Positions 1 to 64,000 of a stretch of 64,000 nt of DNA are shown piece by piece. Source of the DNA: Acidobacteriota bacterium. GTDB lineage: Bacteria > Acidobacteriota > Terriglobia > 2-12-FULL-54-10. Positions within the stretch are counted from its first letter, which is position 1. Every line of letters starts with the position of its first letter. Made by a program: the position numbers and the translations under genes. The notes under the pieces are model-generated. The model saw nothing but the letters and a program-made list of their open reading frames with translations, did not search any database and was not told where the DNA came from. The DNA lies in contig SHUM01000001.1 of NCBI GenBank assembly GCA_009691245.1, forward strand, positions 1 through 64,000, read 5' to 3'.

Positions 1-203
1 GCCAGAATTTTATCGTCGCGCACGGCCAGCGCTTCCGCCACCGTGCCGATCTTCGACTCGAACGAAGCGTCGTTCATCGAGACAATCTTGCCGTTATAGA
101 AAATCGTCTGCGGATAGCCCAGCCGCGCCGCCACGTTCGCGTTCTGCGCCTGAGCGGCCAGAGGACTGCACAGCAGAGCGAACACTAGTGTTGCTTTCTT
201 CAT
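1..203 (-). CDS. amidohydrolase-family protein, N-terminal part only
   Basis: The gene runs off the left edge; only the first 67 residues are present, read from the ATG at 203. They begin with a lysine-containing hydrophobic signal peptide (MKKATLVFALLCSPLAAQAQ), then a segment with NGKIVSMND and AVRDDKILA. That pattern is typical of the beta-sandwich start of secreted amidohydrolase-3-like enzymes in acidobacteria. The metal ligands lie outside the window, so substrate and catalytic competence cannot be judged. An exported metal-dependent hydrolase is the best inference. Confidence 0.6.
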   Translation of the reverse strand, partial: MKKATLVFALLCSPLAAQAQNANVAARLGYPQTIFYNGKIVSMNDASFESKIGTVAEALAVRDDKIL

Positions 204-318
204 CGCTTCGTTCTCCTGTCATCTAATACCGTAAACTGCGAAATCATTACGAAGTAGAGGTTGCACGAACTTGGCAATATGACTTACTCTCACTCTTCAA
301 AGAGTAATTCCTTCCAGT

Positions 319-421
319 CAATCCAAGCACCGAGAGCTATGAGTTCTGTAATCGGTCAATGTCTGCGCGGACTTCCTGTCCGCGCGCATTGCCTACATTC
401 TCAATTCCCGTGCTTGGATTG
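319..421. repeat. nested inverted repeat / long hairpin
   Basis: A perfect 12-bp inverted repeat (caatccaagcac at 319-330, complement at 410-421) encloses an inner hairpin. The inner arms are gcgcggac at 365-372 and gtccgcgc at 378-385 around a 5-nt loop, extended by aatg/catt at 358-361 and 387-390. It lies between the leftmost gene and the next gene region. It could be a structured RNA, a terminator without a T-tract or a small mobile repeat; the sequence does not decide. Confidence 0.55.
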
Positions 422-443
422 TCAAGCACAAAGCTAACTCTTA

Positions 444-659
444 TTAACAAACGATTTCCTCTTGTCCTTCGCCAAGATTAACTGTAGGGCTTCCTCCATC
501 CAGTGTTGTTTCAAAAACTCGGTACGGCACATCCATAATTTCCCTATACCTTCTATCCCGCTTGGTGACTTGAATGTGCTTCAGCGGGCAATAAGCCGAT
601 TCGGCAGATGGTTGAACGTCTGAATTTTCTTCAGCACGAATGACAAGACTAGAACCCAT
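444..659 (-). CDS. doubtful 71-residue ORF
   Basis: A short open frame without recognisable domains. Its start codon sits inside the 648-667 arm of an inverted repeat and no Shine-Dalgarno sequence precedes it. It may be a remnant or chance frame. It is listed because nothing else explains this 700-bp gap. Confidence 0.15.
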   Translation of the reverse strand: MGSSLVIRAEENSDVQPSAESAYCPLKHIQVTKRDRRYREIMDVPYRVFETTLDGGSPTVNLGEGQEEIVC

Positions 660-807
660 CTCATAAAAATTAGAATGGCATTGCTAGACAATGGTTTCGG
701 GCACCCCACCCTTCAGAAACCCAACAAAATCTGGGGTTCCAGGAATTGCGACGTGCCAATCAACTGCAATTAAAGGGCTTACACCAATTTATGAGATGGG
801 TTCTAGT
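648..807. repeat. 20-bp perfect inverted repeat pair
   Basis: Positions 648-667 (actagaacccatctcataaa) are exactly complementary to 788-807, with 120 bp between them. I see no flanking target-site duplication and no transposase. A MITE-like remnant or a long RNA hairpin are both possible. The repeat makes the ORFs read from either strand start with the same MGSS residues. Confidence 0.55.
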
Positions 808-942
808 TTAGAATCGGCCTGCCAACAGTGGATCACGCAGGCGCCCAATATTGTTCTAGGGCACGGCTGGAAAGGTGTTATATTCTACCGTACAGGTGAA
901 GGGAAGAAGGAAATTGCCGGTTGAGTGAGGAGAAGGAGTCCA

Positions 943-2175
943 ATGAAAACTAGTTACTTCAAGGCAGTCTCAGCGTTTATTGGAGTGGTGGCCCTGGCCG
1001 GGTTTGGCCTCAGGATCATGGTCGCGCAAAGTTCCCCTGGGCAGGGTGGCAGCGCCCCCTCCGCCACAGCGGATGGTCTTCCCAAGGACGTCTATCCTGA
1101 ATCACGCAACCGTCTTCCGCTGGTCAAAAAGCAAGACTTGGACGAAAAGCGAAAAAAGGCCTACGACGCTGCCTTCGCGAAGACTAATTCGCTTGCCGGA
1201 CTCCAGGGAGTTGCCGGGATACAGCTGCACAGTGTAACGGATGATGTCCGATATGAGTCCCCCCTCGGGCGCCGGCTGACGGAATTGGCCATCATAACCG
1301 CGGCACGCGAATCGGAGCAGAACTTCGAGTGGACGCTCCATGCCGAGGAAGCGCTTCGGGTAGGGTTGGAATTGCCGATCGTCGATATCGTCCGTTATAA
1401 AAAACCCGTCACCGGGCTGGGTGATAAAGAGACAGCCATCATTACAGTCGGCCGCGAAATGGCCCAAAAGCATAGCGTCTCCTCCGCGACCTTCGCACAA
1501 GCGCTGAAAGCATTAGGGAAGAGCAATCTTGTGGATATGGTCGTTACCATGGCGACGCGTGCCAACGAGACTCCGCTGATGTGGGTCGATCAGCACCTTC
1601 CGTTAGACTGGAAAGAAATTGTACCGTTGCCGATCACTATTATTAAATCGCCGGCGGATATCTACCCAGACTCCAGAAGCCGCCTTGTCCAAAAGAAAGG
1701 GCAGCGGCCAGGAACTCCCGGACGGACGCTGGCGCCTTACGGGACGGGACCTGGACAAATTCAGATGCATGCAGGTGGCGGCAAGTTTTTGGAAGCGAAC
1801 ATCGGGCGGCGGCTGTTGGAATTGGCGATCCTGGCGACCGCCCGCGAATTAGACCAGCAGGTGGAGTGGACGCTCCATGAACTCGAAGCACGCAAGCAGG
1901 GCTTGGAGCCAACGATCATTGATGTCGTCCGCTTTCGTAAGCCTGTCACGGGGCTGGGCGAGAAGGAAGCGCTCATCATCCAAATTGGCCGCGAGCTGAT
2001 TGGAAAGCACCAAGTGAGCCCGGGAACCTACGCACATGCCGTTAAACTTTGGGGCGTGAGGGATGCATTGGATCTTGCTTCCTTGATGGGTGAACATGCG
2101 GAAATCAATGGGATACTGACGGTCTTCAATCAACAGCTACCCGTCGGCCAGAAGCCGCTGCTGCCGTTACCTTAA
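943..2175 (+). CDS. secreted protein with two carboxymuconolactone-decarboxylase-like repeats
   Basis: The 410-residue product starts at 943, where an AGGAG-type ribosome site lies about 7 bases upstream and a signal-anchor follows. Two homologous halves of about 170 residues follow. Each opens with YP(E/D)SR and contains GRRL.ELAI..(A)ARE, EWTLHE-like, DIVRYKKPVTGLG or DVVRFRKPVTGLG, and ends with QQLP..PLLPLP or a close form. This layout matches carboxymuconolactone decarboxylase/AhpD-like proteins. The redox Cys of AhpD (ExxCxxH) is absent: the first half reads EWTLHAEE, the second EWTLHELE. A peroxidase role is therefore unlikely and decarboxylase-like or binding roles remain open. Tandem fusion of two units in one exported chain is unusual. 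Confidence 0.7.
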   Translation: MKTSYFKAVSAFIGVVALAGFGLRIMVAQSSPGQGGSAPSATADGLPKDVYPESRNRLPLVKKQDLDEKRKKAYDAAFAKTNSLAGLQGVAGIQLHSVTDDVRYESPLGRRLTELAIITAARESEQNFEWTLHAEEALRVGLELPIVDIVRYKKPVTGLGDKETAIITVGREMAQKHSVSSATFAQALKALGKSNLVDMVVTMATRANETPLMWVDQHLPLDWKEIVPLPITIIKSPADIYPDSRSRLVQKKGQRPGTPGRTLAPYGTGPGQIQMHAGGGKFLEANIGRRLLELAILATARELDQQVEWTLHELEARKQGLEPTIIDVVRFRKPVTGLGEKEALIIQIGRELIGKHQVSPGTYAHAVKLWGVRDALDLASLMGEHAEINGILTVFNQQLPVGQKPLLPLP

Positions 2176-2648
2176 AAAGGGGAATTGTATAGTTAACTTC
2201 CTGGGGGAAATATGAGCCGTTCCGACTTACTCAGGTGTATATGCGGCGCGGGTACCCGCAACCCGAATTGATAGCTCTCCGTTTGATTCGCCGAACTGCT
2301 GTTGTCAACTCCCGAGTAGTCGGCTATGCAGAAGTTGGTCAAGGACCATAGATCAAATCGGAATTTCGCCGCCAGAACTGTTCGTATTGGACTGCCGTCG
2401 CAGGATCTGCTCGGCCTTCCAGTTCCGCTTTTTGAGGGCAGATTTTCCAAACAGGCGGAAAGAGTGAAAGCGCATAGAATGTTTGGAGAAGCGGGTCCTG
2501 CGCCAAAAGCAGACGGCCCGTATCAATACCGTATCAAAACCCCATGTTTGGAAGCGATTGGAGTTGCTGACTGAGCGAAAGGCAGACTCCCCAAGTTACT
2601 GATAATAAAAAGAAAGGGATGGAAGCGAGAGAACCAAAAGAAGGGAGG
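2176..2648. other. gene-poor spacer
   Basis: Short open frames occur on both strands but none has a ribosome site or a recognisable domain. No terminator with a T-tract was seen after the gene ending at 2175. The stretch ends at a tRNA fragment and may be decayed accessory DNA. Confidence 0.4.
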
Positions 2649-2700
2649 AGCCTGCCTTGGGCGCAGGGGGTCGTAGGTTCAAATCCTATCGCCCCGACCA
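2649..2700 (+). pseudogene. 3' fragment of tRNA-Pro(UGG)
   Basis: The stretch folds as the 3' two thirds of a tRNA. An anticodon arm (cctgc, loop cttgggc, gcagg) places TGG at positions 34-36. A T arm (gtagg, ttcaaat, cctat), a 3' acceptor strand (cgccccg), a discriminator A and encoded CCA follow. The expected 5' acceptor strand (cggggcg) and D arm are missing upstream, so this is not a functional tRNA. Such 3' fragments are what integrase-driven insertion into a tRNA gene leaves at the far end of an element. Confidence 0.75.
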
Positions 2701-2852
2701 ACAATTTCAAACAGATGCGGGCCATTTCCGGCCTGCTCCAAAACTCGACGCAAATTGTTCTTAGGAAGGCCAATGCTGGCTCTTGTCGGGAACTTCATTG
2801 GTATTACTGCAACGGTGTAACATTGGGGTACTCCCGGATCAGACGATAACAA

Positions 2853-3377
2853 ATGGTGATCTCGGAATCTCAGGGAATTCAACTAATACTGATTCGACAT
2901 GGAAGCGCAGAGGACAGCAATCCCGCGCAGCCCCACGATGATGCTGCGCGAAGGCTCACAGACAAGGGCAAGAGGAAGATGCGGGAGATTTCCAAAGGAC
3001 TTTGCCGGCTGATTGCACGCTCGGATTGGATCGTTACAAGTCCGCTGATACGAGCAAAGGAAACGGCAGAGATCGTGGCCATGGAACTGCCACCCTCTCG
3101 GTCGATTGCCATCTGTTCCGACTTGAGTCCTGGTGGAACTTTGAAGAATATCCTGCGCTTTATCAGCAAGTACCCCGAATGCCAGCGCATAATCCTGGTG
3201 GGTCATGAGACGGGGCTGAGTACGCTGGCGGCGCATCTGATCGGAGCTACAGGTGCGGCAGGCTTGAGTCTGAAAAAAGGCGGTTGTTGTCTCATCCGAT
3301 TTGATGAGGCCGTCGAAGAATCGGCAGGTCGGCTTATGTGGTTGCTTACACCCGAGATTGTCCGCTCCATTAGGTAG
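2853..3377 (+). CDS. sixA: phosphohistidine phosphatase SixA-like
   Basis: A 174-residue histidine-phosphatase-fold protein. The catalytic RHG is at residues 15-17, and the family motifs LTDKGKRKM, TSPLIRAKETAE and VGHETGLS (second catalytic His) follow in order. SixA proteins remove phosphate from phosphohistidine. The gene stands tail to tail with two P-loop kinase genes and a Ppx/GppA gene, suggesting a shared role in phosphoryl or polyphosphate metabolism; that link is inference. Confidence 0.85.
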   Translation: MVISESQGIQLILIRHGSAEDSNPAQPHDDAARRLTDKGKRKMREISKGLCRLIARSDWIVTSPLIRAKETAEIVAMELPPSRSIAICSDLSPGGTLKNILRFISKYPECQRIILVGHETGLSTLAAHLIGATGAAGLSLKKGGCCLIRFDEAVEESAGRLMWLLTPEIVRSIR

Positions 3378-3415
3378 AAAATATCTGAGCCGCGACAAAC
3401 GCATGCGGTTACCCC

Positions 3416-4213
3416 TTACGATTTGTCCGGTTCCACGATGCTCGAAGGGGCAGGCTTTGCGGACGGGGGCGGTGTCAATTCCTCCTCGTCTTGCGAAGTC
3501 TTTTGTGTAGATACGCCGGACGGCACGCCACGCCCGGAGTCCAGCACGCGGCGAAACCCTTTTTTCAACTGCCGGAATATTTTCTCCACCGAGGCCGACG
3601 CGTCGATGACTTCGAAGCCATACTCGTCGGTCAGCTTGTCAAATTGGCTCATCAGCGCGGTTTGATATTTGCAGAAGCTTTCGTGCAGATCGTCGCTGGC
3701 ATACAGGTCCATGCCGGACTCCCAGTAGTCAAATCCCCTGGAAAAGACGACGCGAGGCAACAGGTTCTCGACATTAATGCGGAGATAGAAAACAGCATCG
3801 GGTTTCAACGCGAAGCTGTAAAGATGTCTTGCCCAGGTGACATTCAACTGGCGCACCATCGCTCGCGCCATTAACGAATAAGTGTAGCGGTCGGTGAGGA
3901 CAATGAACCCGGCGCGCAGAGCGGGCGCGATCTCGTTCTCGAGCCGGTCGGCGAAGTCCGTGGCATAAAACAGCGTGGAGGTAATGCGGCCCAGCGTGTT
4001 GCCTTCCTTGGCCCGCTTGATGCCTCTGCCCGCGAGCGTGGAGCGGGTCATGCCTGTAACCAGAACGGCGTGGCCTTCCTGCTCCAGCCAGGGGCGCAAC
4101 AGATTGATCTGTGTGGTGCGGCCCACGCAATCGGTGCCTTCGATGACGATCAATTTGCCAGCCATGCCGGATAAATTCATGCCCGGCAACACGGAGCCGT
4201 AGGTTTCTCTCAT
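3416..4213 (-). CDS. thymidylate-kinase-like P-loop protein with degenerate Walker A
   Basis: 265 residues. The kinase-like core (about residues 18-215) is clearly related to the neighbouring gene: both share FYATDFADR/IHATDFADR, a (T/C)DRY motif and Y(W/Y)E(S/A)GMD. The P-loop reads GTDCVGRT, so the invariant lysine is arginine (R32). The TREPGGT motif of true dTMP kinases is absent. A Pro/Ser/Glu-rich tail of about 45 residues follows the core. The ATG overlaps the upstream gene's stop (ATGA), so the two are probably translationally coupled. It may be a regulatory partner of the intact paralogue or a kinase of altered specificity. It should not be annotated as tmk. Confidence 0.7.
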   Translation of the reverse strand: MRETYGSVLPGMNLSGMAGKLIVIEGTDCVGRTTQINLLRPWLEQEGHAVLVTGMTRSTLAGRGIKRAKEGNTLGRITSTLFYATDFADRLENEIAPALRAGFIVLTDRYTYSLMARAMVRQLNVTWARHLYSFALKPDAVFYLRINVENLLPRVVFSRGFDYWESGMDLYASDDLHESFCKYQTALMSQFDKLTDEYGFEVIDASASVEKIFRQLKKGFRRVLDSGRGVPSGVSTQKTSQDEEELTPPPSAKPAPSSIVEPDKS

Positions 4214-4893
4214 GGGGCCACCATCAGGCGCTTGGCCTGCTCCAGTTTGGATTTCACAATTTGCCGCATCTGCTCCTGTTGGACTTCAATCGGCAGAGTG
4301 GCGTCAATGACCTGCAGGTCAAACTCGGGAATCATCTTTTCGTATTGCTCCAGAATCCGCCCTTGAAATAGACGAAAGCTTTCCTCCACATCCGGGCTTA
4401 AGTCCATATCCATTCCGGCCTCGTAGTACTTGATGCCGCTGCGAGCCGCCAGAATGCGATCCATCGCCACTTGCAGCGGGACGCGAAAATAGAAGGCCAC
4501 CGTGGGCTTCACGGCAAAGCTGTAAAGCTCGCGGAGCCAACGCGCATCCATGCCGCGCACGCCGTCGCGGGCGAATGCAGTGTATATGTAGCGGTCGCAG
4601 AGCACTACGGCACCGGTCTTGAGCAGTGCGAAAATATTGCGCTCGTTTCGATCCGCGAAATCCGTGGCGTGGATCAGGCTGAAGGTCGCGGGCGTGAGCA
4701 AGTGTTTACGCTTGCCGCGCCGGGTGGTTCGACTGACCAGAGGTGAAGAGTTCCACTCGCTGTGGACCACGCCATAGCCCTCCGCACGCAACCATTGGTG
4801 CAGCAGTGAAAGCTGTGTCGATTTTCCCGAGCCATCGATTCCTTCTACGATGAACAGTTTGCCCGGATAACGGTGTTCGCCATACCGCTTCAT
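4210..4893 (-). CDS. thymidylate-kinase-like P-loop kinase
   Basis: 227 residues with an intact Walker A (GIDGSGKST, K24), a CDRYIYTAFARDG motif resembling the DRY region of dTMP kinases, and YYEAGMDMD. The dTMP-binding TREPGGT motif is replaced by HSEWNSSPL, so the substrate is unlikely to be plain dTMP. Members of the polyphosphate kinase 2 group are structurally related to this kinase fold, which is relevant because Ppx/GppA lies directly upstream in the same orientation (about 50-bp gap). First gene of an overlapping kinase pair. Confidence 0.75.
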   Translation of the reverse strand: MKRYGEHRYPGKLFIVEGIDGSGKSTQLSLLHQWLRAEGYGVVHSEWNSSPLVSRTTRRGKRKHLLTPATFSLIHATDFADRNERNIFALLKTGAVVLCDRYIYTAFARDGVRGMDARWLRELYSFAVKPTVAFYFRVPLQVAMDRILAARSGIKYYEAGMDMDLSPDVEESFRLFQGRILEQYEKMIPEFDLQVIDATLPIEVQQEQMRQIVKSKLEQAKRLMVAP

Positions 4894-4944
4894 GGATTGT
4901 CTTCCTTCTTTCTTTGGCTTCCCTCTGATTGATCTTCGGGTGGA

Positions 4945-6516
4945 TCACCCGCGGACTCGTTTCGTTTCTATGACGACTAATTTTCTTTCAAACTGTTCTT
5001 CCAACAGCTTGCTGCTTTTTTCCACGTTCCACAATGTGAGTTGCGACGCACGCTTCATAGCCAGCGTCAGCGCAATCTTCGCTCCCGTGGCGCGGACGGC
5101 GACTGTTGCGACGCTTTGCCGGTGATCGCTATCCAGACGGTCGGCGACTCTCAGCAGAGCCACCAGCATAAAGACCTGCCGCTGATCGGTTCCTCCGAGG
5201 GATGCGAATACTTTGTGTCCCGCTTCTGGTTCCGATTCGCTGTGGTATCGCACCAGACACGCCACCATGTTTCTTTCAAACGTGGAGAGTCCCGGGAAGT
5301 CTCCATGAAGCACCAGATATTCGCCCACTTTGTGATGCGATTCCCGACCGACGGCATGGCCGATATCATGGAGTAGCGCGCTAAGCTGCAGAACCACCCG
5401 CATCTGCCCGCCCATCCGGTGCAGCGGTTTCAATTGATCAAATAGCGATACTGCGAGATCTGCCACGTGCTCACAGTGCGGTTGGTCGTACCCAAGACGG
5501 GTGGCGAATTTGCGGGTGACAAACAAAAGTTCATTGTCGCGCACCGATTCAATTTCCTTGCCCCGTATGGAATGGAACACATCCAGGAGAACGCCTTCCT
5601 TCAAGCCCACCCCAGGCACCAGAGCTTGCGAAAGTCCCCAAAGCTTTCCGGCCGTAGAAAGGATGACGGCGGCGATGGCCATAACCTCCGCGCGGTCCTT
5701 GCGGACTTCATAAGTTGCCATGCGCTGCGTGACACTAAAGGACGTAATCCGCGACAACCGTCGGCGTAAGGATGAAAAATCGAGGGTTCCGATTCCTTGC
5801 CAATGCTTGCCCGGCGCCAGCAGCGCGAGCGATTCCGCATTACCGCCACACAGAACGGTCCTTGGTCCGGCGAATTTGCTGACCTGCGGCAAGAAACGAT
5901 GCAGCTGTGTCTCCACTCGTTCTTGAATGCACTGGACCTGCTCCGGCGTGAGTGCGTCCTCGATGCCGAACTTCTCCATCAAGCGGACAGTCCCCAGCGA
6001 GAGACTGGCCGAGTCCCGCAACTGTCCATTCTCCAGCAGGTTGATCTGCATGCTTCCGCCGCCCAGATCGATCACCACACGCGGAACCACCTTGCCATCG
6101 AGCGTGGAAAGCACTGCCGTGCGAATCAGCCGGGCCTCTTCAAAGCCGTCGATCACCTCGAGTCGGATGCCGGTTTGGCGGTAGATGCGGTCCACCAGCA
6201 CGCCGCGGTTGCGAGCCTCTCGCGTGGCGCTGGTGGCCACGGCGCGGTAGCGCTGAACATCATGCTGGTTCATCAAGCTCTTGAAGCGACGGAATACTTC
6301 CACTGCGCGGTGCACAGTCTCCTCGTCAAACTGGCGGTTGGAAAAGACATGGCTGCCCAGACGCAGCGCTACGCGTTCATTCTTGAGGACGCGATATTGA
6401 CCATTGGAATTGGTTTTGGCAATCAGCAGACGAATGGCGTTGGAGCCAGCATCAATAGCTGCAATAGTCACGAGTCGGGGTGAGAGTTCGGGCTTGGATT
6501 TTCTTGAGGATGGCAT
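4945..6516 (-). CDS. Ppx/GppA-family exopolyphosphatase with C-terminal HD domain
   Basis: 523 residues. The N-terminal actin-like ATPase halves contain AAIDAGSNAIRLLIA (phosphate 1), VIDLGGGSMQ (phosphate 2), SLGTVRLMEKF and GGNAESLALLA. From about residue 330 an HD-type helical domain follows with ALLHDIGHAVG and the HH pair. The family hydrolyses polyphosphate or pppGpp; the two activities cannot be separated by sequence here. It leads a minus-strand set with two kinase-like genes, all facing sixA. A phosphate-polymer or stringent-response module is the natural inference. Confidence 0.85.
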   Translation of the reverse strand: MPSSRKSKPELSPRLVTIAAIDAGSNAIRLLIAKTNSNGQYRVLKNERVALRLGSHVFSNRQFDEETVHRAVEVFRRFKSLMNQHDVQRYRAVATSATREARNRGVLVDRIYRQTGIRLEVIDGFEEARLIRTAVLSTLDGKVVPRVVIDLGGGSMQINLLENGQLRDSASLSLGTVRLMEKFGIEDALTPEQVQCIQERVETQLHRFLPQVSKFAGPRTVLCGGNAESLALLAPGKHWQGIGTLDFSSLRRRLSRITSFSVTQRMATYEVRKDRAEVMAIAAVILSTAGKLWGLSQALVPGVGLKEGVLLDVFHSIRGKEIESVRDNELLFVTRKFATRLGYDQPHCEHVADLAVSLFDQLKPLHRMGGQMRVVLQLSALLHDIGHAVGRESHHKVGEYLVLHGDFPGLSTFERNMVACLVRYHSESEPEAGHKVFASLGGTDQRQVFMLVALLRVADRLDSDHRQSVATVAVRATGAKIALTLAMKRASQLTLWNVEKSSKLLEEQFERKLVVIETKRVRG

Positions 6517-6918
6517 GCAAAAGAAATCGTAACACGAGAATTCACTGCGGCTCCGTGCTCCGCATGGACGTCACCGGATGCAATAGGAGAAATCTTGTCA
6601 GCCCTCATCAAATGGGGAGATCGGTATCCATCATTGCGAACCAATCCAGAGCTGACTTGGCTATAACTATCCTATTTTCTATATGATGAACTGGTTTGGC
6701 AGAGCAAGGAAGATGAGTCCCAGAGGAAATGGTTTCCAATTATCATGCCAAATCTGCCGCTACCTCACCGTTTTCAAACCAAGTTGTAACCAAATGTTAA
6801 AGAGCTGTTAATAATCGCCCTGCTGCTCTCGATTCCACCTAATCGTGGGATTTGAAAGACGCAAACTCTCTCCCAACTAATGTTACAACCCTACAGGTTT
6901 GGTCAACATCGCTTGGCA
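6517..6918. other. spacer without recognised gene
   Basis: An AT-richer 400-bp stretch. A 42-codon frame starting near 6684 was seen but has no ribosome site or recognisable features. No hairpin with a T-tract and no repeat-family member was found. Confidence 0.4.
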
Positions 6919-7440
6919 TCAGTTTTCTACGCGCTCCCATGTGAGAGTGTATTCCGTAGTGCCGGTGGGCGGCGGATCGGCGGTAAGCAGCAGGCGGTTG
7001 CCGGTAAATTTGAAGAAGCGCTTGCGGCTGATGCCCACATCGTTGGGAATGTTGTCCATCTCCACATGGTGAGTGACGTAGCCGCCCGCGCCGTTCACGG
7101 TATACCTGCCACAGTAGGCGTGGAAGTGATCCACGGCGTTCCTGGCCTCGGCCTCGGTGGGCTTGCCGGGTGTCTTCCAGTTCGCGACAGTGGGGTCGGT
7201 CAATGTAGCGCACATGCGGCCCGCTTCGGTATACATGATGTATCCGATGCCCTTCGGGCCATAGACAGGATTGGGGCCGGAGGTGCCGTCAGCCTTGCGC
7301 TGGATGGTGGTGATCAGCTTCCAGGTGCCAATGAACTGCCTCGCGGGATCGTTGGTTGAACTTGACTGGGCCTTCGATTGGACAGCAAGCGAGGTGGTGG
7401 CGATGGCCGCTACGCTGAGCAATAATGATGTGCGCTTCAT
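6919..7440 (-). CDS. secreted lipocalin-like protein
   Basis: 173 residues with a signal peptide (about residues 1-24, ending SKAQ). The mature part opens with FIGTWKL and continues with GYIMYTEAGRM and YCGRYTVN, then alternating short strands. This matches the lipocalin-like family common in acidobacteria and proteobacteria. Ligand unknown. It is monocistronic between two spacers. Confidence 0.7.
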   Translation of the reverse strand: MKRTSLLLSVAAIATTSLAVQSKAQSSSTNDPARQFIGTWKLITTIQRKADGTSGPNPVYGPKGIGYIMYTEAGRMCATLTDPTVANWKTPGKPTEAEARNAVDHFHAYCGRYTVNGAGGYVTHHVEMDNIPNDVGISRKRFFKFTGNRLLLTADPPPTGTTEYTLTWERVEN

Positions 7441-7557
7441 TTTGATCCTTTCAATGACTAGCGAAGTCCGGGTGGATTTGCGATGTCGCCGACATTCGCC
7501 GATTATACCCGAAGCACCCCCGGCCCATGATGTATAACAATGCTATAATGCCGGTTT

Positions 7558-8214
7558 ATGGCTGCTGAAACACTCTGTGCGATCTGTCAGAAACGCAAAC
7601 CTAAGCGCGCTTGTCCCGGCGTGAATGGAAATATTTGCGCGCAGTGCTGCGGCACGGAGCGCGAAGTCTCCATCGATTGCCCACTCGATTGCACCTACCT
7701 GCGCGAGAGCCGCAAGTACGAGCGCGAGAAGCCCACCAAGCTGGACGAACTGCCCTTCAAGGATGTCGCGTTGAGCGACAACTTCGTTTATGAATTCGAG
7801 ATGTTCATCGGGCAGATCGGCTATCACATCATGCACTACGCCCTGCAGAATCCACGCACGGTGGATCAGGAGATCATCGACGCGCTCGACAAGCTGGTGC
7901 GCACCTATCAGACCGAGCAGAGCGGCATCTATTACGAGTCACTTCCGGAGGAGTCCGGAGCGCTGGGACTGTTCCGCGAGGTCAAGCTGTTCATCGACGG
8001 ATTGCAAAAGCAACAACAGGAACGTGGCAACATCGCGGCGGTGAAGACTGGCGACTTGATCCGTTCACTGGTATTTCTGCTGCGCATGGCTTGCGTGAAT
8101 ACCAATGGGCGTCCGCGAGGCCGCTATTTCATCGACTTCCTGCGACTCACTTTCCCGGAGCAGGCCCATGCCCAGGCCCAAGCCAAAGAAGAGCCGCGGC
8201 TCATCGTCCCTTAA
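7558..8214 (+). CDS. conserved hypothetical with N-terminal cysteine cluster
   Basis: 218 residues. Eight cysteines fall in the first 45 residues (C7, C10, C19, C27, C30, C31, C41, C45), enough for two zinc sites. The rest is helical and lacks known motifs. No signal peptide is present, so it is probably cytoplasmic. The ATG follows closely on an AT-rich stretch. The next gene starts 26 bp after its stop and may be co-transcribed. Function not recognised; the zinc-ribbon start suggests nucleic-acid or protein binding. Confidence 0.6.
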   Translation: MAAETLCAICQKRKPKRACPGVNGNICAQCCGTEREVSIDCPLDCTYLRESRKYEREKPTKLDELPFKDVALSDNFVYEFEMFIGQIGYHIMHYALQNPRTVDQEIIDALDKLVRTYQTEQSGIYYESLPEESGALGLFREVKLFIDGLQKQQQERGNIAAVKTGDLIRSLVFLLRMACVNTNGRPRGRYFIDFLRLTFPEQAHAQAQAKEEPRLIVP

Positions 8215-8240
8215 TTTTTCCTGGTCTAAATCATTCATGC

Positions 8241-8972
8241 ATGGCGGATTCTGAAACCCAACTCGTCGAGCCGCTCGTCGCCGCCAATCGCATATTGGCC
8301 AACGAAGGCATCATCGATGTGCTGGGACACGTCTCGGCGCGCAGCGCACGTGACCCACAGGAGTTTCTGCTCTCGTGCTCGCGTTCACCGCAGAATGTCT
8401 GCGCCGCCGATATCATGCGCTACCGGCTGGACTGCACACCCGTTACGCAATCGAGCGAGAGGCCTTATGCCGAACGCATGATTCACGGTGCGATCTACGC
8501 GGTCCGTCCCGACGTGCAGGCCGTTGTGCATACGCACAGCCGCAACGTGCTGCCCTTTGCATCGAGCGGCGTGATCATTCGTCCGGTCATCCACGCCGGT
8601 ACAATGTTTCACGATGGGGTGGCCTGGTTTGACGAATATGATGCAGGCGGCAATCTGCTGGTCTCCACGCCGACGGAAGGCGCTGCTCTAGCCACCGCGC
8701 TGGGCCAGGGATCAGGTGTGATTCTGCGCAATCATGGTTGCGCCGTGGTGGGCGCGAATCTCACGCTGGCGGTGATGGCGGCATTCTATCTGGACGAGAA
8801 TGCGCGCGTGCAGTTGGAGGCCACCAAACTTGGCCGCATCATCTTCATTGACGCGGAAGAAGCACAGCGTGCTGCCAAAGTTTTTCACTCGCCACTTGTG
8901 CAGCAGCGCGCCTGGGATTATTGGCTGAAGCGTCTTCCATCAAGCTGGCGCGACGATGCGGACCTGGCTTAA
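8241..8972 (+). CDS. class II aldolase/adducin-family protein
   Basis: 243 residues from the ATG at 8241; the open frame extends upstream into the previous gene but that part is not conserved-looking. Family features are NEGIIDVLGHVSAR, the metal-binding HTHS, a further His in PVIHAGTM, and LRNHG. These fit zinc-dependent aldolases and decarboxylases of sugar phosphates or hydroxy acids. The Glu general acid expected in fuculose-phosphate aldolases is hard to place, so the substrate stays open. A 30-bp gap to the next gene suggests an operon. Confidence 0.75.
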   Translation: MADSETQLVEPLVAANRILANEGIIDVLGHVSARSARDPQEFLLSCSRSPQNVCAADIMRYRLDCTPVTQSSERPYAERMIHGAIYAVRPDVQAVVHTHSRNVLPFASSGVIIRPVIHAGTMFHDGVAWFDEYDAGGNLLVSTPTEGAALATALGQGSGVILRNHGCAVVGANLTLAVMAAFYLDENARVQLEATKLGRIIFIDAEEAQRAAKVFHSPLVQQRAWDYWLKRLPSSWRDDADLA

Positions 8973-9002
8973 TCAAAAGAAAAACCGGAGATAGACGATT
9001 TT

Positions 9003-9524
9003 ATGATTCGCACCTTTCAGGGAATGATTCCGCAAGTGGCCGCCACGGCTTATGTGGATGAATCGGCGCAGGTGATTGGCGATGTGCATATCGGAGAGCA
9101 CGCTTCCGTCTGGATGAACGTCGTCATGCGCGGCGACGTGAATCACATCCGTATCGGCGCGTACACCAACATTCAGGACAATTCCGTGGTGCATGTTGAG
9201 GAAGGCCTTTATCCCACGATTCTCGGCGATCACATCACCGTGGGCCACAGCGTGCTGCTGCACGGCTGCCGCATCGGCTCACATTGCCTGATCGCCATGG
9301 GTTCCATTGTGCTGAATGACGCAGAGATTGGCGAGGGTTCGGTCATCGCCGCAGGTGCTGTAGTGCCTGAACACGCCGTCATTCCGCCGGGCAGCCTCGT
9401 GATGGGCGTGCCGGGTAAAGTCCGTCGCCAGGTAACCGAGGAGGAGCGCAAGCGCGCCGCGCACGGTTGGGGCGCTTACTTTCGTTTAAAGGGAATGTAT
9501 CTTGCTGATCGCGAGCGAAAATGA
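9003..9524 (+). CDS. gamma-carbonic-anhydrase-like hexapeptide-repeat protein
   Basis: 173 residues forming a left-handed beta-helix. The family signature is present: MRGDVNHIRIGAYTNIQDN, then VVHVE and VGHSVLLHGC, which supply the three histidine metal ligands. Either a gamma carbonic anhydrase or a related metal-dependent enzyme (YrdA/CaiE type). The final 39 bp overlap the 3' end of the convergent GGDEF gene. Confidence 0.85.
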   Translation: MIRTFQGMIPQVAATAYVDESAQVIGDVHIGEHASVWMNVVMRGDVNHIRIGAYTNIQDNSVVHVEEGLYPTILGDHITVGHSVLLHGCRIGSHCLIAMGSIVLNDAEIGEGSVIAAGAVVPEHAVIPPGSLVMGVPGKVRRQVTEEERKRAAHGWGAYFRLKGMYLADRERK

Positions 9525-10661
9525 GCCACCCGCATCTAGTGCCTGCCGGAAGGGAGCACGGAGCTGCGGGGTTTGCGGCAGGACGCCCAAGCCAGCTACG
9601 GCGATATTGTTGCGGGTAGTTTCTTTTACCTGATACATGGCCATGTCAGCTTTCCGGATCAGCGCTTCCTTGTCTTGGGCGTCTTCCGGGAAGGATGCGA
9701 TGCCAAAACTGGCGGTGATGGCGATGTTCAGGCCCTGTTCCTTCAGGAATGTCTGGGTGTTGAGGAGCTTGTGCAGGCGGCGCGCCACATTGACGGCGCT
9801 GCGCTTGGGGGTCTGCGGGAGTAGAATGACAAACTCGTCGCCCCCGTAACGAAAACCGTAGTCGATCAGGCGCAGATGAGCCTTGATACTGTGCCCCAGC
9901 TCCAACAGCAGGCGGCTGCCAGCCAGATGTCCGTGCGTATCGTTCACGCGCTTTAAATAATCCAGGTCGATAAAGATCAGCGAAAACTCATAGTGATAGC
10001 GTGTCGAGCGGTACACCTCGGCATCAAGTATCGAGTGCAAATGCCGGTTGTTGTATAGCTTGGTGCAGTCGTCGGTGATGGTCAATTCGTGGATGCGCTT
10101 CACGTAGCGGGCATTTTCAATCGCAATGGCGGCGAAATCCGCCAGTGCCATCAGCCGGAACAGATCATCCTCACTGAGGTTTAGGTCGTCGGCAAAATTG
10201 ATCAACTCGATGGCGCCCAGCACCTTATCGCGTCCCTTCACCGGGAAGCAGACCACCGAGCGGGTTTCGATCTTGGTAACTTCGTCGAGGCGCTTTATGA
10301 ATCGGGGGTCCTCTGCGACCTTGGGGACAATGACTGGTTCTCCATGTTCAATTACCCAGCCGACTATGCCCTCGCCTGGACGAAGGCGGATTTCCTTTAA
10401 AGTCTCGGCTCCCTCGCCGATGGCGATCTCAAAGTACAGGTCTCCGGATTCCTCGTCCACCAGAATTAGCGACCACGTATCGGGCTTGAAGAAGGCGCTA
10501 ATCTTCTCCATGACAGTTCGCAGAACTTCGCTCAGGTCCAGGGTGGAGGTCAGGGCCTTGCCTACCTCGTTAAAGACCGAGAGTTCCTTGATCTTGCGTT
10601 CGAGTTCCGAGCGATCTTCGCTAATGGCCATCGTCGTATTAGACCTGACAGGTGCATTCAA
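9486..10661 (-). CDS. GAF-GGDEF diguanylate cyclase
   Basis: 391 residues. A GAF sensor domain (about 30-185) is followed by a GGDEF domain (about 195-355) with the intact catalytic RYGGDEF. Five residues before GGDEF is RLID, a complete RxxD inhibitory site, so product feedback by c-di-GMP is expected. No membrane segment is present, so it is a cytosolic sensor. I take the TTG at 10661 as start because AGGA precedes it at good distance; an ATG at 10631 is the alternative. The 3' end overlaps the convergent gene by 39 bp. Confidence 0.85.
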   Translation of the reverse strand: MNAPVRSNTTMAISEDRSELERKIKELSVFNEVGKALTSTLDLSEVLRTVMEKISAFFKPDTWSLILVDEESGDLYFEIAIGEGAETLKEIRLRPGEGIVGWVIEHGEPVIVPKVAEDPRFIKRLDEVTKIETRSVVCFPVKGRDKVLGAIELINFADDLNLSEDDLFRLMALADFAAIAIENARYVKRIHELTITDDCTKLYNNRHLHSILDAEVYRSTRYHYEFSLIFIDLDYLKRVNDTHGHLAGSRLLLELGHSIKAHLRLIDYGFRYGGDEFVILLPQTPKRSAVNVARRLHKLLNTQTFLKEQGLNIAITASFGIASFPEDAQDKEALIRKADMAMYQVKETTRNNIAVAGLGVLPQTPQLRAPFRQALDAGGSFSLAISKIHSL

Positions 10662-10903
10662 TGATAGTCCTGATGATTATATCCTCCGGCTTTGGAGCGG
10701 ACAACGATAGCGTGCATTTCGCTAGTTAGGTACTTGGTTCGTCTTAGGCGACGGGATAGATGAATCCCGGATTCGTCATCTCTGCGGCAATTGGTGGCTC
10801 CGCTTGCTTTTTCAAGGAAAGGAAAATAAAGTAAGGAGTTCGTTCCCAGCCAGCCTGGTCTGGGTAGACAATGGATTTAGATAACTAGTTTTAGAGAGAT
10901 TCC

Positions 10904-11962
10904 ATGAGCCTGAACCAATCCCCCAATGGCCGTGAAGCTGGACGTGTTGTTGGAAATGTTGTTGGAAATAATGTCCAGCGCGCCAAAATTTCCGCCCTGG
11001 GAACCTACACCCCGCCTCGCCTGCTGACCAACGCCGATCTGGAAAAGATGGTCGAGACAACAGACGCGTGGATTCTCGCGCGCACCGGCATCCGCGAGCG
11101 GCATATTGTGGAGAATGGGGTGGGCACCTCCGAACTAGCCTTCGAGGCCGCCAAGCGCGCGCTCGCGCAGCGTGGCCTATCGGGCAGGGATGTCGAGGTC
11201 ATCATCGTGGCCACCGTAACGCCGGACATGTTCTTTCCCTCCACCGCTTGCCTGCTACAGAACAAATTAGGAGCTGCCGGTGCCTGGGGCTTTGATCTCT
11301 CCGCGGCCTGCTCCGGCTTTCTTTACGCCATGGCTACCGGCGCGCAGTTCATCACCTCCGGACGCCACCAGAGAGTTCTGGTGGTGGGTGCCGACGTGAT
11401 GTCCAGCATCATCGACTACAAAGACCGCTCCACCTGCGTGATCTTCGGCGATGGCGCCGGAGCCATCCTGATCGAGGCGGCTGAGCCGGGCGAGGATGGT
11501 CTCATCGACTTCAACTATGAGATCGATGGCAGCGGCGCCGATGACCTGTACATGCCCGCTGGCGGCAGCCGCATGCCATCGTCAGTGGAGACGGTCGAGA
11601 AGAAGCTTCACTTTGTTCACCAGAACGGTCCGCAGGTCTTCAAGTTCGCCGTGCGCAAGATGTATGAAGTCTGTGATACGCTCCTGAAGCGCAACGGGCT
11701 CACCGGCGATGACATCGACATCTTCATCCCGCACCAGGCCAACATCCGCATCATCGAGGCCACCCGCGAACGCCTCGGCATGCCCCCCGAAAAAGTGCTG
11801 ATCAACATTGACCGCTACGGCAACACCACCGCCGGAACCATCCCGCTGGCCACTGCCGACGCCATCGCCCAGGGTCGCTTGAAAAAAGGATCGCTGGTCC
11901 TCTACGCTTCCGCCGGCGCTGGCTACACCGTGGGCGCCGCTTTGGTCCGCTGGTCGTTTTAA
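10904..11962 (+). CDS. fabH: beta-ketoacyl-ACP synthase III
   Basis: 352 residues. The catalytic triad is visible: Cys in [10 protein letters not shown], His in IPHQANIRI, Asn in RYGNTTAGT; the Gly-rich end [15 protein letters not shown] is typical. FabH condenses acetyl-CoA (or a branched starter) with malonyl-ACP to start fatty-acid synthesis. An N-terminal extension of about 25 residues with a VVGNVVGNN repeat precedes the core and may not be translated. The gene is divergent from the diguanylate cyclase. An inverted repeat follows the stop immediately. Confidence 0.9.
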
Positions 11963-11966
11963 GCAT

Positions 11967-12095
11967 AGCCGCGACCGGAAGGGAGCGGTCGCCCCAGCAG
12001 TCTCCGCTACCCGCCGAATCGAAGTCTGGTCCTCGATCGCAATCCAGCCTTGCTTCGTTCACTCCAGGGAACGCTCCCTCCCGGTCGCGGCTCTG
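11967..12095. repeat. palindromic repeat family A, copy 1
   Basis: Left arm agccgcgaccggaagggagc (11967-11986) pairs with the right arm at 12073-12095 with one mismatch; the spacer is about 86 bp. It starts 5 bp after the fabH stop. It is the same family as copies at 14111, 33001, 55465 and 57938. Confidence 0.8.
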
Positions 12096-12146
12096 TTCCG
12101 GTTTTGCATTCCGGCTTCTTCTTCCTGTAACCTGATAGATTCACTT

Positions 12147-13220
12147 ATGCGCGTAGGAATCATAGGTTTGCCACAAGTCGGGAAGTCGTCCATCTTTCGT
12201 GTGCTTACGCACGCGCCGGTGGTGGAGTCTCACCACAAAGAGGCGCAGGTGGGTATTGCGCGCGTGGTGGACCCGCGCCTCGATCAACTGGCCAAGCTGA
12301 TCCCGCCTGACAAGCTAACCTACACCACGGTTGAGTGCGTGGACATGGGACCCGTTGGCGCGGACACCATGCGCGAGACCGCGTACCTGACTTCGCTCAA
12401 ACAGACCGACGCGCTATTACAGGTCGTCCGCATGTTCGCCGACGATACTGTCCCTCACATTAAAGGCACGCTCGATCCGGCGCGCGACATTACCGACCTT
12501 GAGTTGGAGCTGATCCTTACTGACTTGAGCGTGGTCGAGAATCGCCTCGCGCGCATCGAGAAGGATCGCAAGAAGGGCAGCACGCCGGAGCTGATTCGGG
12601 AGCAGGAGTTGCTGGAGCGCGCCAAGACAGTGCTCGAAGACAACCAGCCGTTGCGTGCCGCGCAATGGTCCGATGATGAGCGCAAGCGTCTGCGTGGCTA
12701 CACGTTTCTTTCCGAGAAATCCATGCTGATCGTCTTCAACGTGGGCGAGGATCAGGTCAGCGACGAAGCCAGGATTCTCAACGACCCACAGAACCAGCCG
12801 CTTTGGAAGCGGCCCAATACGTCCGGCGTTGTGGTCAGCGGAAAACTGGAAGCCGAGTTGGCGTTGATGCCATCTGAGGAAGCCATCGAGTTTCTGGGCT
12901 CCTATGGTCTGAAGGAGCCGGGCCGCGACCGTATCGTGCGGGCCGCGCACGATCTGCTGGGACTGATTGTCTTCTTCACCGTGGGCGAAGAAGAAGACCG
13001 CTCCTGGAGCATCCCGCGCGGAGCCACCGCGCCGCAGGCCGCCGGTGCCATTCACTCGGATCTTGAAAAACATTTCATCCGCGCCGAAGTCATTCCCTGG
13101 GATACCTTGATTGAGCTGGGCGGATTTACCGAAGCCAAGGCCAAGGGATTGCTGCGGCTCGAGGGCAAGGAATATATTGTCAAGGACGGCGATATCATGC
13201 ACATCCGTCATAGCGGCTAA
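12147..13220 (+). CDS. ychF: YchF/OLA1-type P-loop ATPase
   Basis: 357 residues, close to the usual 360. Walker A is GLPQVGKSS; the centre holds a coiled coil (about 130-170), and the specificity motif reads FNVGED instead of the usual NxxE, as expected for an adenine-preferring OLA1 group protein. The C-terminal TGS domain (about 275-355) ends with VKDGDIMHIRH. Role: a ribosome-associated, stress-linked ATPase. The stop is the first codon of an inverted repeat. Confidence 0.85.
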   Translation: MRVGIIGLPQVGKSSIFRVLTHAPVVESHHKEAQVGIARVVDPRLDQLAKLIPPDKLTYTTVECVDMGPVGADTMRETAYLTSLKQTDALLQVVRMFADDTVPHIKGTLDPARDITDLELELILTDLSVVENRLARIEKDRKKGSTPELIREQELLERAKTVLEDNQPLRAAQWSDDERKRLRGYTFLSEKSMLIVFNVGEDQVSDEARILNDPQNQPLWKRPNTSGVVVSGKLEAELALMPSEEAIEFLGSYGLKEPGRDRIVRAAHDLLGLIVFFTVGEEEDRSWSIPRGATAPQAAGAIHSDLEKHFIRAEVIPWDTLIELGGFTEAKAKGLLRLEGKEYIVKDGDIMHIRHSG

Positions 13221-13355
13221 CAGAGCCGCGCGCGTAAGCGAGCGGACCTGCCCGATGTACAACGAATGCTGGATGACTCGCCGACCGCAGTCCATGATAG
13301 ATCCGGCGTGTGGAATAATCTGACCGGTCCGCTTGCTGACGCGCCCGGCTCTGTT
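13219..13355. repeat. palindromic repeat family A', copy 2
   Basis: Left arm 13219-13247 (core cgcgcgtaagcgagcggac) pairs imperfectly with 13326-13355. Its outer ends are cagagcc/ggctctg as in family A but the inner sequence differs. It begins inside the ychF stop codon and ends 12 bp before the next start, which supports the ATG at 13368. Confidence 0.8.
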
Positions 13356-13367
13356 AACGCAATACTC

Positions 13368-14111
13368 ATGCCAACCAACGAACTTTCATTTCCGTGGATC
13401 GGCCTGCTGCTCGGCCTGATCGCCGCCGCTGCCAACATCTTCGGCGGCTGGGCCGTCGCGCGTGGCGGCTGGCAGCCGATCATTCTCCGCTCGTTCGTTG
13501 CGCTCGCGGCGGGTTTCATGCTGGGCGCGTCCTTCCTCGAAATGTTTCCGGAAAGCTATAAACTACTAGGGCCGGAAGCGGCTTGGTGGATGCTCGGTGG
13601 ATATTTGCTCATTCACTTTTTCGAGCACACTTTAAGCGGCCATTTCCATTTTGGTGAGGAAGTTCACAAGGAAGAAATGCGTGGACACAATCGCGCGCAG
13701 ACGGTGTTGTTCGGCCTGATGATCCACGCCTTTGTGGATGGCGTCTCGATTGTCTCCGGGTTCCTGGTTTCGGACTGGCTGGGCTGGGTGGTGTTTCTCG
13801 CCGTGTTCCTGCACAAGATGCCGGAAGGCTTCGCCGTCAGCTCGGTGATGAAAGCGTCGGGCGCCAGCACCAAGACCGCGCTGACCGCCGCCGCTCTGCT
13901 CGGCGCAGCCACCGTGGCGGGCGCGCTGGTGATGGCTCCGCTGAGTGGTCAGGTCGCCTATACGCTGCCCATCTCCGCCGGCGTTACCTTGTATGTTGCA
14001 GCCAGCGACCTTATTCCCGAAGTGAATCACGAGCCTAACATCAAGATGGCCATGCTGGTGTTCGTCGGCGTGGTAATGCTGCTCGGCCTGCGCTGGGCAT
14101 TCGGTTTTTGA
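13368..14111 (+). CDS. ZIP-family metal transporter
   Basis: 247 residues, about eight membrane helices. A His/Glu-rich cytoplasmic loop (SGHFHFGEEVHKEE) follows helix 3. The metal path motifs are in helices 4 and 5: HAFVDGVSI and HKMPEGFA. These match ZIP uptake transporters for zinc or other divalent metals. The start at 13368 excludes the upstream repeat. The TGA stop is fused to the next repeat. Confidence 0.85.
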   Translation: MPTNELSFPWIGLLLGLIAAAANIFGGWAVARGGWQPIILRSFVALAAGFMLGASFLEMFPESYKLLGPEAAWWMLGGYLLIHFFEHTLSGHFHFGEEVHKEEMRGHNRAQTVLFGLMIHAFVDGVSIVSGFLVSDWLGWVVFLAVFLHKMPEGFAVSSVMKASGASTKTALTAAALLGAATVAGALVMAPLSGQVAYTLPISAGVTLYVAASDLIPEVNHEPNIKMAMLVFVGVVMLLGLRWAFGF

Positions 14112-14229
14112 CAGAGCCGCGACCGTGAGGTAGTGGGTCGGGTCGATGGTCACTTCTGGCTGCGGGGCACTCATAATTCCAGGTCGCTAAAAATCCAGCC
14201 GGTCCACCCCCTCACGGTCGCGGCTCTGT
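14111..14229. repeat. palindromic repeat family A, copy 3
   Basis: Left arm 14111-14136 (acagagccgcgaccgtgagg) pairs with 14204-14229. It overlaps the last base of the ZIP gene and the last 18 bp of the convergent purK, so the purK stop and its last residues are written in the repeat. Placed between convergent genes it could stop transcription from both sides. Confidence 0.8.
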
Positions 14230-15378
14230 CGCGCGCGCCAGCGCGGAGCGTGCATCCATAACCATCTTGATCGCTGACTCGATGTCTCGGACCACCGCTG
14301 TCAGATGGCCCATCTTGCGTCCCGGACGCGCTTCCTTCTTGCCGTAGAGATGCAACTTCAGCTCCGGTCGCGCGCACACGCCCGCCCAGTCCGGTTCGCC
14401 TTCCGACCAAAGCTCACCCATCAGATTGACCATGGCTGCCGCGCCCAACATGCGCGTTGAGCCGAGGGAGAGGCCGCAGATCGCCCGCAATTGCTGCTCA
14501 TACTGGCTGGTTACGGAGGCCTCAATGGTCATATGCCCGGAGTTGTGTGGACGTGGGGCCAGTTCATTGACCAACAGCTTTCCATCGCGCGTGAGGAATA
14601 ACTCCACACACATCGTTCCCACCAGATCAAGCTGTTGCGCGATTTGCTTCGCGAACTCCACTGCGGTCCCTGCTGTTTCGCTGGACACACGCGCCGGCGA
14701 AATCGAGATATCCAGAATGTGATTGGCGTGGACGTTTTCGATCGCTCCCCAGTCGGCGCAGTTGCCGTGGGAGTCGCGGCACAAGACGACAGAGAGTTCC
14801 ATTGCAAAATCGACGAATGTCTCGTAAATAAGTTCGTCAGTTTTTGCTTCATGAAACGCCGCCTGCGCTTCAACCGCGCTTTCCACGCGCCACTGGCCCT
14901 TGCCGTCATACCCCGAGCGCGCCGACTTTAGCACCGCAGGCGTTCCCAAATCCGCGACCGCACGCTTTAGATCACCCCCATTTCTGATGGCACGGAACGG
15001 AGCGACCGGAAATCCTTTGTCAGCTAGAAAACTTTTTTCGAGGAGCCGGTGCTGCGTGGTCCTCAAAATGTTGACGGAAGGACGCACGGGTACGACTTCG
15101 CCTGCCGCGGCGAGTGCTTCGGCGGAGACGTTCTCGAATTCGTAGGTAACCACGTCAACAGTTCGTGCAAACTTTCTAACCGCATCGAGATCGCTATAAG
15201 GGTGGATAAACTTGGCGTCCGAGACCTGACCCATGGGGCTGTCGGCGTCAGGCGAAAACGTATGCACGTGATAACCCAGCCGATGCGCGGCGAAGGCGAA
15301 CATGCGCCCGAGCTGCCCGCTGCCGAGCATGCCGATCGTCGAGCCGGGTAGCAATGGAGGGAAGGGAGTACGCGCCAT
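14212..15378 (-). CDS. purK: N5-carboxyaminoimidazole ribonucleotide synthase
   Basis: 388 residues, ATP-grasp. GMLGSGQLGRMFAFAA begins the preATP-grasp part; ATP-grasp features include VLKSARSGYDGKGQ and VNELAPRPHNSGHMTIEA. It converts AIR, ATP and bicarbonate to N5-CAIR in purine synthesis. The start ATG overlaps the purE stop (TAATG), so purE-purK are coupled. The last residues (TEPRP and stop) are encoded by a family A repeat. Confidence 0.92.
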   Translation of the reverse strand: MARTPFPPLLPGSTIGMLGSGQLGRMFAFAAHRLGYHVHTFSPDADSPMGQVSDAKFIHPYSDLDAVRKFARTVDVVTYEFENVSAEALAAAGEVVPVRPSVNILRTTQHRLLEKSFLADKGFPVAPFRAIRNGGDLKRAVADLGTPAVLKSARSGYDGKGQWRVESAVEAQAAFHEAKTDELIYETFVDFAMELSVVLCRDSHGNCADWGAIENVHANHILDISISPARVSSETAGTAVEFAKQIAQQLDLVGTMCVELFLTRDGKLLVNELAPRPHNSGHMTIEASVTSQYEQQLRAICGLSLGSTRMLGAAAMVNLMGELWSEGEPDWAGVCARPELKLHLYGKKEARPGRKMGHLTAVVRDIESAIKMVMDARSALARATEPRP

Positions 15379-16004
15379 TATCTTTTCTCGGCGGCGCGAG
15401 GTTTGGGCGCGGCAGGTTTGCGGGGTGGTTGGCCGGAAAAACTAGTGCGAGAAATGCCGGGGAATTCCAACTTTTCCATACGAACTTTTTGTGTCTGCGC
15501 TGCGCGGAACTCATGCAACTTGGCGCGTAGCGCGGGCCGCGAGTTGCTGAGGATGGCTACGGCCAGCAAGCCCGCGTTAGCTGCGCCAGCCGGACCGATT
15601 GCCAGTGTGCCGACGGGAACACCGGCGGGCATCTGCACAATGGAGAGTAGAGAATCGAGGCCCTTCAGCGCGCGGTTTTCCACCGGGACTCCCAATACCG
15701 GCACGGGTGTGTGCGCGGCGGCCATGCCCGGCAGATGAGCTGCTCCACCAGCTCCGGCAATGATGACTTCGATTCCTCGCGCTTCGGCCTGCGTGGCAAA
15801 CTGCGCCAGCCATAGCGGCGTGCGATGCGCCGAGACCACTTCGCACTCGTGCGCCACGCCGAAATGCGTTAGCATATCCGACGCACGCGCCAAGGTGGGC
15901 CAGTCGCTCCTGCTGCCCATGATCACCGCGACCAGTGGCGTGGATGTCGGCGAGGGTGTGGCTGATGCCCGTCGCGCCGTTGCCGCTCGCTTGGTTGCTT
16001 TCAT
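15378..16004 (-). CDS. purE: N5-carboxyaminoimidazole ribonucleotide mutase
   Basis: 208 residues from the ATG at 16004, which has GGGAG eight bases upstream; an ATG at 16019 is possible. Motifs MGSRSDW, VSAHRTP and [12 protein letters not shown] are the class I PurE signature (N5-CAIR to CAIR). The usual length is about 165; here an Ala/Thr-rich N-terminal tail and a basic Pro/Lys/Arg-rich C-terminal tail of about 45 residues are added. First gene of purE-purK. Confidence 0.9.
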
Positions 16005-16278
16005 CGAGGGAACTCCCATTTCCTGTGAATCTTCAGGAACACTTAAGCATGTAAAGGTACACCTAATCTTAACAAGCATAAAGCCGTTTTGGCCAAATCA
16101 GGACAACTCCCGGCAGGTTCGTGTTGGCGAGGTTGGCGCGGGTACGATAAGATGAAGAGATAGCTGGGTGGAATCGCCTAATAGCAATGGCCTGTCCTAC
16201 AGCCAAAGAGCGCAACAGTTGACCTCGTGGTGATTCATGTCCTGCTGCAAGCTTGTTCGGAAAATTTGTGAGGAAATC

Positions 16279-19203
16279 ATGGAATCTACAATGCCTGTAA
16301 GTTTTGCATCGAGCCGCTGGCCCTTCCCTGCTGTAAGGATGGCGGCGCTGGTATGTTTTCTGTTGGCCGGGACAGCATGGTCACAGGAGGCTGGCAAGGA
16401 CGCGGCCCAGCCGGAAGCATCAACCGCGGCAGCTCCTGCTCCACTACCACCAAAGGCCAGCGCGCCCATCATGATTAGCGAGAGCCAGCTCTCCGGGCTC
16501 CCGCTGAACGGGCGCAGCTACTCGCAACTGGCCACGCTGCAAGCGGGTGTTAGCGACACATCCACGGCTTCGGCGTCGCGCGGAACCAGCGGCGGCAGCC
16601 TCTCGATGTCCGGCAGCCGCTCCACTTCAAATCACGTGATGCTCGACGGGACCACCACGATGAACTCGGAAAACTTTCCGCCGCGCAGCGCAGCCGGTGT
16701 GCAGCTTGGCTCGGACGCCGTGTTCCAGGTGCAGGTATTCAGCACAGGTTACAACGCCGAGTATGGGCGCTCCAGCGGCGGTATCATGAACTCCATCACG
16801 CGTTCGGGCACGCCGGAAATTCACGGGACCATCTTTGAATTTATGCGCAACAACAAGATTGACGCGCGCAATTTCTTCGATGACGGCGACAATCCGCCGC
16901 CCTTCCGGCGCGATCAATTCGGCGGGACGCTCACCGGTCCCATCCAGAAGGACCGCTCGTTTTTCCTGGTCAGCTACGAAGGGTTGCGCGACCGTCTGAC
17001 CGAAACCAATGTGAGCTTCTGGCCCGACGCCGCCATTCGCACCCGCAGCGATATTGCCCCCACGATTCGACCGTATCTGAATCTGATGCCGGTCCCCAAT
17101 GGGTCCAGCGAAGGCGGTGGCATTGGACGAAACTTTGCCCCGCAGTCGCTGCCCACCAGAGAGAATTACCTGAACGTCCGCATGGATCAGAAGCTGACGG
17201 ATCGCGACAGCCTGTTCGCGCGCTACACCTTTTCCGATGCCGAGGGCGACGAGTCTCAGGGCTCGCACCTCTTCCTGACCTCCAGCAAGACGCGCCAGCA
17301 ATATCTGACCGCGGTGGGCACGCATATACTGAGCCTGCGCGCGCTGACCACATTTCGCTTCGGCTACACGCGTCCCACCGATGTTTCCTTCGGCGTGGAG
17401 CAACTGACCATCCCTGACTCGCTGAGCTTTGTCCCGAGCTGGCCCATCTTCGGTCAGATGACCATTCCCGGCATGAGCAACTTCGGCCTTGTCACCAACA
17501 TTCCGCGCTCGGACAGCTTGGACTCTTTCCAGTTCGGCAATCAGTGGATCGTGCAGCAGGGCTCGCACGCCATCAAGTTTGGCGGCGAGATGCACCGCAA
17601 CCGCTGGGATGTTTACAGCGACTGGCAGAAAGGCGCGTTGTGGTCGTTCAATAACCTCGAGGGCTTTCTGCAAGCTGGCCCCGTGGGCACCAGCCTGTTC
17701 GTGGCGCAACAGGGCTCGGACAACCACCGCCTCTTTCGGCAGAATCTTTTTTCGTTCTTCGCGCAGGATGAGTTCAAAGTTTCTCCGCGGCTGCAACTGA
17801 CCTACGGCTTGCGCTACGAGTTTGTCGGGACCATCTCCGACCTGACAAACAAAAAAGTTCACCTGATTGATTTCGTGCGCGACCCTAAAGTTGAGTACGG
17901 TGAGTTCTATAATGGCAATCCTTCGCTCGATGATCTGGCGCCGCGCTTCGGATTTTCCTGGTCGCCTTGGGCAGGCCGCCAGACTTTGATCAGCGGCGGA
18001 ACCGGCGTGCATTACGACCCGCTTGTGGCCTACGTGGCCAGCTCTCGGCGCAGCTCTGACCCGTTTTATAGAATCTCGGTGGTACCGAACCTCGACACTT
18101 CCACAATTTTCCCCTTAGCCCTGAATGGACCGGTGAGCGGCCCTTATTTGGTGCAAGTGATGGACTACAACGGAATGCAATCCGGCGTGGTCTATCGCTA
18201 CAACCTGAGCGTGCAGCAGCCGCTGCCCGGCGGATTGAAGATGACCGCGGCGTATGTCGGCTCACGCGGCAATCATCTGCTGCGGCGCTATGAGGCCAAT
18301 CAGTTCCCCGTGCCCACGGTCGATCCCGATGGCGCGCTGTTCTTCCCGCAGGACGTGTCGAACAGCCCGGTGCTCGGCGTCAATCGGGCGTTTGGGTCGA
18401 TCACTATGATCAGCTCCGATGCTCAGTCGTTCTACAATGCGCTGCAGGTTTCGGTGAACCGCTCGGTGGGCTCGCGCTTCACGGTGAGCGCCAGTTATAC
18501 ATACAGCAAATCGGTGGATGACTCTTCCGTCGGCCAACAGACCAACACGGGGCAGTATGGCCTCGACCGCACCATGGACCGCGCACTGTCAGACTTCGAC
18601 ATCCGCCAGCGTCTGGTGTTGAGCTACTTCCTGAATTCGCCGTTCGGCGCGGGGCAGCCGTTCCTGAATACCGGCGTGGCCGGAAAAATTTTGGGTGGCT
18701 GGCGAATGAACGGGATCGTCAGCATGCGCAATGGCGCGCCTTTCTCGGTGGGTTCAAACGTGCGCTACCGCGGATACTTGTTCCAGGCGAATCGTCCCAA
18801 CCTGCTTCCCAGCGCGGACAACAATCCCATCAGCGGGACATCGGCGGGATGCGGATTGGTCGCCGCCGGCACCGCACTGGGCACTCCAGACCAGTATTTC
18901 GACCCCTGCATGTTCTCCGCGCCGCTGGCGGGCCGGACCGGTTCGACAGGCCGCAACACGCTCACCGCGCCAAGCATCTTTAGCACGGACATCGCCATCA
19001 CCCGCGACTTTTTGCTCGACTCAAAGCGCCGCCTGCAATTCCGTGCTGACGTGTTCAACGTGCCCAATCACCCGAACTTTGCCGCGCCATCGAGCAACGT
19101 TTTCTCCGGCCAGTTGGGCAACAGAACCTCGACGGCAGGAAAGATCACCAGGACTTCGACGACATCGCGCCAGCTACAGTTCTCCATGCGCTTCTCGTTC
19201 TAG
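16279..19203 (+). CDS. Oar-like TonB-dependent outer-membrane receptor
   Basis: 974 residues starting at the ATG at 16279, which has GAGG about 7 bases upstream. A signal peptide precedes a Pro/Ala-rich linker, then the plug (LSGLPLNGRSYSQLATLQAG, LDGTTTMN, VFSTGYNAEYGRSSGGIMN). A long barrel with many aromatic strands and a final Phe (FSMRFSF) follows. The carboxypeptidase-regulatory-like domain that usually precedes the plug in acidobacterial receptors is missing. The inferred role is import or export of large or complexed carbohydrates or peptides. No TonB gene is nearby. Confidence 0.85.
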   Translation: MESTMPVSFASSRWPFPAVRMAALVCFLLAGTAWSQEAGKDAAQPEASTAAAPAPLPPKASAPIMISESQLSGLPLNGRSYSQLATLQAGVSDTSTASASRGTSGGSLSMSGSRSTSNHVMLDGTTTMNSENFPPRSAAGVQLGSDAVFQVQVFSTGYNAEYGRSSGGIMNSITRSGTPEIHGTIFEFMRNNKIDARNFFDDGDNPPPFRRDQFGGTLTGPIQKDRSFFLVSYEGLRDRLTETNVSFWPDAAIRTRSDIAPTIRPYLNLMPVPNGSSEGGGIGRNFAPQSLPTRENYLNVRMDQKLTDRDSLFARYTFSDAEGDESQGSHLFLTSSKTRQQYLTAVGTHILSLRALTTFRFGYTRPTDVSFGVEQLTIPDSLSFVPSWPIFGQMTIPGMSNFGLVTNIPRSDSLDSFQFGNQWIVQQGSHAIKFGGEMHRNRWDVYSDWQKGALWSFNNLEGFLQAGPVGTSLFVAQQGSDNHRLFRQNLFSFFAQDEFKVSPRLQLTYGLRYEFVGTISDLTNKKVHLIDFVRDPKVEYGEFYNGNPSLDDLAPRFGFSWSPWAGRQTLISGGTGVHYDPLVAYVASSRRSSDPFYRISVVPNLDTSTIFPLALNGPVSGPYLVQVMDYNGMQSGVVYRYNLSVQQPLPGGLKMTAAYVGSRGNHLLRRYEANQFPVPTVDPDGALFFPQDVSNSPVLGVNRAFGSITMISSDAQSFYNALQVSVNRSVGSRFTVSASYTYSKSVDDSSVGQQTNTGQYGLDRTMDRALSDFDIRQRLVLSYFLNSPFGAGQPFLNTGVAGKILGGWRMNGIVSMRNGAPFSVGSNVRYRGYLFQANRPNLLPSADNNPISGTSAGCGLVAAGTALGTPDQYFDPCMFSAPLAGRTGSTGRNTLTAPSIFSTDIAITRDFLLDSKRRLQFRADVFNVPNHPNFAAPSSNVFSGQLGNRTSTAGKITRTSTTSRQLQFSMRFSF

Positions 19204-19213
19204 TGCATGTTTT

Positions 19214-19960
19214 TTATGGGAGCGCGCAGCCTTGGCGGGCTTGCTCGAATTGATCGAAGAGACGATAGGCATTCTTGTCGGCGAAAGTTTCCAACCGGTG
19301 CTTCTGGCCCTTCTCGATAGTGAAGTGAATGTTTAGCCCCACCTTTTGGAATACCTCGGCCTGCTGCTGAATCCTGGGGGTCCAACCCATCTGGTAAAAT
19401 TCTCCGACATGCATGTAGATGCACATGTCAGCGATTGCCCGCACACGCTCTTCCGTTACGTTGGGGAAAAATCCCGGGAACGCCGTTATGGAGATGAAGT
19501 ACTTGGGGTACAGCGCCGCGATGTGAAACGCGCTGATGCCTCCGTTGGAAATTCCCGCGATATGGAATTTGTTATCCTCGATCTTATAGTCCACGAGAAG
19601 TTTGTCGAGAAACTCAGGGAAGATGCGCTCACCGCCCTGGAAGAAAAGTTGCCCGCCGAACGCAGCCGGTAGCACCACAATGTAGCCGCGCTGTTCCGCC
19701 TCACTCTTCCAATTTCTGCGGATCGTGTTTTCAACCACGTCCATCGTCTGCGGTCCGCCGCCAAAAGCCAGTACTCCTGGATAGGCCTGCGCCGGATCGT
19801 AGTTCTTTGGCAGGATCACCCGGTATTGGACAGGCGTTGATTTGATGTTGATAGTCTTCGACGAAACTTCTGCGAACAAGAGCCCGCCAGACCCGCTGGA
19901 GAAGAGAAGGATCGCAACCACGCACAGCGATCGTGTTCGGTAAACCTGAGATCGTCCCAT
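19214..19960 (-). CDS. secreted alpha/beta-hydrolase, esterase-like
   Basis: 248 residues from the ATG at 19960 (AAGGA nine bases upstream; a TTG at 19969 is the alternative). A signal peptide is followed by VQYRVILPKNYDP, an oxyanion-type FGGGPQ, the nucleophile elbow GISNGGISA and a late His in KGQKHRLETF. This fits dienelactone/PHB-depolymerase-like esterases. The acid residue is probably in the GWTPRIQ region but is not certain. It is convergent with the TonB receptor with a 10-bp gap. Confidence 0.7.
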   Translation of the reverse strand: MGRSQVYRTRSLCVVAILLFSSGSGGLLFAEVSSKTINIKSTPVQYRVILPKNYDPAQAYPGVLAFGGGPQTMDVVENTIRRNWKSEAEQRGYIVVLPAAFGGQLFFQGGERIFPEFLDKLLVDYKIEDNKFHIAGISNGGISAFHIAALYPKYFISITAFPGFFPNVTEERVRAIADMCIYMHVGEFYQMGWTPRIQQQAEVFQKVGLNIHFTIEKGQKHRLETFADKNAYRLFDQFEQARQGCALP

Positions 19961-20181
19961 TCTGTCCAATCCTTCGGTGCATGAGATTCTTCCCGAAAAG
20001 TATACAACGAACAGTTTCCAGTGCCCCCAGCCATTCCGGTCAACTCAGCGATCCGAAGCGAGTAATCGGCATGGTTGCACTTAAACCAGAGCGGGTAGTG
20101 ATACCGTTGGGCGGTCTTCGTGTAGTGTCGCCATCCTGTCTGCCCTACGGTAAAACTGTAGCGCCATGTGACACAGGCCGC
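19961..20181. other. spacer upstream of the Fe-S carrier gene
   Basis: About 220 bp between divergent genes. No conserved RNA or repeat was recognised here. The far end holds the likely promoter of the iron-sulfur carrier gene. Confidence 0.35.
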
Positions 20182-20211
20182 TTGCGTGGATGCGGCTGAA
20201 AGCGGTAGAAT
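20182..20211 (+). promoter_or_regulatory. sigma-70-like promoter of the erpA-like gene
   Basis: TTGCGT (20182-20187) and TAGAAT (20206-20211) with an 18-bp spacer lie about 105 bp before the GTG start. Found by eye from consensus only. Confidence 0.4.
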
Positions 20212-20315
20212 ACAGGTTGACTGTGTTCGTGGTGGATTATCCCCTTTGCGGGGCCAATCGAGGGAGTTCGCGGAATCACCCGGCTCGACGCCCGGCATAT
20301 TCCAAGGAGGCTAGC

Positions 20316-20651
20316 GTGGGAATAAGTCTTACAACAGAGGCAGTGTCCAAGGTAAAAGAGATTATGGGACAGCAAGAGCCTGCTCCGGCGGGGCTGCGCA
20401 TTGGCGTGGTGGGCGGTGGCTGCTCGGGCTTCTCTTACTCGATGATGTTCGAGCAGGGTGGCGATGACGAAATGAGCATGGACAAGATTTACAACTTCGA
20501 CGGCGTTAAGGTCTTCGTCGATCAGACCAGCCTACTCTACCTCGACAATACCCAGGTCGATTACGTCGAGTCGTTGGAAGGTGCTGGCTTCAAATTTTCT
20601 AACCCCAACGTGAAGAGTACCTGCGGCTGCGGCAGCTCGTTTAGCACCTAG
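20316..20651 (+). CDS. erpA: HesB/IscA/ErpA-type iron-sulfur carrier
   Basis: 111 residues. The GTG at 20316 is chosen as start because a strong AAGGAGG lies 5 bases upstream and the conserved sequence begins right there (GISLTTEAVSKVKEIM). The three cysteines of A-type carriers are present: GGGCSGF and the CGC of STCGCGSSF. It delivers Fe-S clusters to target proteins such as the downstream radical-SAM MoaA; the link is inferred from proximity. A terminator follows. Confidence 0.85.
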   Translation: MGISLTTEAVSKVKEIMGQQEPAPAGLRIGVVGGGCSGFSYSMMFEQGGDDEMSMDKIYNFDGVKVFVDQTSLLYLDNTQVDYVESLEGAGFKFSNPNVKSTCGCGSSFST

Positions 20652-20702
20652 TTTTCGGCACACAGCCACAACTGGCAGAACCCAATCGAAATATTATGGA
20701 GA

Positions 20703-20743
20703 CGCAGCACTCTCGGGGATCCCCGGAGAGCTGCGTTTTTGTT
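20703..20743 (+). terminator. rho-independent terminator
   Basis: A GC-rich hairpin (cgcagcactctcgggg / ccccggagagctgcg, one bulged base) followed by TTTTTGTTT ends the erpA-like transcript. Confidence 0.8.
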
Positions 20744-20888
20744 TCTGGTGCAATAACCCAGCCCCGCTTAATTGTCGCCCTCCTTTTGTCCTCTTGTAGC
20801 CTTTTGGGCCAGAAACGGTACAATAGCGGAGTACTCGATCCTCGGCATATTGGGGTAGCCTTTGCCCTCGGGCGGAGTCAGTAGAGAG

Positions 20889-21941
20889 ATGAGCCTGCAA
20901 CAGATCACTGCCACCCAGCCCAACGATTCGACCCAGCCGTCCGGGCCTCTGGCAGGGCTCCGCGACCAGTTTGGACGGGTGATCGACTATCTGCGCATCT
21001 CCGTCATCGACCACTGCAACCTGCGCTGCGTCTATTGCATGCCGGAACACGGGCTGAAATTCCTGCCGCCCAGCGATTTGCTTACTCCCTCCGAAATCGC
21101 CTCCGTGGTGCGCGTCGCCGTGGACGCCGGCTTTCGCAAGTTCCGCCTGACCGGCGGCGAGCCCACGTTGCGCCCCGACCTGCTCGACATCGTGCGCCAG
21201 ATCACCGCCATTCCCGGCGCAGGTGAGCTGGCCATGACCACCAACGGCATCCTGCTCCCCGACCTGGCAAAGCCGCTGGTCGCGGCCGGCCTGCGCCGCG
21301 TGAACATCCACATCGACTCGCTCGACTCGGTGAGCCTCGCCAAGATCATGCGCTGGGGCAAGCTCGAGGATATCTGGCGGGGCATCGAGGCCGCCGAAGC
21401 CGCCGGGCTGACGCCGATCAAGCTAAACGCCGTGGTAACCCGCGGCTACAATGACCAGGACGTCGCCGCGCTGGCTGCGCTGACTCTCTCGCGCGACTGG
21501 CACTTCCGCTTCATCGAACTGATGCCCTTCGGCAGCGGCGAGACCGCGCAGGTGGCCCGCGACAATTACATCTCGAATGACGAAGTGCGCGCGCGCATCG
21601 AGGCTGCGCACGGCCCGCTGACGGAGCTGCCCAGCGGCGACGCCTCGGACGAGTCGCGCAATTACCGCCTGCCCAACGCGCGCGGCGTGGTGGGCTTCAT
21701 CAGCCCGGTCTCGGCGCCGTATTGCGGAAGCTGCAACCGCATGCGGCTCACGGCCGAGGGCAAGCTGCATCTCTGCCTGCTCAACGACGACGAGATGGAC
21801 ATCAAGAAGCAACTGCGCCAGAACGGCCAGGACGCCGTGCGCGACATACTGCTGAAGGCCGTGCATCAGAAGCCCGTCGGCCATCGCCTGCACGAAGGCC
21901 TCTCCACCAAGAACCGCGGCATGTTCCAGATCGGCGGCTGA
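20889..21941 (+). CDS. moaA: GTP 3',8-cyclase MoaA
   Basis: 350 residues from the ATG at 20889; a TTG at 20862 is an alternative. The radical-SAM cluster motif CNLRCVYC and the C-terminal cluster cysteines (CGSCNRMRLTAEGKLHLCL) are intact. The protein ends with the Gly-Gly tail needed for activity. It makes the first molybdopterin precursor from GTP. The molybdenum hydroxylase encoded by coxL at 49402-51840 would be a client cofactor user. Confidence 0.93.
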   Translation: MSLQQITATQPNDSTQPSGPLAGLRDQFGRVIDYLRISVIDHCNLRCVYCMPEHGLKFLPPSDLLTPSEIASVVRVAVDAGFRKFRLTGGEPTLRPDLLDIVRQITAIPGAGELAMTTNGILLPDLAKPLVAAGLRRVNIHIDSLDSVSLAKIMRWGKLEDIWRGIEAAEAAGLTPIKLNAVVTRGYNDQDVAALAALTLSRDWHFRFIELMPFGSGETAQVARDNYISNDEVRARIEAAHGPLTELPSGDASDESRNYRLPNARGVVGFISPVSAPYCGSCNRMRLTAEGKLHLCLLNDDEMDIKKQLRQNGQDAVRDILLKAVHQKPVGHRLHEGLSTKNRGMFQIGG

Positions 21942-21990
21942 AGGAATCGGCCATGCCGGTGTTAGAATAGGTTCGGAAGGAGATCGCAGA

Positions 21991-22212
21991 ATGTCTAACC
22001 AGGGCCAACAACTTCTCCAGCAGGTACTCTCACTCCCGCCGGAGGAAAGCGCCCAGGTCGCCGAGAAAATCCTGTCCAGCCTGGACGCATCGGCTCAACA
22101 GGAAATAGATTCCTTGTGGGCAGCCGAAGCGGAAAGTCGCATCGACGCATTTGAGCGAGGCGAGATGCAGTCGATCCCCGCTGAGGACGTGTTCCGCTCC
22201 ATTCGCAAGTAA
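21991..22212 (+). CDS. orphan addiction-module antitoxin-like protein
   Basis: 73 residues that match the 'putative addiction module component' type (LSLPPEESAQVAEKILSSLD near the N-terminus, then EAESRIDAFERGE). Partners of this family are RelE-like toxins directly downstream, but here the next reading frame is thiD starting about 10 bp on. No toxin gene is visible. AAGGAG precedes the ATG. Either a relic or an antitoxin serving a toxin elsewhere. Confidence 0.65.
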   Translation: MSNQGQQLLQQVLSLPPEESAQVAEKILSSLDASAQQEIDSLWAAEAESRIDAFERGEMQSIPAEDVFRSIRK

Positions 22213-22222
22213 TTACTCCATC

Positions 22223-23047
22223 TTGCACCCCACACCCATTGCGCTGACCATTGCCGGCTCGGACCCTTCTGGCGGGGCGGGCATTCAGGCTGACCTGAAG
22301 ACGTTTCATCAGTTTGGCGTGTATGGCGCGAGCGCGATCACGCTTCTCACTGTGCAGAATACGCGGCGAGTGAGTCGCGTGGAAGTGACTCCCGCTGAGT
22401 TAGTCATTGAGCAGATCGACGCTGTGCTCGAGGACATGCTTCCCGGCGCGGCCAAAACGGGCTCGCTGGGTAACTCGGATGTGATTCGCGCCGTCGCCAG
22501 CCGGGCCAGTCGGTTCGCGTTTCCGCTGGTGGTTGATCCGGTGATGATCAGCAAGCACGGCGCGCCGCTGTTGAGCGATGATGCCCGCGCCGTGCTGCTC
22601 GACCAGCTTCTTCCGCACGCGTTTCTGGTAACTCCCAATTGGCACGAAGCGCTGGCCCTGGCGGGGTTGCGTGAATTCGAGAGCGATGATTACGAGTCAC
22701 TCAGCCAGCAGGCCGCGCACGCGATACTTGCAATGGGCGCGAAAGCTGTGCTGATTAAGGGGGGACACCGCCCTGCCCGCTTATCGTCTGCGCCGTCAAC
22801 GGAGTCAAACGACCTGCTCTACCACGAGAGCGAGGTGTACCTCTATGCTGCCCCGCGCATTGATACCCTACACACGCACGGCACCGGGTGTACTTACTCG
22901 GCGGCCATCACAGCATTGCTTGCAAAAGGCATGGAGTTGGTGCAAGCGGTGGGCGTCGCGAAGCAATTCATCCACCGCGCCATCGCCACAAACCCCGGCA
23001 TCGGCGGCGGCCACGGCCCCGTAAATCACTTCGCTAAAACGGAGTGA
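22223..23047 (+). CDS. thiD: hydroxymethylpyrimidine/phosphomethylpyrimidine kinase
   Basis: 274 residues, ribokinase fold. ALTIAGSDPSGGAGIQADLKTF near the start and HGTGCTYSAAITALLAKG near the end are diagnostic. It phosphorylates HMP and HMP-phosphate for thiamine synthesis. I place the start at the TTG at 22223, just after the antitoxin stop, because the conserved sequence starts 7 residues later; the start is uncertain and no ribosome site is evident. Confidence 0.88.
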   Translation: MHPTPIALTIAGSDPSGGAGIQADLKTFHQFGVYGASAITLLTVQNTRRVSRVEVTPAELVIEQIDAVLEDMLPGAAKTGSLGNSDVIRAVASRASRFAFPLVVDPVMISKHGAPLLSDDARAVLLDQLLPHAFLVTPNWHEALALAGLREFESDDYESLSQQAAHAILAMGAKAVLIKGGHRPARLSSAPSTESNDLLYHESEVYLYAAPRIDTLHTHGTGCTYSAAITALLAKGMELVQAVGVAKQFIHRAIATNPGIGGGHGPVNHFAKTE

Positions 23048-23077
23048 TGCTCGATTGGCGCGGTAGCGTGCGGAGGC

Positions 23078-23422
23078 TTACTGGTAGCGAGGAGACTGGC
23101 TGCGCTCGGAGGTTATGAGCGACTCGAAGATGGCCAGCACACGTTTGCGGTAGGGGACGATAATCTCGATGGCCTCGCGGTAGAGCGGTTCGCGCGCCTG
23201 CAGCACGCGCCACTTGGCCAACAGTACGGGATCGACATCAATGTCTCGGCGCAGGTTGTCAAGCGAGTGGCCACGCAGAAACAGGCCATAGAAAAACGCC
23301 GCCTCGCGCTGCGGAGACAGCCCATTCACCTCGGTGAACATCTCATCCAGCAACACGGGTTCCACGCCCACGGCCTGGCGTCCTGGGTTGCTCATTTCGG
23401 ATTGGCGTAAAGAGGGCGGCAT
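23078..23422 (-). CDS. conserved-looking hypothetical protein
   Basis: 114 residues, helical and charged, no signal peptide. Around residues 38-70 (FFYGLFLRGHSLDNLRRDI) the pattern resembles a helix-turn-helix, but I cannot assign a family. It is transcribed toward thiD. Confidence 0.45.
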   Translation of the reverse strand: MPPSLRQSEMSNPGRQAVGVEPVLLDEMFTEVNGLSPQREAAFFYGLFLRGHSLDNLRRDIDVDPVLLAKWRVLQAREPLYREAIEIIVPYRKRVLAIFESLITSERSQSPRYQ

Positions 23423-23511
23423 AACTCTGCAAGTATAGCTATTTTAAGGGTCAATGGCAACGAAAATCGGGCAACGAAAATCGTGCTCGAGGGTAACCAG
23501 CAGGAGAAGAG

Positions 23512-25221
23512 TTAGTTTCTTGCCGGGGGAATTGCTAAGGCTTCGAAGTAGACCAGGTACGATTGCGGCGATGCCGGCAGCGAATTTTTTTTCATACTTG
23601 CGCAGATGATGCGGAAGAGGTTGTCCTGCTCGGAGACGGCGAGAGCGGAATCTGGCGCTTCGACCGACGGCTGGGTCACCGCTAGATGCCGCAGAATATC
23701 GTAGATAATTTCGCTGGCGCGCGCTACAGGTGTCCGAAAGTCTCCGCAGACAAATTGAAACTCCGCGTCCATCTCGTGAAAATGCCAAGCGAGACATGCG
23801 CAGAATTCCACCGCTGCCTCAAACTGCGTGAGCGCCTCAGCGGAGAACGTCCCCGGCGCGTCTCCCACTTTGCCTATGCGCGGGTCCAGCACCAATTGCA
23901 CACGCCGGTCGTCCTCCCGTGCAAATTCGCGGACCTTTAATGAGCCCGACCGCGCCGAGGCCTTCCAATCGACATGGCGGACGCTATCAGACCCGAGCAT
24001 CTCGCGGATCGAGTACAGGTCGTGCCCCATGCCTTTCTGGAATGCCTCCAGCTCACCGCTGAGCATGGGCAGTATCTCGATGAGTTTTTCGTTAGGGCGA
24101 ACGGCTGGATACACTAGAAGTTCACGCGAGAGACCCAAGTGCATAGTCTTGTCGAGGAACCCGAAGGGGAACCGTGTACTCAAATCGAAATGGTCATCGC
24201 GATAATGGCCGCGGCGCGGGAATTCTATCTCGACTTGGCGCTCAATCGCGCTGCCCCGTGGCAAGAAGGGAAAGTAGAGCGGCTGATCGAGAATACCCCG
24301 CCTGGCCTGGACGTCACCAATCGCCGATGGCTTCGTTCCTCTGCGGGCGGGTCTCGCCGCAGTTTGCGATCTGGCGCCGGCAAGCGTTTTCCATTGTGCG
24401 AGTGCTAGCGCCGCCATGGCAAGTATCAGCGAGGCCCCCAGCGTCAGCAATCCAACCACGACCAACGCCAGGATGCTGAACCGATAGAAATCTGCGATTA
24501 CCTTCCAGAGAGCCAGCAAAACGACTACCGTGAAGGTAGCCGCCACGCTGCCCAAGCGCAGCCCTTGCGCGAAGACGTGCTTCCAGTCAATGGCCATCGC
24601 CCCTTTGCTTATGCTCGCGCCAGCCAATCCAGCCGAGCCTCTCAGGGTGAGCGAAAACGACGGGAAAACTTTTTTCAGATTCGACAGGCGTACTCGCGCA
24701 CGCACGGGCTGCCGCGCGAAAACATGCTGCGGAAGCTCAATGTCGACACCCACGCCGCTCAGCACGCCCAATGAAAGAATGCCCGACATCAGGATCGCAG
24801 CCAGCAGGCTGGACAGAATCATATAAAGGAGATTATTGCCTGTATTCAGCCCCGCGATGGCCAGTAGCAGAATCAGTACGATGAATGCCCAGCCCTCGCG
24901 CGTTAGCTTGTAATCGAGGCTCACATGCAGCCACTCGATGCGGGTGCGCCGGGCGAGGTAGGGAATCGCCGTGAAGGCCACATAGCCGGCCAGCAACAAT
25001 GCCGCTCCCGCGCAGAGCCCCGTGGCGATTACCCGGCCTTGTTGCGCGAACACGCTGGAGTACATAGCCAGCACAAACGCCAGCGCCAATGCCATCATGG
25101 AGATCAGAAAGGTGCGCCAGCCCGGCACGTCCAGTTTGGCGATCCATCTGCGCAGCAGTGTGCGCGCGGTTAGTCGGCGAAAAATTTTGGAGGATACGTT
25201 CGTCCCGGTGGTTACAGGCAT
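23512..25221 (-). CDS. DUF58-domain membrane protein
   Basis: 569 residues. Two N-terminal membrane helices and a second pair around residues 110-150 anchor it; another hydrophobic stretch follows near 240-280. The C-terminal soluble part carries the DUF58 core (HVDWKASARSGSLKVREF) with a von Willebrand-type fold beyond it (VQLVLDPRIG). Such proteins accompany MoxR-type ATPases, not present here. The start was taken as the ATG at 25221; the frame is open further upstream to 25260. Confidence 0.75.
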   Translation of the reverse strand: MPVTTGTNVSSKIFRRLTARTLLRRWIAKLDVPGWRTFLISMMALALAFVLAMYSSVFAQQGRVIATGLCAGAALLLAGYVAFTAIPYLARRTRIEWLHVSLDYKLTREGWAFIVLILLLAIAGLNTGNNLLYMILSSLLAAILMSGILSLGVLSGVGVDIELPQHVFARQPVRARVRLSNLKKVFPSFSLTLRGSAGLAGASISKGAMAIDWKHVFAQGLRLGSVAATFTVVVLLALWKVIADFYRFSILALVVVGLLTLGASLILAMAALALAQWKTLAGARSQTAARPARRGTKPSAIGDVQARRGILDQPLYFPFLPRGSAIERQVEIEFPRRGHYRDDHFDLSTRFPFGFLDKTMHLGLSRELLVYPAVRPNEKLIEILPMLSGELEAFQKGMGHDLYSIREMLGSDSVRHVDWKASARSGSLKVREFAREDDRRVQLVLDPRIGKVGDAPGTFSAEALTQFEAAVEFCACLAWHFHEMDAEFQFVCGDFRTPVARASEIIYDILRHLAVTQPSVEAPDSALAVSEQDNLFRIICASMKKNSLPASPQSYLVYFEALAIPPARN

Positions 25222-25316
25222 GGTTTTGATAATATCACCGGAGATGGCATGGAATCTCAATCTGGAGAATCACGCCGGAGACACTCCGGCTCTGTCCCAC
25301 GGCCCCGGCACATATG

Positions 25317-27359
25317 CTAGCGCCGCGCGGCGAGATCTTCCGTATCGGGAGTTTTCATGGGAGTGGGGGATACGGCTTTCGCCGGAGACTTCCTGTTTCC
25401 AGGTGCGGGCAGGCGCGGAGCGATCTTCACGCCGCTGAGCGTGTCCACGTAGCCGGAGACACCGGCAAACAGTGCTTCGGCGATCTTCTGGCGATGCTCG
25501 GTCGTGCGCAGCCGTTTTTCTTCGGCCGGATTGCTCAGGAAGGAAACTTCGGTCAATACCGAAGGCATGTTGGCGCCGATCAAGACCACAAAGGGCGCGG
25601 TCTTCACGCCGCGGTCAAACTGATTGGCTGTCTTGCGATTCATTCCCTTGGCTAGCGATTTGCGCAGCGAGGACTGCATGCGAGCAGCGAACTCCTTGGA
25701 CTCATCGAGCTTTTCCTGCAACGCGATCTTGCGCACGATACCCTGTAAATTGGCGATGGTCTCCTGCGCGCCGGAGTTTTCGCGCGCAGCGACCTTGAGC
25801 GCCTCGGGGTCGGAGGTGAAGTTGAGGTAATACGTCTCAATACCCACGGCATTTTTTGCGGTGCTGGAGTTGAGATGGATGGAAAGGAACAGGTCGGCCT
25901 CGGCCTTGTTGGCCAGGGCCACGCGGCCCTCCAATGGTACGAAGCTGTCGTCAGCGCGGGAAAAAACCACCTCGCTGCCGAGCTTCTCCTCTATCAACTT
26001 GCCCACGCGCTGCGCCAGATCGAGCGACAACTCCTTCTCGGTCAGCCCACCTGGTCCGATGGTTCCGGGATCGTGCCCGCCGTGCCCAGCATCAATGAAG
26101 ATGCGACCGATCTTTAACCCTAACGCGCGTGTCAGTGAATGCGTTCCACCGCGAATGGGCGCGGCGGCGCGTAATTTCTGATCTATAGCGGATGGCGCGA
26201 CGGCAGCCGGCTCTGCTTTGGCCATCAGCACAGGCACGGAGGGAAGGGCGGGTGCGGGAGAATTCGCCGCTACCGGAATTGCCGCGTCAATCTCAGAGAC
26301 GCGACCGCGCACGTCAATCACCAGTCGATAGGGATTGGTCATCTCGCTGATCTGAAAATCGGTATCCGCTCCCAGGTCCAGCACCAGTCGCGAGACACGC
26401 TTGTCGAACTGGGCCAACCGCACGCGTTTCAGCAGGTCACCGTTTACCTCCAGCGTGCGCCCGCCGACGGGCTGGGGGATCCTGGTATCTTGCAGATCAA
26501 TGTAGAGCCGCGGCGGAGTGCTCAGTTGCGCCGCCTGATACTTCAGTTTTTGCCCCACCTCCAATTGACCTACATCCACCACCACGCGGCTGGACTCCGG
26601 GTTGGTCCAGTACCGAATGTCGGTGATTGTGGACAGGTCATCCTTCGCTGACTTCCCGGCCGAGGGGGACTCGCTGGCTGGTTTGTCTGCAACTGGTTTG
26701 AGGGCCGGAAGTTTGCTGGAGAGCGTACCCTCTTTGGTCTGGCTGACGGTGTGAGCGCGATTCTCCGCGGCATCGGCTGCCGGGCCGATCTCATCTCGCA
26801 GTTGCGAGACGGCCTGTCTGGCTAGCTTCGATTGCGCGGAGTTGGGGTAGTCGGCCACGTAGCGTCCGAACTGCTCCAGCGCTTTTTCCGGCTGGTGGAG
26901 GTCGTGCCGATAGATGCGCGCAATGGCCAGCCGCGCGTCGAAGCGAAACTGGCTCTGCGGGTATTCACGCAACAGGAACGAGTAGGCCTCAATGGCCTGC
27001 TGGAAGTGAATCGGCTCGCTCCAGCGGCGAGCCATCTCCTCGGAAAGCTCGCCAATGGCCATCAGACTGATCGTGGAGTTGCCGTAGGTGGGCGCGGTCA
27101 GATAGACGCGGCGGAAGGTGTCGATTAGCTTGCTGTAATCTTCGATGGTCCGGTTGGACATCGAGGTCTTCTGAAGCTCGGAATGCTTCTTGCGCGCCTC
27201 CTCAAAGTAATTATTGGCACGGTCGAGCGCGCCGCTGGCCTGCGCCGATGGCGTTATCCCGGCCATGATCCAGGCCGCCAGCAACAGTACTGGCAGTGCC
27301 GGACGCAACCTGCCGCCGCGACCGGTAGACTCAAAGCTATGGGATTGAATCCGCATCAT
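25317..27359 (-). CDS. N-acetylmuramoyl-L-alanine amidase with AMIN and TPR-like parts
   Basis: 680 residues. Signal peptide (to about 41), helical tetratricopeptide-like repeats (50-190), a linker, AMIN domain (about 235-345) and Amidase_3 (about 415-640). Zinc ligands and catalytic residues are visible: DAGHGGHDPG, TEKELS, SIHLN and TEVSFLSN. The enzyme cleaves the peptide stem from murein during division. The TPR extension is not part of standard AmiC. It is followed by a lytic transglycosylase on the same strand. Confidence 0.88.
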   Translation of the reverse strand: MMRIQSHSFESTGRGGRLRPALPVLLLAAWIMAGITPSAQASGALDRANNYFEEARKKHSELQKTSMSNRTIEDYSKLIDTFRRVYLTAPTYGNSTISLMAIGELSEEMARRWSEPIHFQQAIEAYSFLLREYPQSQFRFDARLAIARIYRHDLHQPEKALEQFGRYVADYPNSAQSKLARQAVSQLRDEIGPAADAAENRAHTVSQTKEGTLSSKLPALKPVADKPASESPSAGKSAKDDLSTITDIRYWTNPESSRVVVDVGQLEVGQKLKYQAAQLSTPPRLYIDLQDTRIPQPVGGRTLEVNGDLLKRVRLAQFDKRVSRLVLDLGADTDFQISEMTNPYRLVIDVRGRVSEIDAAIPVAANSPAPALPSVPVLMAKAEPAAVAPSAIDQKLRAAAPIRGGTHSLTRALGLKIGRIFIDAGHGGHDPGTIGPGGLTEKELSLDLAQRVGKLIEEKLGSEVVFSRADDSFVPLEGRVALANKAEADLFLSIHLNSSTAKNAVGIETYYLNFTSDPEALKVAARENSGAQETIANLQGIVRKIALQEKLDESKEFAARMQSSLRKSLAKGMNRKTANQFDRGVKTAPFVVLIGANMPSVLTEVSFLSNPAEEKRLRTTEHRQKIAEALFAGVSGYVDTLSGVKIAPRLPAPGNRKSPAKAVSPTPMKTPDTEDLAARR

Positions 27360-27400
27360 TAGGCTTCGTCGGAGCCTGCTCCGGCTTGCGAGATCAACTT

Positions 27401-28273
27401 CTATGGCCGGTCCGTATTGGAAAAGTGAATGACTCCGCTATCATCCACATACTTGAAAATTTGCGGTTCCGGCGGTACTCCCGCAGCGGCAGCGACGGTA
27501 CTCATGGAATACAGTTCGCTGATCTTGCGGATATAGTTTTGCGTCTCACGATAAGGGGGCACGCCGCCGTTGCGAGTTACCGCCATCTCTCCGGCGTTGT
27601 ATGCCGCGAGCGAGAGTCGCACATCGCCTTTGAACATACCCATCAGATATTTCAGGTAGCGAATGCCACCGTCCAGATTCGAGCGTGGGTCGAAAGAATC
27701 CATCACGCCGAAGCGACGGGCCGTCGCCGGGATCAGTTGCATCAGGCCGCGCGCGCCTCTATTGGAGACAGCGTAAGGGTTGTAGTTGGATTCCACGCGA
27801 ACAATGGCGTGGACCAGGTCGGCATCCACCTGGTGTCGACGCGCGGCGTCGCTTACGAGCTCTGCGATGTAGTCGCGTCCACGAGGAACTGTGGGAATAT
27901 CCTGGGATGAGGATTCTGGCGCAGTGCTCGGGTCGCCAAGTGCTTCGGTAATGATTAACTCATCGGGTACGGCGGCGGGTTCTGCCGCAAACGCCGCAGA
28001 GTCGGAAGATTTAGCAGAGTCGGATGTCTTGGCCAGCAATTTCCGGCCGGTAGCCCCAGTTTTGCTGGAAGTGTGCACTTTGGGCGTTGCCGATGATTCC
28101 GCGGGTTCGTTGACGAAGACCACGCGCCCCGCGGAGTCGACAAAACCGGAGATGTTCTCTGCCGCCTGTCCAGGCACAATGCTGGACGCAATCAGACCAA
28201 TCGCCAAAGTGGCGATTGCCCAAGCGCGTACACGTGAGGGGCTATGCCCTTTCCGTATTCGATGGCGGCGCAT
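27401..28273 (-). CDS. lytic transglycosylase (SLT domain)
   Basis: 290 residues from the ATG at 28273 (AGAGG upstream; the frame extends to 28399 into alaS). Signal/anchor, then a DUF4124-like strand (VDSAGRVVFVNEP), a linker, and the SLT domain with the catalytic Glu in AIVRVESNYNP, SNRGARGLMQLIPATARR and LAAYNAGE. A second DUF4124-like stretch (YVDDSGVIHFSN) closes the protein. It cleaves murein glycan strands. Adjacent to the amidase, so both may act in wall remodelling. Confidence 0.85.
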   Translation of the reverse strand: MRRHRIRKGHSPSRVRAWAIATLAIGLIASSIVPGQAAENISGFVDSAGRVVFVNEPAESSATPKVHTSSKTGATGRKLLAKTSDSAKSSDSAAFAAEPAAVPDELIITEALGDPSTAPESSSQDIPTVPRGRDYIAELVSDAARRHQVDADLVHAIVRVESNYNPYAVSNRGARGLMQLIPATARRFGVMDSFDPRSNLDGGIRYLKYLMGMFKGDVRLSLAAYNAGEMAVTRNGGVPPYRETQNYIRKISELYSMSTVAAAAGVPPEPQIFKYVDDSGVIHFSNTDRP

Positions 28274-28364
28274 ACTAGCCAATACCTCTTGCCAATGTCT
28301 GGGCTGATGATTCAGTCCGTAAAGCTCCAACCGCTTGTGATTATAGACGGTTAGAACACGCCCA

Positions 28365-31022
28365 TTATAGCATTCCGGCCAGTACGTCAGCGGCTTCATT
28401 CAGGACGGTATCGAGTCGGGCAACGTCCTTCCCCCCAGCCTCGGCTAGGTCTGCCCGTCCGCCGCCGGTACCGCCCAGTTTCTGCGCAATTGCCTGTGCG
28501 AACTTACCGGCATGGACCCGCTTGTTTAGGTCCGGAGTGACGGCTGAGATCAGCGCGACTTTATCGTCCGCCACGGAGGTCAGCAGCACCACTCCAGAAC
28601 CCAGCTTCTGCCGCATGGAGTCCGCTAAGTTCCTCATTTCAGGGCGTCCAAGTCCATCCGACCGGATTGCCAGCAGCCGCACATCCTTCACCAACCGGAC
28701 CTTCGAGTCGATGTCCACTAGCTGCGCGTTGGCCAGCTTCATACGCAGAGTTTCAATTTGCTTCTCCAGGGTCCGCTGGTTCTCGGTCAGCCTGGCGACG
28801 GCCTGCGACAGCTCCGCCGGAGTCGTCTTCATGGCAGCGGCCAGCCCTCGAACCATTTGGGTTACCTCTTGGAACTGGTCGAGCGCGCCCGCTCCGGTTA
28901 CGGCCTCTATACGCCGGACGCCGGCCGAGATGCTGCCCTCGTGGACCACCTTCAGCAGGCCGATCTCCCCGGTGCGCTGGACGTGCGTTCCGCCGCATAG
29001 CTCCTTGCTGAAGCCCGGCACCGCGACCACGCGGACCTTGTCCGGATACTTCTCGCCGAAGAAGGCCAACGCTCCGCCCTCGACCGCGCGGTCAATGTCC
29101 ATCACCGCCGTCTCGACCGCATTGTTCTTCTGGATCTCCTGATTGGCGAGGTTCTCGATCTCAGCAAGTTCTACCGGATCAAGCGAGGCGAAGTGCGAGA
29201 AGTCGAAGCGCAGTCGCTGCGGATCGACCACCGAGCCCGCCTGCTTCACGTGCGTCCCCAGCACCTGCCGCAGCGCGGCGTGCAAAATGTGCGTCGCGGT
29301 GTGATTGCGCATCGTCGCCCGGCGACGGTCCACATCCACCACCGCGGAAACCGCATCCCCAACGTGTACTGCTGCTTTGGTAACGACGCGATGAGAAGTA
29401 AGCCCCGAGACAGGCCTATAAGTGTCTTGTACCGTAACGACCACATCGCCACTTACTTCAGAAACTAAGTTGCCCGTGTCACCCACCTGCCCGCCTGACT
29501 CGGCGTAGAACGGTGTGTGATCCAGCACCAACTCCGCCTTGCTTCCGGTGGGAAGCTCATTCACCGATTTGCTATCCAGCAGTAATGCGACCACTGTGCA
29601 TTTCTGAGACTCGGTCTGTTGATAGCCTTCAAATATTGTTTGTCCCTGCTTCAATATCTCCGTGTAGACGGGCGATAGCACGGCCTTCTCCGCGCCCTTC
29701 CAACTCGCGCGCGCGCGGTCGCGCTGGCGTGCCATCTCTGCCTGGAAGCCGGCTTCATCGACGGTGAAGTTGCGCTCGTCGGCCATCTCATTGATCCAGT
29801 CGAGCGGCATCCCAAAGGTGTCATAGAGGCGGAACAGCTTGTCTCCCGGCAGCACGACCTTCGTATCACCGGTGGGTTTCGCGGCGTCCTTAACGACCTT
29901 CTCGAATTCGCTCAGCGCAATTGTCAGGGTGTGCGCGAAGCGCTGCTCCTCCGACTTCACCACCGTGGCCACCCGGTCAGATGACTCGATCAGCTCCGGG
30001 TAGGCCGGCGACATCATCTCGGCGACTTTGCCGGTGAGCTTGTAGAGAAATGGGTCGGTCAATCCCAACTGTCCGCCGTGACGCGCGGCGCGGCGCAGGA
30101 CTTTGCGCAGCACGTAGCCGCGGCCATCGTTGGCGGGCAGCACGCCATCGGTAATGAGGAACGCGGCGGCGCGGGCATGGTCCGCGAGTATGCGTAGCGA
30201 AGTGTCGTTCTCCGCCTTCTCGCCGTACTCGACTCCTGCCATTTCTCCTGCCTCGACGATCAACGGCCATAGCAGGTCTGTCTCGTAGTTACTCAGTTTT
30301 CCCTGTAACACGGACGCCAGTCGCTCGAAGCCCATGCCGGTGTCAATTGACGGCTTTGGAAGTGGTACCATCGTGCCATTCGAATCGCGGTTGTACTGCA
30401 TGAAGACTAGGTTCCATATCTCGACGTAACGTCCGCACTCACATGGAAACTGACAGTCAGTATGTCCCCAGTCACTCGCTTGCGGGCCCAGGTCATAGTG
30501 CATTTCCGAGCAAGGCCCGCACGGGCCGGTGTCGCCCATCGACCAGAAGTTATCCTTCTCATCCATACGAAAAATGCTGCTGGCGGGCTTGCCCGCGATC
30601 TTCGACCACAGGTTCAGCGCGTCGTCGTCCTCGCGGAAAACTGTGATGGTCAGCCGGTCTTTGGGTATGCCGTAAACGCCGGTAATCAGCTCCCATGCGT
30701 ACTCGATTGCTTCCTTCTTGAAGTAGTAACCGAAGGAGAAATTGCCGAGCATTTCGAAGAATGTGTGGTGGCGGCGCGTGCGCCCGACGTTCTCCAGATC
30801 GTTGTGCTTGCCTCCTGCGCGCATGCATTTCTGCGAAGAGGTAGCGCGCATGTAGTCGCGCTGCTCCAGTCCCAGAAACACGTCCTTGAACTGATTCATG
30901 CCCGCGTTGGTGAACAGCAACGTAGCGTCATTGGCCGGGACGGTTGGCGAACTTCTGACCACGCGGTGGCCACGCTCCGCGAAGTAATCCAGGAATGTCT
31001 TGCGAATCTGATTTCCGTTCAT
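28365..31022 (-). CDS. alaS: alanyl-tRNA synthetase
   Basis: 885 residues, near full length. Class II aminoacylation core at the N-terminus (RSSPTVPANDATLLFTNAGMNQFK, HTFFEMLGNFSFG). The editing domain has HTATHILHAALR and CGGTHVQRTGE, and the C-terminal DHHA1 region ends GGRADLAEAGG. All key motifs are intact. Confidence 0.95.
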   Translation of the reverse strand: MNGNQIRKTFLDYFAERGHRVVRSSPTVPANDATLLFTNAGMNQFKDVFLGLEQRDYMRATSSQKCMRAGGKHNDLENVGRTRRHHTFFEMLGNFSFGYYFKKEAIEYAWELITGVYGIPKDRLTITVFREDDDALNLWSKIAGKPASSIFRMDEKDNFWSMGDTGPCGPCSEMHYDLGPQASDWGHTDCQFPCECGRYVEIWNLVFMQYNRDSNGTMVPLPKPSIDTGMGFERLASVLQGKLSNYETDLLWPLIVEAGEMAGVEYGEKAENDTSLRILADHARAAAFLITDGVLPANDGRGYVLRKVLRRAARHGGQLGLTDPFLYKLTGKVAEMMSPAYPELIESSDRVATVVKSEEQRFAHTLTIALSEFEKVVKDAAKPTGDTKVVLPGDKLFRLYDTFGMPLDWINEMADERNFTVDEAGFQAEMARQRDRARASWKGAEKAVLSPVYTEILKQGQTIFEGYQQTESQKCTVVALLLDSKSVNELPTGSKAELVLDHTPFYAESGGQVGDTGNLVSEVSGDVVVTVQDTYRPVSGLTSHRVVTKAAVHVGDAVSAVVDVDRRRATMRNHTATHILHAALRQVLGTHVKQAGSVVDPQRLRFDFSHFASLDPVELAEIENLANQEIQKNNAVETAVMDIDRAVEGGALAFFGEKYPDKVRVVAVPGFSKELCGGTHVQRTGEIGLLKVVHEGSISAGVRRIEAVTGAGALDQFQEVTQMVRGLAAAMKTTPAELSQAVARLTENQRTLEKQIETLRMKLANAQLVDIDSKVRLVKDVRLLAIRSDGLGRPEMRNLADSMRQKLGSGVVLLTSVADDKVALISAVTPDLNKRVHAGKFAQAIAQKLGGTGGGRADLAEAGGKDVARLDTVLNEAADVLAGML

Positions 31023-31090
31023 AGCTGTGTATTCACCGGGTTTCTATCGATGCTTTGCATGAGTGAGTAGTGAATGACTCGGTTGTCGTT

Positions 31091-31582
31091 CTACTTCTTC
31101 GGCAGCCGCTTGCGAAGGTTCTCGACTAGCTTTCTACCCGCGGCTGGATCGGACACCTTCCCTTTTATTGCTTCGGTCCAAACCACGGTTCCATTTGTGC
31201 GGTCGATCACATGCAGGAATACCGCTACGCCGGGTTTGTATTGCCTTGCCAGATCAGCGGCGGCGGGATTGAGGAAAATGTCCGGGTCTGATTTTTCAGT
31301 AATCAACAAAATCAGGTCGGTGACTTCACTGTCGTACGTTAGTTCCCAACGCGCCCATTTGCGCAGCGCTTCCTCGGCTGGCGGAAGCTGTGGATTGATC
31401 CGCGGCTGGCCAGTCAGGAAGGCCACTCGTGCATTCAGCAGCCCGGGTGGCAACGGTTTTTTCTGTGCTACGGCAGCCACGGATGTCATCACGCAACACG
31501 CCAGGATTAGTGTGCCAATGCCCACCCATCGAGACGATCTGTCCGATCCACTCAATTGTTCCAAGCAAGACTCCTTCACCAA
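31091..31582 (-). CDS. secreted hypothetical protein
   Basis: 163 residues with a hydrophobic signal segment (residues 20-39, ending AVAQ). The mature part has the pattern RWELTYDSEVTDLILLI and a late ERTNG-like turn; no family recognised. It is 16 bp upstream of the recX stop on the same strand. Confidence 0.5.
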   Translation of the reverse strand: MVKESCLEQLSGSDRSSRWVGIGTLILACCVMTSVAAVAQKKPLPPGLLNARVAFLTGQPRINPQLPPAEEALRKWARWELTYDSEVTDLILLITEKSDPDIFLNPAAADLARQYKPGVAVFLHVIDRTNGTVVWTEAIKGKVSDPAAGRKLVENLRKRLPKK

Positions 31583-31597
31583 CCATACGCCGCAATA

Positions 31598-32203
31598 CTA
31601 TTCTGTTTCCACATCTTCATCCGTAGAATCGGCGAGCGACTCGATCCACTCCCGCCATTTGTCGGGGTCAATCGACGGGCCGTCCGCGCCACGCCGTTTT
31701 GCGGAATTCAATCCCTGGAGTTCCTTCACAATTGTGGCAGACGAAAAACCCGCGCGCAACAAGCGTTGGTACAGCGTGGCCAGCGCGGAGGCCTTGCTGG
31801 GCGGCTTCGCCAACCGCAACTTCCGGCGTAGGTAGTCGCGCAGCAGGTCGCGCTCATTCAGCGGCTCATAGCCAGCCTGCACCGCTTGGTCGGCGATCTC
31901 GCGCCCCACTCGCTTCTTCGCCAGATCGCGCCGTACGCGCCCTGCACCGTGACCTTCATTCTCGATCCGCGAGCGCACAAATAGGCGCGCAAAGCGCTCA
32001 TCATCTAGATACCCGTGGTCGCGCAGGCGAACGATGGCGTCTCCAATATCCGCTTCGCCGGCTCCGCGCTGCGCGAGAAACGTGCGTATCTCCGCCGTGG
32101 AGCGCGTCCTGCGCGCCAGCGCCTTCACGGCCATCTCGTAAACGGCGTTCCCGGTTGGCGGCTCTTTAGGCTTGCCGGATCGAGTTTTTGTGCGATAGGC
32201 CAT
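31598..32203 (-). CDS. recX: RecX regulatory protein
   Basis: 201 residues. Three helical RecX repeats are visible: ALARRTRSTAEIRTFL and DHGYLDDERFARLFV in the N half, RRDLAKKRVGREIADQAV in the middle, and YQRLLRAGFSSATIVKEL at the end. RecX modulates RecA filaments. No recA in the window. Confidence 0.85.
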   Translation of the reverse strand: MAYRTKTRSGKPKEPPTGNAVYEMAVKALARRTRSTAEIRTFLAQRGAGEADIGDAIVRLRDHGYLDDERFARLFVRSRIENEGHGAGRVRRDLAKKRVGREIADQAVQAGYEPLNERDLLRDYLRRKLRLAKPPSKASALATLYQRLLRAGFSSATIVKELQGLNSAKRRGADGPSIDPDKWREWIESLADSTDEDVETE

Positions 32204-32233
32204 TTCACTTTTATGCCAATAATCTATTCACGG

Positions 32234-32986
32234 TCATCCGGGGCGCTGCAACCGGCGGAGCTTCGCGTATTTCAGATAAACATAGTAGGCGGCCATGCGC
32301 GCGATGGTCAGCCCAGCGGCGCCATCAAGGAATCCAGCGCGCAGCAGGTACGTCTCAAGGAACTTCCACGGCGGCAGCAGGATCATGCGGGTCAGCGCCC
32401 CGCGTGTGCCGCGCGCGTGAGCCTCCTGCGCGGCCAGCGTGGTATAGCGATCCACCGTGCCGCGGTGCTGCTCAATGGTGTCGCAGGTGTAATGCAGCAG
32501 GTCGCCGCGCAACGCGCCTGCTTCACCATCGACGACCACGCTTTCATGAACATATTCGCCCACCCAGCACGCGCGGCGGCGGTCGTACAAGCGCACCTTG
32601 CGATCCGGGTACCAGCCGGAGTGGCGTATCCAGCGCCCGCAGTAGTGCGGTAGCCGAGGCATGGAATACCCCGCCGCTTCATCATTCGCGAATTGCTTCA
32701 GAGTCCTGATCTCCTCAATCAAGGCGGGCGAGAGCGCCTCGTCGGCGTCCAGGCTCAACACCCAATCGTGGGCTGCCTGTGCGGCAGCGAAGTTCTTTTG
32801 GCGGGCATATCCTTCCCAGACGTGCTTGATGAATCGCGCGCGACCTCGCACGGCAATCTCGTGTGTGAGATCGGTGCTGCCGCTATCGACGACTACCACC
32901 TCGTCGGCCACGCCGCTGACAGACGACAACGCACGGCGCAGATTGCGCTCTTCATTCAGCGTGATGATGACGGCAGAAATCTTCAT
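32234..32986 (-). CDS. family 2 glycosyltransferase (WaaE/KdtX-like)
   Basis: 250 residues from the ATG at 32986; further upstream the frame only covers a repeat. Opens with ISAVIITLNEERNLRRAL, then the donor site LSLDADE and WVGEYVHE. It resembles glucosyltransferases acting on the LPS core. The C-terminal region is amphipathic (LETYLLRAGFLDG, AAYYVYLKY), suggesting membrane association. A family A repeat lies 14 bp upstream of the start. Confidence 0.8.
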   Translation of the reverse strand: MKISAVIITLNEERNLRRALSSVSGVADEVVVVDSGSTDLTHEIAVRGRARFIKHVWEGYARQKNFAAAQAAHDWVLSLDADEALSPALIEEIRTLKQFANDEAAGYSMPRLPHYCGRWIRHSGWYPDRKVRLYDRRRACWVGEYVHESVVVDGEAGALRGDLLHYTCDTIEQHRGTVDRYTTLAAQEAHARGTRGALTRMILLPPWKFLETYLLRAGFLDGAAGLTIARMAAYYVYLKYAKLRRLQRPG

Positions 32987-33000
32987 GGTTGAAATGCCCC

Positions 33001-33082
33001 ACAGAGCCGCGACCGGAAGGGAGCGGTCGCTCGAATGATGGCGGCGTATAGGACCACCGCTCCCTCCCGGTCGCGGCGCTGT
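33001..33082. repeat. palindromic repeat family A, copy 4
   Basis: Left arm acagagccgcgaccggaagg... (33001-33027) pairs with 33056-33082 with one mismatch and a 28-bp loop; the most compact copy, able to form a strong hairpin. It lies between glycosyltransferase start and glycerate kinase stop. Confidence 0.85.
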
Positions 33083-33091
33083 TCTCATTTT

Positions 33092-34429
33092 TCAGTATGC
33101 CAGCAGGAGGCGCAGGTCGCGGACATTTGTTCCTGTCGGCCCGGTGATGATGGTGTCGCCAAGTTTCTCAAAAAAGTGAAACGAGTCGCATTCTTCCTGA
33201 AACCTCGCCGCGTGCATGCCCAGCGTCTTCGCGCGCTTGATCGTTTCGCCATCGGCAATAGCGCCAGCCGCCGGGCTGTTGCCGTCGATTCCGTCGGTGC
33301 CCGCACTAAGGACCACGATGTCATAGCCGGCAATCTTCTGCGCACAATCCAGCACAAATGCCTGATTGCGCCCGCCCATTCCGTCGCCGGTAACGGGGCA
33401 GCTCAATTCGCCTCCGCTGACCACCGCCACGGGCTGGCCGGGATGGGTCGAGCGAAGTTCCGACAGGCGAGTCAATAGATAATCCGAGGCTTTTTCAAAC
33501 TCCCAATCATCACAACTTGTCACCGTGCGAACGATGATTTCATTTTCGTAAAGCAGGTTCGCGAGAAGATTAAGCGCATCCCAATTGGACAGCAGGCAAT
33601 AGTAGGAACTGCGGGCAAAGCAACTGAGGCCATCCTTTGGAGTCTCACGCAACGGCACGATTGGTTCGTTCTTGTGTAGGCCTCGTGGTAGGAAAATCAT
33701 CGGGTAATTTTTGAATTGAACGTATCGGGAAAGCACCGCTTCACATTCATCCAATGTCGATTCATCTGGCATGGACGGTCCGGAAGCTACCACGGACGAC
33801 ATCATCTCCGGCACGTCGGACACGAATATAGTAACTTGCTCAGCGGGCTCAGCGGCTCTTGCCAGCCTTCCTCCCTTGATCGCAGAAAAATGCTTGCGAA
33901 CTGTATTGATCTCTTGAATGCTCGCGCCGCAGGTTACGAGCCCCGCGTAAAAGGTCTTCCAATTGTCGACCGAGTAGGTGGGATCCATGGGCAATTCCGC
34001 CAAGGACGACCCGCCACCTGAAATTAGAAAAATCACAAGGCTGTCAGGGCCACGTCCGTGCGTTCGCAGCAATGAGAGCATCGCCACTGCGGCGGCGAAA
34101 CTCTGTTCGTTGGGATAGGGGTGGCCGCCCGCAAAATATTCGAAGCCAGGAACTGGTTTGGTGGGAAGGGCTGGCGCGGCGACTACGCCGCGAAGTGGCA
34201 CGCCCTCCATGATCTCCGCCAGGGCGTGCGCCATCTCGATGGCGGCCTTGCCCATGGCGATCACGCGCACGGGGCGGCCGGAGTGCAGCGGGATGCGGGC
34301 GCTCCCGATCTCCAGCACGCCATCGCGCAGGCGCGCCATAGCACGCATCTTCGTGCCAACATCCAGGTGCGGCAGCGTCTTCAGGAACAAGTCCCGGGCT
34401 AGTTGGCGAGCTTCCTGCGAGGTCATCAA
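33092..34429 (-). CDS. glycerate 2-kinase (DUF4147/MOFRL type)
   Basis: 445 residues. VRVIAMGKAAIEMAHAL, LISGGGSSL and INTVRKHFSAIKGGRLA are the N-domain motifs; the C-domain MOFRL part shows VSGGELSCPVTGDGMGGRNQAFVL and SAGTDGIDGNSPAAGA. It phosphorylates glycerate at C2. The repeat at 33001 lies about 10 bp after the stop. Confidence 0.88.
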   Translation of the reverse strand: MMTSQEARQLARDLFLKTLPHLDVGTKMRAMARLRDGVLEIGSARIPLHSGRPVRVIAMGKAAIEMAHALAEIMEGVPLRGVVAAPALPTKPVPGFEYFAGGHPYPNEQSFAAAVAMLSLLRTHGRGPDSLVIFLISGGGSSLAELPMDPTYSVDNWKTFYAGLVTCGASIQEINTVRKHFSAIKGGRLARAAEPAEQVTIFVSDVPEMMSSVVASGPSMPDESTLDECEAVLSRYVQFKNYPMIFLPRGLHKNEPIVPLRETPKDGLSCFARSSYYCLLSNWDALNLLANLLYENEIIVRTVTSCDDWEFEKASDYLLTRLSELRSTHPGQPVAVVSGGELSCPVTGDGMGGRNQAFVLDCAQKIAGYDIVVLSAGTDGIDGNSPAAGAIADGETIKRAKTLGMHAARFQEECDSFHFFEKLGDTIITGPTGTNVRDLRLLLAY

Positions 34430-34584
34430 TTAGGACTTCCCTTGCTTCAGCATGAACTATACGGCAACTCAGCTAAATCTGTATCAATGGAATCGAGACG
34501 ACGCCTCATTCATTGCCAGCCGGGCGCGGCGGGTGCTACCATGAACAGTGGGAGCAGGCCCTTGCGCTTCCGCAGCACGCAATC

Positions 34585-34695
34585 GATCAGACTTCGGGCC
34601 CCGTGCAACAGAAACCTGCCAATCCCGCTAGGTCCGGAAGGAAGCAACGGTACCAGGATCTTCCGTGTGCCACGGTGCGTCCCGAAGTCTGGCCC
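34585..34695 (+). ncRNA. ffs: signal recognition particle RNA (4.5S type)
   Basis: The conserved SRP54-binding tip ggtccggaaggaagca lies at 34631-34646, with GGAA as the apical tetraloop. The basal helix is exact: agacttcggg (34589-34598) with cccgaagtct (34681-34690). The inner helix CCTG/CAGG and the symmetric internal loop are in place. Length (about 105-110 nt) fits the short bacterial form. It lies directly upstream of dnaX, a location also known from other bacteria. The ends are approximate. Confidence 0.9.
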
Positions 34696-34812
34696 ACTGC
34701 GTGGGGGCGTGCGCAAAGCTTCCGATGGTCGCTTCGCGGTGACCAGTAAGAATGATCAGAATAATTATGCAGCGCGCAGTCCGGTAATCTTCTCTGAACG
34801 GAATCAAACCCA

Positions 34813-36636
34813 GTGCATCAGGTCATTGCTCGCACTTATCGACCGCAACGCTTCTCTGAAGTGATCGGGCAGCGGCACGTCACGCAGACCTTGCAGAATG
34901 CGCTGCGCCTGAATCGCGCCGGGCACGGCTACATCTTCTCCGGAATGCGCGGCTGCGGCAAGACCACCATGGCGCGACTGATGGCCAAGGCGCTGAACTG
35001 CCATCGCTGCATCATCCCAGGGCAACAAACGTCCCAGCCGCCCGAGCCGTGCGGCGAGTGCCCGTCCTGCACGGAGATCGCCGCCGGCCGGAGCCTGGAT
35101 GTGATCGAAATTGACGCGGCCTCCAATCGCGGCATCGACGCCGTGCGTGAGTTGCGCGACAACGCCCGGTACGCCCCAGCCCGCGACAAACACAAGGTCT
35201 TCATCATTGACGAAGCGCACCAGATTACCAATGAAGGCTTCAACGCGCTGCTCAAGACGCTCGAAGAGCCGCCCGCCCACGTGATCTTCATCCTGGCGAC
35301 GACCGAACTGCACGACCTGCCGGAGACCATCCTCTCGCGCTGCCAGCACTTCGCCTTTCACGCGGGCAGCTTCGCGGAGATTCTCGGACATCTCGGCACC
35401 ATCTGCGCCGCCGAAAAAGTGGAGGCGGACGGACAGGCGCTGGCCGCCATCGCGGCATCGGCGGGCGGCAGCCTGCGCGACGCGCTCTCGCGACTCGAAC
35501 AGGCCATCGCCGCGTTTGGAGCCAACCTCAAAGGCGACGCTGTACTTCGACTGTTGGGCGCGGTGCCGTCGCATATGGTGGAGGAAGTCTTTGCGGCGGT
35601 GCGCGCACAGTCGCGCGAGAGCTTGCTCGGTGTCATTGCGCAACTCGTTGACGAAGGCTATCAGCTCCCGCATTTTTCATCTCAGCTTGTTCGGGCCGTG
35701 CGCAACATGCTGGTAGCCAAGCTGGCCGGGCCTGCGCCACATCTGCTGGAAACCTCTCCGGAGGAGTGCCAACGGCTGGCTGATCTCGCTACAGAGTTCT
35801 CCGAGGAAGACTTGATGCGCTTTCTCGACATCCTGCTGCAACTACACCAACAGCTTCGTCATGCGGCGGAACCACGCTTCGCCATGGAACTGGGCCTGCT
35901 GAAGTTGGTAGACGCCGAGCGGTTGGTCGCTCTGGAAGAGTTGATCGCACGACTGGATGGAGTGGCTCCCGGGCCTTCTTCTCCCAAGCCGCCGTTGCCC
36001 AGCCCGTCAGGTCCTCCATCTACGCGGCCATCGGGTGGTGCGCCGCCGAGTGCGCCACGCACTTCAGCCGCCAGCCCGTTTGAGCAGGACACACTTCGCA
36101 AGCGGCAGAGTTTGGAGGCAGTGGTCGAGTCGCCGGCTTCCTCCGCGCCGAGTACTCCCGTGACGGGTCCCGCCCCCGCACAATCCGCAGAGCCAACCTC
36201 AGGCACGACGGCGGAGGATTGGAAGGGCGCTGTGCTGCAGGAGCTGGAAGAGAAAAATAAATTGATGCTGTCCTCAATGCTGGCCGACGCCGATTGGGTT
36301 CTGGCGCAAAATGAAGTGCGCATCCACACCGCCAGCGCGGGCATGGCTTCTGTAATTCCAGATGCAGATCGCAAGCTGCTGGAACAGTTGGTGGCAAAGG
36401 CAGTGGGACGGCCCGTGAAACTGAGTTTCGTGGCCGCCGCCAAGACGGCGCGGGAACTCGCCGCAACTATGTCCAGCGCGGCACCCACTGCGGGAAAGCA
36501 GCCACCGCGTACGACCGGCAAGGCAGGCGCGGTCGATCCGGAGATGGAGGCGCGCGTCCGCCAGGACCCGGAGATACAAGAGTTTGAGACCGTGTTCGGC
36601 AAGCCTGTTACGGGCATTCGCCGCCTGCGCGGATAA
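34813..36636 (+). CDS. dnaX: DNA polymerase III tau/gamma subunit
   Basis: 607 residues, GTG start (GTGCATCAGGTC). Walker A GMRGCGKTT, the Zn finger cysteines (NCHRC, PCGECPSC), Walker B FIIDEAH and sensor SRC are present. Domain III follows to about residue 370, then a Pro/Ser-rich linker and a C-terminal tau-like part. Clamp-loader ATPase. First gene of dnaX-ybaB-recR and just after the SRP RNA. Confidence 0.92.
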   Translation: MHQVIARTYRPQRFSEVIGQRHVTQTLQNALRLNRAGHGYIFSGMRGCGKTTMARLMAKALNCHRCIIPGQQTSQPPEPCGECPSCTEIAAGRSLDVIEIDAASNRGIDAVRELRDNARYAPARDKHKVFIIDEAHQITNEGFNALLKTLEEPPAHVIFILATTELHDLPETILSRCQHFAFHAGSFAEILGHLGTICAAEKVEADGQALAAIAASAGGSLRDALSRLEQAIAAFGANLKGDAVLRLLGAVPSHMVEEVFAAVRAQSRESLLGVIAQLVDEGYQLPHFSSQLVRAVRNMLVAKLAGPAPHLLETSPEECQRLADLATEFSEEDLMRFLDILLQLHQQLRHAAEPRFAMELGLLKLVDAERLVALEELIARLDGVAPGPSSPKPPLPSPSGPPSTRPSGGAPPSAPRTSAASPFEQDTLRKRQSLEAVVESPASSAPSTPVTGPAPAQSAEPTSGTTAEDWKGAVLQELEEKNKLMLSSMLADADWVLAQNEVRIHTASAGMASVIPDADRKLLEQLVAKAVGRPVKLSFVAAAKTARELAATMSSAAPTAGKQPPRTTGKAGAVDPEMEARVRQDPEIQEFETVFGKPVTGIRRLRG

Positions 36637-36662
36637 CGCCGAAACGACCGAGGAGTAATACA

Positions 36663-36992
36663 TTGTTTAATCCCCAGCAGATGCTTGGCCAGTTGAAAAA
36701 GATGCAGGAGGACATGCAACAGAAGATGGAGACCCTGCGCGCGCAAGGCTCGGCCGGCGGGGGAATGGTATTAGTGGAAGTCAACGGCTCCAAGCGCGTG
36801 CTCAAGGTAACCATCGATCCGCAGGTGGCCAAGGACAATGATCTGGAGATGCTGCAAGACCTGATCCAGGCCGCGGTCAACGATGCCCTGCGCAAAGTGG
36901 ACGAGGCCTTGAAGCAGCAGCTCGGTGGTATGGCGGGGGCGCTGGCTGGCGGGTTGCCGGGCGGCCTAAAGATTCCAGGGCTGTTCGAGTAA
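36663..36992 (+). CDS. ybaB: YbaB/EbfC nucleoid-associated protein
   Basis: 109 residues, TTG start with GAGGAG about 9 bases upstream. An N-terminal coiled helix (MLGQLKKMQEDMQQ) and the core VNGSKRVLKVTIDPQ match YbaB. A Gly-rich tail (GGLPGGLKIPG) is typical. It sits between dnaX and recR as in most bacteria. Confidence 0.93.
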   Translation: MFNPQQMLGQLKKMQEDMQQKMETLRAQGSAGGGMVLVEVNGSKRVLKVTIDPQVAKDNDLEMLQDLIQAAVNDALRKVDEALKQQLGGMAGALAGGLPGGLKIPGLFE

Positions 36993-36994
36993 AG

Positions 36995-37032
36995 CAGGAG
37001 TCAGAAGACAGAAGCCAGGAGTTGGAAGTCAG
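36995..37032. repeat. simple purine-rich repeat (family C)
   Basis: Tandem degenerate heptamers of the cagaaga / aggagt type (aggagtcagaagacagaag) fill the gap between ybaB and recR. Similar words flank coxM and coxL. Confidence 0.6.
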
Positions 37033-37049
37033 GAGAAGAGCCGCTCACT

Positions 37050-37649
37050 ATGCCAGAATATGCCAAGCCGATGGCCAAATTGATTGACGAGTTGAAGCGC
37101 CTGCCCGGCGTGGGTTCGAAGTCGGCGCAGCGCATGGCGTTTCATCTGCTGAAGGTGGAAGACGGCGAGGCCGACCGGCTGGCCGACGCCATTCGTGAAT
37201 TGAAATCGTCGATCCGCTTGTGCGAGATTTGCAACAACATCACCGAGGCGAGTCCGTGCGGGATTTGCAATGATGCCTCGCGCGACCCACATGTGCTGTG
37301 CGTGGTGGAAGATTCCGCCAACATCGTGGCCATCGAGCAGACTGGCCACTTCCGCGGCGGCTATCACGTGCTGATGGGCGTACTCTCACCGCTGCACGGC
37401 GTGGGCCCGGACCAGTTGCGCATTGAAGGATTGGTCGAGCGCGTGAAGCAGGGTGGCATTCAAGAAGTGGTGATGGCCACCAACCCGACATCGGAAGGCG
37501 AAGCCACCGCCATGTATCTGGCGAAACTCCTGAGACCGCTAGGCGCGCGCATCACGCGCATCGCCACCGGCGTCCCCGTCGGCAGCGAATTAGAGTACGT
37601 CGACCGCGCCACCATGGCCCGCGCCATGGACGGCCGCAAAGATTTCTGA
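37050..37649 (+). CDS. recR: recombination protein RecR
   Basis: 199 residues. HhH-like start (LKRLPGVGSKSAQRMAFHLL), a zinc finger (CEICNNITEASPCGIC) and a Toprim domain (VVEDSANIVAIEQTGHFRGGYHVLMG, ATNPTSEGEATAMYL) are complete. RecFOR-pathway gap repair. Last gene of the dnaX operon. Confidence 0.93.
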   Translation: MPEYAKPMAKLIDELKRLPGVGSKSAQRMAFHLLKVEDGEADRLADAIRELKSSIRLCEICNNITEASPCGICNDASRDPHVLCVVEDSANIVAIEQTGHFRGGYHVLMGVLSPLHGVGPDQLRIEGLVERVKQGGIQEVVMATNPTSEGEATAMYLAKLLRPLGARITRIATGVPVGSELEYVDRATMARAMDGRKDF

Positions 37650-37701
37650 AGTGAACGGCTGGGAAGCTTCCATCTGGGGCACTTCGATTTCACATTCGGA
37701 C

Positions 37702-38811
37702 TTATTTGTTCGCTTCTATTTCCGCTTTATTTACTGCCCACCAATTCTTCCAAAAGCTAATGTACTTCTGTTCGTCTTGGAGGAACGTATCTACTGTCGG
37801 GAAATGCAGCCTGGTTTCTTCGTTGGCATACACAACGGCGGGATTTGACGACGCAAAAGCCATGCTCGTGTAGTTTTCAAGAGTTTGCACGGGGAGGCCA
37901 TTGGCGAACGATGCTATGCCCGCCACTGCTGCGTAGCGCAACTCGGACGAATTGCCGTTAAGCAGTTCGGCAAGAAAAGGAAGAGCTTTCCTGGTGTGAA
38001 TTGCCCTCAGTGCGGCGACTGCTGCGGACCTTAAAGGTTCTGCGCCGCCAGCCATGGTACCAAGCGATTGAATTGCAGCTGCGTCAGAATCACGATAACG
38101 AGCAACTGATCTTGCCAGAGTACTCATCTGCTCGGAGCTGAGCCCCATCTCTCGTCCGTTGCCTAATCCTAACAATGCGCTTCGGTCACCCTTGTCGAGA
38201 AGAAGCCCCAACCCTATTGCTTTGACAGATGGGATGGAAGAATTCAAGAGCCCATTTCCGACCGCCTTAAGCCGGACTGGATCAATGTCCCCGAGCGCCG
38301 CGAGAAACATTTCTCCTGCCCTTGGGGTACTAGGATCTACTATGCCAGAAACAATTTCCTCTATTAGCTTATCTAGCGGTGTTGCATTTGCCGCGCAGGA
38401 AAGTGGCTTAATTGGCAGGTTGATAAAGCTGATATCAAGGGGTATGGAACCGTTCAAGACGGGAAGTATCTTCCAAGCAACTTCTGTCTTCTTCTTAAGG
38501 AAGAAAATCCCTGATTTTCCAGCTAACCCGGTTTCGTTGCCAAGATCGTTCGACGATACCGACCAGCTAGCGATGAAAGTCGCATTTATTTGAGCATCCC
38601 CTTTTATCGATCTGGCAATCAGGAGTGCAACGTCGATCACGTCACCCGACCTTACAACGCTCTGAACTTTAGCTACGACGACTTCATCGGCTTCACTGAG
38701 AAGACGGCCCAGCGGCTTGCCCCCCACCGGATAGCCAAATCCAGGTAGCCCCAAGAACACAAAAACGAGTAGGAGACAGAATACTCTTAAGAACACATTG
38801 CGACTTTTCAT
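37702..38811 (-). CDS. secreted HEAT-repeat-like protein
   Basis: 369 residues with a signal peptide (to about 26). An N-terminal beta part (about 30-140) is followed by helical repeats resembling HEAT/PBS-lyase repeats (LRSAAVAALRAIHTRKALPFLAELL, SELRYAAVAGIASFA). A good GGAGG lies upstream of the ATG at 38811. The gene is visibly poorer in GC than its neighbours and may be acquired. Function unknown. Confidence 0.55.
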   Translation of the reverse strand: MKSRNVFLRVFCLLLVFVFLGLPGFGYPVGGKPLGRLLSEADEVVVAKVQSVVRSGDVIDVALLIARSIKGDAQINATFIASWSVSSNDLGNETGLAGKSGIFFLKKKTEVAWKILPVLNGSIPLDISFINLPIKPLSCAANATPLDKLIEEIVSGIVDPSTPRAGEMFLAALGDIDPVRLKAVGNGLLNSSIPSVKAIGLGLLLDKGDRSALLGLGNGREMGLSSEQMSTLARSVARYRDSDAAAIQSLGTMAGGAEPLRSAAVAALRAIHTRKALPFLAELLNGNSSELRYAAVAGIASFANGLPVQTLENYTSMAFASSNPAVVYANEETRLHFPTVDTFLQDEQKYISFWKNWWAVNKAEIEANK

Positions 38812-39334
38812 TTCCGTTTTCCTCCAGCACTCCGTTAATTCCGCTCGTGTCTATCGTCGGCCGTTGGATGGGACGTGGAGTGACTGAGATTAATGGATAA
38901 GTTTGGCTGTTCCCTTGACATTGGGTCGTAGCACCAGCATCAACGACCAGTTGATAGCTTCCGTTTCCACGCGGTTCTAGTGCTGCGTTTAGATTGACTA
39001 CCGCCCCGGTAGTTGCAGTGTCTGATCCGGCTATTTGCGCGTTGGTTGTGCTGCCGGTAGCGACTAATACAGTTCCACTAGATCCGATAAAGTACAGCCT
39101 CGCCCTAAAAGTTGCCGTCCAAAATATTCGATTGGGATCTGATGACCAAAACACGGACTTACCCTGAACATGATTTCCATTCGTTCGAAACGTGCCAATC
39201 CCGACAAATACCCCTGGACAATCTGTTTGGGCATGGGAAAATGGCAAGAGTGAAGTAAGGACAAGCATCCAAAATCTCAATCTATTCTTTTTTGATACAT
39301 GAGCAGTGGATCGCAGGTTACCCTTATACGACAT
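38693..39334 (-). CDS. secreted hypothetical protein overlapping the next gene
   Basis: 213 residues from the ATG at 39334 (GGAGG 6 bases upstream). Signal peptide ending in SHAQ, then a beta-rich domain with TDCPGVFVGIGTF and GSTTNAQIAGSDTATTG. The last 40 residues overlap the HEAT-like gene by 119 bp, which is unusually long. A lost stop codon or a frameshift near its end is possible. Family not recognised. Confidence 0.45.
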   Translation of the reverse strand: MSYKGNLRSTAHVSKKNRLRFWMLVLTSLLPFSHAQTDCPGVFVGIGTFRTNGNHVQGKSVFWSSDPNRIFWTATFRARLYFIGSSGTVLVATGSTTNAQIAGSDTATTGAVVNLNAALEPRGNGSYQLVVDAGATTQCQGNSQTYPLISVTPRPIQRPTIDTSGINGVLEENGNEKSQCVLKSILSPTRFCVLGATWIWLSGGGQAAGPSSQ

Positions 39335-39460
39335 TCTTACCTCCAGCATATCTCAAATAATATGGAACTGACCAAGGGGGTTAAGTCGTGACGAGTGCCC
39401 CCCCCCGGGGCCGTGTCAAGGTAATTTTTATTAGCGGCTTGGAAGCTGAACGGCGGGGAA

Positions 39461-40522
39461 TCAGCGAGCGGGCGCTTGCGCGGTGGGGGCGTAGTAGCCG
39501 GTGCGGGCGCGGATGTTCAGCTTGCCGCGCTTAGGGGCGTTGAGCTGAATCTCCACGCGGCGGAACGAACCATCCTTGGCGGCGTTGGTGGGGGTGTAGG
39601 CCAGCACGTACTGGTTACGAATATCGTCGGCGATGATGGTGGCCATCTGCTCGACTTCGGCGGGATTCTTGGGGAAGAACGCGGTGCCGCCGCTGGCTTT
39701 GGCGATGGCCTCCAGCGCGCGCTTGGCGCGACGGGCGGCGCGCTTGTCATCTGAACCCAGCAGCGCAGCCGTATAGATCATCACATTCGCGCGATTCACT
39801 TTCTGGACAAGTTGCTCGAGTGTGCCCTTGCTGGCGTTATCTTCGCCGTCGGTAACGGCGATGACCACGCGCTTATCCAGCGTCGCTTTTTCTTTCAGGT
39901 GGTCGAGCGACATGTCGATGGCGTCATAGAAGGCGGTGCCGCCGCGGGCGTCGATCTTCTCGAGCGCCTCTTCCAGCAGGATCAGGTTGCCCGTGAATTC
40001 GGCGTCGAGGAAGGACTCTTCGTTGAAGTTGACGATGAAGACTTCGTCGAGCGGATTGCTGCTTTTGACGAACTTCAGTGCGGCGGCGTTCACGCCTTTG
40101 CGCTTGTCGCGCATGCTGCCGCTGTTGTCCACCAGGATGCCCACGGCGACCGGGATGTCCTCGCGCTTGAAGACCTTCAATTTCTGCTCGACTTTATTCT
40201 CAAAAACGCGGAACTCGTTCCGCTTGAGGTCGGCGACTGGCTTGCCATTCTTGTCAGTAACGGTGGCATGCAATACCACCAGTTCCGCCTCCACGCTGAT
40301 GACGTAATCGTCTGTCTCTTCCCCTGCCGTTTTTCTCTTTGCCGGGACATCCACTACCGCCGTAGAGGATTCATTCGTAGAGGGTGCTGGGGGGATGGGC
40401 TGTGATTGTCCCGCAGTAGCAGGAGGCGATCCGGACGGAGTCAGGCTGAAGCAGAGAAATGAAACGATGAGAAGTAGGAACCGTCTGAGCCGACCCATAA
40501 GGCCCTCGCGCGACATGACCAT
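39461..40522 (-). CDS. secreted VWFA-domain protein, acidobacterial type (copy 1)
   Basis: 353 residues. Signal peptide, Pro/Ser-rich linker, a beta-sandwich start (VVLHATVTDKNGKPVADLKRNEFRVFENKVEQ), then VWFA with the MIDAS motif DNSGSM and TDGEDN. The ending ANQYVLAYTP-like (RNQYVLAYTPTN) and RRVEIQLN are typical of the acidobacterial VWFA family. Inferred role: adhesion or protein interaction outside the membrane. It is followed upstream by a close paralogue. Confidence 0.88.
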   Translation of the reverse strand: MVMSREGLMGRLRRFLLLIVSFLCFSLTPSGSPPATAGQSQPIPPAPSTNESSTAVVDVPAKRKTAGEETDDYVISVEAELVVLHATVTDKNGKPVADLKRNEFRVFENKVEQKLKVFKREDIPVAVGILVDNSGSMRDKRKGVNAAALKFVKSSNPLDEVFIVNFNEESFLDAEFTGNLILLEEALEKIDARGGTAFYDAIDMSLDHLKEKATLDKRVVIAVTDGEDNASKGTLEQLVQKVNRANVMIYTAALLGSDDKRAARRAKRALEAIAKASGGTAFFPKNPAEVEQMATIIADDIRNQYVLAYTPTNAAKDGSFRRVEIQLNAPKRGKLNIRARTGYYAPTAQAPAR

Positions 40523-40573
40523 GAATGCTTAATTTTTCGTCAAGTCGAAAGGAGCTGGAGCGGTGGCTCCGAA

Positions 40574-41575
40574 TTACTCCTGAGGTCCATAATAACCAGC
40601 TTTATTGAAAAGCTGCAATGGGGGCAAACCGCGAGGCGGCTTCAACTGCACTTGAATCTTGCGCCATTTGCCGTCGCGGGTGTCATTGGTGGGAGTGTAG
40701 CCCAGAACGTAAAGGTTGCGCAGCTCGCGTCCGATCTTGCGGGCAATGTCGGGCAGATCATTGGGATTCTCGACAGGGAACTGCCGACCGCCAGTCATCT
40801 CCGCGATTTCCGTTAGCAGGCCGGGACCGGCCAATTCCTCCGGCGTGCGGCTGCGGCTGGAGTACGGCTCAAAGATTCCGACGGCGTAAATCTGCACGTC
40901 CGACTCGCGTACGGCGCGCTTGATTTCACTCTCGGAATATCGGCTGTGGTTGTCGCCGCCATCGGAAATAACCAGCAACACCTTGCGCGAATGCTTGGCC
41001 TTGCGCATCTCATGCAATCCCAGGTAGATGGCATCCAGCAGCGAGGTGCGGCCCTTCGCTTCGGCGAAATTCAGCTTGCTTTGCAGGGTTCCGCCATCCG
41101 AAGTGAAATCCATCAGTTGCGTGGGGCGGTCGTTAAAGCTGATCAGGAAGAACTCGTCTTCCGGATTGGAACTGCGGAAGAACTGCATCACCGCCATGCG
41201 TGCCTTGTCCAGCTTGTCTGACATGCTGCCGCTGGCGTCGAAAATTATTCCGGCAGAGAGAGGCACGTCTTCATTCGAGAAGTGCTGAATGTCCTGGGAC
41301 TGCTTGTCTTCCAATACGCGGAAATGTTCCTTGTCGAGCCCGGTTACAAATCGGTTGTAAGGATCAACCACGCTGACCTGGACCAGAACCAGCGGTACTT
41401 CCACGCGGATAGGCCGTTGTGTGGTCGGCTCGAGCACGTCGGAATCGGCCTGAACTCCAATCTGCTCTTCATCAATTGCGACTTCCGGCTCGGCTCCCCA
41501 AGCAACAAAACGCGAGACACAAATCACCGCCAGCATGAAGATGAGTGTACGGCTTGTCTTCCGGGCTATCGCCAT
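40574..41575 (-). CDS. secreted VWFA-domain protein, acidobacterial type (copy 2)
   Basis: 333 residues. Signal peptide, then VVDPYNRFVTGLDKEHFRVLEDKQSQ, MIDAS DASGSM and SDGGDNHSRY, and the closing LYVLGYTPTNDTRDGKWRKIQVQL. Same family as the downstream gene, 51 bp away; both are one transcription unit. The pair is a local duplication. Confidence 0.88.
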   Translation of the reverse strand: MAIARKTSRTLIFMLAVICVSRFVAWGAEPEVAIDEEQIGVQADSDVLEPTTQRPIRVEVPLVLVQVSVVDPYNRFVTGLDKEHFRVLEDKQSQDIQHFSNEDVPLSAGIIFDASGSMSDKLDKARMAVMQFFRSSNPEDEFFLISFNDRPTQLMDFTSDGGTLQSKLNFAEAKGRTSLLDAIYLGLHEMRKAKHSRKVLLVISDGGDNHSRYSESEIKRAVRESDVQIYAVGIFEPYSSRSRTPEELAGPGLLTEIAEMTGGRQFPVENPNDLPDIARKIGRELRNLYVLGYTPTNDTRDGKWRKIQVQLKPPRGLPPLQLFNKAGYYGPQE

Positions 41576-41870
41576 TTGGCCCCCATTTGGGCTTCCGAGT
41601 TGGCCTCATCGTACCGCTTACCTCAGCGGCGCGCAAGTAAAATATATATATTTTTTACAACGGCAAATGAAGCGGTCCCGGCTTGCCTGTAGATGTGCTA
41701 GAATTCCTTTTTGCCTGCCTCCATTTCTGAAGGTAAAGTTTCCTATGATCCTGGCCACAGTGCTGACTGGCAAGGCTCAATTCCACCTAAAATTGAATCG
41801 TCCTCAGCGGTGTCCCCACCTGGGAAAGGGCCTGGCAGGCCGTAGCGATTAGAGTGTTTCGGGAGGTTTC
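41576..41870. other. divergent promoter region between vwf gene and pyrG
   Basis: About 295 bp with an AT-only core (aaaatatatatattttttac at about 41639-41660) suited to divergent promoters. A GGGAGG ribosome site precedes pyrG. No terminator-like attenuator or known riboswitch was recognised. Confidence 0.35.
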
Positions 41871-43535
41871 ATGAAACCCAAGTATGTGTTTATAACGGGC
41901 GGGGTGGTCTCCTCGCTGGGTAAAGGTCTGGCGGCTGCCTCGGTCGGCTCGCTGCTGGAGAGCCGCGGTCTGAAGGTCACGCTCCAGAAGTTTGATCCGT
42001 ACCTGAACGTTGACCCCGGCACCATGAGCCCCTTCCAGCATGGCGAGGTTTACGTCACCGACGATGGAGCCGAGACCGATCTCGACCTCGGCCATTACGA
42101 GCGCTATACCCATGCGCGCCTCACTCGCGACAATAATCTCACCTCCGGCCGTATCTACGAGCAGATCATCACCAAGGAGCGCCGTGGCGACTACCTCGGC
42201 AAAACCGTGCAAGTGATTCCACACGTAACCAACGAAATCAAGGCGGCCATCAAGAAAGTCTCCGCCGACGTGGATGTGGTCATTGTAGAGATCGGCGGAA
42301 CCGTCGGCGACATTGAATCGCTGCCGTTCATCGAGTCGCTGCGCCAGATGCGCCAGGAACTTCCGCGCCAGGACACGGTTTTTCTGCACCTGGTGCTGGT
42401 CCCCTACATCGCCGCCGCCGGCGAACTGAAGACCAAGCCGGCGCAGCACAGCGTGAAGCAGTTGCTCGAAAACGGCATCCAGCCCGATATCCTGCTTTGC
42501 CGCACGGACCGCTACCTGTCGCCGGAACTCAAAGAGAAGATCGCGCTGTTCTGCAACGTGGCCAAGGAAGCCGTGATCACCGCCAGCGACGTCGAGTGCA
42601 TCTACGAAGTGCCCCTCTCACTCGCCAGCGAAGGCCTCGACGAGATCATTCTCAACCATCTGAACCTGCAGGCAGGCGAGCGCCGCATGGAGAAGTGGGC
42701 AGAGATCGTCCACCGCATAAAGAATCCGGCGGGCACGGTAACCATCGGCATTGTCGGCAAGTACGTCGACTATGAAGACTCCTACAAGAGCTTGAAGGAA
42801 GCGTTGATCCACGGTGGGCTGGCCAATAATCTGCAAGTAGATTTGAAATGGATTGAAGCCGAAGGCGTCGAAGGCGAGAACTGGGAAGAGCAACTTAAAT
42901 CTTACGACGGCATCCTGGTGCCCGGCGGCTTTGGCAAGCGCGGCGTGGCGGGCATGATCCGCGCCATCGAGTATGCGCGCACGCGCAAGGTTCCTTACTT
43001 CGGCATCTGCTTAGGGATGCAAACCGCCGTCATCGAGTACGCCCGCAACGTTTGCGGCCTCGAAGGCGCCGACAGCTCCGAGTTCGACCCGGCCACGCCG
43101 CACCGCGTGATCTACAAGCTGCGTGAGCTGCGCGGCGTCGATGAGCTGGGCGGCACCATGCGCCTGGGCGCGTGGCCCTGCAAGATCACGCCCGGCAGCA
43201 CCGCGCACCGCGCCTACGGGTCGCTCGAAATCTCCGAGCGCCATCGCCACCGCTACGAGTTCAACCGCGAGTACGAAGAGACGCTCGTCGCCCACGGCCT
43301 GAAGCTCACCGGCACCACGCCCGACGGCACCTACGTCGAGATCGTCGAGGTTGAGGGCCACCCTTGGTTCGTCGGCTGCCAGTTCCATCCTGAGTTCAAG
43401 TCGAAACCGCTGGAGCCGCACCCGCTCTTCGCGGCCTTCATCGCCGCCTCCAACGAGCACCGCGCGCAGCGGGAGGGCACGGCCACAGAGTCATCGACTA
43501 CGCCTAAGACCCAATCCGTCATTGCGGTGGATTAG
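41871..43535 (+). CDS. pyrG: CTP synthase
   Basis: 554 residues. The synthetase half starts [18 protein letters not shown] and contains [13 protein letters not shown] and DLDLGHYER. The class I glutaminase half has the nucleophile in FGICLGMQ and the His/Glu in [16 protein letters not shown] and glutamine give CTP. A tail of about 25 Thr/Ser-rich residues is added at the end. Confidence 0.96.
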
Positions 43536-43561
43536 AACTGGCCAAATATATCGGAGCGTTC

Positions 43562-43579
43562 TGCTATACTTGTATAGCA
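43562..43579. promoter_or_regulatory. operator palindrome of the RHH antitoxin
   Basis: tgctatacttgtatagca is a perfect 18-bp palindrome that contains a TATACT -10-like hexamer and directly precedes the AAGGAGG ribosome site. The position suits autorepression by the ribbon-helix-helix protein encoded next. The binding is inferred. Confidence 0.6.
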
Positions 43580-43591
43580 AGGAGGCTCATC

Positions 43592-43837
43592 ATGCTTGCC
43601 ATTCGACTGCCGGTTAATATTGAAAAGCGTTTGGAGCGGCTCGCCAAGCGCACCGGTCGCACCAAGACCTATTATGCCCGCGAGGCCATCCTGCGGCACT
43701 TGGAGGACATAGAGGACGTTCATTTCGCTGAGCAGGCATATGCCCGTTATCTCAAAGACGGAAAATCCATCCCGCTGGAAGAGGCCATGAGGCGGCATGG
43801 CTTTGCAACAGACTTAAAGCGTAAAACCCGCACATGA
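43592..43837 (+). CDS. ribbon-helix-helix RelB-like antitoxin without toxin
   Basis: 81 residues. Ribbon-helix-helix start (MLAIRLPVNIEKRLERLA, then RTGRTKTYYAREAI) and a C-terminal toxin-binding tail. The frame that follows by ATGA overlap stops after 10 codons ([10 protein letters not shown]), so the toxin is gone or was never here. Possible relic or free regulator. Confidence 0.7.
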   Translation: MLAIRLPVNIEKRLERLAKRTGRTKTYYAREAILRHLEDIEDVHFAEQAYARYLKDGKSIPLEEAMRRHGFATDLKRKTRT

Positions 43838-43845
43838 ATGGCACG

Positions 43846-44142
43846 CTATCCAACATCCGCGTGTAAGTTAGAGCGGCGCTTCGGTCGGGCTGACCGGGAT
43901 GCAAGCGGACGAACTTCTGGAACGGGTTTTCTTCCGGCGCGCACGTAATTCACATTTTCCTTGCGGGTCAGGCGCAGGTTCAGTCCCCCGACGTCCAGCG
44001 GGGAGGATTTCGAGCGTTCGGGCCGCACCGCGAACACTTGTCCATCCTGTCGCCGAATACGCACTTCGCCTTCCTTCCCTGCCTGTTCCAGGACAATGGC
44101 TAAACGTTTGCGCGCCTCGGAATAGGTATAGACTTTCATCAT
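43846..44142 (-). CDS. Phd/YefM-like antitoxin
   Basis: 98 residues. The start [41 protein letters not shown] is the prevent-host-death type. The C-terminal half is basic and less typical. It converges with the RHH gene and is divergent from kdsA. No Doc or other toxin follows its stop within the spacer. Confidence 0.6.
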
Positions 44143-44215
44143 TTACGATTATCCAGTGCCGCAGGAAATGCTGCAGCAAAATAATTCTCGTTTATACTCA
44201 AGGTTCGAGGACATG

Positions 44216-45046
44216 ATGGAGCAACCATCCAAACCGCAATTCGATATGCCCTGGCGCAACGGCAATACATTCTTCCTGATCGCGGGGCCGTGCGTGATTG
44301 AGAGCGACGCGCATGTGCTGCGCATGGCCCGCGAGATCAGCGCCATCGCCAAGCGGCTGGGCGTGCCGTATATCTTCAAGGCGTCGTTTGACAAGGCCAA
44401 CCGCACCAGCGTGCACTCTTACCGCGGGCCTGGCTTGGAGAAGGGTCTTGCCGCGCTGAAGCGCGTGAAGGATGAGACGGGCCTGCCGATCCTCACCGAC
44501 ATTCATGAAGCGGGGCAGGCTGCGCCCGTGGCGGAGGTCTGCGACGTGATCCAGATTCCCGCGTTCCTGTGCCGCCAGACCGATCTGCTCGTCGCGGCGG
44601 GCCAGACCGGCGCGGTGGTGAATCTGAAGAAGGGGCAGTTCGTCTCGCCGCAGGAATTCCTGCACGCCATCGAGAAAGTGGTCAGCACGGGCAACAAGAA
44701 GATCATCCTCACCGAGCGCGGGTCATCATTCGGCTATAATAATTTGGTTGTGGATATGCGTTCGCTCCCCGTCATGCGCAAGACCGGCTATCCCGTGGTG
44801 CTGGACGTTACGCACAGCGTGCAGTTGCCCGGTGGCGCTGGCAATGCCAGCGGCGGGCAGCCCGAGTTCATCGAGCCGCTGGCGCGCGCCGGCGTGGCGG
44901 CGGGCCTCGACGGCATCTTCATGGAAGTCCATGACAACCCCGCCGAGGCGCTCTCGGATGGATCGAATGCCCTGCCGCTTGCGCAACTGGAGCCGCTGCT
45001 CGAACGCTTGTTGGCGATTGATCGTGTCGTCCGCCCCTGGCTGTGA
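44216..45046 (+). CDS. kdsA: 3-deoxy-8-phosphooctulonate synthase
   Basis: 276 residues from the second of two adjacent ATGs (44216, GAGG 5 bases before; 44213 is the other). Conserved IAGPCVIES (C26), [27 protein letters not shown] and [19 protein letters not shown]. The cysteine in GPCVIES, in place of the Asn of the E. coli enzyme, indicates the metal-dependent class. It condenses PEP with arabinose 5-phosphate for lipid A/LPS. First gene of kdsA-kdsD-kdsC. Confidence 0.93.
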
Positions 45047-45064
45047 TTCCGGCGCCCTGGCGGT

Positions 45065-45210
45065 AACAGTGCCGCGCGCGTAAGCAAGCGGACCCCTGCA
45101 AAAGTGACGAGTGACAAGTGACGAGTGACAAGATTTCCAGACCAGCATCAAAGCGTATAAAGTCCCGAGCGGCGCGCTCGCGACTTGTCACTCGTCGCTC
45201 GTCACTCGCC
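45065..45210. repeat. mixed repeat: family A' half element and heptamer inverted repeat
   Basis: 45065-45095 matches one arm of the 13219 element. 45103-45131 carries repeats of gtgacgagtgacaa, and 45183-45208 carries them inverted, with 24 of 26 positions pairing. The second arm lies within the kdsD frame. Confidence 0.7.
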
Positions 45211-46170
45211 TCACCCATCGCCACCGCGCGCGAAGTTCTGCGCACCGAAGCCGCGGCCATCTCCGCGCTGCTGCGCCGCTTGAATGGTGAGTTTGAGACA
45301 GCCGTTGAGTTGCTCGCCGCCACCAAGGGCCGCGTGATCGTAACTGGCATGGGCAAGAGCGGCTTGATCGCGCAGAAGATCGCCGCAACATTTTCCAGCA
45401 CCGGCACACCGTCCTTCTTTCTCCATCCGGCTGAGGCCATCCACGGCGACCTGGGAAAACTCGTCGAAGGCGACCTGGTGCTGGCGCTTTCCTACAGCGG
45501 CGAGACCGAGGAGTTGCTGCGCCTGCTGGAGCGCATCAAGCGGCTGGGCATCCCGTTGATCGGCATGACCGGCGGCCTGAAGTCCACGCTGGCCCGCGCG
45601 TCTGACGTGCTGCTCGACGTCAGCATCCGCAAGGAAGCCTGCTCGATGAACCTCGCACCCACAGCCAGCACTACGGCGTCGCTGGCGCTCGGCGACGCGC
45701 TGGCTGTGGCGCTGCTGGAGCGCAAAGGGTTCCGCGAGGATCATTTCGCCGAGCTGCATCCGGGAGGCGAGCTGGGCCGCCGCATCCGCCGCGTCGAGCA
45801 ATTGATGCACACCGGCAAGGCGGTGCCGATTGTCTTGCAAACCACGCCGATGGCGAAGGTCATCGCCGAAATATCCCGCACAGGATTTGGCTTGGCCCTG
45901 GTGGCGGATCAACAGAAACGCCTGGCTGGCGTCATCACAGATGGCGACTTGCGGCGCTGGTTCCCCAAATCTCCGGGCGACTGGCGGGGCCGCACGGCGC
46001 GCGATTGCATGAAGGCGAATCCCACGACCATTGGACGCGACGAGATCGCCACGCGCGCGCTGAAGCTGATGGAGTCGAAGAAGATTACGGCGTTGCCGGT
46101 AGTCGATGCGCGCGGCCGCATCGAAGGATTGCTCCACCTGCACGATCTGTGGAGAACGCAGTGGATTTGA
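45118..46170 (+). CDS. kdsD: arabinose-5-phosphate isomerase
   Basis: 350 residues. SIS domain (about 65-205) with TGMGKSGLIAQKIAATFSSTGTPSFFLH and SYSGETEELL; two CBS domains follow (GLALVADQQKRLAGVITDGDLRR and TALPVVDARGRIEGLLHLHD). It makes arabinose 5-phosphate from ribulose 5-phosphate for KdsA. The GTG at 45118 is the only start found, and it lies in a gtgacga/gtgacaa tandem repeat. The first 36 residues come from this repeat and its inverted arm. Confidence 0.92.
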   Translation: MTSDKISRPASKRIKSRAARSRLVTRRSSLASPIATAREVLRTEAAAISALLRRLNGEFETAVELLAATKGRVIVTGMGKSGLIAQKIAATFSSTGTPSFFLHPAEAIHGDLGKLVEGDLVLALSYSGETEELLRLLERIKRLGIPLIGMTGGLKSTLARASDVLLDVSIRKEACSMNLAPTASTTASLALGDALAVALLERKGFREDHFAELHPGGELGRRIRRVEQLMHTGKAVPIVLQTTPMAKVIAEISRTGFGLALVADQQKRLAGVITDGDLRRWFPKSPGDWRGRTARDCMKANPTTIGRDEIATRALKLMESKKITALPVVDARGRIEGLLHLHDLWRTQWI

Positions 46171-46174
46171 GAAC

Positions 46175-46300
46175 AGGATTAAAGAACGAAGCAAAGAAAG
46201 CAGAGGAGGCAGAGGAAACGCAACAGCACGAAACGCGGGAGATGACGAGCAAGCAATCTTTTGCTTTCTCTGCCTCCTTTGCTTCCTCTACTTCCTGAAG
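46175..46300. repeat. purine-rich inverted repeat (family C)
   Basis: agcaaagaaagcagaggagg near 46190-46209 is inversely repeated near 46262-46296 (tttctctgcctcc...). It fills the whole kdsD-kdsC spacer inside the operon. Confidence 0.6.
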
Positions 46301-46307
46301 GTCATCC

Positions 46308-46862
46308 ATGCCTCTACAACTCCAAACTCCCGACGCCGTGGAGCGCGCCAAGCGCGTGGAGTTCATTCTCATGGATGTCGATGGCGTGATGACAGACGGG
46401 CGGATTTATCTGATCCCCGACGGCAGCGGCGGCTGTCGCGAGATGAAAACGTTTGACGTCTCTGACGGCGTGGCCATCACCTTCGCGCATCGCGTGGGCC
46501 TGCGCACCGGCATCCTCACCGGCCGCGCCTCCGACAGCGTTACCTGGCGCGCCAAGGATTTGGGCATCAGCATCGTCGAGCAGGGCAGCCACAACAAGAT
46601 CGAGTCGTACATCAAGCTGCTTGACGAACACGAGCTGACCGATGCGATCCTCTGCTACATCGGCGACGATTGGCAGGACCTGCCCATGATGCGCCGCGCC
46701 GCCCTCGCCGTGGCCCCGGCCAACGCCTGCGATGACGTCAAGAAGGTCGCCCACATCGTGACAGAAAAGTCCGGCGGTCGCGGCGCGGTCCGCGAGGCCA
46801 TCGAGTTCATCCTCAAGGCGCAGAACAAGTGGGACGACGCCGTGAAGCGTTATTTGGATTAG
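46308..46862 (+). CDS. kdsC: KDO-8-phosphate phosphatase
   Basis: 184 residues, HAD fold without cap. ILMDVDGVMTDGRIYL, ILTGRASDSV, and CYIGDDWQDLPMMRRAALAVAPANA are the KdsC motifs. It removes phosphate from KDO-8-P. Ends the kds operon; its stop overlaps the convergent DinB-like gene by 4 bp. Confidence 0.93.
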   Translation: MPLQLQTPDAVERAKRVEFILMDVDGVMTDGRIYLIPDGSGGCREMKTFDVSDGVAITFAHRVGLRTGILTGRASDSVTWRAKDLGISIVEQGSHNKIESYIKLLDEHELTDAILCYIGDDWQDLPMMRRAALAVAPANACDDVKKVAHIVTEKSGGRGAVREAIEFILKAQNKWDDAVKRYLD

Positions 46863-47329
46863 AGTTTCTTGAGCAGTGCGATCTGCCCGGCGTGGTAGAC
46901 GTCGTGGTCGACCACGCCGGCCGCCAGATCACCAAACTTCCACGGCGTGCCCGCGAGCGGTTCCGCCAGCCGAGCATCTTCGATACCACTCAGCACATCC
47001 AGCAACTCAGCCTGACTTCTCTCCAGCCGCGCCAGCGCTGCGTCCCACGCCACCTGCCCCTCGCCCTGCGGTTTGGGCCAATCCACGTTCGCGGGAATCT
47101 CTCCGGCTGGCTCGCCCAGCACGCGGCTGCGCACGATCGACTTCCACGCCAAGATGTGCAGCACGAGTTCAATAATCGAGTGTGCATTGCCGTGCCGCTG
47201 ATGCGCCTGTTTAGCCGTGATGCCCGCCAGCACTTCCTTCACCGCTGGCCCATGCCACGACGGCCCTTCGTAGGCGCGGCGAATCTGTTCCCCGATTCTT
47301 TCGACCTCAACCCGTGCTGCGTTGTTCAT
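46859..47329 (-). CDS. DinB-like protein
   Basis: 156 residues from the ATG at 47329. A four-helix DinB/YfiT type: HSIIELVLHILAWK in the first part and VVDHDVYHAGQIALL at the end supply conserved histidines. Family members bind metal or act as thiol transferases; the role here is unknown. Confidence 0.8.
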   Translation of the reverse strand: MNNAARVEVERIGEQIRRAYEGPSWHGPAVKEVLAGITAKQAHQRHGNAHSIIELVLHILAWKSIVRSRVLGEPAGEIPANVDWPKPQGEGQVAWDAALARLERSQAELLDVLSGIEDARLAEPLAGTPWKFGDLAAGVVDHDVYHAGQIALLKKL

Positions 47330-47387
47330 AAGATAACCAAGTATCGCTAGCAACTGTGGTTAGATTGCAAGATGCTATCGGCCAGGC

Positions 47388-48413
47388 TCAGTATTGAGTA
47401 GACTCCAGATCGAAGCTTGATGGAAAATCAAAGTTTTCGTCTAAAACTTCTAGCAGGTTTATTTGATTTCGCCATAAAGTAGGAGTTTTCTTGGCTGCCA
47501 GCCAAAACAACTTTCTCTGCGAGTCTGTCCCGAACTGCTCAAACAGTAATGGCTCGGAAAAAATTTTAGTATAGACATTTGAAGTCAGAAGTTCTGCCTG
47601 AACAACGCGCTGCCATACAAGCCGTTTTCGGTCCCTTTCAGGACGGTCCGCAAAGAACACCTCAGCTATCTCTATCATATGCTCCGTGTGGTTACGTATT
47701 CTGTACAGGTCCTGTAGTAACCGGTGTGAGGTGCCGGATCGTCCAGTAAAAAGCTCGCAGTGGTTTGCAAATCCATTGGCGTTACATCCTTTGTCGGGAG
47801 GGACCAATGCTTCCAGCGACCTTATACACTGATGCAATCTTTCATCCCCGAATTTTTCCTCAGTTGCAATGCGCCACGCACCAAACCCTCTTCTTAATCG
47901 AAATGTATCATCGCTCTGGTAAACGGATTTTATCGCTGGAAGCATTCCAATGGCCTGCCGAATTTGGTCGACGTTCAAAGGTTTGGCGAAAACGTATGGA
48001 TTCTTCCGCTCAAGAATACGGTCGCTTGATGACACATTGTATAAGTCTCCCCCATACTTCGCTCCCGTTATGAAGAATCCCTTTCCATAGTCTGGAAAAC
48101 CTTGAAGAAAGATTGCACTGAGTAGCATGTGAAGTTCCACTTGCAATTTGTGGAGATGCTGGTAAAGCGGGTCCGGATTGGATATTTCCCTTACAATGCC
48201 CAGTGCGAAGTTGCTGGTTGCAATCTGGCGGGACCGTTCGTGTCCGACCCAGGGAACCCAATCTATTCCGATATCATTATGGGGATTGCAAAGGACGCAG
48301 AATTCACTGCCCAATTCGATCGGACTCGCAAAGTCTGGCACTTTCGTTGCATTTGTAAGAACAACGAAAGAAAATACATGGTTATCGGGAATTGAGAAAC
48401 CACTTCCCATCAT
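47388..48413 (-). CDS. HEPN-motif protein, possible defence ribonuclease
   Basis: 341 residues, no signal peptide. The second half contains a helical stretch (LHQCIRSLEALVPPDKG) and LLQDLYRIRNHTEHM, in which R240-N241-H-T-E-H245 fits the catalytic R-x4-H HEPN motif with the favoured Asn after Arg. The layout resembles Apea-like HEPN proteins. The N half (CVLCNPHN, IDWVPWVG) has no match I can name. The start (MMGSG) abuts the coxM stop directly (TGAATGATG). Its GC is lower than that of the flanks, suggesting acquisition. Activity unproven. Confidence 0.55.
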   Translation of the reverse strand: MMGSGFSIPDNHVFSFVVLTNATKVPDFASPIELGSEFCVLCNPHNDIGIDWVPWVGHERSRQIATSNFALGIVREISNPDPLYQHLHKLQVELHMLLSAIFLQGFPDYGKGFFITGAKYGGDLYNVSSSDRILERKNPYVFAKPLNVDQIRQAIGMLPAIKSVYQSDDTFRLRRGFGAWRIATEEKFGDERLHQCIRSLEALVPPDKGCNANGFANHCELFTGRSGTSHRLLQDLYRIRNHTEHMIEIAEVFFADRPERDRKRLVWQRVVQAELLTSNVYTKIFSEPLLFEQFGTDSQRKLFWLAAKKTPTLWRNQINLLEVLDENFDFPSSFDLESTQY

Positions 48414-49295
48414 TCAACCTCGAGTCCGGGCAAGAGATTTCAGCAGCGCGCGCCGGGTGATCACGCAAGCCATGTCGCGGCGGTAGTCCGCGCTGGCGTG
48501 GATGTCGGAGAGTGGGTCAATGCCGTCGGCGGCATGTTGCGACGCGGAGGCAATTAACGAATCGCCAGCCACTTCACCTAGCAGCTTTGCTTCCACCGTC
48601 ATCGCGCGGTAGGGAACACCGTTGACTCCGGTGATGGCCACGCGAGCGTGCGTGATTTTTTTCGATGCGTCCAATGAAATGAGCGCCGCGGCGCCGGCGA
48701 TGGCGAAGCCGGAGGCCTGCTGGCGCAACTTCACGTAAGCGGTTCCGGTGCGCGGGCCGAAGCGCGCGCGCATGTCCGAGAGACGAACCGCGGTCAGGAT
48801 TTCATCGGGCTGGAGCGCGCTGGTCATCAAGTCCACAAAGAAGTCTTGTGCCGCCACCACGCGTTCGCCGGCCTTGCCGCGAATCACCATCTGCGCGTCC
48901 AAGGCGAGCGCGGCGGCGGGGAAATCCCCCGCGGCGTCGGCGTGGACGAGGCTGCCGCCGATGGTTCCGCGATTGCGCACCTGCACGTCGCCAATCTCCG
49001 CGGCGGTCTCCGCCAAGAGTGGCGCGGCGCGACGCAGCAGCTCCGACCGCTCGATCTCGACATGACGCAGCAAGCTGCCGATCTCAATCGCCGCACCGTG
49101 TTCATGGATGCCGTGCAACTCTTCGAGCCGCCCGATATCCAGCACAAAGCGGGGAAAGACCAGCCGCAACTTCAGCAGCGGGATCAGGCTCTGCCCTCCT
49201 GCGAGCACCTTGGTGTCCTCGGGATGATGGGCGAGGAACTGCAACGCCTCATCGAGGCTGGCCGGGCGGACGTAAGTGAATGGCGCGGGGAACAT
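48414..49295 (-). CDS. coxM: FAD-binding medium subunit of molybdenum hydroxylase
   Basis: 293 residues from the ATG at 49295. FAD-binding motifs KVLAGGQSLIPLLKLRL and VRNRGTIGGSLVHADAAGD are intact. It passes electrons from the large subunit to acceptors. Order S-L-M on this strand. The gap to coxL contains a purine-rich tandem repeat. Confidence 0.92.
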   Translation of the reverse strand: MFPAPFTYVRPASLDEALQFLAHHPEDTKVLAGGQSLIPLLKLRLVFPRFVLDIGRLEELHGIHEHGAAIEIGSLLRHVEIERSELLRRAAPLLAETAAEIGDVQVRNRGTIGGSLVHADAAGDFPAAALALDAQMVIRGKAGERVVAAQDFFVDLMTSALQPDEILTAVRLSDMRARFGPRTGTAYVKLRQQASGFAIAGAAALISLDASKKITHARVAITGVNGVPYRAMTVEAKLLGEVAGDSLIASASQHAADGIDPLSDIHASADYRRDMACVITRRALLKSLARTRG

Positions 49296-49300
49296 AAGAG

Positions 49301-49442
49301 CTAGAAGACAGGAGACAGAAGACAGGAGACAGAATGAAAACCAGGTCGCCACGCCGTCAATCTGCGTGCGATGAATGCGCCTTGATGAAGATTGGGTGCG
49401 CTCATATTTTGACTCCTGTCTCCTGACTTCTGTCTTCTGCTG
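49301..49442. repeat. gacagaag/aggagac tandem repeat arms
   Basis: agacaggagacagaagacag and neighbours at about 49304-49332 face an inverted copy at 49410-49442 (cctgtctcctgacttctgtc). The second arm is inside the 3' end of coxL. Confidence 0.7.
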
Positions 49443-51840
49443 TTCTCATCTCCTTCCAGATTTTTTCGGGCTTCAGGGGCATGTCGATGTGGCGCACGCC
49501 GAAAGGCGCGAGGGCGTCCATCACCGCGTTGACCACGGCGGGCGTGGCGCCGATCGTGCCAGACTCGCCCACGCCTTTCACGCCGAGCAGATTGGCCTCG
49601 GTCGGCGTGTTGCTGCGCGTGCAGTGGTAGGGCGGAGTGTGCGCGGCGTGCGGCAGCGCGTAGTCCATGAACTCGCCGGTCAGCATCTGCCCGTTCTCGT
49701 CGAAGAGCATCTCTTCGTAGAGCGCCTGGCCGATGCCCTGCGCGATGCCGCCCTGAATTTGCCCCTCCACCAGGAGCGGATTGATCACGCGACCGCAATC
49801 GTCAACGGCGTAATAGTCGAGCAGCTTCACCTCGCCGGTGTCGCGGTCCACCTCCACCACGCACAGGTGCGCGCCGCTGGGGAAGGTGAGCGAGCGCGGG
49901 TTGTAGAAGCTGTTGGCTTCCAGGCCCGGTTCGACGCCACGCGGCAGATGGCGTGCGCGATACGCTGCTTGCGCCACCTCATCAATGGTTATTGATTTGC
50001 TCGGCGCGCCCTTTACGAGCAACTCTCCGCCACGCCAGATCATGCGTTCAGGTTTAGTCTCCAGCAGGTGCGCGGCGATGGCGGTGATCTTCTCCTTCAG
50101 CTTGCGGCAGGAGAGCAGGATCGCGCTGCCGCCCACCGATGTGTTGCGGCTCCCGAATGTCCCGATGCCGGCCGCCACTACCAGAGTATCGCCGTGGATC
50201 ACCGCGATGCGATCCATCGGCACGCCCAACTCATCGGCCACAATCTGCGAGAAGGTGGTCTCTTCACCCTGCCCGTGCGGTGATGTGCCGGTGAGAACTG
50301 TAACGCGTCCCGACGGCTCGACGCGCACCGTGGCGGACTCCCATCCTCCGCCGGGAGGCTTGCCGCTGGTGGGGCCGGGGCCGCAGTTCTCGACATAGCT
50401 GGCGATGCCGATGCCCATCAGCCGGCCCTCGGCGCGCCACGCCGCCTGCTTGCGGCGCAAATCGTCGTAGCCCGCCGCATCCATCACGGAGCGCAGGTCG
50501 CGCGGGTAGTTGCCCGTATCATAGACGCGGCCCGTCGGCGTGATGAACGGCAGGTCCTGCGGAGTGATCAAATTTTTGCGGCGCAGCGCCACCGGGTCCA
50601 TACCCATCTGCTGCGCGGCGATGTCCATCATGCGCTCGATCAGGAAAATCGCCTCGGGCCGCCCCGCGCCGCGATAGGCGTCAGTAGACATCTTGTTGGT
50701 GAAGACTTCAGTTACGCCGAAGGAGTACGCCGGAATCTTATAGCAGCCCGAGCCGAGGTTCGCCGTGGAAGTGGGACCGACGGCGGTGAACATATGGAAG
50801 TAGGCTCCGGCATCAAAGATGCTCCGGCAGCGCATGCCGCGGATGCGCCCGTCTTTGGCGAACGCCATCTCCACCTTCTGCACCTGAGCACGACCATGCG
50901 TGGTGGTCCGCATATTCTCGCGCCGCGACTCGGCCCACTTCACGGGCCGACGCAGCTTCATCGCCAGAAATGGCGCGAGCGCGTCTTCGGGATAAACGTT
51001 CAGCTTGCTGCCGAAGCCGCCGCCGACGTCCGGCGCGATCACGCGCATACGATTGTCGGGAATCTGCAAAGTGATCGCGAGAAAATTGCGTAACAAGTGC
51101 GGGATCTGCGTGGAAGTCCACAGCGTGAGCGTGCCGTCGCTTGGCTGGAAACTCGCGAGTACCGCGCGGCACTCCATGGCGGAGGGGGCCAGCCGCTGAT
51201 TCACGATGCGCGCTTTCACGATGTGATCGGCGTGGCGAAATGCTTCCAGCACATCTCCGGAAACTACGGAGTAGGTTCCGCCAACATTGTTTTGCAGTTC
51301 TTCGTGCAGGCGCGGCGCGTCTTTCTCCAAGGCTTTCTCGGCGTCGATCACTACCGGCAGCGGCTCGTACTCAATATCAATCAATTCGACTGCGTCGCGC
51401 GCCGTGTAAGCGTCTTCGGCCACCACGGCGGCCACTGGTTCACCCGCATACCGCACGCGGTCCACGGCAAGGAAGTAATGCAGCGGGTACTTGAAATCAG
51501 GCATGCGCGCCAGGACAGGAATGACGCCGAGCGCATCCTTCACGTCCGGGCCGGTCAGAACATCGAGTACGCCCGGTAGCGCGCGAGCACGGCTGGCATC
51601 GACGCGTACGATGCGGGCGTGCGCGTAGGGGCTGCGCAGCATCGCCATGTGGACGGTGTCGGCCAGACGAATGTCATCGACGAACTGTCCCTGCCCGGTG
51701 AGTAGGCGCTGGTCCTCCTTGCGCAGAATGGACTGGCCGGAGAATGGTGCGGAGCGAGTCGCCGCTGTCTTTGCAGGGGATGCGCCGTTGCTTCGCTTCG
51801 CGGAATTGGTTTTGCGGGCGGGACGCTTGCTGGTGGCCAT
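49402..51840 (-). CDS. coxL: molybdopterin large subunit, form II CoxL-like
   Basis: 812 residues. The N-terminal Lys/Ala-rich tail of about 35 residues is followed by the molybdenum hydroxylase chain: RYAGEPVAAVVAE, APDVGGGFGSKLNVYPED, and near the end GVGESGTIGATPAVVNAV. The active-site loop reads AYRGAGR, the form II signature, not AYXCSFR of true form I CO dehydrogenases. Substrate may be CO, aldehydes or purines; this cannot be decided. The last 12 residues and the stop are encoded by a tandem repeat. Confidence 0.92.
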   Translation of the reverse strand: MATSKRPARKTNSAKRSNGASPAKTAATRSAPFSGQSILRKEDQRLLTGQGQFVDDIRLADTVHMAMLRSPYAHARIVRVDASRARALPGVLDVLTGPDVKDALGVIPVLARMPDFKYPLHYFLAVDRVRYAGEPVAAVVAEDAYTARDAVELIDIEYEPLPVVIDAEKALEKDAPRLHEELQNNVGGTYSVVSGDVLEAFRHADHIVKARIVNQRLAPSAMECRAVLASFQPSDGTLTLWTSTQIPHLLRNFLAITLQIPDNRMRVIAPDVGGGFGSKLNVYPEDALAPFLAMKLRRPVKWAESRRENMRTTTHGRAQVQKVEMAFAKDGRIRGMRCRSIFDAGAYFHMFTAVGPTSTANLGSGCYKIPAYSFGVTEVFTNKMSTDAYRGAGRPEAIFLIERMMDIAAQQMGMDPVALRRKNLITPQDLPFITPTGRVYDTGNYPRDLRSVMDAAGYDDLRRKQAAWRAEGRLMGIGIASYVENCGPGPTSGKPPGGGWESATVRVEPSGRVTVLTGTSPHGQGEETTFSQIVADELGVPMDRIAVIHGDTLVVAAGIGTFGSRNTSVGGSAILLSCRKLKEKITAIAAHLLETKPERMIWRGGELLVKGAPSKSITIDEVAQAAYRARHLPRGVEPGLEANSFYNPRSLTFPSGAHLCVVEVDRDTGEVKLLDYYAVDDCGRVINPLLVEGQIQGGIAQGIGQALYEEMLFDENGQMLTGEFMDYALPHAAHTPPYHCTRSNTPTEANLLGVKGVGESGTIGATPAVVNAVMDALAPFGVRHIDMPLKPEKIWKEMRTAEDRSQETGVKI

Positions 51841-51842
51841 GG

Positions 51843-52388
51843 TTATTTACTGGCCTCCTGGTCTTTCTTGCTCGCGATTGCCTTGCTGGGAGCCGCCGCA
51901 GGCAGGGATTGGGCCGCGCGGCGCACCGCCGCGATGATCATCTGGTATCCAGTGCAGCGGCAGAGATTGCCATCGATGCCGCGGCAAATTTCATCGTCGG
52001 AGGGATGTGGATGATGAGTCAACAGATCGTGAGCGGCCATCAGCATTCCCGGCGTGCAGAAACCGCACTGCAAGCCGTGTTCTTCCTTGAAGGCACGCTG
52101 CAGCGGATCGAGCGTGCCGGCTACAGCGAGCGACTCAACGGTCCGCACCTCGCATTCGTCGGCTTGCGCGGTCAGGAGCAGGCAGGACTTCACCGCCTCG
52201 CCGTTCAGATGAATCGTGCAGGCGCCGCACAGTCCGGTCTCGCAGCCAATGTGCGTGCCCGTGAGGCCCAACCCGTCGCGCAGATAATGGACCAACAGCA
52301 GGCGCGGCTCCACCTCGGAGCGATGCCGCACGCCATTCACGCTAATCTCGACGGGAATTTTCAAGCTGTCTCCGCAATTGGTTGGCAC
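51843..52388 (-). CDS. coxS: 2Fe-2S small subunit of molybdenum hydroxylase
   Basis: 181 residues, GTG start. The plant-type 2Fe-2S cysteines (HIGCETGLCGACTIHLNG) and the second cluster (GLQCGFCTPGM, GNLCRCTGYQ) are complete. A Lys/Ala-rich tail of about 20 residues ends the protein. First gene of coxS-coxL-coxM; 2 bp separate it from coxL. Confidence 0.93.
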   Translation of the reverse strand: MPTNCGDSLKIPVEISVNGVRHRSEVEPRLLLVHYLRDGLGLTGTHIGCETGLCGACTIHLNGEAVKSCLLLTAQADECEVRTVESLAVAGTLDPLQRAFKEEHGLQCGFCTPGMLMAAHDLLTHHPHPSDDEICRGIDGNLCRCTGYQMIIAAVRRAAQSLPAAAPSKAIASKKDQEASK

Positions 52389-52458
52389 TGGCTACGCCAT
52401 CCATTAACAACGAACCTATTGAACATAACGGGCGGCTCCAGCAAATTCAAGAGCGGCA

Positions 52459-53001
52459 TCATGGGCAGCCGAGTTTCCGCGCCCACGGTTCCGCGCCAAA
52501 GGCGCTGGCGCGACAGAATCGCCGATACAGTTGCGCGTGCCCGGAGCGAATCATCCGCGCATTAACATTTTCATCGCCGCAGCGCACCACGGCTAGCGTG
52601 CGTCCGTAATTGTCGCGGGGCTGGCGGGCATCGGGCCATGCCGCCGCAAGCGTACCCGGCTGACACAGTCGCGCAAGTAGTTGCGTGGCGGCGGGGCCCT
52701 CGGATGTGTCGCGCTCTGGGGCGTCCACCAGCACCAATCGCACGCGGCGGTCAGCAATGTCGAGGGTGTCTCCGTCAATTACGCGCGTTACCGGACCGGA
52801 GAAACAATCCCCGGAATCGCCACAAGCATTCGCGCTGGCAGAGGTGCGGGTTGTCGCGGGCACATCGTGCACGGTTTGATCCGCAGGATAAAAGTGAAAG
52901 CGATAGGCGACCACGCCCAGACCGATCAACAGCAGGATCAGCTTGCGCGAACTAATAAGGCTTCTTCGCTGACCATCCCGCCTTATCTCACCATGTGCCA
53001 T
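52459..53001 (-). CDS. thermonuclease-like (SNase-fold) protein with membrane anchor
   Basis: 180 residues. One N-terminal membrane helix (about 20-35), a linker, then the SNase domain with RVIDGDTLDIADRRVRLVLVDAPERD and DNYGRTLAVV, which contain the catalytic Arg and Glu. It probably acts outside the cytoplasmic membrane on nucleic acid. The start overlaps the M48 stop (TGATG). Confidence 0.85.
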   Translation of the reverse strand: MAHGEIRRDGQRRSLISSRKLILLLIGLGVVAYRFHFYPADQTVHDVPATTRTSASANACGDSGDCFSGPVTRVIDGDTLDIADRRVRLVLVDAPERDTSEGPAATQLLARLCQPGTLAAAWPDARQPRDNYGRTLAVVRCGDENVNARMIRSGHAQLYRRFCRASAFGAEPWARKLGCP

Positions 53002-54470
53002 CAGAGTCTCGCGCCGCCGAACTGCGGCCTCGCTTCGGGCGGCGTCTGTGTGCTGCTGGGTTCACAGCCGGGGATATGCTTGTAGAGCGTCGGTCGGTTC
53101 TTCTCTTCCTTGTCCAGGTCGGTCGAGAGCTTCTTTAGCTTTACGCGTATGCGGTCGAACTCGGCGGTATTCTCAATCGACTGGTCTGGTTGCGCGAGAA
53201 ATGCGATCTCGCGGCTGCTCTCGACGATGCGGTCGTAGAAGGCCGGGTGCGTGCGGAAGAAACTGGTCTTGGCGACGTAGCCTTCCTTCTTCGCGATGAT
53301 GTCGAAGAACTCGATGAAGCCCTCCGGGTCATAGCCGGACTTCCACGCGTACTGCACGCCGAGCTGGTCGGCCTCCAGTTCAAAGTCGCGGCTCACGCCC
53401 AGCAGTTGTAAACTGAGGATCAGCCCCAGGCCCTGGAATCCGTATTGCAGCGCGTAGTAAGCGCCGATGCCCACAGCGCCGCCGGTGAAGATCAGCGCGC
53501 CGATCTGCGCGGCCTGATAGATGACGCTCGATATGGTGGCGCGCTTCAACAGGCGATGCCCGTGCCGCGCGACGTTGTGAGAAATCTCATGCGCGATCAC
53601 GCCGGCGAACTGCGACTCGCTCCCGGCTTCGAGCAGCAGCCCGTGATTGATGAACAGAAATCCGCCGGGCAGCGCGAAGGCATTGATCTCGTTTGAGTTG
53701 AGCAGCGTTACGTTCAGCGGAACTTTCAGGTCCGAGTTGCGCGCGATGTTCTGCGCGATGCGGTTGACGTACTCAGTGATCTCCGCGTCCTCGATGGCCT
53801 TGGGCATCAGGCCGGACTGCTTCATCTGCTGGATCGCTTCCTGCCCGTCCTTGATGTCGTCTTCCTGATTCTTGGCGCTGTTGCGGAAGCCGATGTCCTC
53901 CACGTCGCCCCAGCGGCGCTGGCGAGCCTGTCCGCGCTCCACTTGTCGGGCGATCTCCATGCGCGCTGCGGGCCATTTTTCGAGCAGTTCAAGTTTTGCG
54001 TAGAGGTTCTCATATTCAATGGGGACGCCCGTTTCGAGCGCAATGCGCGTGTCGGCCTGCTTCGTGCGCAATCGCTGCATGGCGCAGTGAATCACATTGC
54101 GTTGCTGGGCGATCTCATCGGTATCAAACGAGGACTGCTCGTTCAATTTCTTCAGGTCGCGCTCACCCTGTTTGATCTCATCGTCGATACTCTTGATGGC
54201 GGCTTGCAGTTCGTCCTTGCGGGTCTTCTCGCGGCTCTCCATGCGCTTGCGAACTTGCACATACTGCTGCGACGTGAAGCGGACGGTGGGGGCCACCCCC
54301 AAAATTTCCAGGAAGGATTTTGTGAGCAAGGCGTCAATGCTGGAGGCTTCGGAGGACATGGTCCCGGCTTCCCCACCGGGCACCGTGGCAGCATTGTTCT
54401 GTGCGACCGAGAGCGCTGTGGTGTTGAGTAGAGCGAAGCAGAGAACGATGTGAGCCAGCTTGCGCAGCAT
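53001..54470 (-). CDS. M48-family metalloprotease
   Basis: 489 residues from the ATG at 54470 (GGAGGAAGG upstream). Signal peptide, a helical coiled segment (about 60-160), then a zinc-peptidase: AHEISH (HExxH) and the downstream ELEADQLG Glu ligand. DINAFALPGG-like NEINAFALPGGF is typical of periplasmic quality-control proteases (BepA/YfgC type). Coupled to the nuclease gene. Confidence 0.88.
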   Translation of the reverse strand: MLRKLAHIVLCFALLNTTALSVAQNNAATVPGGEAGTMSSEASSIDALLTKSFLEILGVAPTVRFTSQQYVQVRKRMESREKTRKDELQAAIKSIDDEIKQGERDLKKLNEQSSFDTDEIAQQRNVIHCAMQRLRTKQADTRIALETGVPIEYENLYAKLELLEKWPAARMEIARQVERGQARQRRWGDVEDIGFRNSAKNQEDDIKDGQEAIQQMKQSGLMPKAIEDAEITEYVNRIAQNIARNSDLKVPLNVTLLNSNEINAFALPGGFLFINHGLLLEAGSESQFAGVIAHEISHNVARHGHRLLKRATISSVIYQAAQIGALIFTGGAVGIGAYYALQYGFQGLGLILSLQLLGVSRDFELEADQLGVQYAWKSGYDPEGFIEFFDIIAKKEGYVAKTSFFRTHPAFYDRIVESSREIAFLAQPDQSIENTAEFDRIRVKLKKLSTDLDKEEKNRPTLYKHIPGCEPSSTQTPPEARPQFGGARL

Positions 54471-54644
54471 GGAAGCCTTCCTCCACCAAGGGCGACCACG
54501 GCACCTACATGCGTGGCGGAACTGCAGTGCGCTGTCGATCCCTCTATTCATTCTAACCCCTGTTCACAGGGTTGCCATGAAAATCGTAGGACGGCTCTCC
54601 GCCTTTGCCGGACTCCTGCGAAAGCGGGCTGGATGGCGCGCCTA

Positions 54645-54653
54645 TGCTATACT
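54645..54653 (+). promoter_or_regulatory. extended -10 promoter of nrdR
   Basis: TGCTATACT (extended TGn plus TATACT) lies 76 bp before the nrdR start. No clear -35 was found. Confidence 0.4.
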
Positions 54654-54728
54654 GGCCCGCCTAAAGAACGAAGCGAACGAAGAGGAACGAAGCTGCATCC
54701 ATTCGATCTATGAGGAGAGGCCGCCGGA

Positions 54729-55190
54729 ATGAAGTGCCCGTTTTGTGAACACGTGGAGAGCAAGGTCGTGGACTCGCGCGAGAGCGAGGAGGCGCAGTCC
54801 ATCCGCCGCCGCCGCGAGTGCCTGAAGTGCGAGCGGCGCTTCACCACCTACGAGCGCATCGACGAGATACCCTACATGATCGTCAAGAAAGACGGGCGTC
54901 GCGAGCGCTTCGACCGGCAGAAAGTCCAGGCCGGCCTGCTGCGCGCCTGCGAGAAGCGCCCGGTCAGCACGAGCCAGCTCGAAGAGGTCGTCAACGCCGT
55001 CGAGATGCGCGTGATGGAGTCGCCGGACCGCGAGATGGCCTCGACCAAGATCGGCGAAATCCTGATGACCCGGCTGCGCGAACTCGACAAGGTCGCCTAC
55101 GTGCGCTTCGCCTCGGTCTACCTCGACTTCAAAGACGTGAAGGAATTCATGGACGAATTGAAGGACTTGCTGCGCTCGCCGAAGCAATAA
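54729..55190 (+). CDS. nrdR: transcriptional repressor NrdR
   Basis: 153 residues. Zinc ribbon CPFCEHVESKVVDSRES...CLKC, then the ATP-cone with VKKDGRRERFDRQKVQAGLLRACEKRP. Represses ribonucleotide reductase genes when dATP is high. Flanked by repeats on the 3' side. Confidence 0.95.
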   Translation: MKCPFCEHVESKVVDSRESEEAQSIRRRRECLKCERRFTTYERIDEIPYMIVKKDGRRERFDRQKVQAGLLRACEKRPVSTSQLEEVVNAVEMRVMESPDREMASTKIGEILMTRLRELDKVAYVRFASVYLDFKDVKEFMDELKDLLRSPKQ

Positions 55191-55464
55191 AAATGCCTTA
55201 ACTTCGCGCCCGTTTTCAGCCTGCAAAGTTGGCGGAAAAATCGGCCCAGCCCGAAGTATCCACTTTCACAGTTTCGACTAACGTGCCCAGAAATCCGGCC
55301 TGCGGCAGGAGCAAAATTCCGCGTCGCGCCGCGACCATCTGGCGGAATCATCCATCCGCGCGTCCGCGCCCAAATTTTCCAGATAAATTCCGTTATTCGA
55401 CGAATCCTTCTTGGCCCCCGCCGCAGCCGCGCGCTCTAGTTTTTACTCCCGCCGTGCGCCGCGT

Positions 55465-55550
55465 GACAGTGCCGCGACCGTCAGGGAGCGGTGGTGGCCT
55501 TCGTAACGGAGGAGAACCCACCTCCACTCCCTCACGGTCGTGGCACTGTC
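55465..55550. repeat. palindromic repeat family A, copy 5
   Basis: Left arm 55465-55497 (gacagtgccgcgaccgtcag) pairs with 55524-55550. Outer ends are cagtgcc/ggcactg as at 45065. Confidence 0.85.
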
Positions 55551-55819
55551 ACGGCAGCGGAAACGATTTAAGTAGGGACAGGTCTCCAGACCTGTCCCCT
55601 CGGGATGAAAGACAGGGCAGGCAGGAATGCCTGCCCCACCAGGCAAACCGCCGCGCAACATGATGCGGTCCGCCGCCGGCGATCACGCGAGCAACCCGCG
55701 CCATGGCACACACAGTTCCAAATCAGATTGCTGTCCTAATCAAGAAATACATCCCGTCTGCCTCCGGGCTTCCTGATGCCGGGAAAGCCGGGGACGAGAC
55801 GTTATCTTCACACCGCGCG

Positions 55820-55870
55820 GAGCCCCGGTAGGGGCGGTGAGAAAGTAGCCCCGGGCGTAAGCCCGGGGTT
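55820..55870. repeat. repeat family B, copy 1
   Basis: gagccccggtaggggcggtg followed by an agccccgggcgtaagcccgg hairpin. The same unit occurs near 58674. Confidence 0.8.
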
Positions 55871-56069
55871 CACGGAGCAATGAACACAGCTTCCACTCTG
55901 CCGAAGGCCCGCGCGCAGTCCCATCCTGCCGGGACGCGAGCCGCGCACAGGCGCCGCCGCGCAGCGCGCCGTCCATTTTGTATTTGTCTGTGAGTGGAAT
56001 AAATGGGGACGGCCTGAACTGCGCGAATTACTTGACAAGGGAAACGAAGACTGGCTGAATTGCACGAGT

Positions 56070-56543
56070 CTATGCCGACAGCCGCGCGCGGACTTTTTCG
56101 CTGAGGGCTTTGCCGTCTACGGTCTTGCCTTGCAGGAGGGCTTGGGTGGCTTTCATTACGGCGCCCATTTGTTTGATGCTCATTGTATTGCCCGGCGGAT
56201 TACTGGCTGCGGCGACTTCGGCTAGCGCCTCCGCGAGGGCGGCTTCGATCTCGGCTTCGCTGGCGCCGGCGGGCAGGTAGGCTTCGATGATGGCGCGCTC
56301 GGTTTCTTCTTTGGCGGCGGCCTCGGGGCGGGCGTTGGCGCGATACATTTCCGCGGCGTCGATGCGCTGCTTGATGAGCATTTTGAGCACGGCCATCTCG
56401 GCGGCCTCGTCGAGGGGTTTGGGTGAATCCGCCTTTTGCTTCATCAGCGCGGATTTGATCATGCGCAGCGCCGAGAGGCGGGCTTCATCGCGCGCCTTCA
56501 TGGCCGCGGTCATTTCCTGTGACAGTTGATCCAGTAGCGCCAT
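56070..56543 (-). CDS. yqeY: GatB/YqeY-domain protein
   Basis: 157 residues, all helical. MTAAMKARDEARLSALRMIKSA at the start and MGAVMKATQALLQGKTVDGKALSEKVRARL at the end are the YqeY pattern. Related to the tRNA-binding tail of GatB; exact role unknown. Confidence 0.88.
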   Translation of the reverse strand: MALLDQLSQEMTAAMKARDEARLSALRMIKSALMKQKADSPKPLDEAAEMAVLKMLIKQRIDAAEMYRANARPEAAAKEETERAIIEAYLPAGASEAEIEAALAEALAEVAAASNPPGNTMSIKQMGAVMKATQALLQGKTVDGKALSEKVRARLSA

Positions 56544-56619
56544 AGTTCTGCCATTCTACACGGAGTTGGCGGCGGCGCGGAAGTGTGGTTGTGCCGAGTG
56601 GAGATGTTGCTATTACCAA

Positions 56620-56653
56620 CCGTGTCCGCTTGCTGACGCGCGCGGCTCTGTGA
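56620..56653. repeat. family A' half element
   Basis: cgtgtccgcttgctgacgcg plus cgcggctctgtgac matches the right arm of the element at 13326. No partner arm nearby. Confidence 0.7.
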
Positions 56654-56742
56654 CGCGTGGTCGGTCGGGCGGGCGGGGCGATTGGGCGGAAGGCCCGCGC
56701 CATCCCGGCGGGCCGGGATGACGCGGCTACCAAGCCGACACC

Positions 56743-57756
56743 TTATTTCTTCGGCAGCTTCAGCAGGCGGCGGGCGTTATCCTCGTAAATCTTTTGGCGC
56801 TCGACCGGGGCAATCTGCAGGTTGTCCACGCAGCGAATGGTTTCGCGGATGAAGCCGTTGCCCTTCTCGGGGTCGAACGGCATGTCGGTGCCGAACAGGA
56901 TGCGGTCGCAGCCGAAGTAGGCCACGCCGGCCTGCAGCGGGGCCAGCGCGCCGAACAATGCGGTGTCGCCGTAGAACATGCGGAAGTAGTCGCCGACGCG
57001 GCGCTTCAGGCTGTGTTTGATGAGGTCGCGTTCGTCGTCGGGGGTGCGCGCGCCGAGCTGGTCCATGCCGAAGCCGGTGCGGCCTTCAAACGTGGGGATC
57101 ATTGCGCCGCAATGGTGGGTGATGATCTTGATGTCGGGGAACTGGTCGAACATTCCCGAGAAGACGATGCGGGCCATGGCCGCGCTGGTCTCGTAAGGCC
57201 AGCCGAAGGTCCACCAGATTTCGTAGCGCGACTTGCTCTCCGACGCATAGTCCGGCATCGTCGACGGGCGCGCCGGGTGCAGCCAGATGGGCAGGTCGAG
57301 CTTGGCCATTTTGGCGAACAGCGGGCGGAACTCCGGCTCGTCGAGCGGGCGGCCGTTGACGTTCGAGAATATCTGGATGCCCTTGGCGCCGAGCTTGTTG
57401 ATGGCGCGGTCGATCTCCTCGAGGCAGGCGTCCATGTTGTTCATGCACATTGACGCCGCGAAGGTGGGGAAGCGGTCGGGATGCTTGGCGCAGATTTCGG
57501 CCATGCCGTCGTTGGCGATGCGCGCGAGTTCGGGCGAGTTCTTGGGGTCGGCCAGGGTCTCGATGGGCGGCGAGGCCAGCGTGAGAATCTGCACGTAGTC
57601 GGGGTAGCGGTCCATGATGCGGAAGCGCTCGTTCAAGTCGGTGAGCACGGGAATCTCGCTGGTGCGCTTCACCATGTTCTCGGCCTTGCCGGCGACTTTG
57701 GCCATGCGCTCAAAAAACGGCACGGGAAATATATGCGGGAAAATATCGATCTTCAT
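56743..57756 (-). CDS. amidohydrolase-2 family protein (ACMSD-like)
   Basis: 337 residues, AAGGA 7 bases before the ATG. TIM-barrel metal-dependent hydrolase/decarboxylase: LPIWLHPARPSTMPD, IKIITHHCGAMIPTFEGR and DRILFGTDMPFD supply the metal His and Asp. The usual N-terminal HxH appears as FPHIFP, with only one His, so metal binding may differ. Substrate unknown; decarboxylation of an aromatic acid is a plausible guess. Confidence 0.8.
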   Translation of the reverse strand: MKIDIFPHIFPVPFFERMAKVAGKAENMVKRTSEIPVLTDLNERFRIMDRYPDYVQILTLASPPIETLADPKNSPELARIANDGMAEICAKHPDRFPTFAASMCMNNMDACLEEIDRAINKLGAKGIQIFSNVNGRPLDEPEFRPLFAKMAKLDLPIWLHPARPSTMPDYASESKSRYEIWWTFGWPYETSAAMARIVFSGMFDQFPDIKIITHHCGAMIPTFEGRTGFGMDQLGARTPDDERDLIKHSLKRRVGDYFRMFYGDTALFGALAPLQAGVAYFGCDRILFGTDMPFDPEKGNGFIRETIRCVDNLQIAPVERQKIYEDNARRLLKLPKK

Positions 57757-58087
57757 GGTTGGTCCTTTTCGAGAGTGGGGATTAGGGGTTCGTGGTTAGG
57801 GATTGGGGGAACAACGGCGGGCAGGGATGGTCCGCACCCCATTCCCTGATCCTCATTACCTAATACCTAAACCTGCGGCGGCACCGCAATCGCTCATTTT
57901 ACAGCATTCAGGGGTTGTTTGTCTGGAAATTTCGGAGCAGAGCCCCGACCGCAAGGGAGCGGGGGTTCGCTGGCAACCGCGGGAACGTTCAAGAAACAGA
58001 ATGGCCTGGCGCGTCCGGGTGGAGATTCCAATGTCAGTCGCGCAAGGTGGAGTGAACCACCGCTCCCTGACGGTCGCGGCTCTGTGA
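57757..58087. other. repeat-filled spacer
   Basis: Holds g/t-rich ggggattagggg-type repeats (57776-57809 with an inverse c/a-rich stretch at 57837-57873) and a family A element. No gene. Confidence 0.6.
57938..58085. repeat. palindromic repeat family A, copy 6
   Basis: Left arm 57938-57964 (gcagagccccgaccgcaagg) pairs with 58055-58085; loop about 90 bp. It ends 2 bp from the stop of the following gene. Confidence 0.8.
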
Positions 58088-58564
58088 CTACTTCGCGACG
58101 GGCAGCGGGCCTTTGGCCTTGGCGGTGGTGATGTGCGAGAGCAGTTGCCACGCCCCGGCGCGCTGCGCGTAAACGCGCACGTACCAGAGCGTCTGCTCAT
58201 TGCCGTCCGGCGTCTTGAAGTGGATGCGGCCCGTGGTGATGCCCACTTTGCTGGCGGCTTCGCCGTGCGGCTCGATGGTGACGGAATCCACCGTGCGCGA
58301 GAGGAACGCGCCGGGCTTGCCGAATTCTTCGATCAACTGCGCCTTTGTCTGGAAGCGGTGCGCGTTGATGTGATTGAAGCGAAAGTCATCGGCCAGCGCC
58401 TTCTGGAGAAACGCAGTATCAGCGCGAACCATGGCCGACTCAATCTGCTGATCGAGCGTTTGCAGGATGGCCATGTCTGCGGTAACCACTTCAGTTGATT
58501 CAGCCGCGTGGCATGGGAGCGCGGCCAGAATCGAAAGGATGATGGCGGCAAGTCCAAGCCTCAT
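58088..58564 (-). CDS. secreted DUF4440/SnoaL-like protein
   Basis: 158 residues with a signal peptide (to about 21). NTF2-like cone fold: ILQTLDQQIESAMVRADTAFLQKALADDFRFNH, then VDSVTIEPHGEAA and LWYVRVYAQRAGAWQLLSHI. Role unknown. Confidence 0.75.
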   Translation of the reverse strand: MRLGLAAIILSILAALPCHAAESTEVVTADMAILQTLDQQIESAMVRADTAFLQKALADDFRFNHINAHRFQTKAQLIEEFGKPGAFLSRTVDSVTIEPHGEAASKVGITTGRIHFKTPDGNEQTLWYVRVYAQRAGAWQLLSHITTAKAKGPLPVAK

Positions 58565-58983
58565 GGCGAACCTCTCAGTGTAGCTGCCCGGATTCTAGCA
58601 GACGGGCACGAGTTGAGCAAACCCAATCCATGCCCCGCGAAGTGCCTCAATTCCTATTGAGATGGCACGACCGGAGCCCCGGCAGGGGCGGCGAGAAAGT
58701 AGCCCCGGGCGTAAGCCCGGGGTATCGGGTAGTGATGTGGACCAAGCCCCGTAGGGGCGAAAGAACGGTGGCTCCTCAGCCGGGCAATCTTTCGCCCCTA
58801 CGGGCTCGTTGGTTTCCGCAATGCCAAACCCACGGCTTGCGCCGTGGGCTACTTGCTTGACGCCCCTGCCGGGGCTCGATCAGATTGATTTCTAATGCTT
58901 AGGTAGGAGGCGGATTGCTTACGCGCGACTCTATGAGGTGCTTTGGCTCCGAGCTGTTTTAGGTGAAAAAGTTGGTACTTGCT
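58565..58983. other. spacer with family B repeats
   Basis: About 420 bp. Family B unit at 58674-58724, then several agccccgtaggggc-type hairpins to about 58880. No gene. Confidence 0.6.
58674..58880. repeat. repeat family B, copy 2 and hairpin cluster
   Basis: gagccccggcaggggcggcg and the hairpin agccccgggcgtaagcccgg match copy 1. The cluster ends with cgcccctgccggggctcg, the inverse of its start, so it forms one composite inverted element of about 205 bp. Confidence 0.75.
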
Positions 58984-59316
58984 TCACGCGGAGATATCAT
59001 TCCACGGAGCCAAGCGTGCAGCTTTCAGAAGCCATACAACTAGCAGTCCAAAATTTCCAATAGCCGTCGCAAGTAGGAACACAGTGAGGTAGCCGTCGAA
59101 GTGAACAAAATACTGGATGAGAAATAATGCGAGATTCAAAACAATGAGCTCAATGAGTGTGTAGAGGAAGAATTTCCTTGAAGTGCACCACGCAAATAGG
59201 GCATGAGTCATCCCAGTCCCTGCGCCACCAAGACAGAGCATTTGCAGAATGAACGTTTGGCTCGGATCTGGCCATCCCCAGCCAGCTCCGGTTACGACCG
59301 CCATCAGAATGTACAT
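58984..59316 (-). CDS. small membrane protein
   Basis: 110 residues with about three hydrophobic helices (residues 20-45, 50-72, 76-98). No family recognised. The region is lower in GC than its neighbours. Confidence 0.4.
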   Translation of the reverse strand: MYILMAVVTGAGWGWPDPSQTFILQMLCLGGAGTGMTHALFAWCTSRKFFLYTLIELIVLNLALFLIQYFVHFDGYLTVFLLATAIGNFGLLVVWLLKAARLAPWNDISA

Positions 59317-59478
59317 TATGGACGTGGTGAGGAATGAGCTTATCGAGGCGCGAAATAAATAGGATGAAGGAAGCGAGCAGCGCCAAGATGTCGTGAAAGC
59401 GGCGCGAGGCTAATGATTAAAGAACCTAATGTGAATTCTGTCAGAATTCAGCCACCCTAAAGTTCGAGGATTAACCAC

Positions 59479-59964
59479 CTACATCTTGTAGCGGCCCAAA
59501 TCTTCGTCGTTCAGGCCTTCGAGCCACTTCTTTAATTCTTCGTTGGTGACTTTTTCGGCGGTGGTGGTGGTTACTTTGCTGGTCTTGAGGACTTGGTCCT
59601 CGACGAAGATGGGGCAGTCGAGGCGCAGCGCCAGCGCGAGCGCGTCGGAGGGGCGCGAGTCGATGCTGATCGATTCGCCGGCCTGCTCCAGCCAGATCAG
59701 CGCGTAGTAGGTCTCCTCGCGCAGGTCGCTGACGACCACTTTCTTGACCGAAGTGTTCAAGCCCATCAGCACGTTCTTGATGAGGTCATGGGTCATGGGG
59801 CGCGGCGTCGAGACCTTTTCGATTTCCAGCGCGATGGCGTTGGCCTCGTACACGCCCACCCAGATGGGCAGCACGGTGTTGCCGTTCACGTCCTTCAGAA
59901 TGACGATGGGCATGTTGGTAACCGGGTCCATCATCAGACCGCGAATCTTCATTTCAACTTCCAT
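59479..59964 (-). CDS. bifunctional nuclease domain protein (DUF151)
   Basis: 161 residues from the ATG at 59964 (AAGGAGGG about 7 bases upstream). The DUF151 core is clear: IVILKDVNGNTVLPIWVGVYEANAIA, RPMTHDLIKN and SIDSRPSDALALALRLDCPIFV. Family members have RNase/DNase activity in vitro. No UVR domain follows. Confidence 0.9.
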   Translation of the reverse strand: MEVEMKIRGLMMDPVTNMPIVILKDVNGNTVLPIWVGVYEANAIALEIEKVSTPRPMTHDLIKNVLMGLNTSVKKVVVSDLREETYYALIWLEQAGESISIDSRPSDALALALRLDCPIFVEDQVLKTSKVTTTTAEKVTNEELKKWLEGLNDEDLGRYKM

Positions 59965-60068
59965 GATGATTCCCTCCTTGCCCAATTTGCGTGCCGGGGG
60001 AACTGCTATATCCCACTGGTTCCATCATTACATCATTGCAGCGGGAGCGCAAAGGGATTCAAAGAACC

Positions 60069-60142
60069 GGGGATTAGGTGTTGGGGATTGGGGGTTTGGG
60101 AATGGGCTTTCCCTAATCCCTAACACCCAATACCTAATCCCT
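60069..60142. repeat. ggattagg-type inverted repeat
   Basis: Left arm 60069-60094 (ggggattaggtgttggggat) and right arm 60110-60142 pair imperfectly. The right arm lies at the end of the DUF1080 gene. Confidence 0.7.
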
Positions 60143-60748
60143 AAGCTCGCTGATCTGCACTTTGCGGAAGCGGACTACGCCGGCGCTGTATTGCAGCGCG
60201 ATGGGGCCACTGGCGTGCTTCGAGTCGCGGCCGTCGGCGGTGACTACGCCGTCAAACTTGGCCGTGAGATGATCGCCGTCGGCGGTGATCTCGTAGGTGT
60301 GCCACTTGCCGCCGGCGTCCACCTTCATCTTGGGCTCGGCCACGTTGACGATGCCGCCGGTGCGGTACTTGGGGTCAGGGCGCTGATCGAAGATGTTGAC
60401 CTCGTAGGCGCTGTCCGCGGTGATGGTCTTGGGATCGGCGCAGCGAATGAAGATGCCGGAGTTGGCCGGCGTGTCGGCCCAAAACTCGACTTTCAGAGTG
60501 AAGTTGCCGTAGGAGTTCGCCGACACCAGGAAGCCCGAGCCTTTGTCGGCCTCGGCGTAGTCGCCGGCCGGATCGGGCACCAGACGCCAGTTGACGTCGC
60601 CGACCTTGTTCCAGCCGTCAAACGACTTGCCGTTGAATATGGGGACGAACGGCCTAGGCTCGGGCGCCTGCGCCGCCGCGGGCGCAAGGAACGTGCCGGG
60701 TGCGATCAGCATTAAAGCCAGCGGGAGAATGATGGTGAATCGTTTCAT
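60134..60748 (-). CDS. secreted DUF1080 (3-keto-disaccharide hydrolase) protein
   Basis: 204 residues with a signal peptide. FVPIFNGKSFDGWNKVGD is the DUF1080 start; FWADTPANSGIFIRC and YEVNIFDQRPDP follow. Concanavalin-like fold acting on sugars or glycosides outside the cell. The last three codons and the stop (LRD, TAG) lie in the ggattagg repeat. Confidence 0.88.
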   Translation of the reverse strand: MKRFTIILPLALMLIAPGTFLAPAAAQAPEPRPFVPIFNGKSFDGWNKVGDVNWRLVPDPAGDYAEADKGSGFLVSANSYGNFTLKVEFWADTPANSGIFIRCADPKTITADSAYEVNIFDQRPDPKYRTGGIVNVAEPKMKVDAGGKWHTYEITADGDHLTAKFDGVVTADGRDSKHASGPIALQYSAGVVRFRKVQISELRD

Positions 60749-60973
60749 GATGATTTACCTGCCTGTCGGAAATTTTGAAACAGCTTCACTTGAAAAATCC
60801 GAGTAAAACCGGATAAAAGATAAAACCGGATAAAAAAATGTTCGGCCCGCCAACGATGCCGGGCATCGCAAGCAATAGGGTATGACAACACGGCGCGTAT
60901 GGAAACACAAAAGCGGCTGGCGTCCGGTGTTGGTCCGGGGCCAGCCGCTTTGGTGTTTCCTGATTCAGCGGAA

Positions 60974-61279
60974 CTACTTCGCGAAGGATTCAACTTCGAG
61001 GTCGGTGCCGGTAACCTTGCCGGTTACTTTCACCGTGGAGCCGCCGAGGGCTTCCAGGCCCGCGACCTTGCCCTTCATGGTGTAGAGCTTGCCGCCGACC
61101 ACCAGCGACATGGTCGAGCCGTTTTTCACGCAGCCGGCCGTACACTTGTCGGCGGGCTTGCCGTTGTGGCTCAGGCCGCACATGGTATCGGTCACCACGC
61201 CTTCCAGCACTTCGGCGCGCAGCGCCGCGCCGCCCAGCAGCATGGCCGCAGCCAGCATCATCACGTTCATCTTCTTCAT
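60974..61279 (-). CDS. small secreted cysteine-containing protein
   Basis: 101 residues, signal peptide to about residue 22. The mature part has three Cys (MCGLSH, DKCTAGC) and repeated beta strands (LYTMKGKVAGLEALGG, KVTGKVTGTDLEVESF) resembling a small OB-like barrel. Family not named with confidence. Confidence 0.6.
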   Translation of the reverse strand: MKKMNVMMLAAAMLLGGAALRAEVLEGVVTDTMCGLSHNGKPADKCTAGCVKNGSTMSLVVGGKLYTMKGKVAGLEALGGSTVKVTGKVTGTDLEVESFAK

Positions 61280-61405
61280 TTGGTGTTCCTCCTGTGGGTG
61301 TTCGCAAATCTAAATAGGCAAACCGAACACATTCATCATACTCGCCAACTGGCGGGAAAGCGAAGTGGCGTGGCGTTCGGGTAGTTGGCTGCTTGGAAAT
61401 TCCTT

Positions 61406-61605
61406 TTCTTCTAGCCCAGGCCTTTAGGCCTGGGTCGCGATGCCCCTATGATGATCAGCCCCCTTCAGGGGGCTTTGCCGCGGGACATTACTTTGCTGCG
61501 GGACATGAGAAGACTCCATCGGTATTGCACGCTACAAGCCCCGTGAACGGGGCTAATGGCCTCGATGAAATCCTTACCCAGCCCTAAAGGGCAGGGCTAG
61601 AAGAA
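61406..61605. repeat. 200-bp composite nested-hairpin element
   Basis: Ends are perfect 12-bp inverted repeats (ttcttctagccc at 61406-61417, complement at 61594-61605). Inside are hairpins caggcctttaggcctg, gcccccttcagggggc, agccccgtgaacggggct and gccctaaagggc. No coding capacity. Confidence 0.75.
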
Positions 61606-61733
61606 AGTTTCCGAACAAATTTTCAAAGTAGCCCACTACCGGCGCTGGCGCCCGGGATCACGCCCCTGTTTATTTCCCACAAAATGCAAAGCAGCGGCTG
61701 CCGGCGGTGCAGGAACGTCGCCGCGCGGCGCTG

Positions 61734-63030
61734 TTAGGGCGTGCAGGAAGTGGTCATGTTGTTGGCTCTGGTGCCGTCGTTGCCGATGCCGTTCAACAGC
61801 TCATCGAAAGTTTGCAGCGGCACATTCAATCCCGCCGCTCCTGCTTCGGCGATCAACGCCCACTTGTCCAGGGCCACCAATCCGCTTTGGGCGGGGTCAA
61901 GTTCCAGTTCGCTGGGCGCGCGCTCGGCGTGCCCGTTCGGCACGCAGATCGAGGGATGGTCAAACGGCGCGCGCTGGTAGCGGACCCGGTCATCGCTGAG
62001 CGCGCGCAGAAACGCGGCGATCTCCGCGCGGTCGTTCGCGCCGAGATTAATATTGCCGATGCCGGGGCCCAGGTTTCCGCCTTGCGGGAAGTCGCCGTTG
62101 CGGTTGTAGAACTGCAACATTTGTTCGAGCGTGGCCTGGCCGCCATTGTGAAAGTACGGTCCGGTGAACTCGACGTTGCGCAGCCCCGGTGCCTTGAAGG
62201 TTCCGGCGGCTGCGGCGGTGTTGGCAGCGAACAGCGGCACGCCGAAATCGTCCGTGCCGCCCAGGCCGGCATCCTCGCCGATGAGCCGCACGCCGATGCG
62301 GAAGAAGCCCAAATCGGCCGGGGTGATGGGGAAACGCCGGGAGACCACGCTCCAGCCCGCCGCGGTTATTTCGGCGCCATTGTGGCAGTTGGTACAACGC
62401 GAGGCATTATTGCGGAATTCATTCAAGCCCTGCTGTTCGAGCGAGGTGAGCGCGTCGCTGCGCCCCTCGAGGAACTGATCCACGCGCGAATCGTTGGAGA
62501 TGAGCGTGGCCTCGTAAGCCTGAATCGCCAGCCCCCAGAACAGCGCGAAGTTATGCTCGGCCTGGGTCCAGCCATCCAGCAGTTCCGGCGAATCGAAATA
62601 CTCCGAGCGAAAGGCCGCCCACCTGCCGCTTGTCACTCAACACGGTGGAATTGTTGTTGCCAGCGTTGGACAGCCGGTGAAACGGGAAATCCGCGCTCGC
62701 GAGCGTCTGATTGACCGCTGCGTCCGGGCCGGAGAGTTGATTTTGCAGACGGTGATCAGCACCGGCGTGAAAATGGCAGGTGGCGCAGGCGGTGCGTCCG
62801 TCGCTGCCGGCCTGCATATCCCAGAACAGCGCCTTGCCGAGCGCGATCAGCGCCTTCTGGTCAGCCACGTAGCGCTCGATGCCGATGGGCGCCGGCGGCG
62901 GCACGGTTTTCAATGAGGCCAGCGGCGGATTCGGCAGCGGGTCGCCAGGTCCGGGCCCGGGGGGGCCTCCTTGCTGCGCAAATCCCCGCGCGGCAGTCAG
63001 CATGATTCCCAGAAGCAAAAGAAATGTCAT
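61734..63030 (-). pseudogene. broken di-haem cytochrome c peroxidase-like gene
   Basis: The N-terminal frame (63030-62551) has a signal peptide, a Pro-rich start and the first haem motif CATCH. The C-terminal frame (62636-61734) has QAEHNFALFWGLAIQAYEATLI, the second haem motif CTNCH and FKAPGLRNVEFTGPYFHNGG. The two are in different frames and overlap by 86 bp. Compared with typical family members, about 100 or more residues between the first haem and the WTQAEHNFALFWGLA part are missing. A deletion with frameshift is likely; a sequencing error alone would not explain the missing segment. Confidence 0.75.
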
Positions 63031-63154
63031 ATCACACCGCGTCCGTCCTCACATCATACCCGCCTCATATCAAACCCGCTCGGGCCGACGAAGTCGCGCG
63101 AAGTTGCAAATGATTCCAGCACTCCTAGACCATTTTTACTGATGCTGTAGCCCG

Positions 63155-63275
63155 ATCCGAGCCGCGGCAGTTTATGGAGCGTCCACGATATTCAGGTGCG
63201 CGACCAAATCCCGCGTTCAGAGGCACTCAGGTCTTCATGCCTGGTGGACGCTCCATAACTGTCGCGGCTCGGATA
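63155..63275. repeat. near-perfect 31-bp inverted repeat
   Basis: 63155-63186 (atccgagccgcggcagttta and on) pairs with 63244-63275 with one mismatch and one bulge; loop about 57 bp. It resembles family A only at the gccgcg/cgcggc ends. Sits between convergent-looking spacer and the amidase stop. Confidence 0.85.
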
Positions 63276-63294
63276 CACGAACCCGCAAAACGGC

Positions 63295-64000
63295 CTAACG
63301 GTTCGGGCGCTTCTGGGCGGCTGATACAGGCCCGAATGCCGGCGATGGCACGCGGTGGTGCGTGGCCGATTCGTAGGCCGAGGCGGCTTTGATTACGTCG
63401 GGGTCATAGCCCGGGCCGGACCAGAACATCATGCTGATGGGCATGGGATGTGGCATGGTGGTCGGCACAGTTCCCGGCACGGCGTCGTAGCGCTTCTTGT
63501 TCGCGCTCAGGACATACTGGGGATCGTAGGAGACCGCTACAAAGCCGGCGGGAACATCAATCTCCGGGCTACCCAGAAGCGCGGTGAAGCGCTGGCAGCA
63601 ACTGGCCGACTCGCGGCCATCCACGCCGGGCTCCGCCGCCCCGCCCAGCAGGTAGGGCGGCAGGGTGTTCTCGGGATTCACGAAGACGTCGATGTTGTTC
63701 TCGCGCATCACCCGCAGGACGACCAAGCGGTTCACTGACTGCATCTTCAGAAAACTGATCGTGCCCGGCTCGGGAAGAGGGTTCTTGCTTTCGGCGGCGT
63801 TCAGCGCGCGGGCGCGCTCGCCGTCGGTCTTGAAGGTGGCATTGGCCACCCAGCTCGCCCAATCCTTCACGCGCGCATCGCCGCGGCGGGCCAGATACTC
63901 GTTCATGTGCAGAAGCGTCGTGGGATTTCCAAAGCCTTCGCTGATGTTGCGCAGGTTGATTCGGGGCGACAGCGGCGCCTGGCCCATCCCCAGAGCCACC
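63295..64000 (-). CDS. amidase-family protein, C-terminal part
   Basis: The gene continues past the right edge. The 234 residues seen include LHMNEYLARRGD, VLRVMRENNIDVFVNPENTLPPYLLGG and GSPEIDVPAGFV, matching the C-terminal part of amidase-signature enzymes. The Ser-Ser-Lys catalytic residues would be outside the window. Confidence 0.75.
   Translation of the reverse strand, partial: VALGMGQAPLSPRINLRNISEGFGNPTTLLHMNEYLARRGDARVKDWASWVANATFKTDGERARALNAAESKNPLPEPGTISFLKMQSVNRLVVLRVMRENNIDVFVNPENTLPPYLLGGAAEPGVDGRESASCCQRFTALLGSPEIDVPAGFVAVSYDPQYVLSANKKRYDAVPGTVPTTMPHPMPISMMFWSGPGYDPDVIKAASAYESATHHRVPSPAFGPVSAAQKRPNR

Follow-up and report, generated by a model that had tools for sequence, protein, structure and literature searches.

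We identified a gene encoding a predicted two-domain HEPN protein directly behind a cox operon in an Acidobacteriota contig. The gene lies at positions 47388..48413 on the minus strand of the window (the whole 64,000-nucleotide stretch that was analysed), and it is supported by its open reading frame and by relatives in other genomes. Its product of 341 amino acids combines an N-terminal alpha/beta domain with a mainly helical C-terminal half. The assignment of this C-terminal half as an HEPN domain with an intact Rx4H site is well supported by the invariance of the motif, its position and the predicted fold, and we rate the family and its architecture as new within the HEPN superfamily. The protein is probably a single-gene, sensor-gated HEPN endoribonuclease, whose predicted RNase activity would serve abortive phage defence. 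Its gene would ride as a passenger behind a form II cox operon, to which its translation is probably coupled.

Predicted fold and conserved residues

The initial annotation had given the open reading frame, its strand, its length and the sequence R240-N-H-T-E-H245 exactly, and had proposed an HEPN protein. The putative catalytic motif (47679..47696, minus strand) on its own is at chance level and carries no weight: when the window protein was shuffled 2000 times, the fraction of sequences containing a match was 0.9065 for Rx4-6H and 0.1305 for R[NDHS]x3H. It gains significance because R240, E244 and H245 are identical in all 21 rows of the family alignment that cover the motif site. These rows represent 20 sites, with L023 and L028 counted as one and the N-terminal-only fragments L010 and L072 left out. 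A second conserved patch, R192-L-H194-x3-R198-x2-E201 (47811..47840, minus strand), occupies helix 189-201. Its R192, H194 and R198 are also invariant (21/21), and E201 is conserved in 20 of the 21 rows and replaced by D in a plasmid copy. The residue after R240 is S in 20/21 rows and N in the window copy only. The N-terminal domain is present in 20 of the 21 copies, with an interruption or a change of frame in L022, L027 and L031. Conserved positions in this domain include F14 (16/17), W52 (17/17), G57 (18/18) and G117 (19/19).

An AlphaFold2 model built from a 12-row alignment (pLDDT 85.6, pTM 0.87) is mainly helical over residues 148-293, and the HEPN domain was delimited by these helices (47535..47972, minus strand); HEPN structures align over residues 163-299. 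The motif falls at the end of helix 227-244, with R240 inside this helix and H245 in the loop after it. A helix-bearing insert lies between helix 189-201 and the motif helix. E201 is at the end of helix 189-201, and the window protein has no K or R four residues later. For the HEPN superfamily, PMC3710099 describes an Rx4-6H motif where helix 3 ends or the next loop starts, a polar residue after the R that is mostly N, D or H, a conserved acidic residue in helix 2 that is typically part of Ex3[KR], and an insert between helices 2 and 3. The family matches this description in its Rx4H ending helix 3, the polar residue after the R, the insert and the four-helix core, and the acidic residue in helix 2 agrees with it in part, with no Ex3[KR] in the window protein. 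However, it adds the invariant R-x-H-x3-R in helix 2, and it almost always carries S after the R.

Structural comparison with VIA-align placed HEPN proteins in all five best rows (4nqf, Z 6.4; 2hsb, 6.1; 3o10, 5.6; 7bxo, 4.9; 6m6w, 4.3), with 101-111 residues aligned at rmsd 3.2-4.1. The next row is an unrelated structure at Z 4.0, and no other listed entry scores higher. A Z of about 6 is within the range for which VIA-align warns that a common helical arrangement can give such values, and Foldseek with the whole model against the PDB gave no match at E<=0.001. For these two reasons the case for HEPN is built on the fold, the place of the motif and its invariance in combination. A helical protein whose Rx4H arose by chance would be consistent with the shuffling result, the Foldseek result and the missing HMM match described below. 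However, the 21/21 invariance, the canonical position of the motif and the HEPN identity of all five best VIA-align rows make this explanation highly improbable, and the HEPN call of the initial annotation stands.

The N-terminal domain (residues 1-135; 48009..48413, minus strand) was delimited from the AlphaFold2 models and from conservation. Modelled alone, it has a mixed alpha/beta fold (pLDDT 82). Foldseek with this domain against PDB and BFVD found no match at E<=0.001. VIA found no match at Z>=5; its best Z was 4.9, in a mixed list that includes several TBP chains. This list is weak and mixed, and it was therefore not used as a fold assignment. The domain is a candidate sensor, a role that we offer as a guess because there is no convincing fold match. 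The family is thus defined by a fixed putative catalytic signature joined to a companion domain of no assigned fold, and if the protein is a sensor-gated RNase, it is this domain that would reveal what is sensed.

Relation to known HEPN families and distribution

The window protein has no match in Pfam (E<=1), NCBIfam or PADLOC. The PHROGs search returned one meaningless match at 0.23, and no match in the PDB sequence search was better than E 0.6 (none at E<=0.1). When four members were compared with Pfam, only stray single-member matches and no Pfam HEPN model were found. Pfam and PADLOC searches over 12 members (E<=10) likewise gave stray single-member matches at 0.014 or worse and no Pfam HEPN model. 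The initial annotation had named HMM searches and conservation of the Arg and His as tests of its HEPN call; the former returned no match, and the latter are the invariant residues described above. The HEPN superfamily would gain a family that is unrecognised by Pfam-A, NCBIfam, PADLOC and PHROGs, and scanners built on those models miss it. In a non-exhaustive search of the literature on HEPN RNases and anti-phage defence, no title or abstract opening among the papers listed describes the present family.

An Apea-like protein had been suggested, and we rejected this candidate since PF18739 is matched neither by the window protein (E<=1) nor by any of the 12 members (E<=10); PF18739 also has no match in genome G000. 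Profile-profile comparisons with Apea (two sequences, one truncated) and with RiboL-PSP HEPN (nine sequences, at least one in the wrong frame) were negative (probability about 0.1%), and both are weak tests. ApeA, or HEPN_Apea (PF18739), is similar in being an HEPN protein with a large N-terminal part, and its genes are embedded in R-M operons of epsilonproteobacteria, according to PMC3710099. However, ApeA-NTD1 is about 300 amino acids long and mostly beta in that account, whereas the N-terminal domain described here has about 135 residues and is mixed alpha/beta.

Two of the best structural matches, 7bxo and 6m6w, are HepT of HEPN-MNT, aligned over 101 and 103 residues respectively. HepT is a solitary HEPN, whereas the window protein has two domains. 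Moreover, the window copy has no nucleotidyltransferase gene beside it as in HEPN-MNT (type VII): its neighbours encode CoxM and a DinB-superfamily protein, and such a gene is found near L033 only. RNase LS (RnlA) and LsoA share with the window protein the fusion of HEPN to another fold, and some RNase LS proteins carry a TBP-like domain (PMC3710099). The TBP chains among the N-domain matches are at Z 3.8 and below, too weak to trust as a link to this domain.

The distribution of the family is sparse and scattered over unrelated genomic sites. The window protein has a single match in its own genome. Of 101 nearby genomes, its own included, four contain a member of the family. Profile searches detected members in 7 of 396 genomes of the phylum and in 8 of 399 of the class, in each case counting the genome itself and one fragment. 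A species-level genome collection yielded 15 loci, at least three of them on contigs already found. Among plasmids there is one record, a conjugative Bradyrhizobium plasmid, which was retrieved with three different queries. No family copies were found on phage records or viral contigs, and a genome-contig scan with the single window protein as query found no relatives. Judged from the labels in the tree and from the plasmid record, the family is present in Acidobacteriota, Nitrospirota, Nitrospinota, Myxococcota, Methylomirabilota and Pseudomonadota. Sequence identity between the window protein and its aligned relatives is 20-34%.

The slot between coxM and kdsC

The HEPN gene follows coxS (encoding the [2Fe-2S] small subunit; 51843..52388), coxL (49402..51840) and coxM (encoding the FAD-binding medium subunit; 48414..49352). 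A DinB-superfamily gene (46859..47353; PF12867, 1.8e-15) begins 34 bp downstream of it and has no homologue near other family sites. All of these genes are on the minus strand and face a kdsC-like phosphatase gene, named by eye (46308..46862, plus strand), so that the window order is coxS-coxL-coxM-HEPN-DinB facing kdsC. The initial annotation had recognised a cox operon, and the three subunit genes are indeed present. However, the S-L-M order and the AYRGAGR signature of CoxL identify the operon (48414-52388) as form II, which is described in PMC7645674 as a putative CO dehydrogenase of uncertain function. CO oxidation by the window operon is uncertain for this reason.

As had been noticed before, the HEPN start touches the coxM stop: the gene begins with ATGATG directly after the TGA. 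A Shine-Dalgarno-like GAGG, whose role we infer, lies within the 3' end of coxM (48418..48421, minus strand), 4 nucleotides from the first ATG and 7 from the second. A promoter and terminator scan performed at chance level, and the minus strand of 46800-49000 showed no promoter-like site. The abutting stop and start support coupling of the HEPN gene to expression of the cox operon, and the proposal that it borrows the operon's expression agrees with this gene anatomy.

The lower GC of the gene relative to its neighbours was also confirmed (46% versus 62-64%). Its GC is 0.459, compared to 0.641 for coxM, 0.620 for the DinB gene and 0.625 for kdsC, and it is the lowest among the 59 open reading frames listed for the window. 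Contamination or an assembly artefact was considered as the cause and dropped, since a sister copy lies between the same flanks in another MAG; in addition, six of ten relatives have GC at least 5 points below that of their own loci. A second low-GC stretch occurs in the window at 37702-39349 (0.48-0.50), with secreted-looking open reading frames.

The slot bounded by coxM and kdsC exchanges cargo among relatives. In G001, which belongs to the same genus and has a 93% identical CoxM, the slot holds a GNAT acetyltransferase gene (8.8e-15; L060 3157-3657), and the HEPN gene is absent from both the slot and the genome (82% complete). The G003 slot (L061 1875-3022) contains an SMP-30/gluconolactonase-type gene read in two frames (2.2e-37 and 3.9e-7). 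In G006 the coxM and kdsC matches are 77 bases apart, and in G002 and G004 no coxM match was found next to kdsC. In G005, a member of the same family of bacteria, the slot (L012 10527-11744) carries an HEPN gene behind a C-terminal SMP-30-type remnant (5.6e-7); this copy is frameshifted, with its N-terminal part in another frame. Variable presence in close relatives, which had been proposed as a check, is supported by these genomes. No direct repeats were found in 46700-49000 and no target-site duplication was seen.

The window and G005 proteins form a sister pair in the tree (support 99/98). Since both sisters are flanked by the same genes, the common ancestor of the two genomes probably already had the HEPN gene in the slot, and the original description of a gene inserted behind the operon is not supported in the sense of a recent event. 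The slot offers a natural before-and-after comparison within one family of bacteria.

This shared location, together with the stop-start coupling to coxM, would also be expected of a regulatory RNase of the host operon that acts in stress control by trimming or degrading mRNA, either that of cox or mRNA in general. However, cox homologues occur within 6 kb of the gene at no site other than G005 (blastp, E<=1e-10). Even in G005, the SMP-30 remnant separates coxM from the HEPN gene, which is itself frameshifted, and G001 has the operon without the HEPN gene. Such a regulator is therefore very unlikely.

Damage is frequent in the family. Five of the 21 copies look damaged, some perhaps by assembly error where the sequences are drafts. 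The copies in G005 (L022) and L031 are frameshifted, L027 has two in-frame stops, and the C-terminal end of L030 departs from the family. L029 has lost the N-terminal half of its N-domain or more, replaced by transposase DNA. The DDE transposase coding DNA that abuts this copy (L029 1202-1651; 3.9e-15, IS630-like by eye) gives the appearance of a break by an insertion sequence. This proportion of damaged copies fits a costly gene that is gained and lost, although it could also be read as absence of function or as assembly errors. The window gene might accordingly be a passenger without function or in decay, of foreign origin and low GC, whose product has an HEPN-like fold but no present role. 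The frameshifted sister, the four other damaged copies and the long branch on which the window copy is flagged in the tree (1.73) are consistent with such decay, but the window copy has a full-length open frame in which every invariant active-site residue is intact. We regard decay as quite unlikely.

Neighbourhoods and candidate function

Known or candidate defence genes are found near four of the 20 sites, the window not among them; this is a raw count with no base rate alongside. At the other 16 sites, window included, no known defence gene was found, and most neighbours there were judged by eye. Family scans covered nine window proteins, ten proteins from the neighbourhoods of five loci and another ten open reading frames, and the remaining neighbours were judged by eye. 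At L021, L025, L030, L031 and L033 the locus ends at most 650 bases from the gene on one side.

Two of the four sites carry type III R-M genes. At L021 the flanking genes are one for a methylase (MTase_III, 4.2e-185) and one that matches REase_III weakly (1.2e-7). At G470 a helicase-nuclease (REase_III, 1.4e-29) accompanies a methylase that is read in two frames (N6_N4_Mtase, 1.7e-30 and 1.9e-8). The R-M genes are on opposite sides of the HEPN gene at the two sites, and the HEPN proteins are 66% identical, compared to 24-40% for their R-M neighbours. At L026 the neighbours include a PDC-S50 candidate defence gene (6.9e-89) and a gene for an AriAB-like ATPase (3.9e-24). On the Bradyrhizobium plasmid, genes annotated as HEPN/Toprim, AbiV and CBASS lie no more than about 6 kb from the family copy. 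These sites make the single-gene defence role of the initial annotation plausible, but PADLOC found no match among the nine flanking window proteins.

The only adjacent partners that recur across unrelated sites are the type III R-M pair (blastp at E<=1e-10, neighbours up to 6 kb away). Neighbours at unrelated sites also gave six weak pairwise matches (by eye, transposase-like, SDR and TonB-type pairs and others), which were not counted as partners, since none is adjacent to the gene at both sites. A conserved antitoxin was dropped as a candidate because no other neighbour recurs, and for the same reason the gene is unlikely to have a dedicated antitoxin of ordinary size. The comparison used proteins of at least 70 amino acids, so shorter or very diverged antitoxins would escape it.

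These observations bear on whether the protein is an ordinary growth-arrest toxin of a toxin-antitoxin module, neutralised either by an unlinked factor or by a neighbour, for which the DinB-superfamily protein would be a candidate. HEPN toxins occur commonly in such modules (PMC3710099), and the DinB gene follows closely on the same strand. Toxin-type neighbours also occur at two sites. One flank of the G041 copy (L014) has a PIN-domain gene (PF10130, 6.3e-38; 9128-9637), and L033 has a divergent nucleotidyltransferase gene of MNT-antitoxin type about 220 bp upstream of the HEPN gene (7195-7572; PF01909, 4.8e-11). However, the missing recurrent partner, the lack of a DinB gene beside the G005 sister copy, and the presence of the N-domain together with the HEPN domain in all but one of the 21 copies argue against a toxin, and we consider it unlikely.

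We favour instead the sensor-gated RNase. HEPN RNases generally act as homodimers, and the present protein may do so as well. The N-terminal domain would keep the RNase off until a cue is sensed, most likely phage infection or a related stress. Once triggered, the HEPN domain would cut RNA without metal and thereby arrest the cell. No partner gene would be needed, and the cox operon would supply expression only, through the stop-start coupling to coxM. More tentatively, we propose that the protein represents a new kind of single-gene immune effector. It would join a previously undescribed alpha/beta sensor to an HEPN RNase, act free of partners and move among unrelated sites, some of them near type III R-M or CBASS genes and one on a conjugative plasmid. 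Here it may have settled at the end of the form II cox operon, in a slot whose cargo is exchanged, with its translation coupled to that of the operon.

Several neighbouring features were observed in addition. In L028 a 581-amino-acid open reading frame (9113-10858), with no Pfam or PADLOC match, follows the gene and is lacking in the close relative L023. On the other side of the G041 copy, a 307-amino-acid open reading frame (L014 11026-11949), also with no Pfam or PADLOC match, contains VRNCVVH and could be HEPN. Finally, the regions L021 405-7759 and L015 2739-10318 are two diverged type III R-M-like systems with a family member on opposite flanks, and in both a small HEPN-like gene precedes the helicase (Pfam HEPN, 0.00027 in L021, with a homologue in L015).
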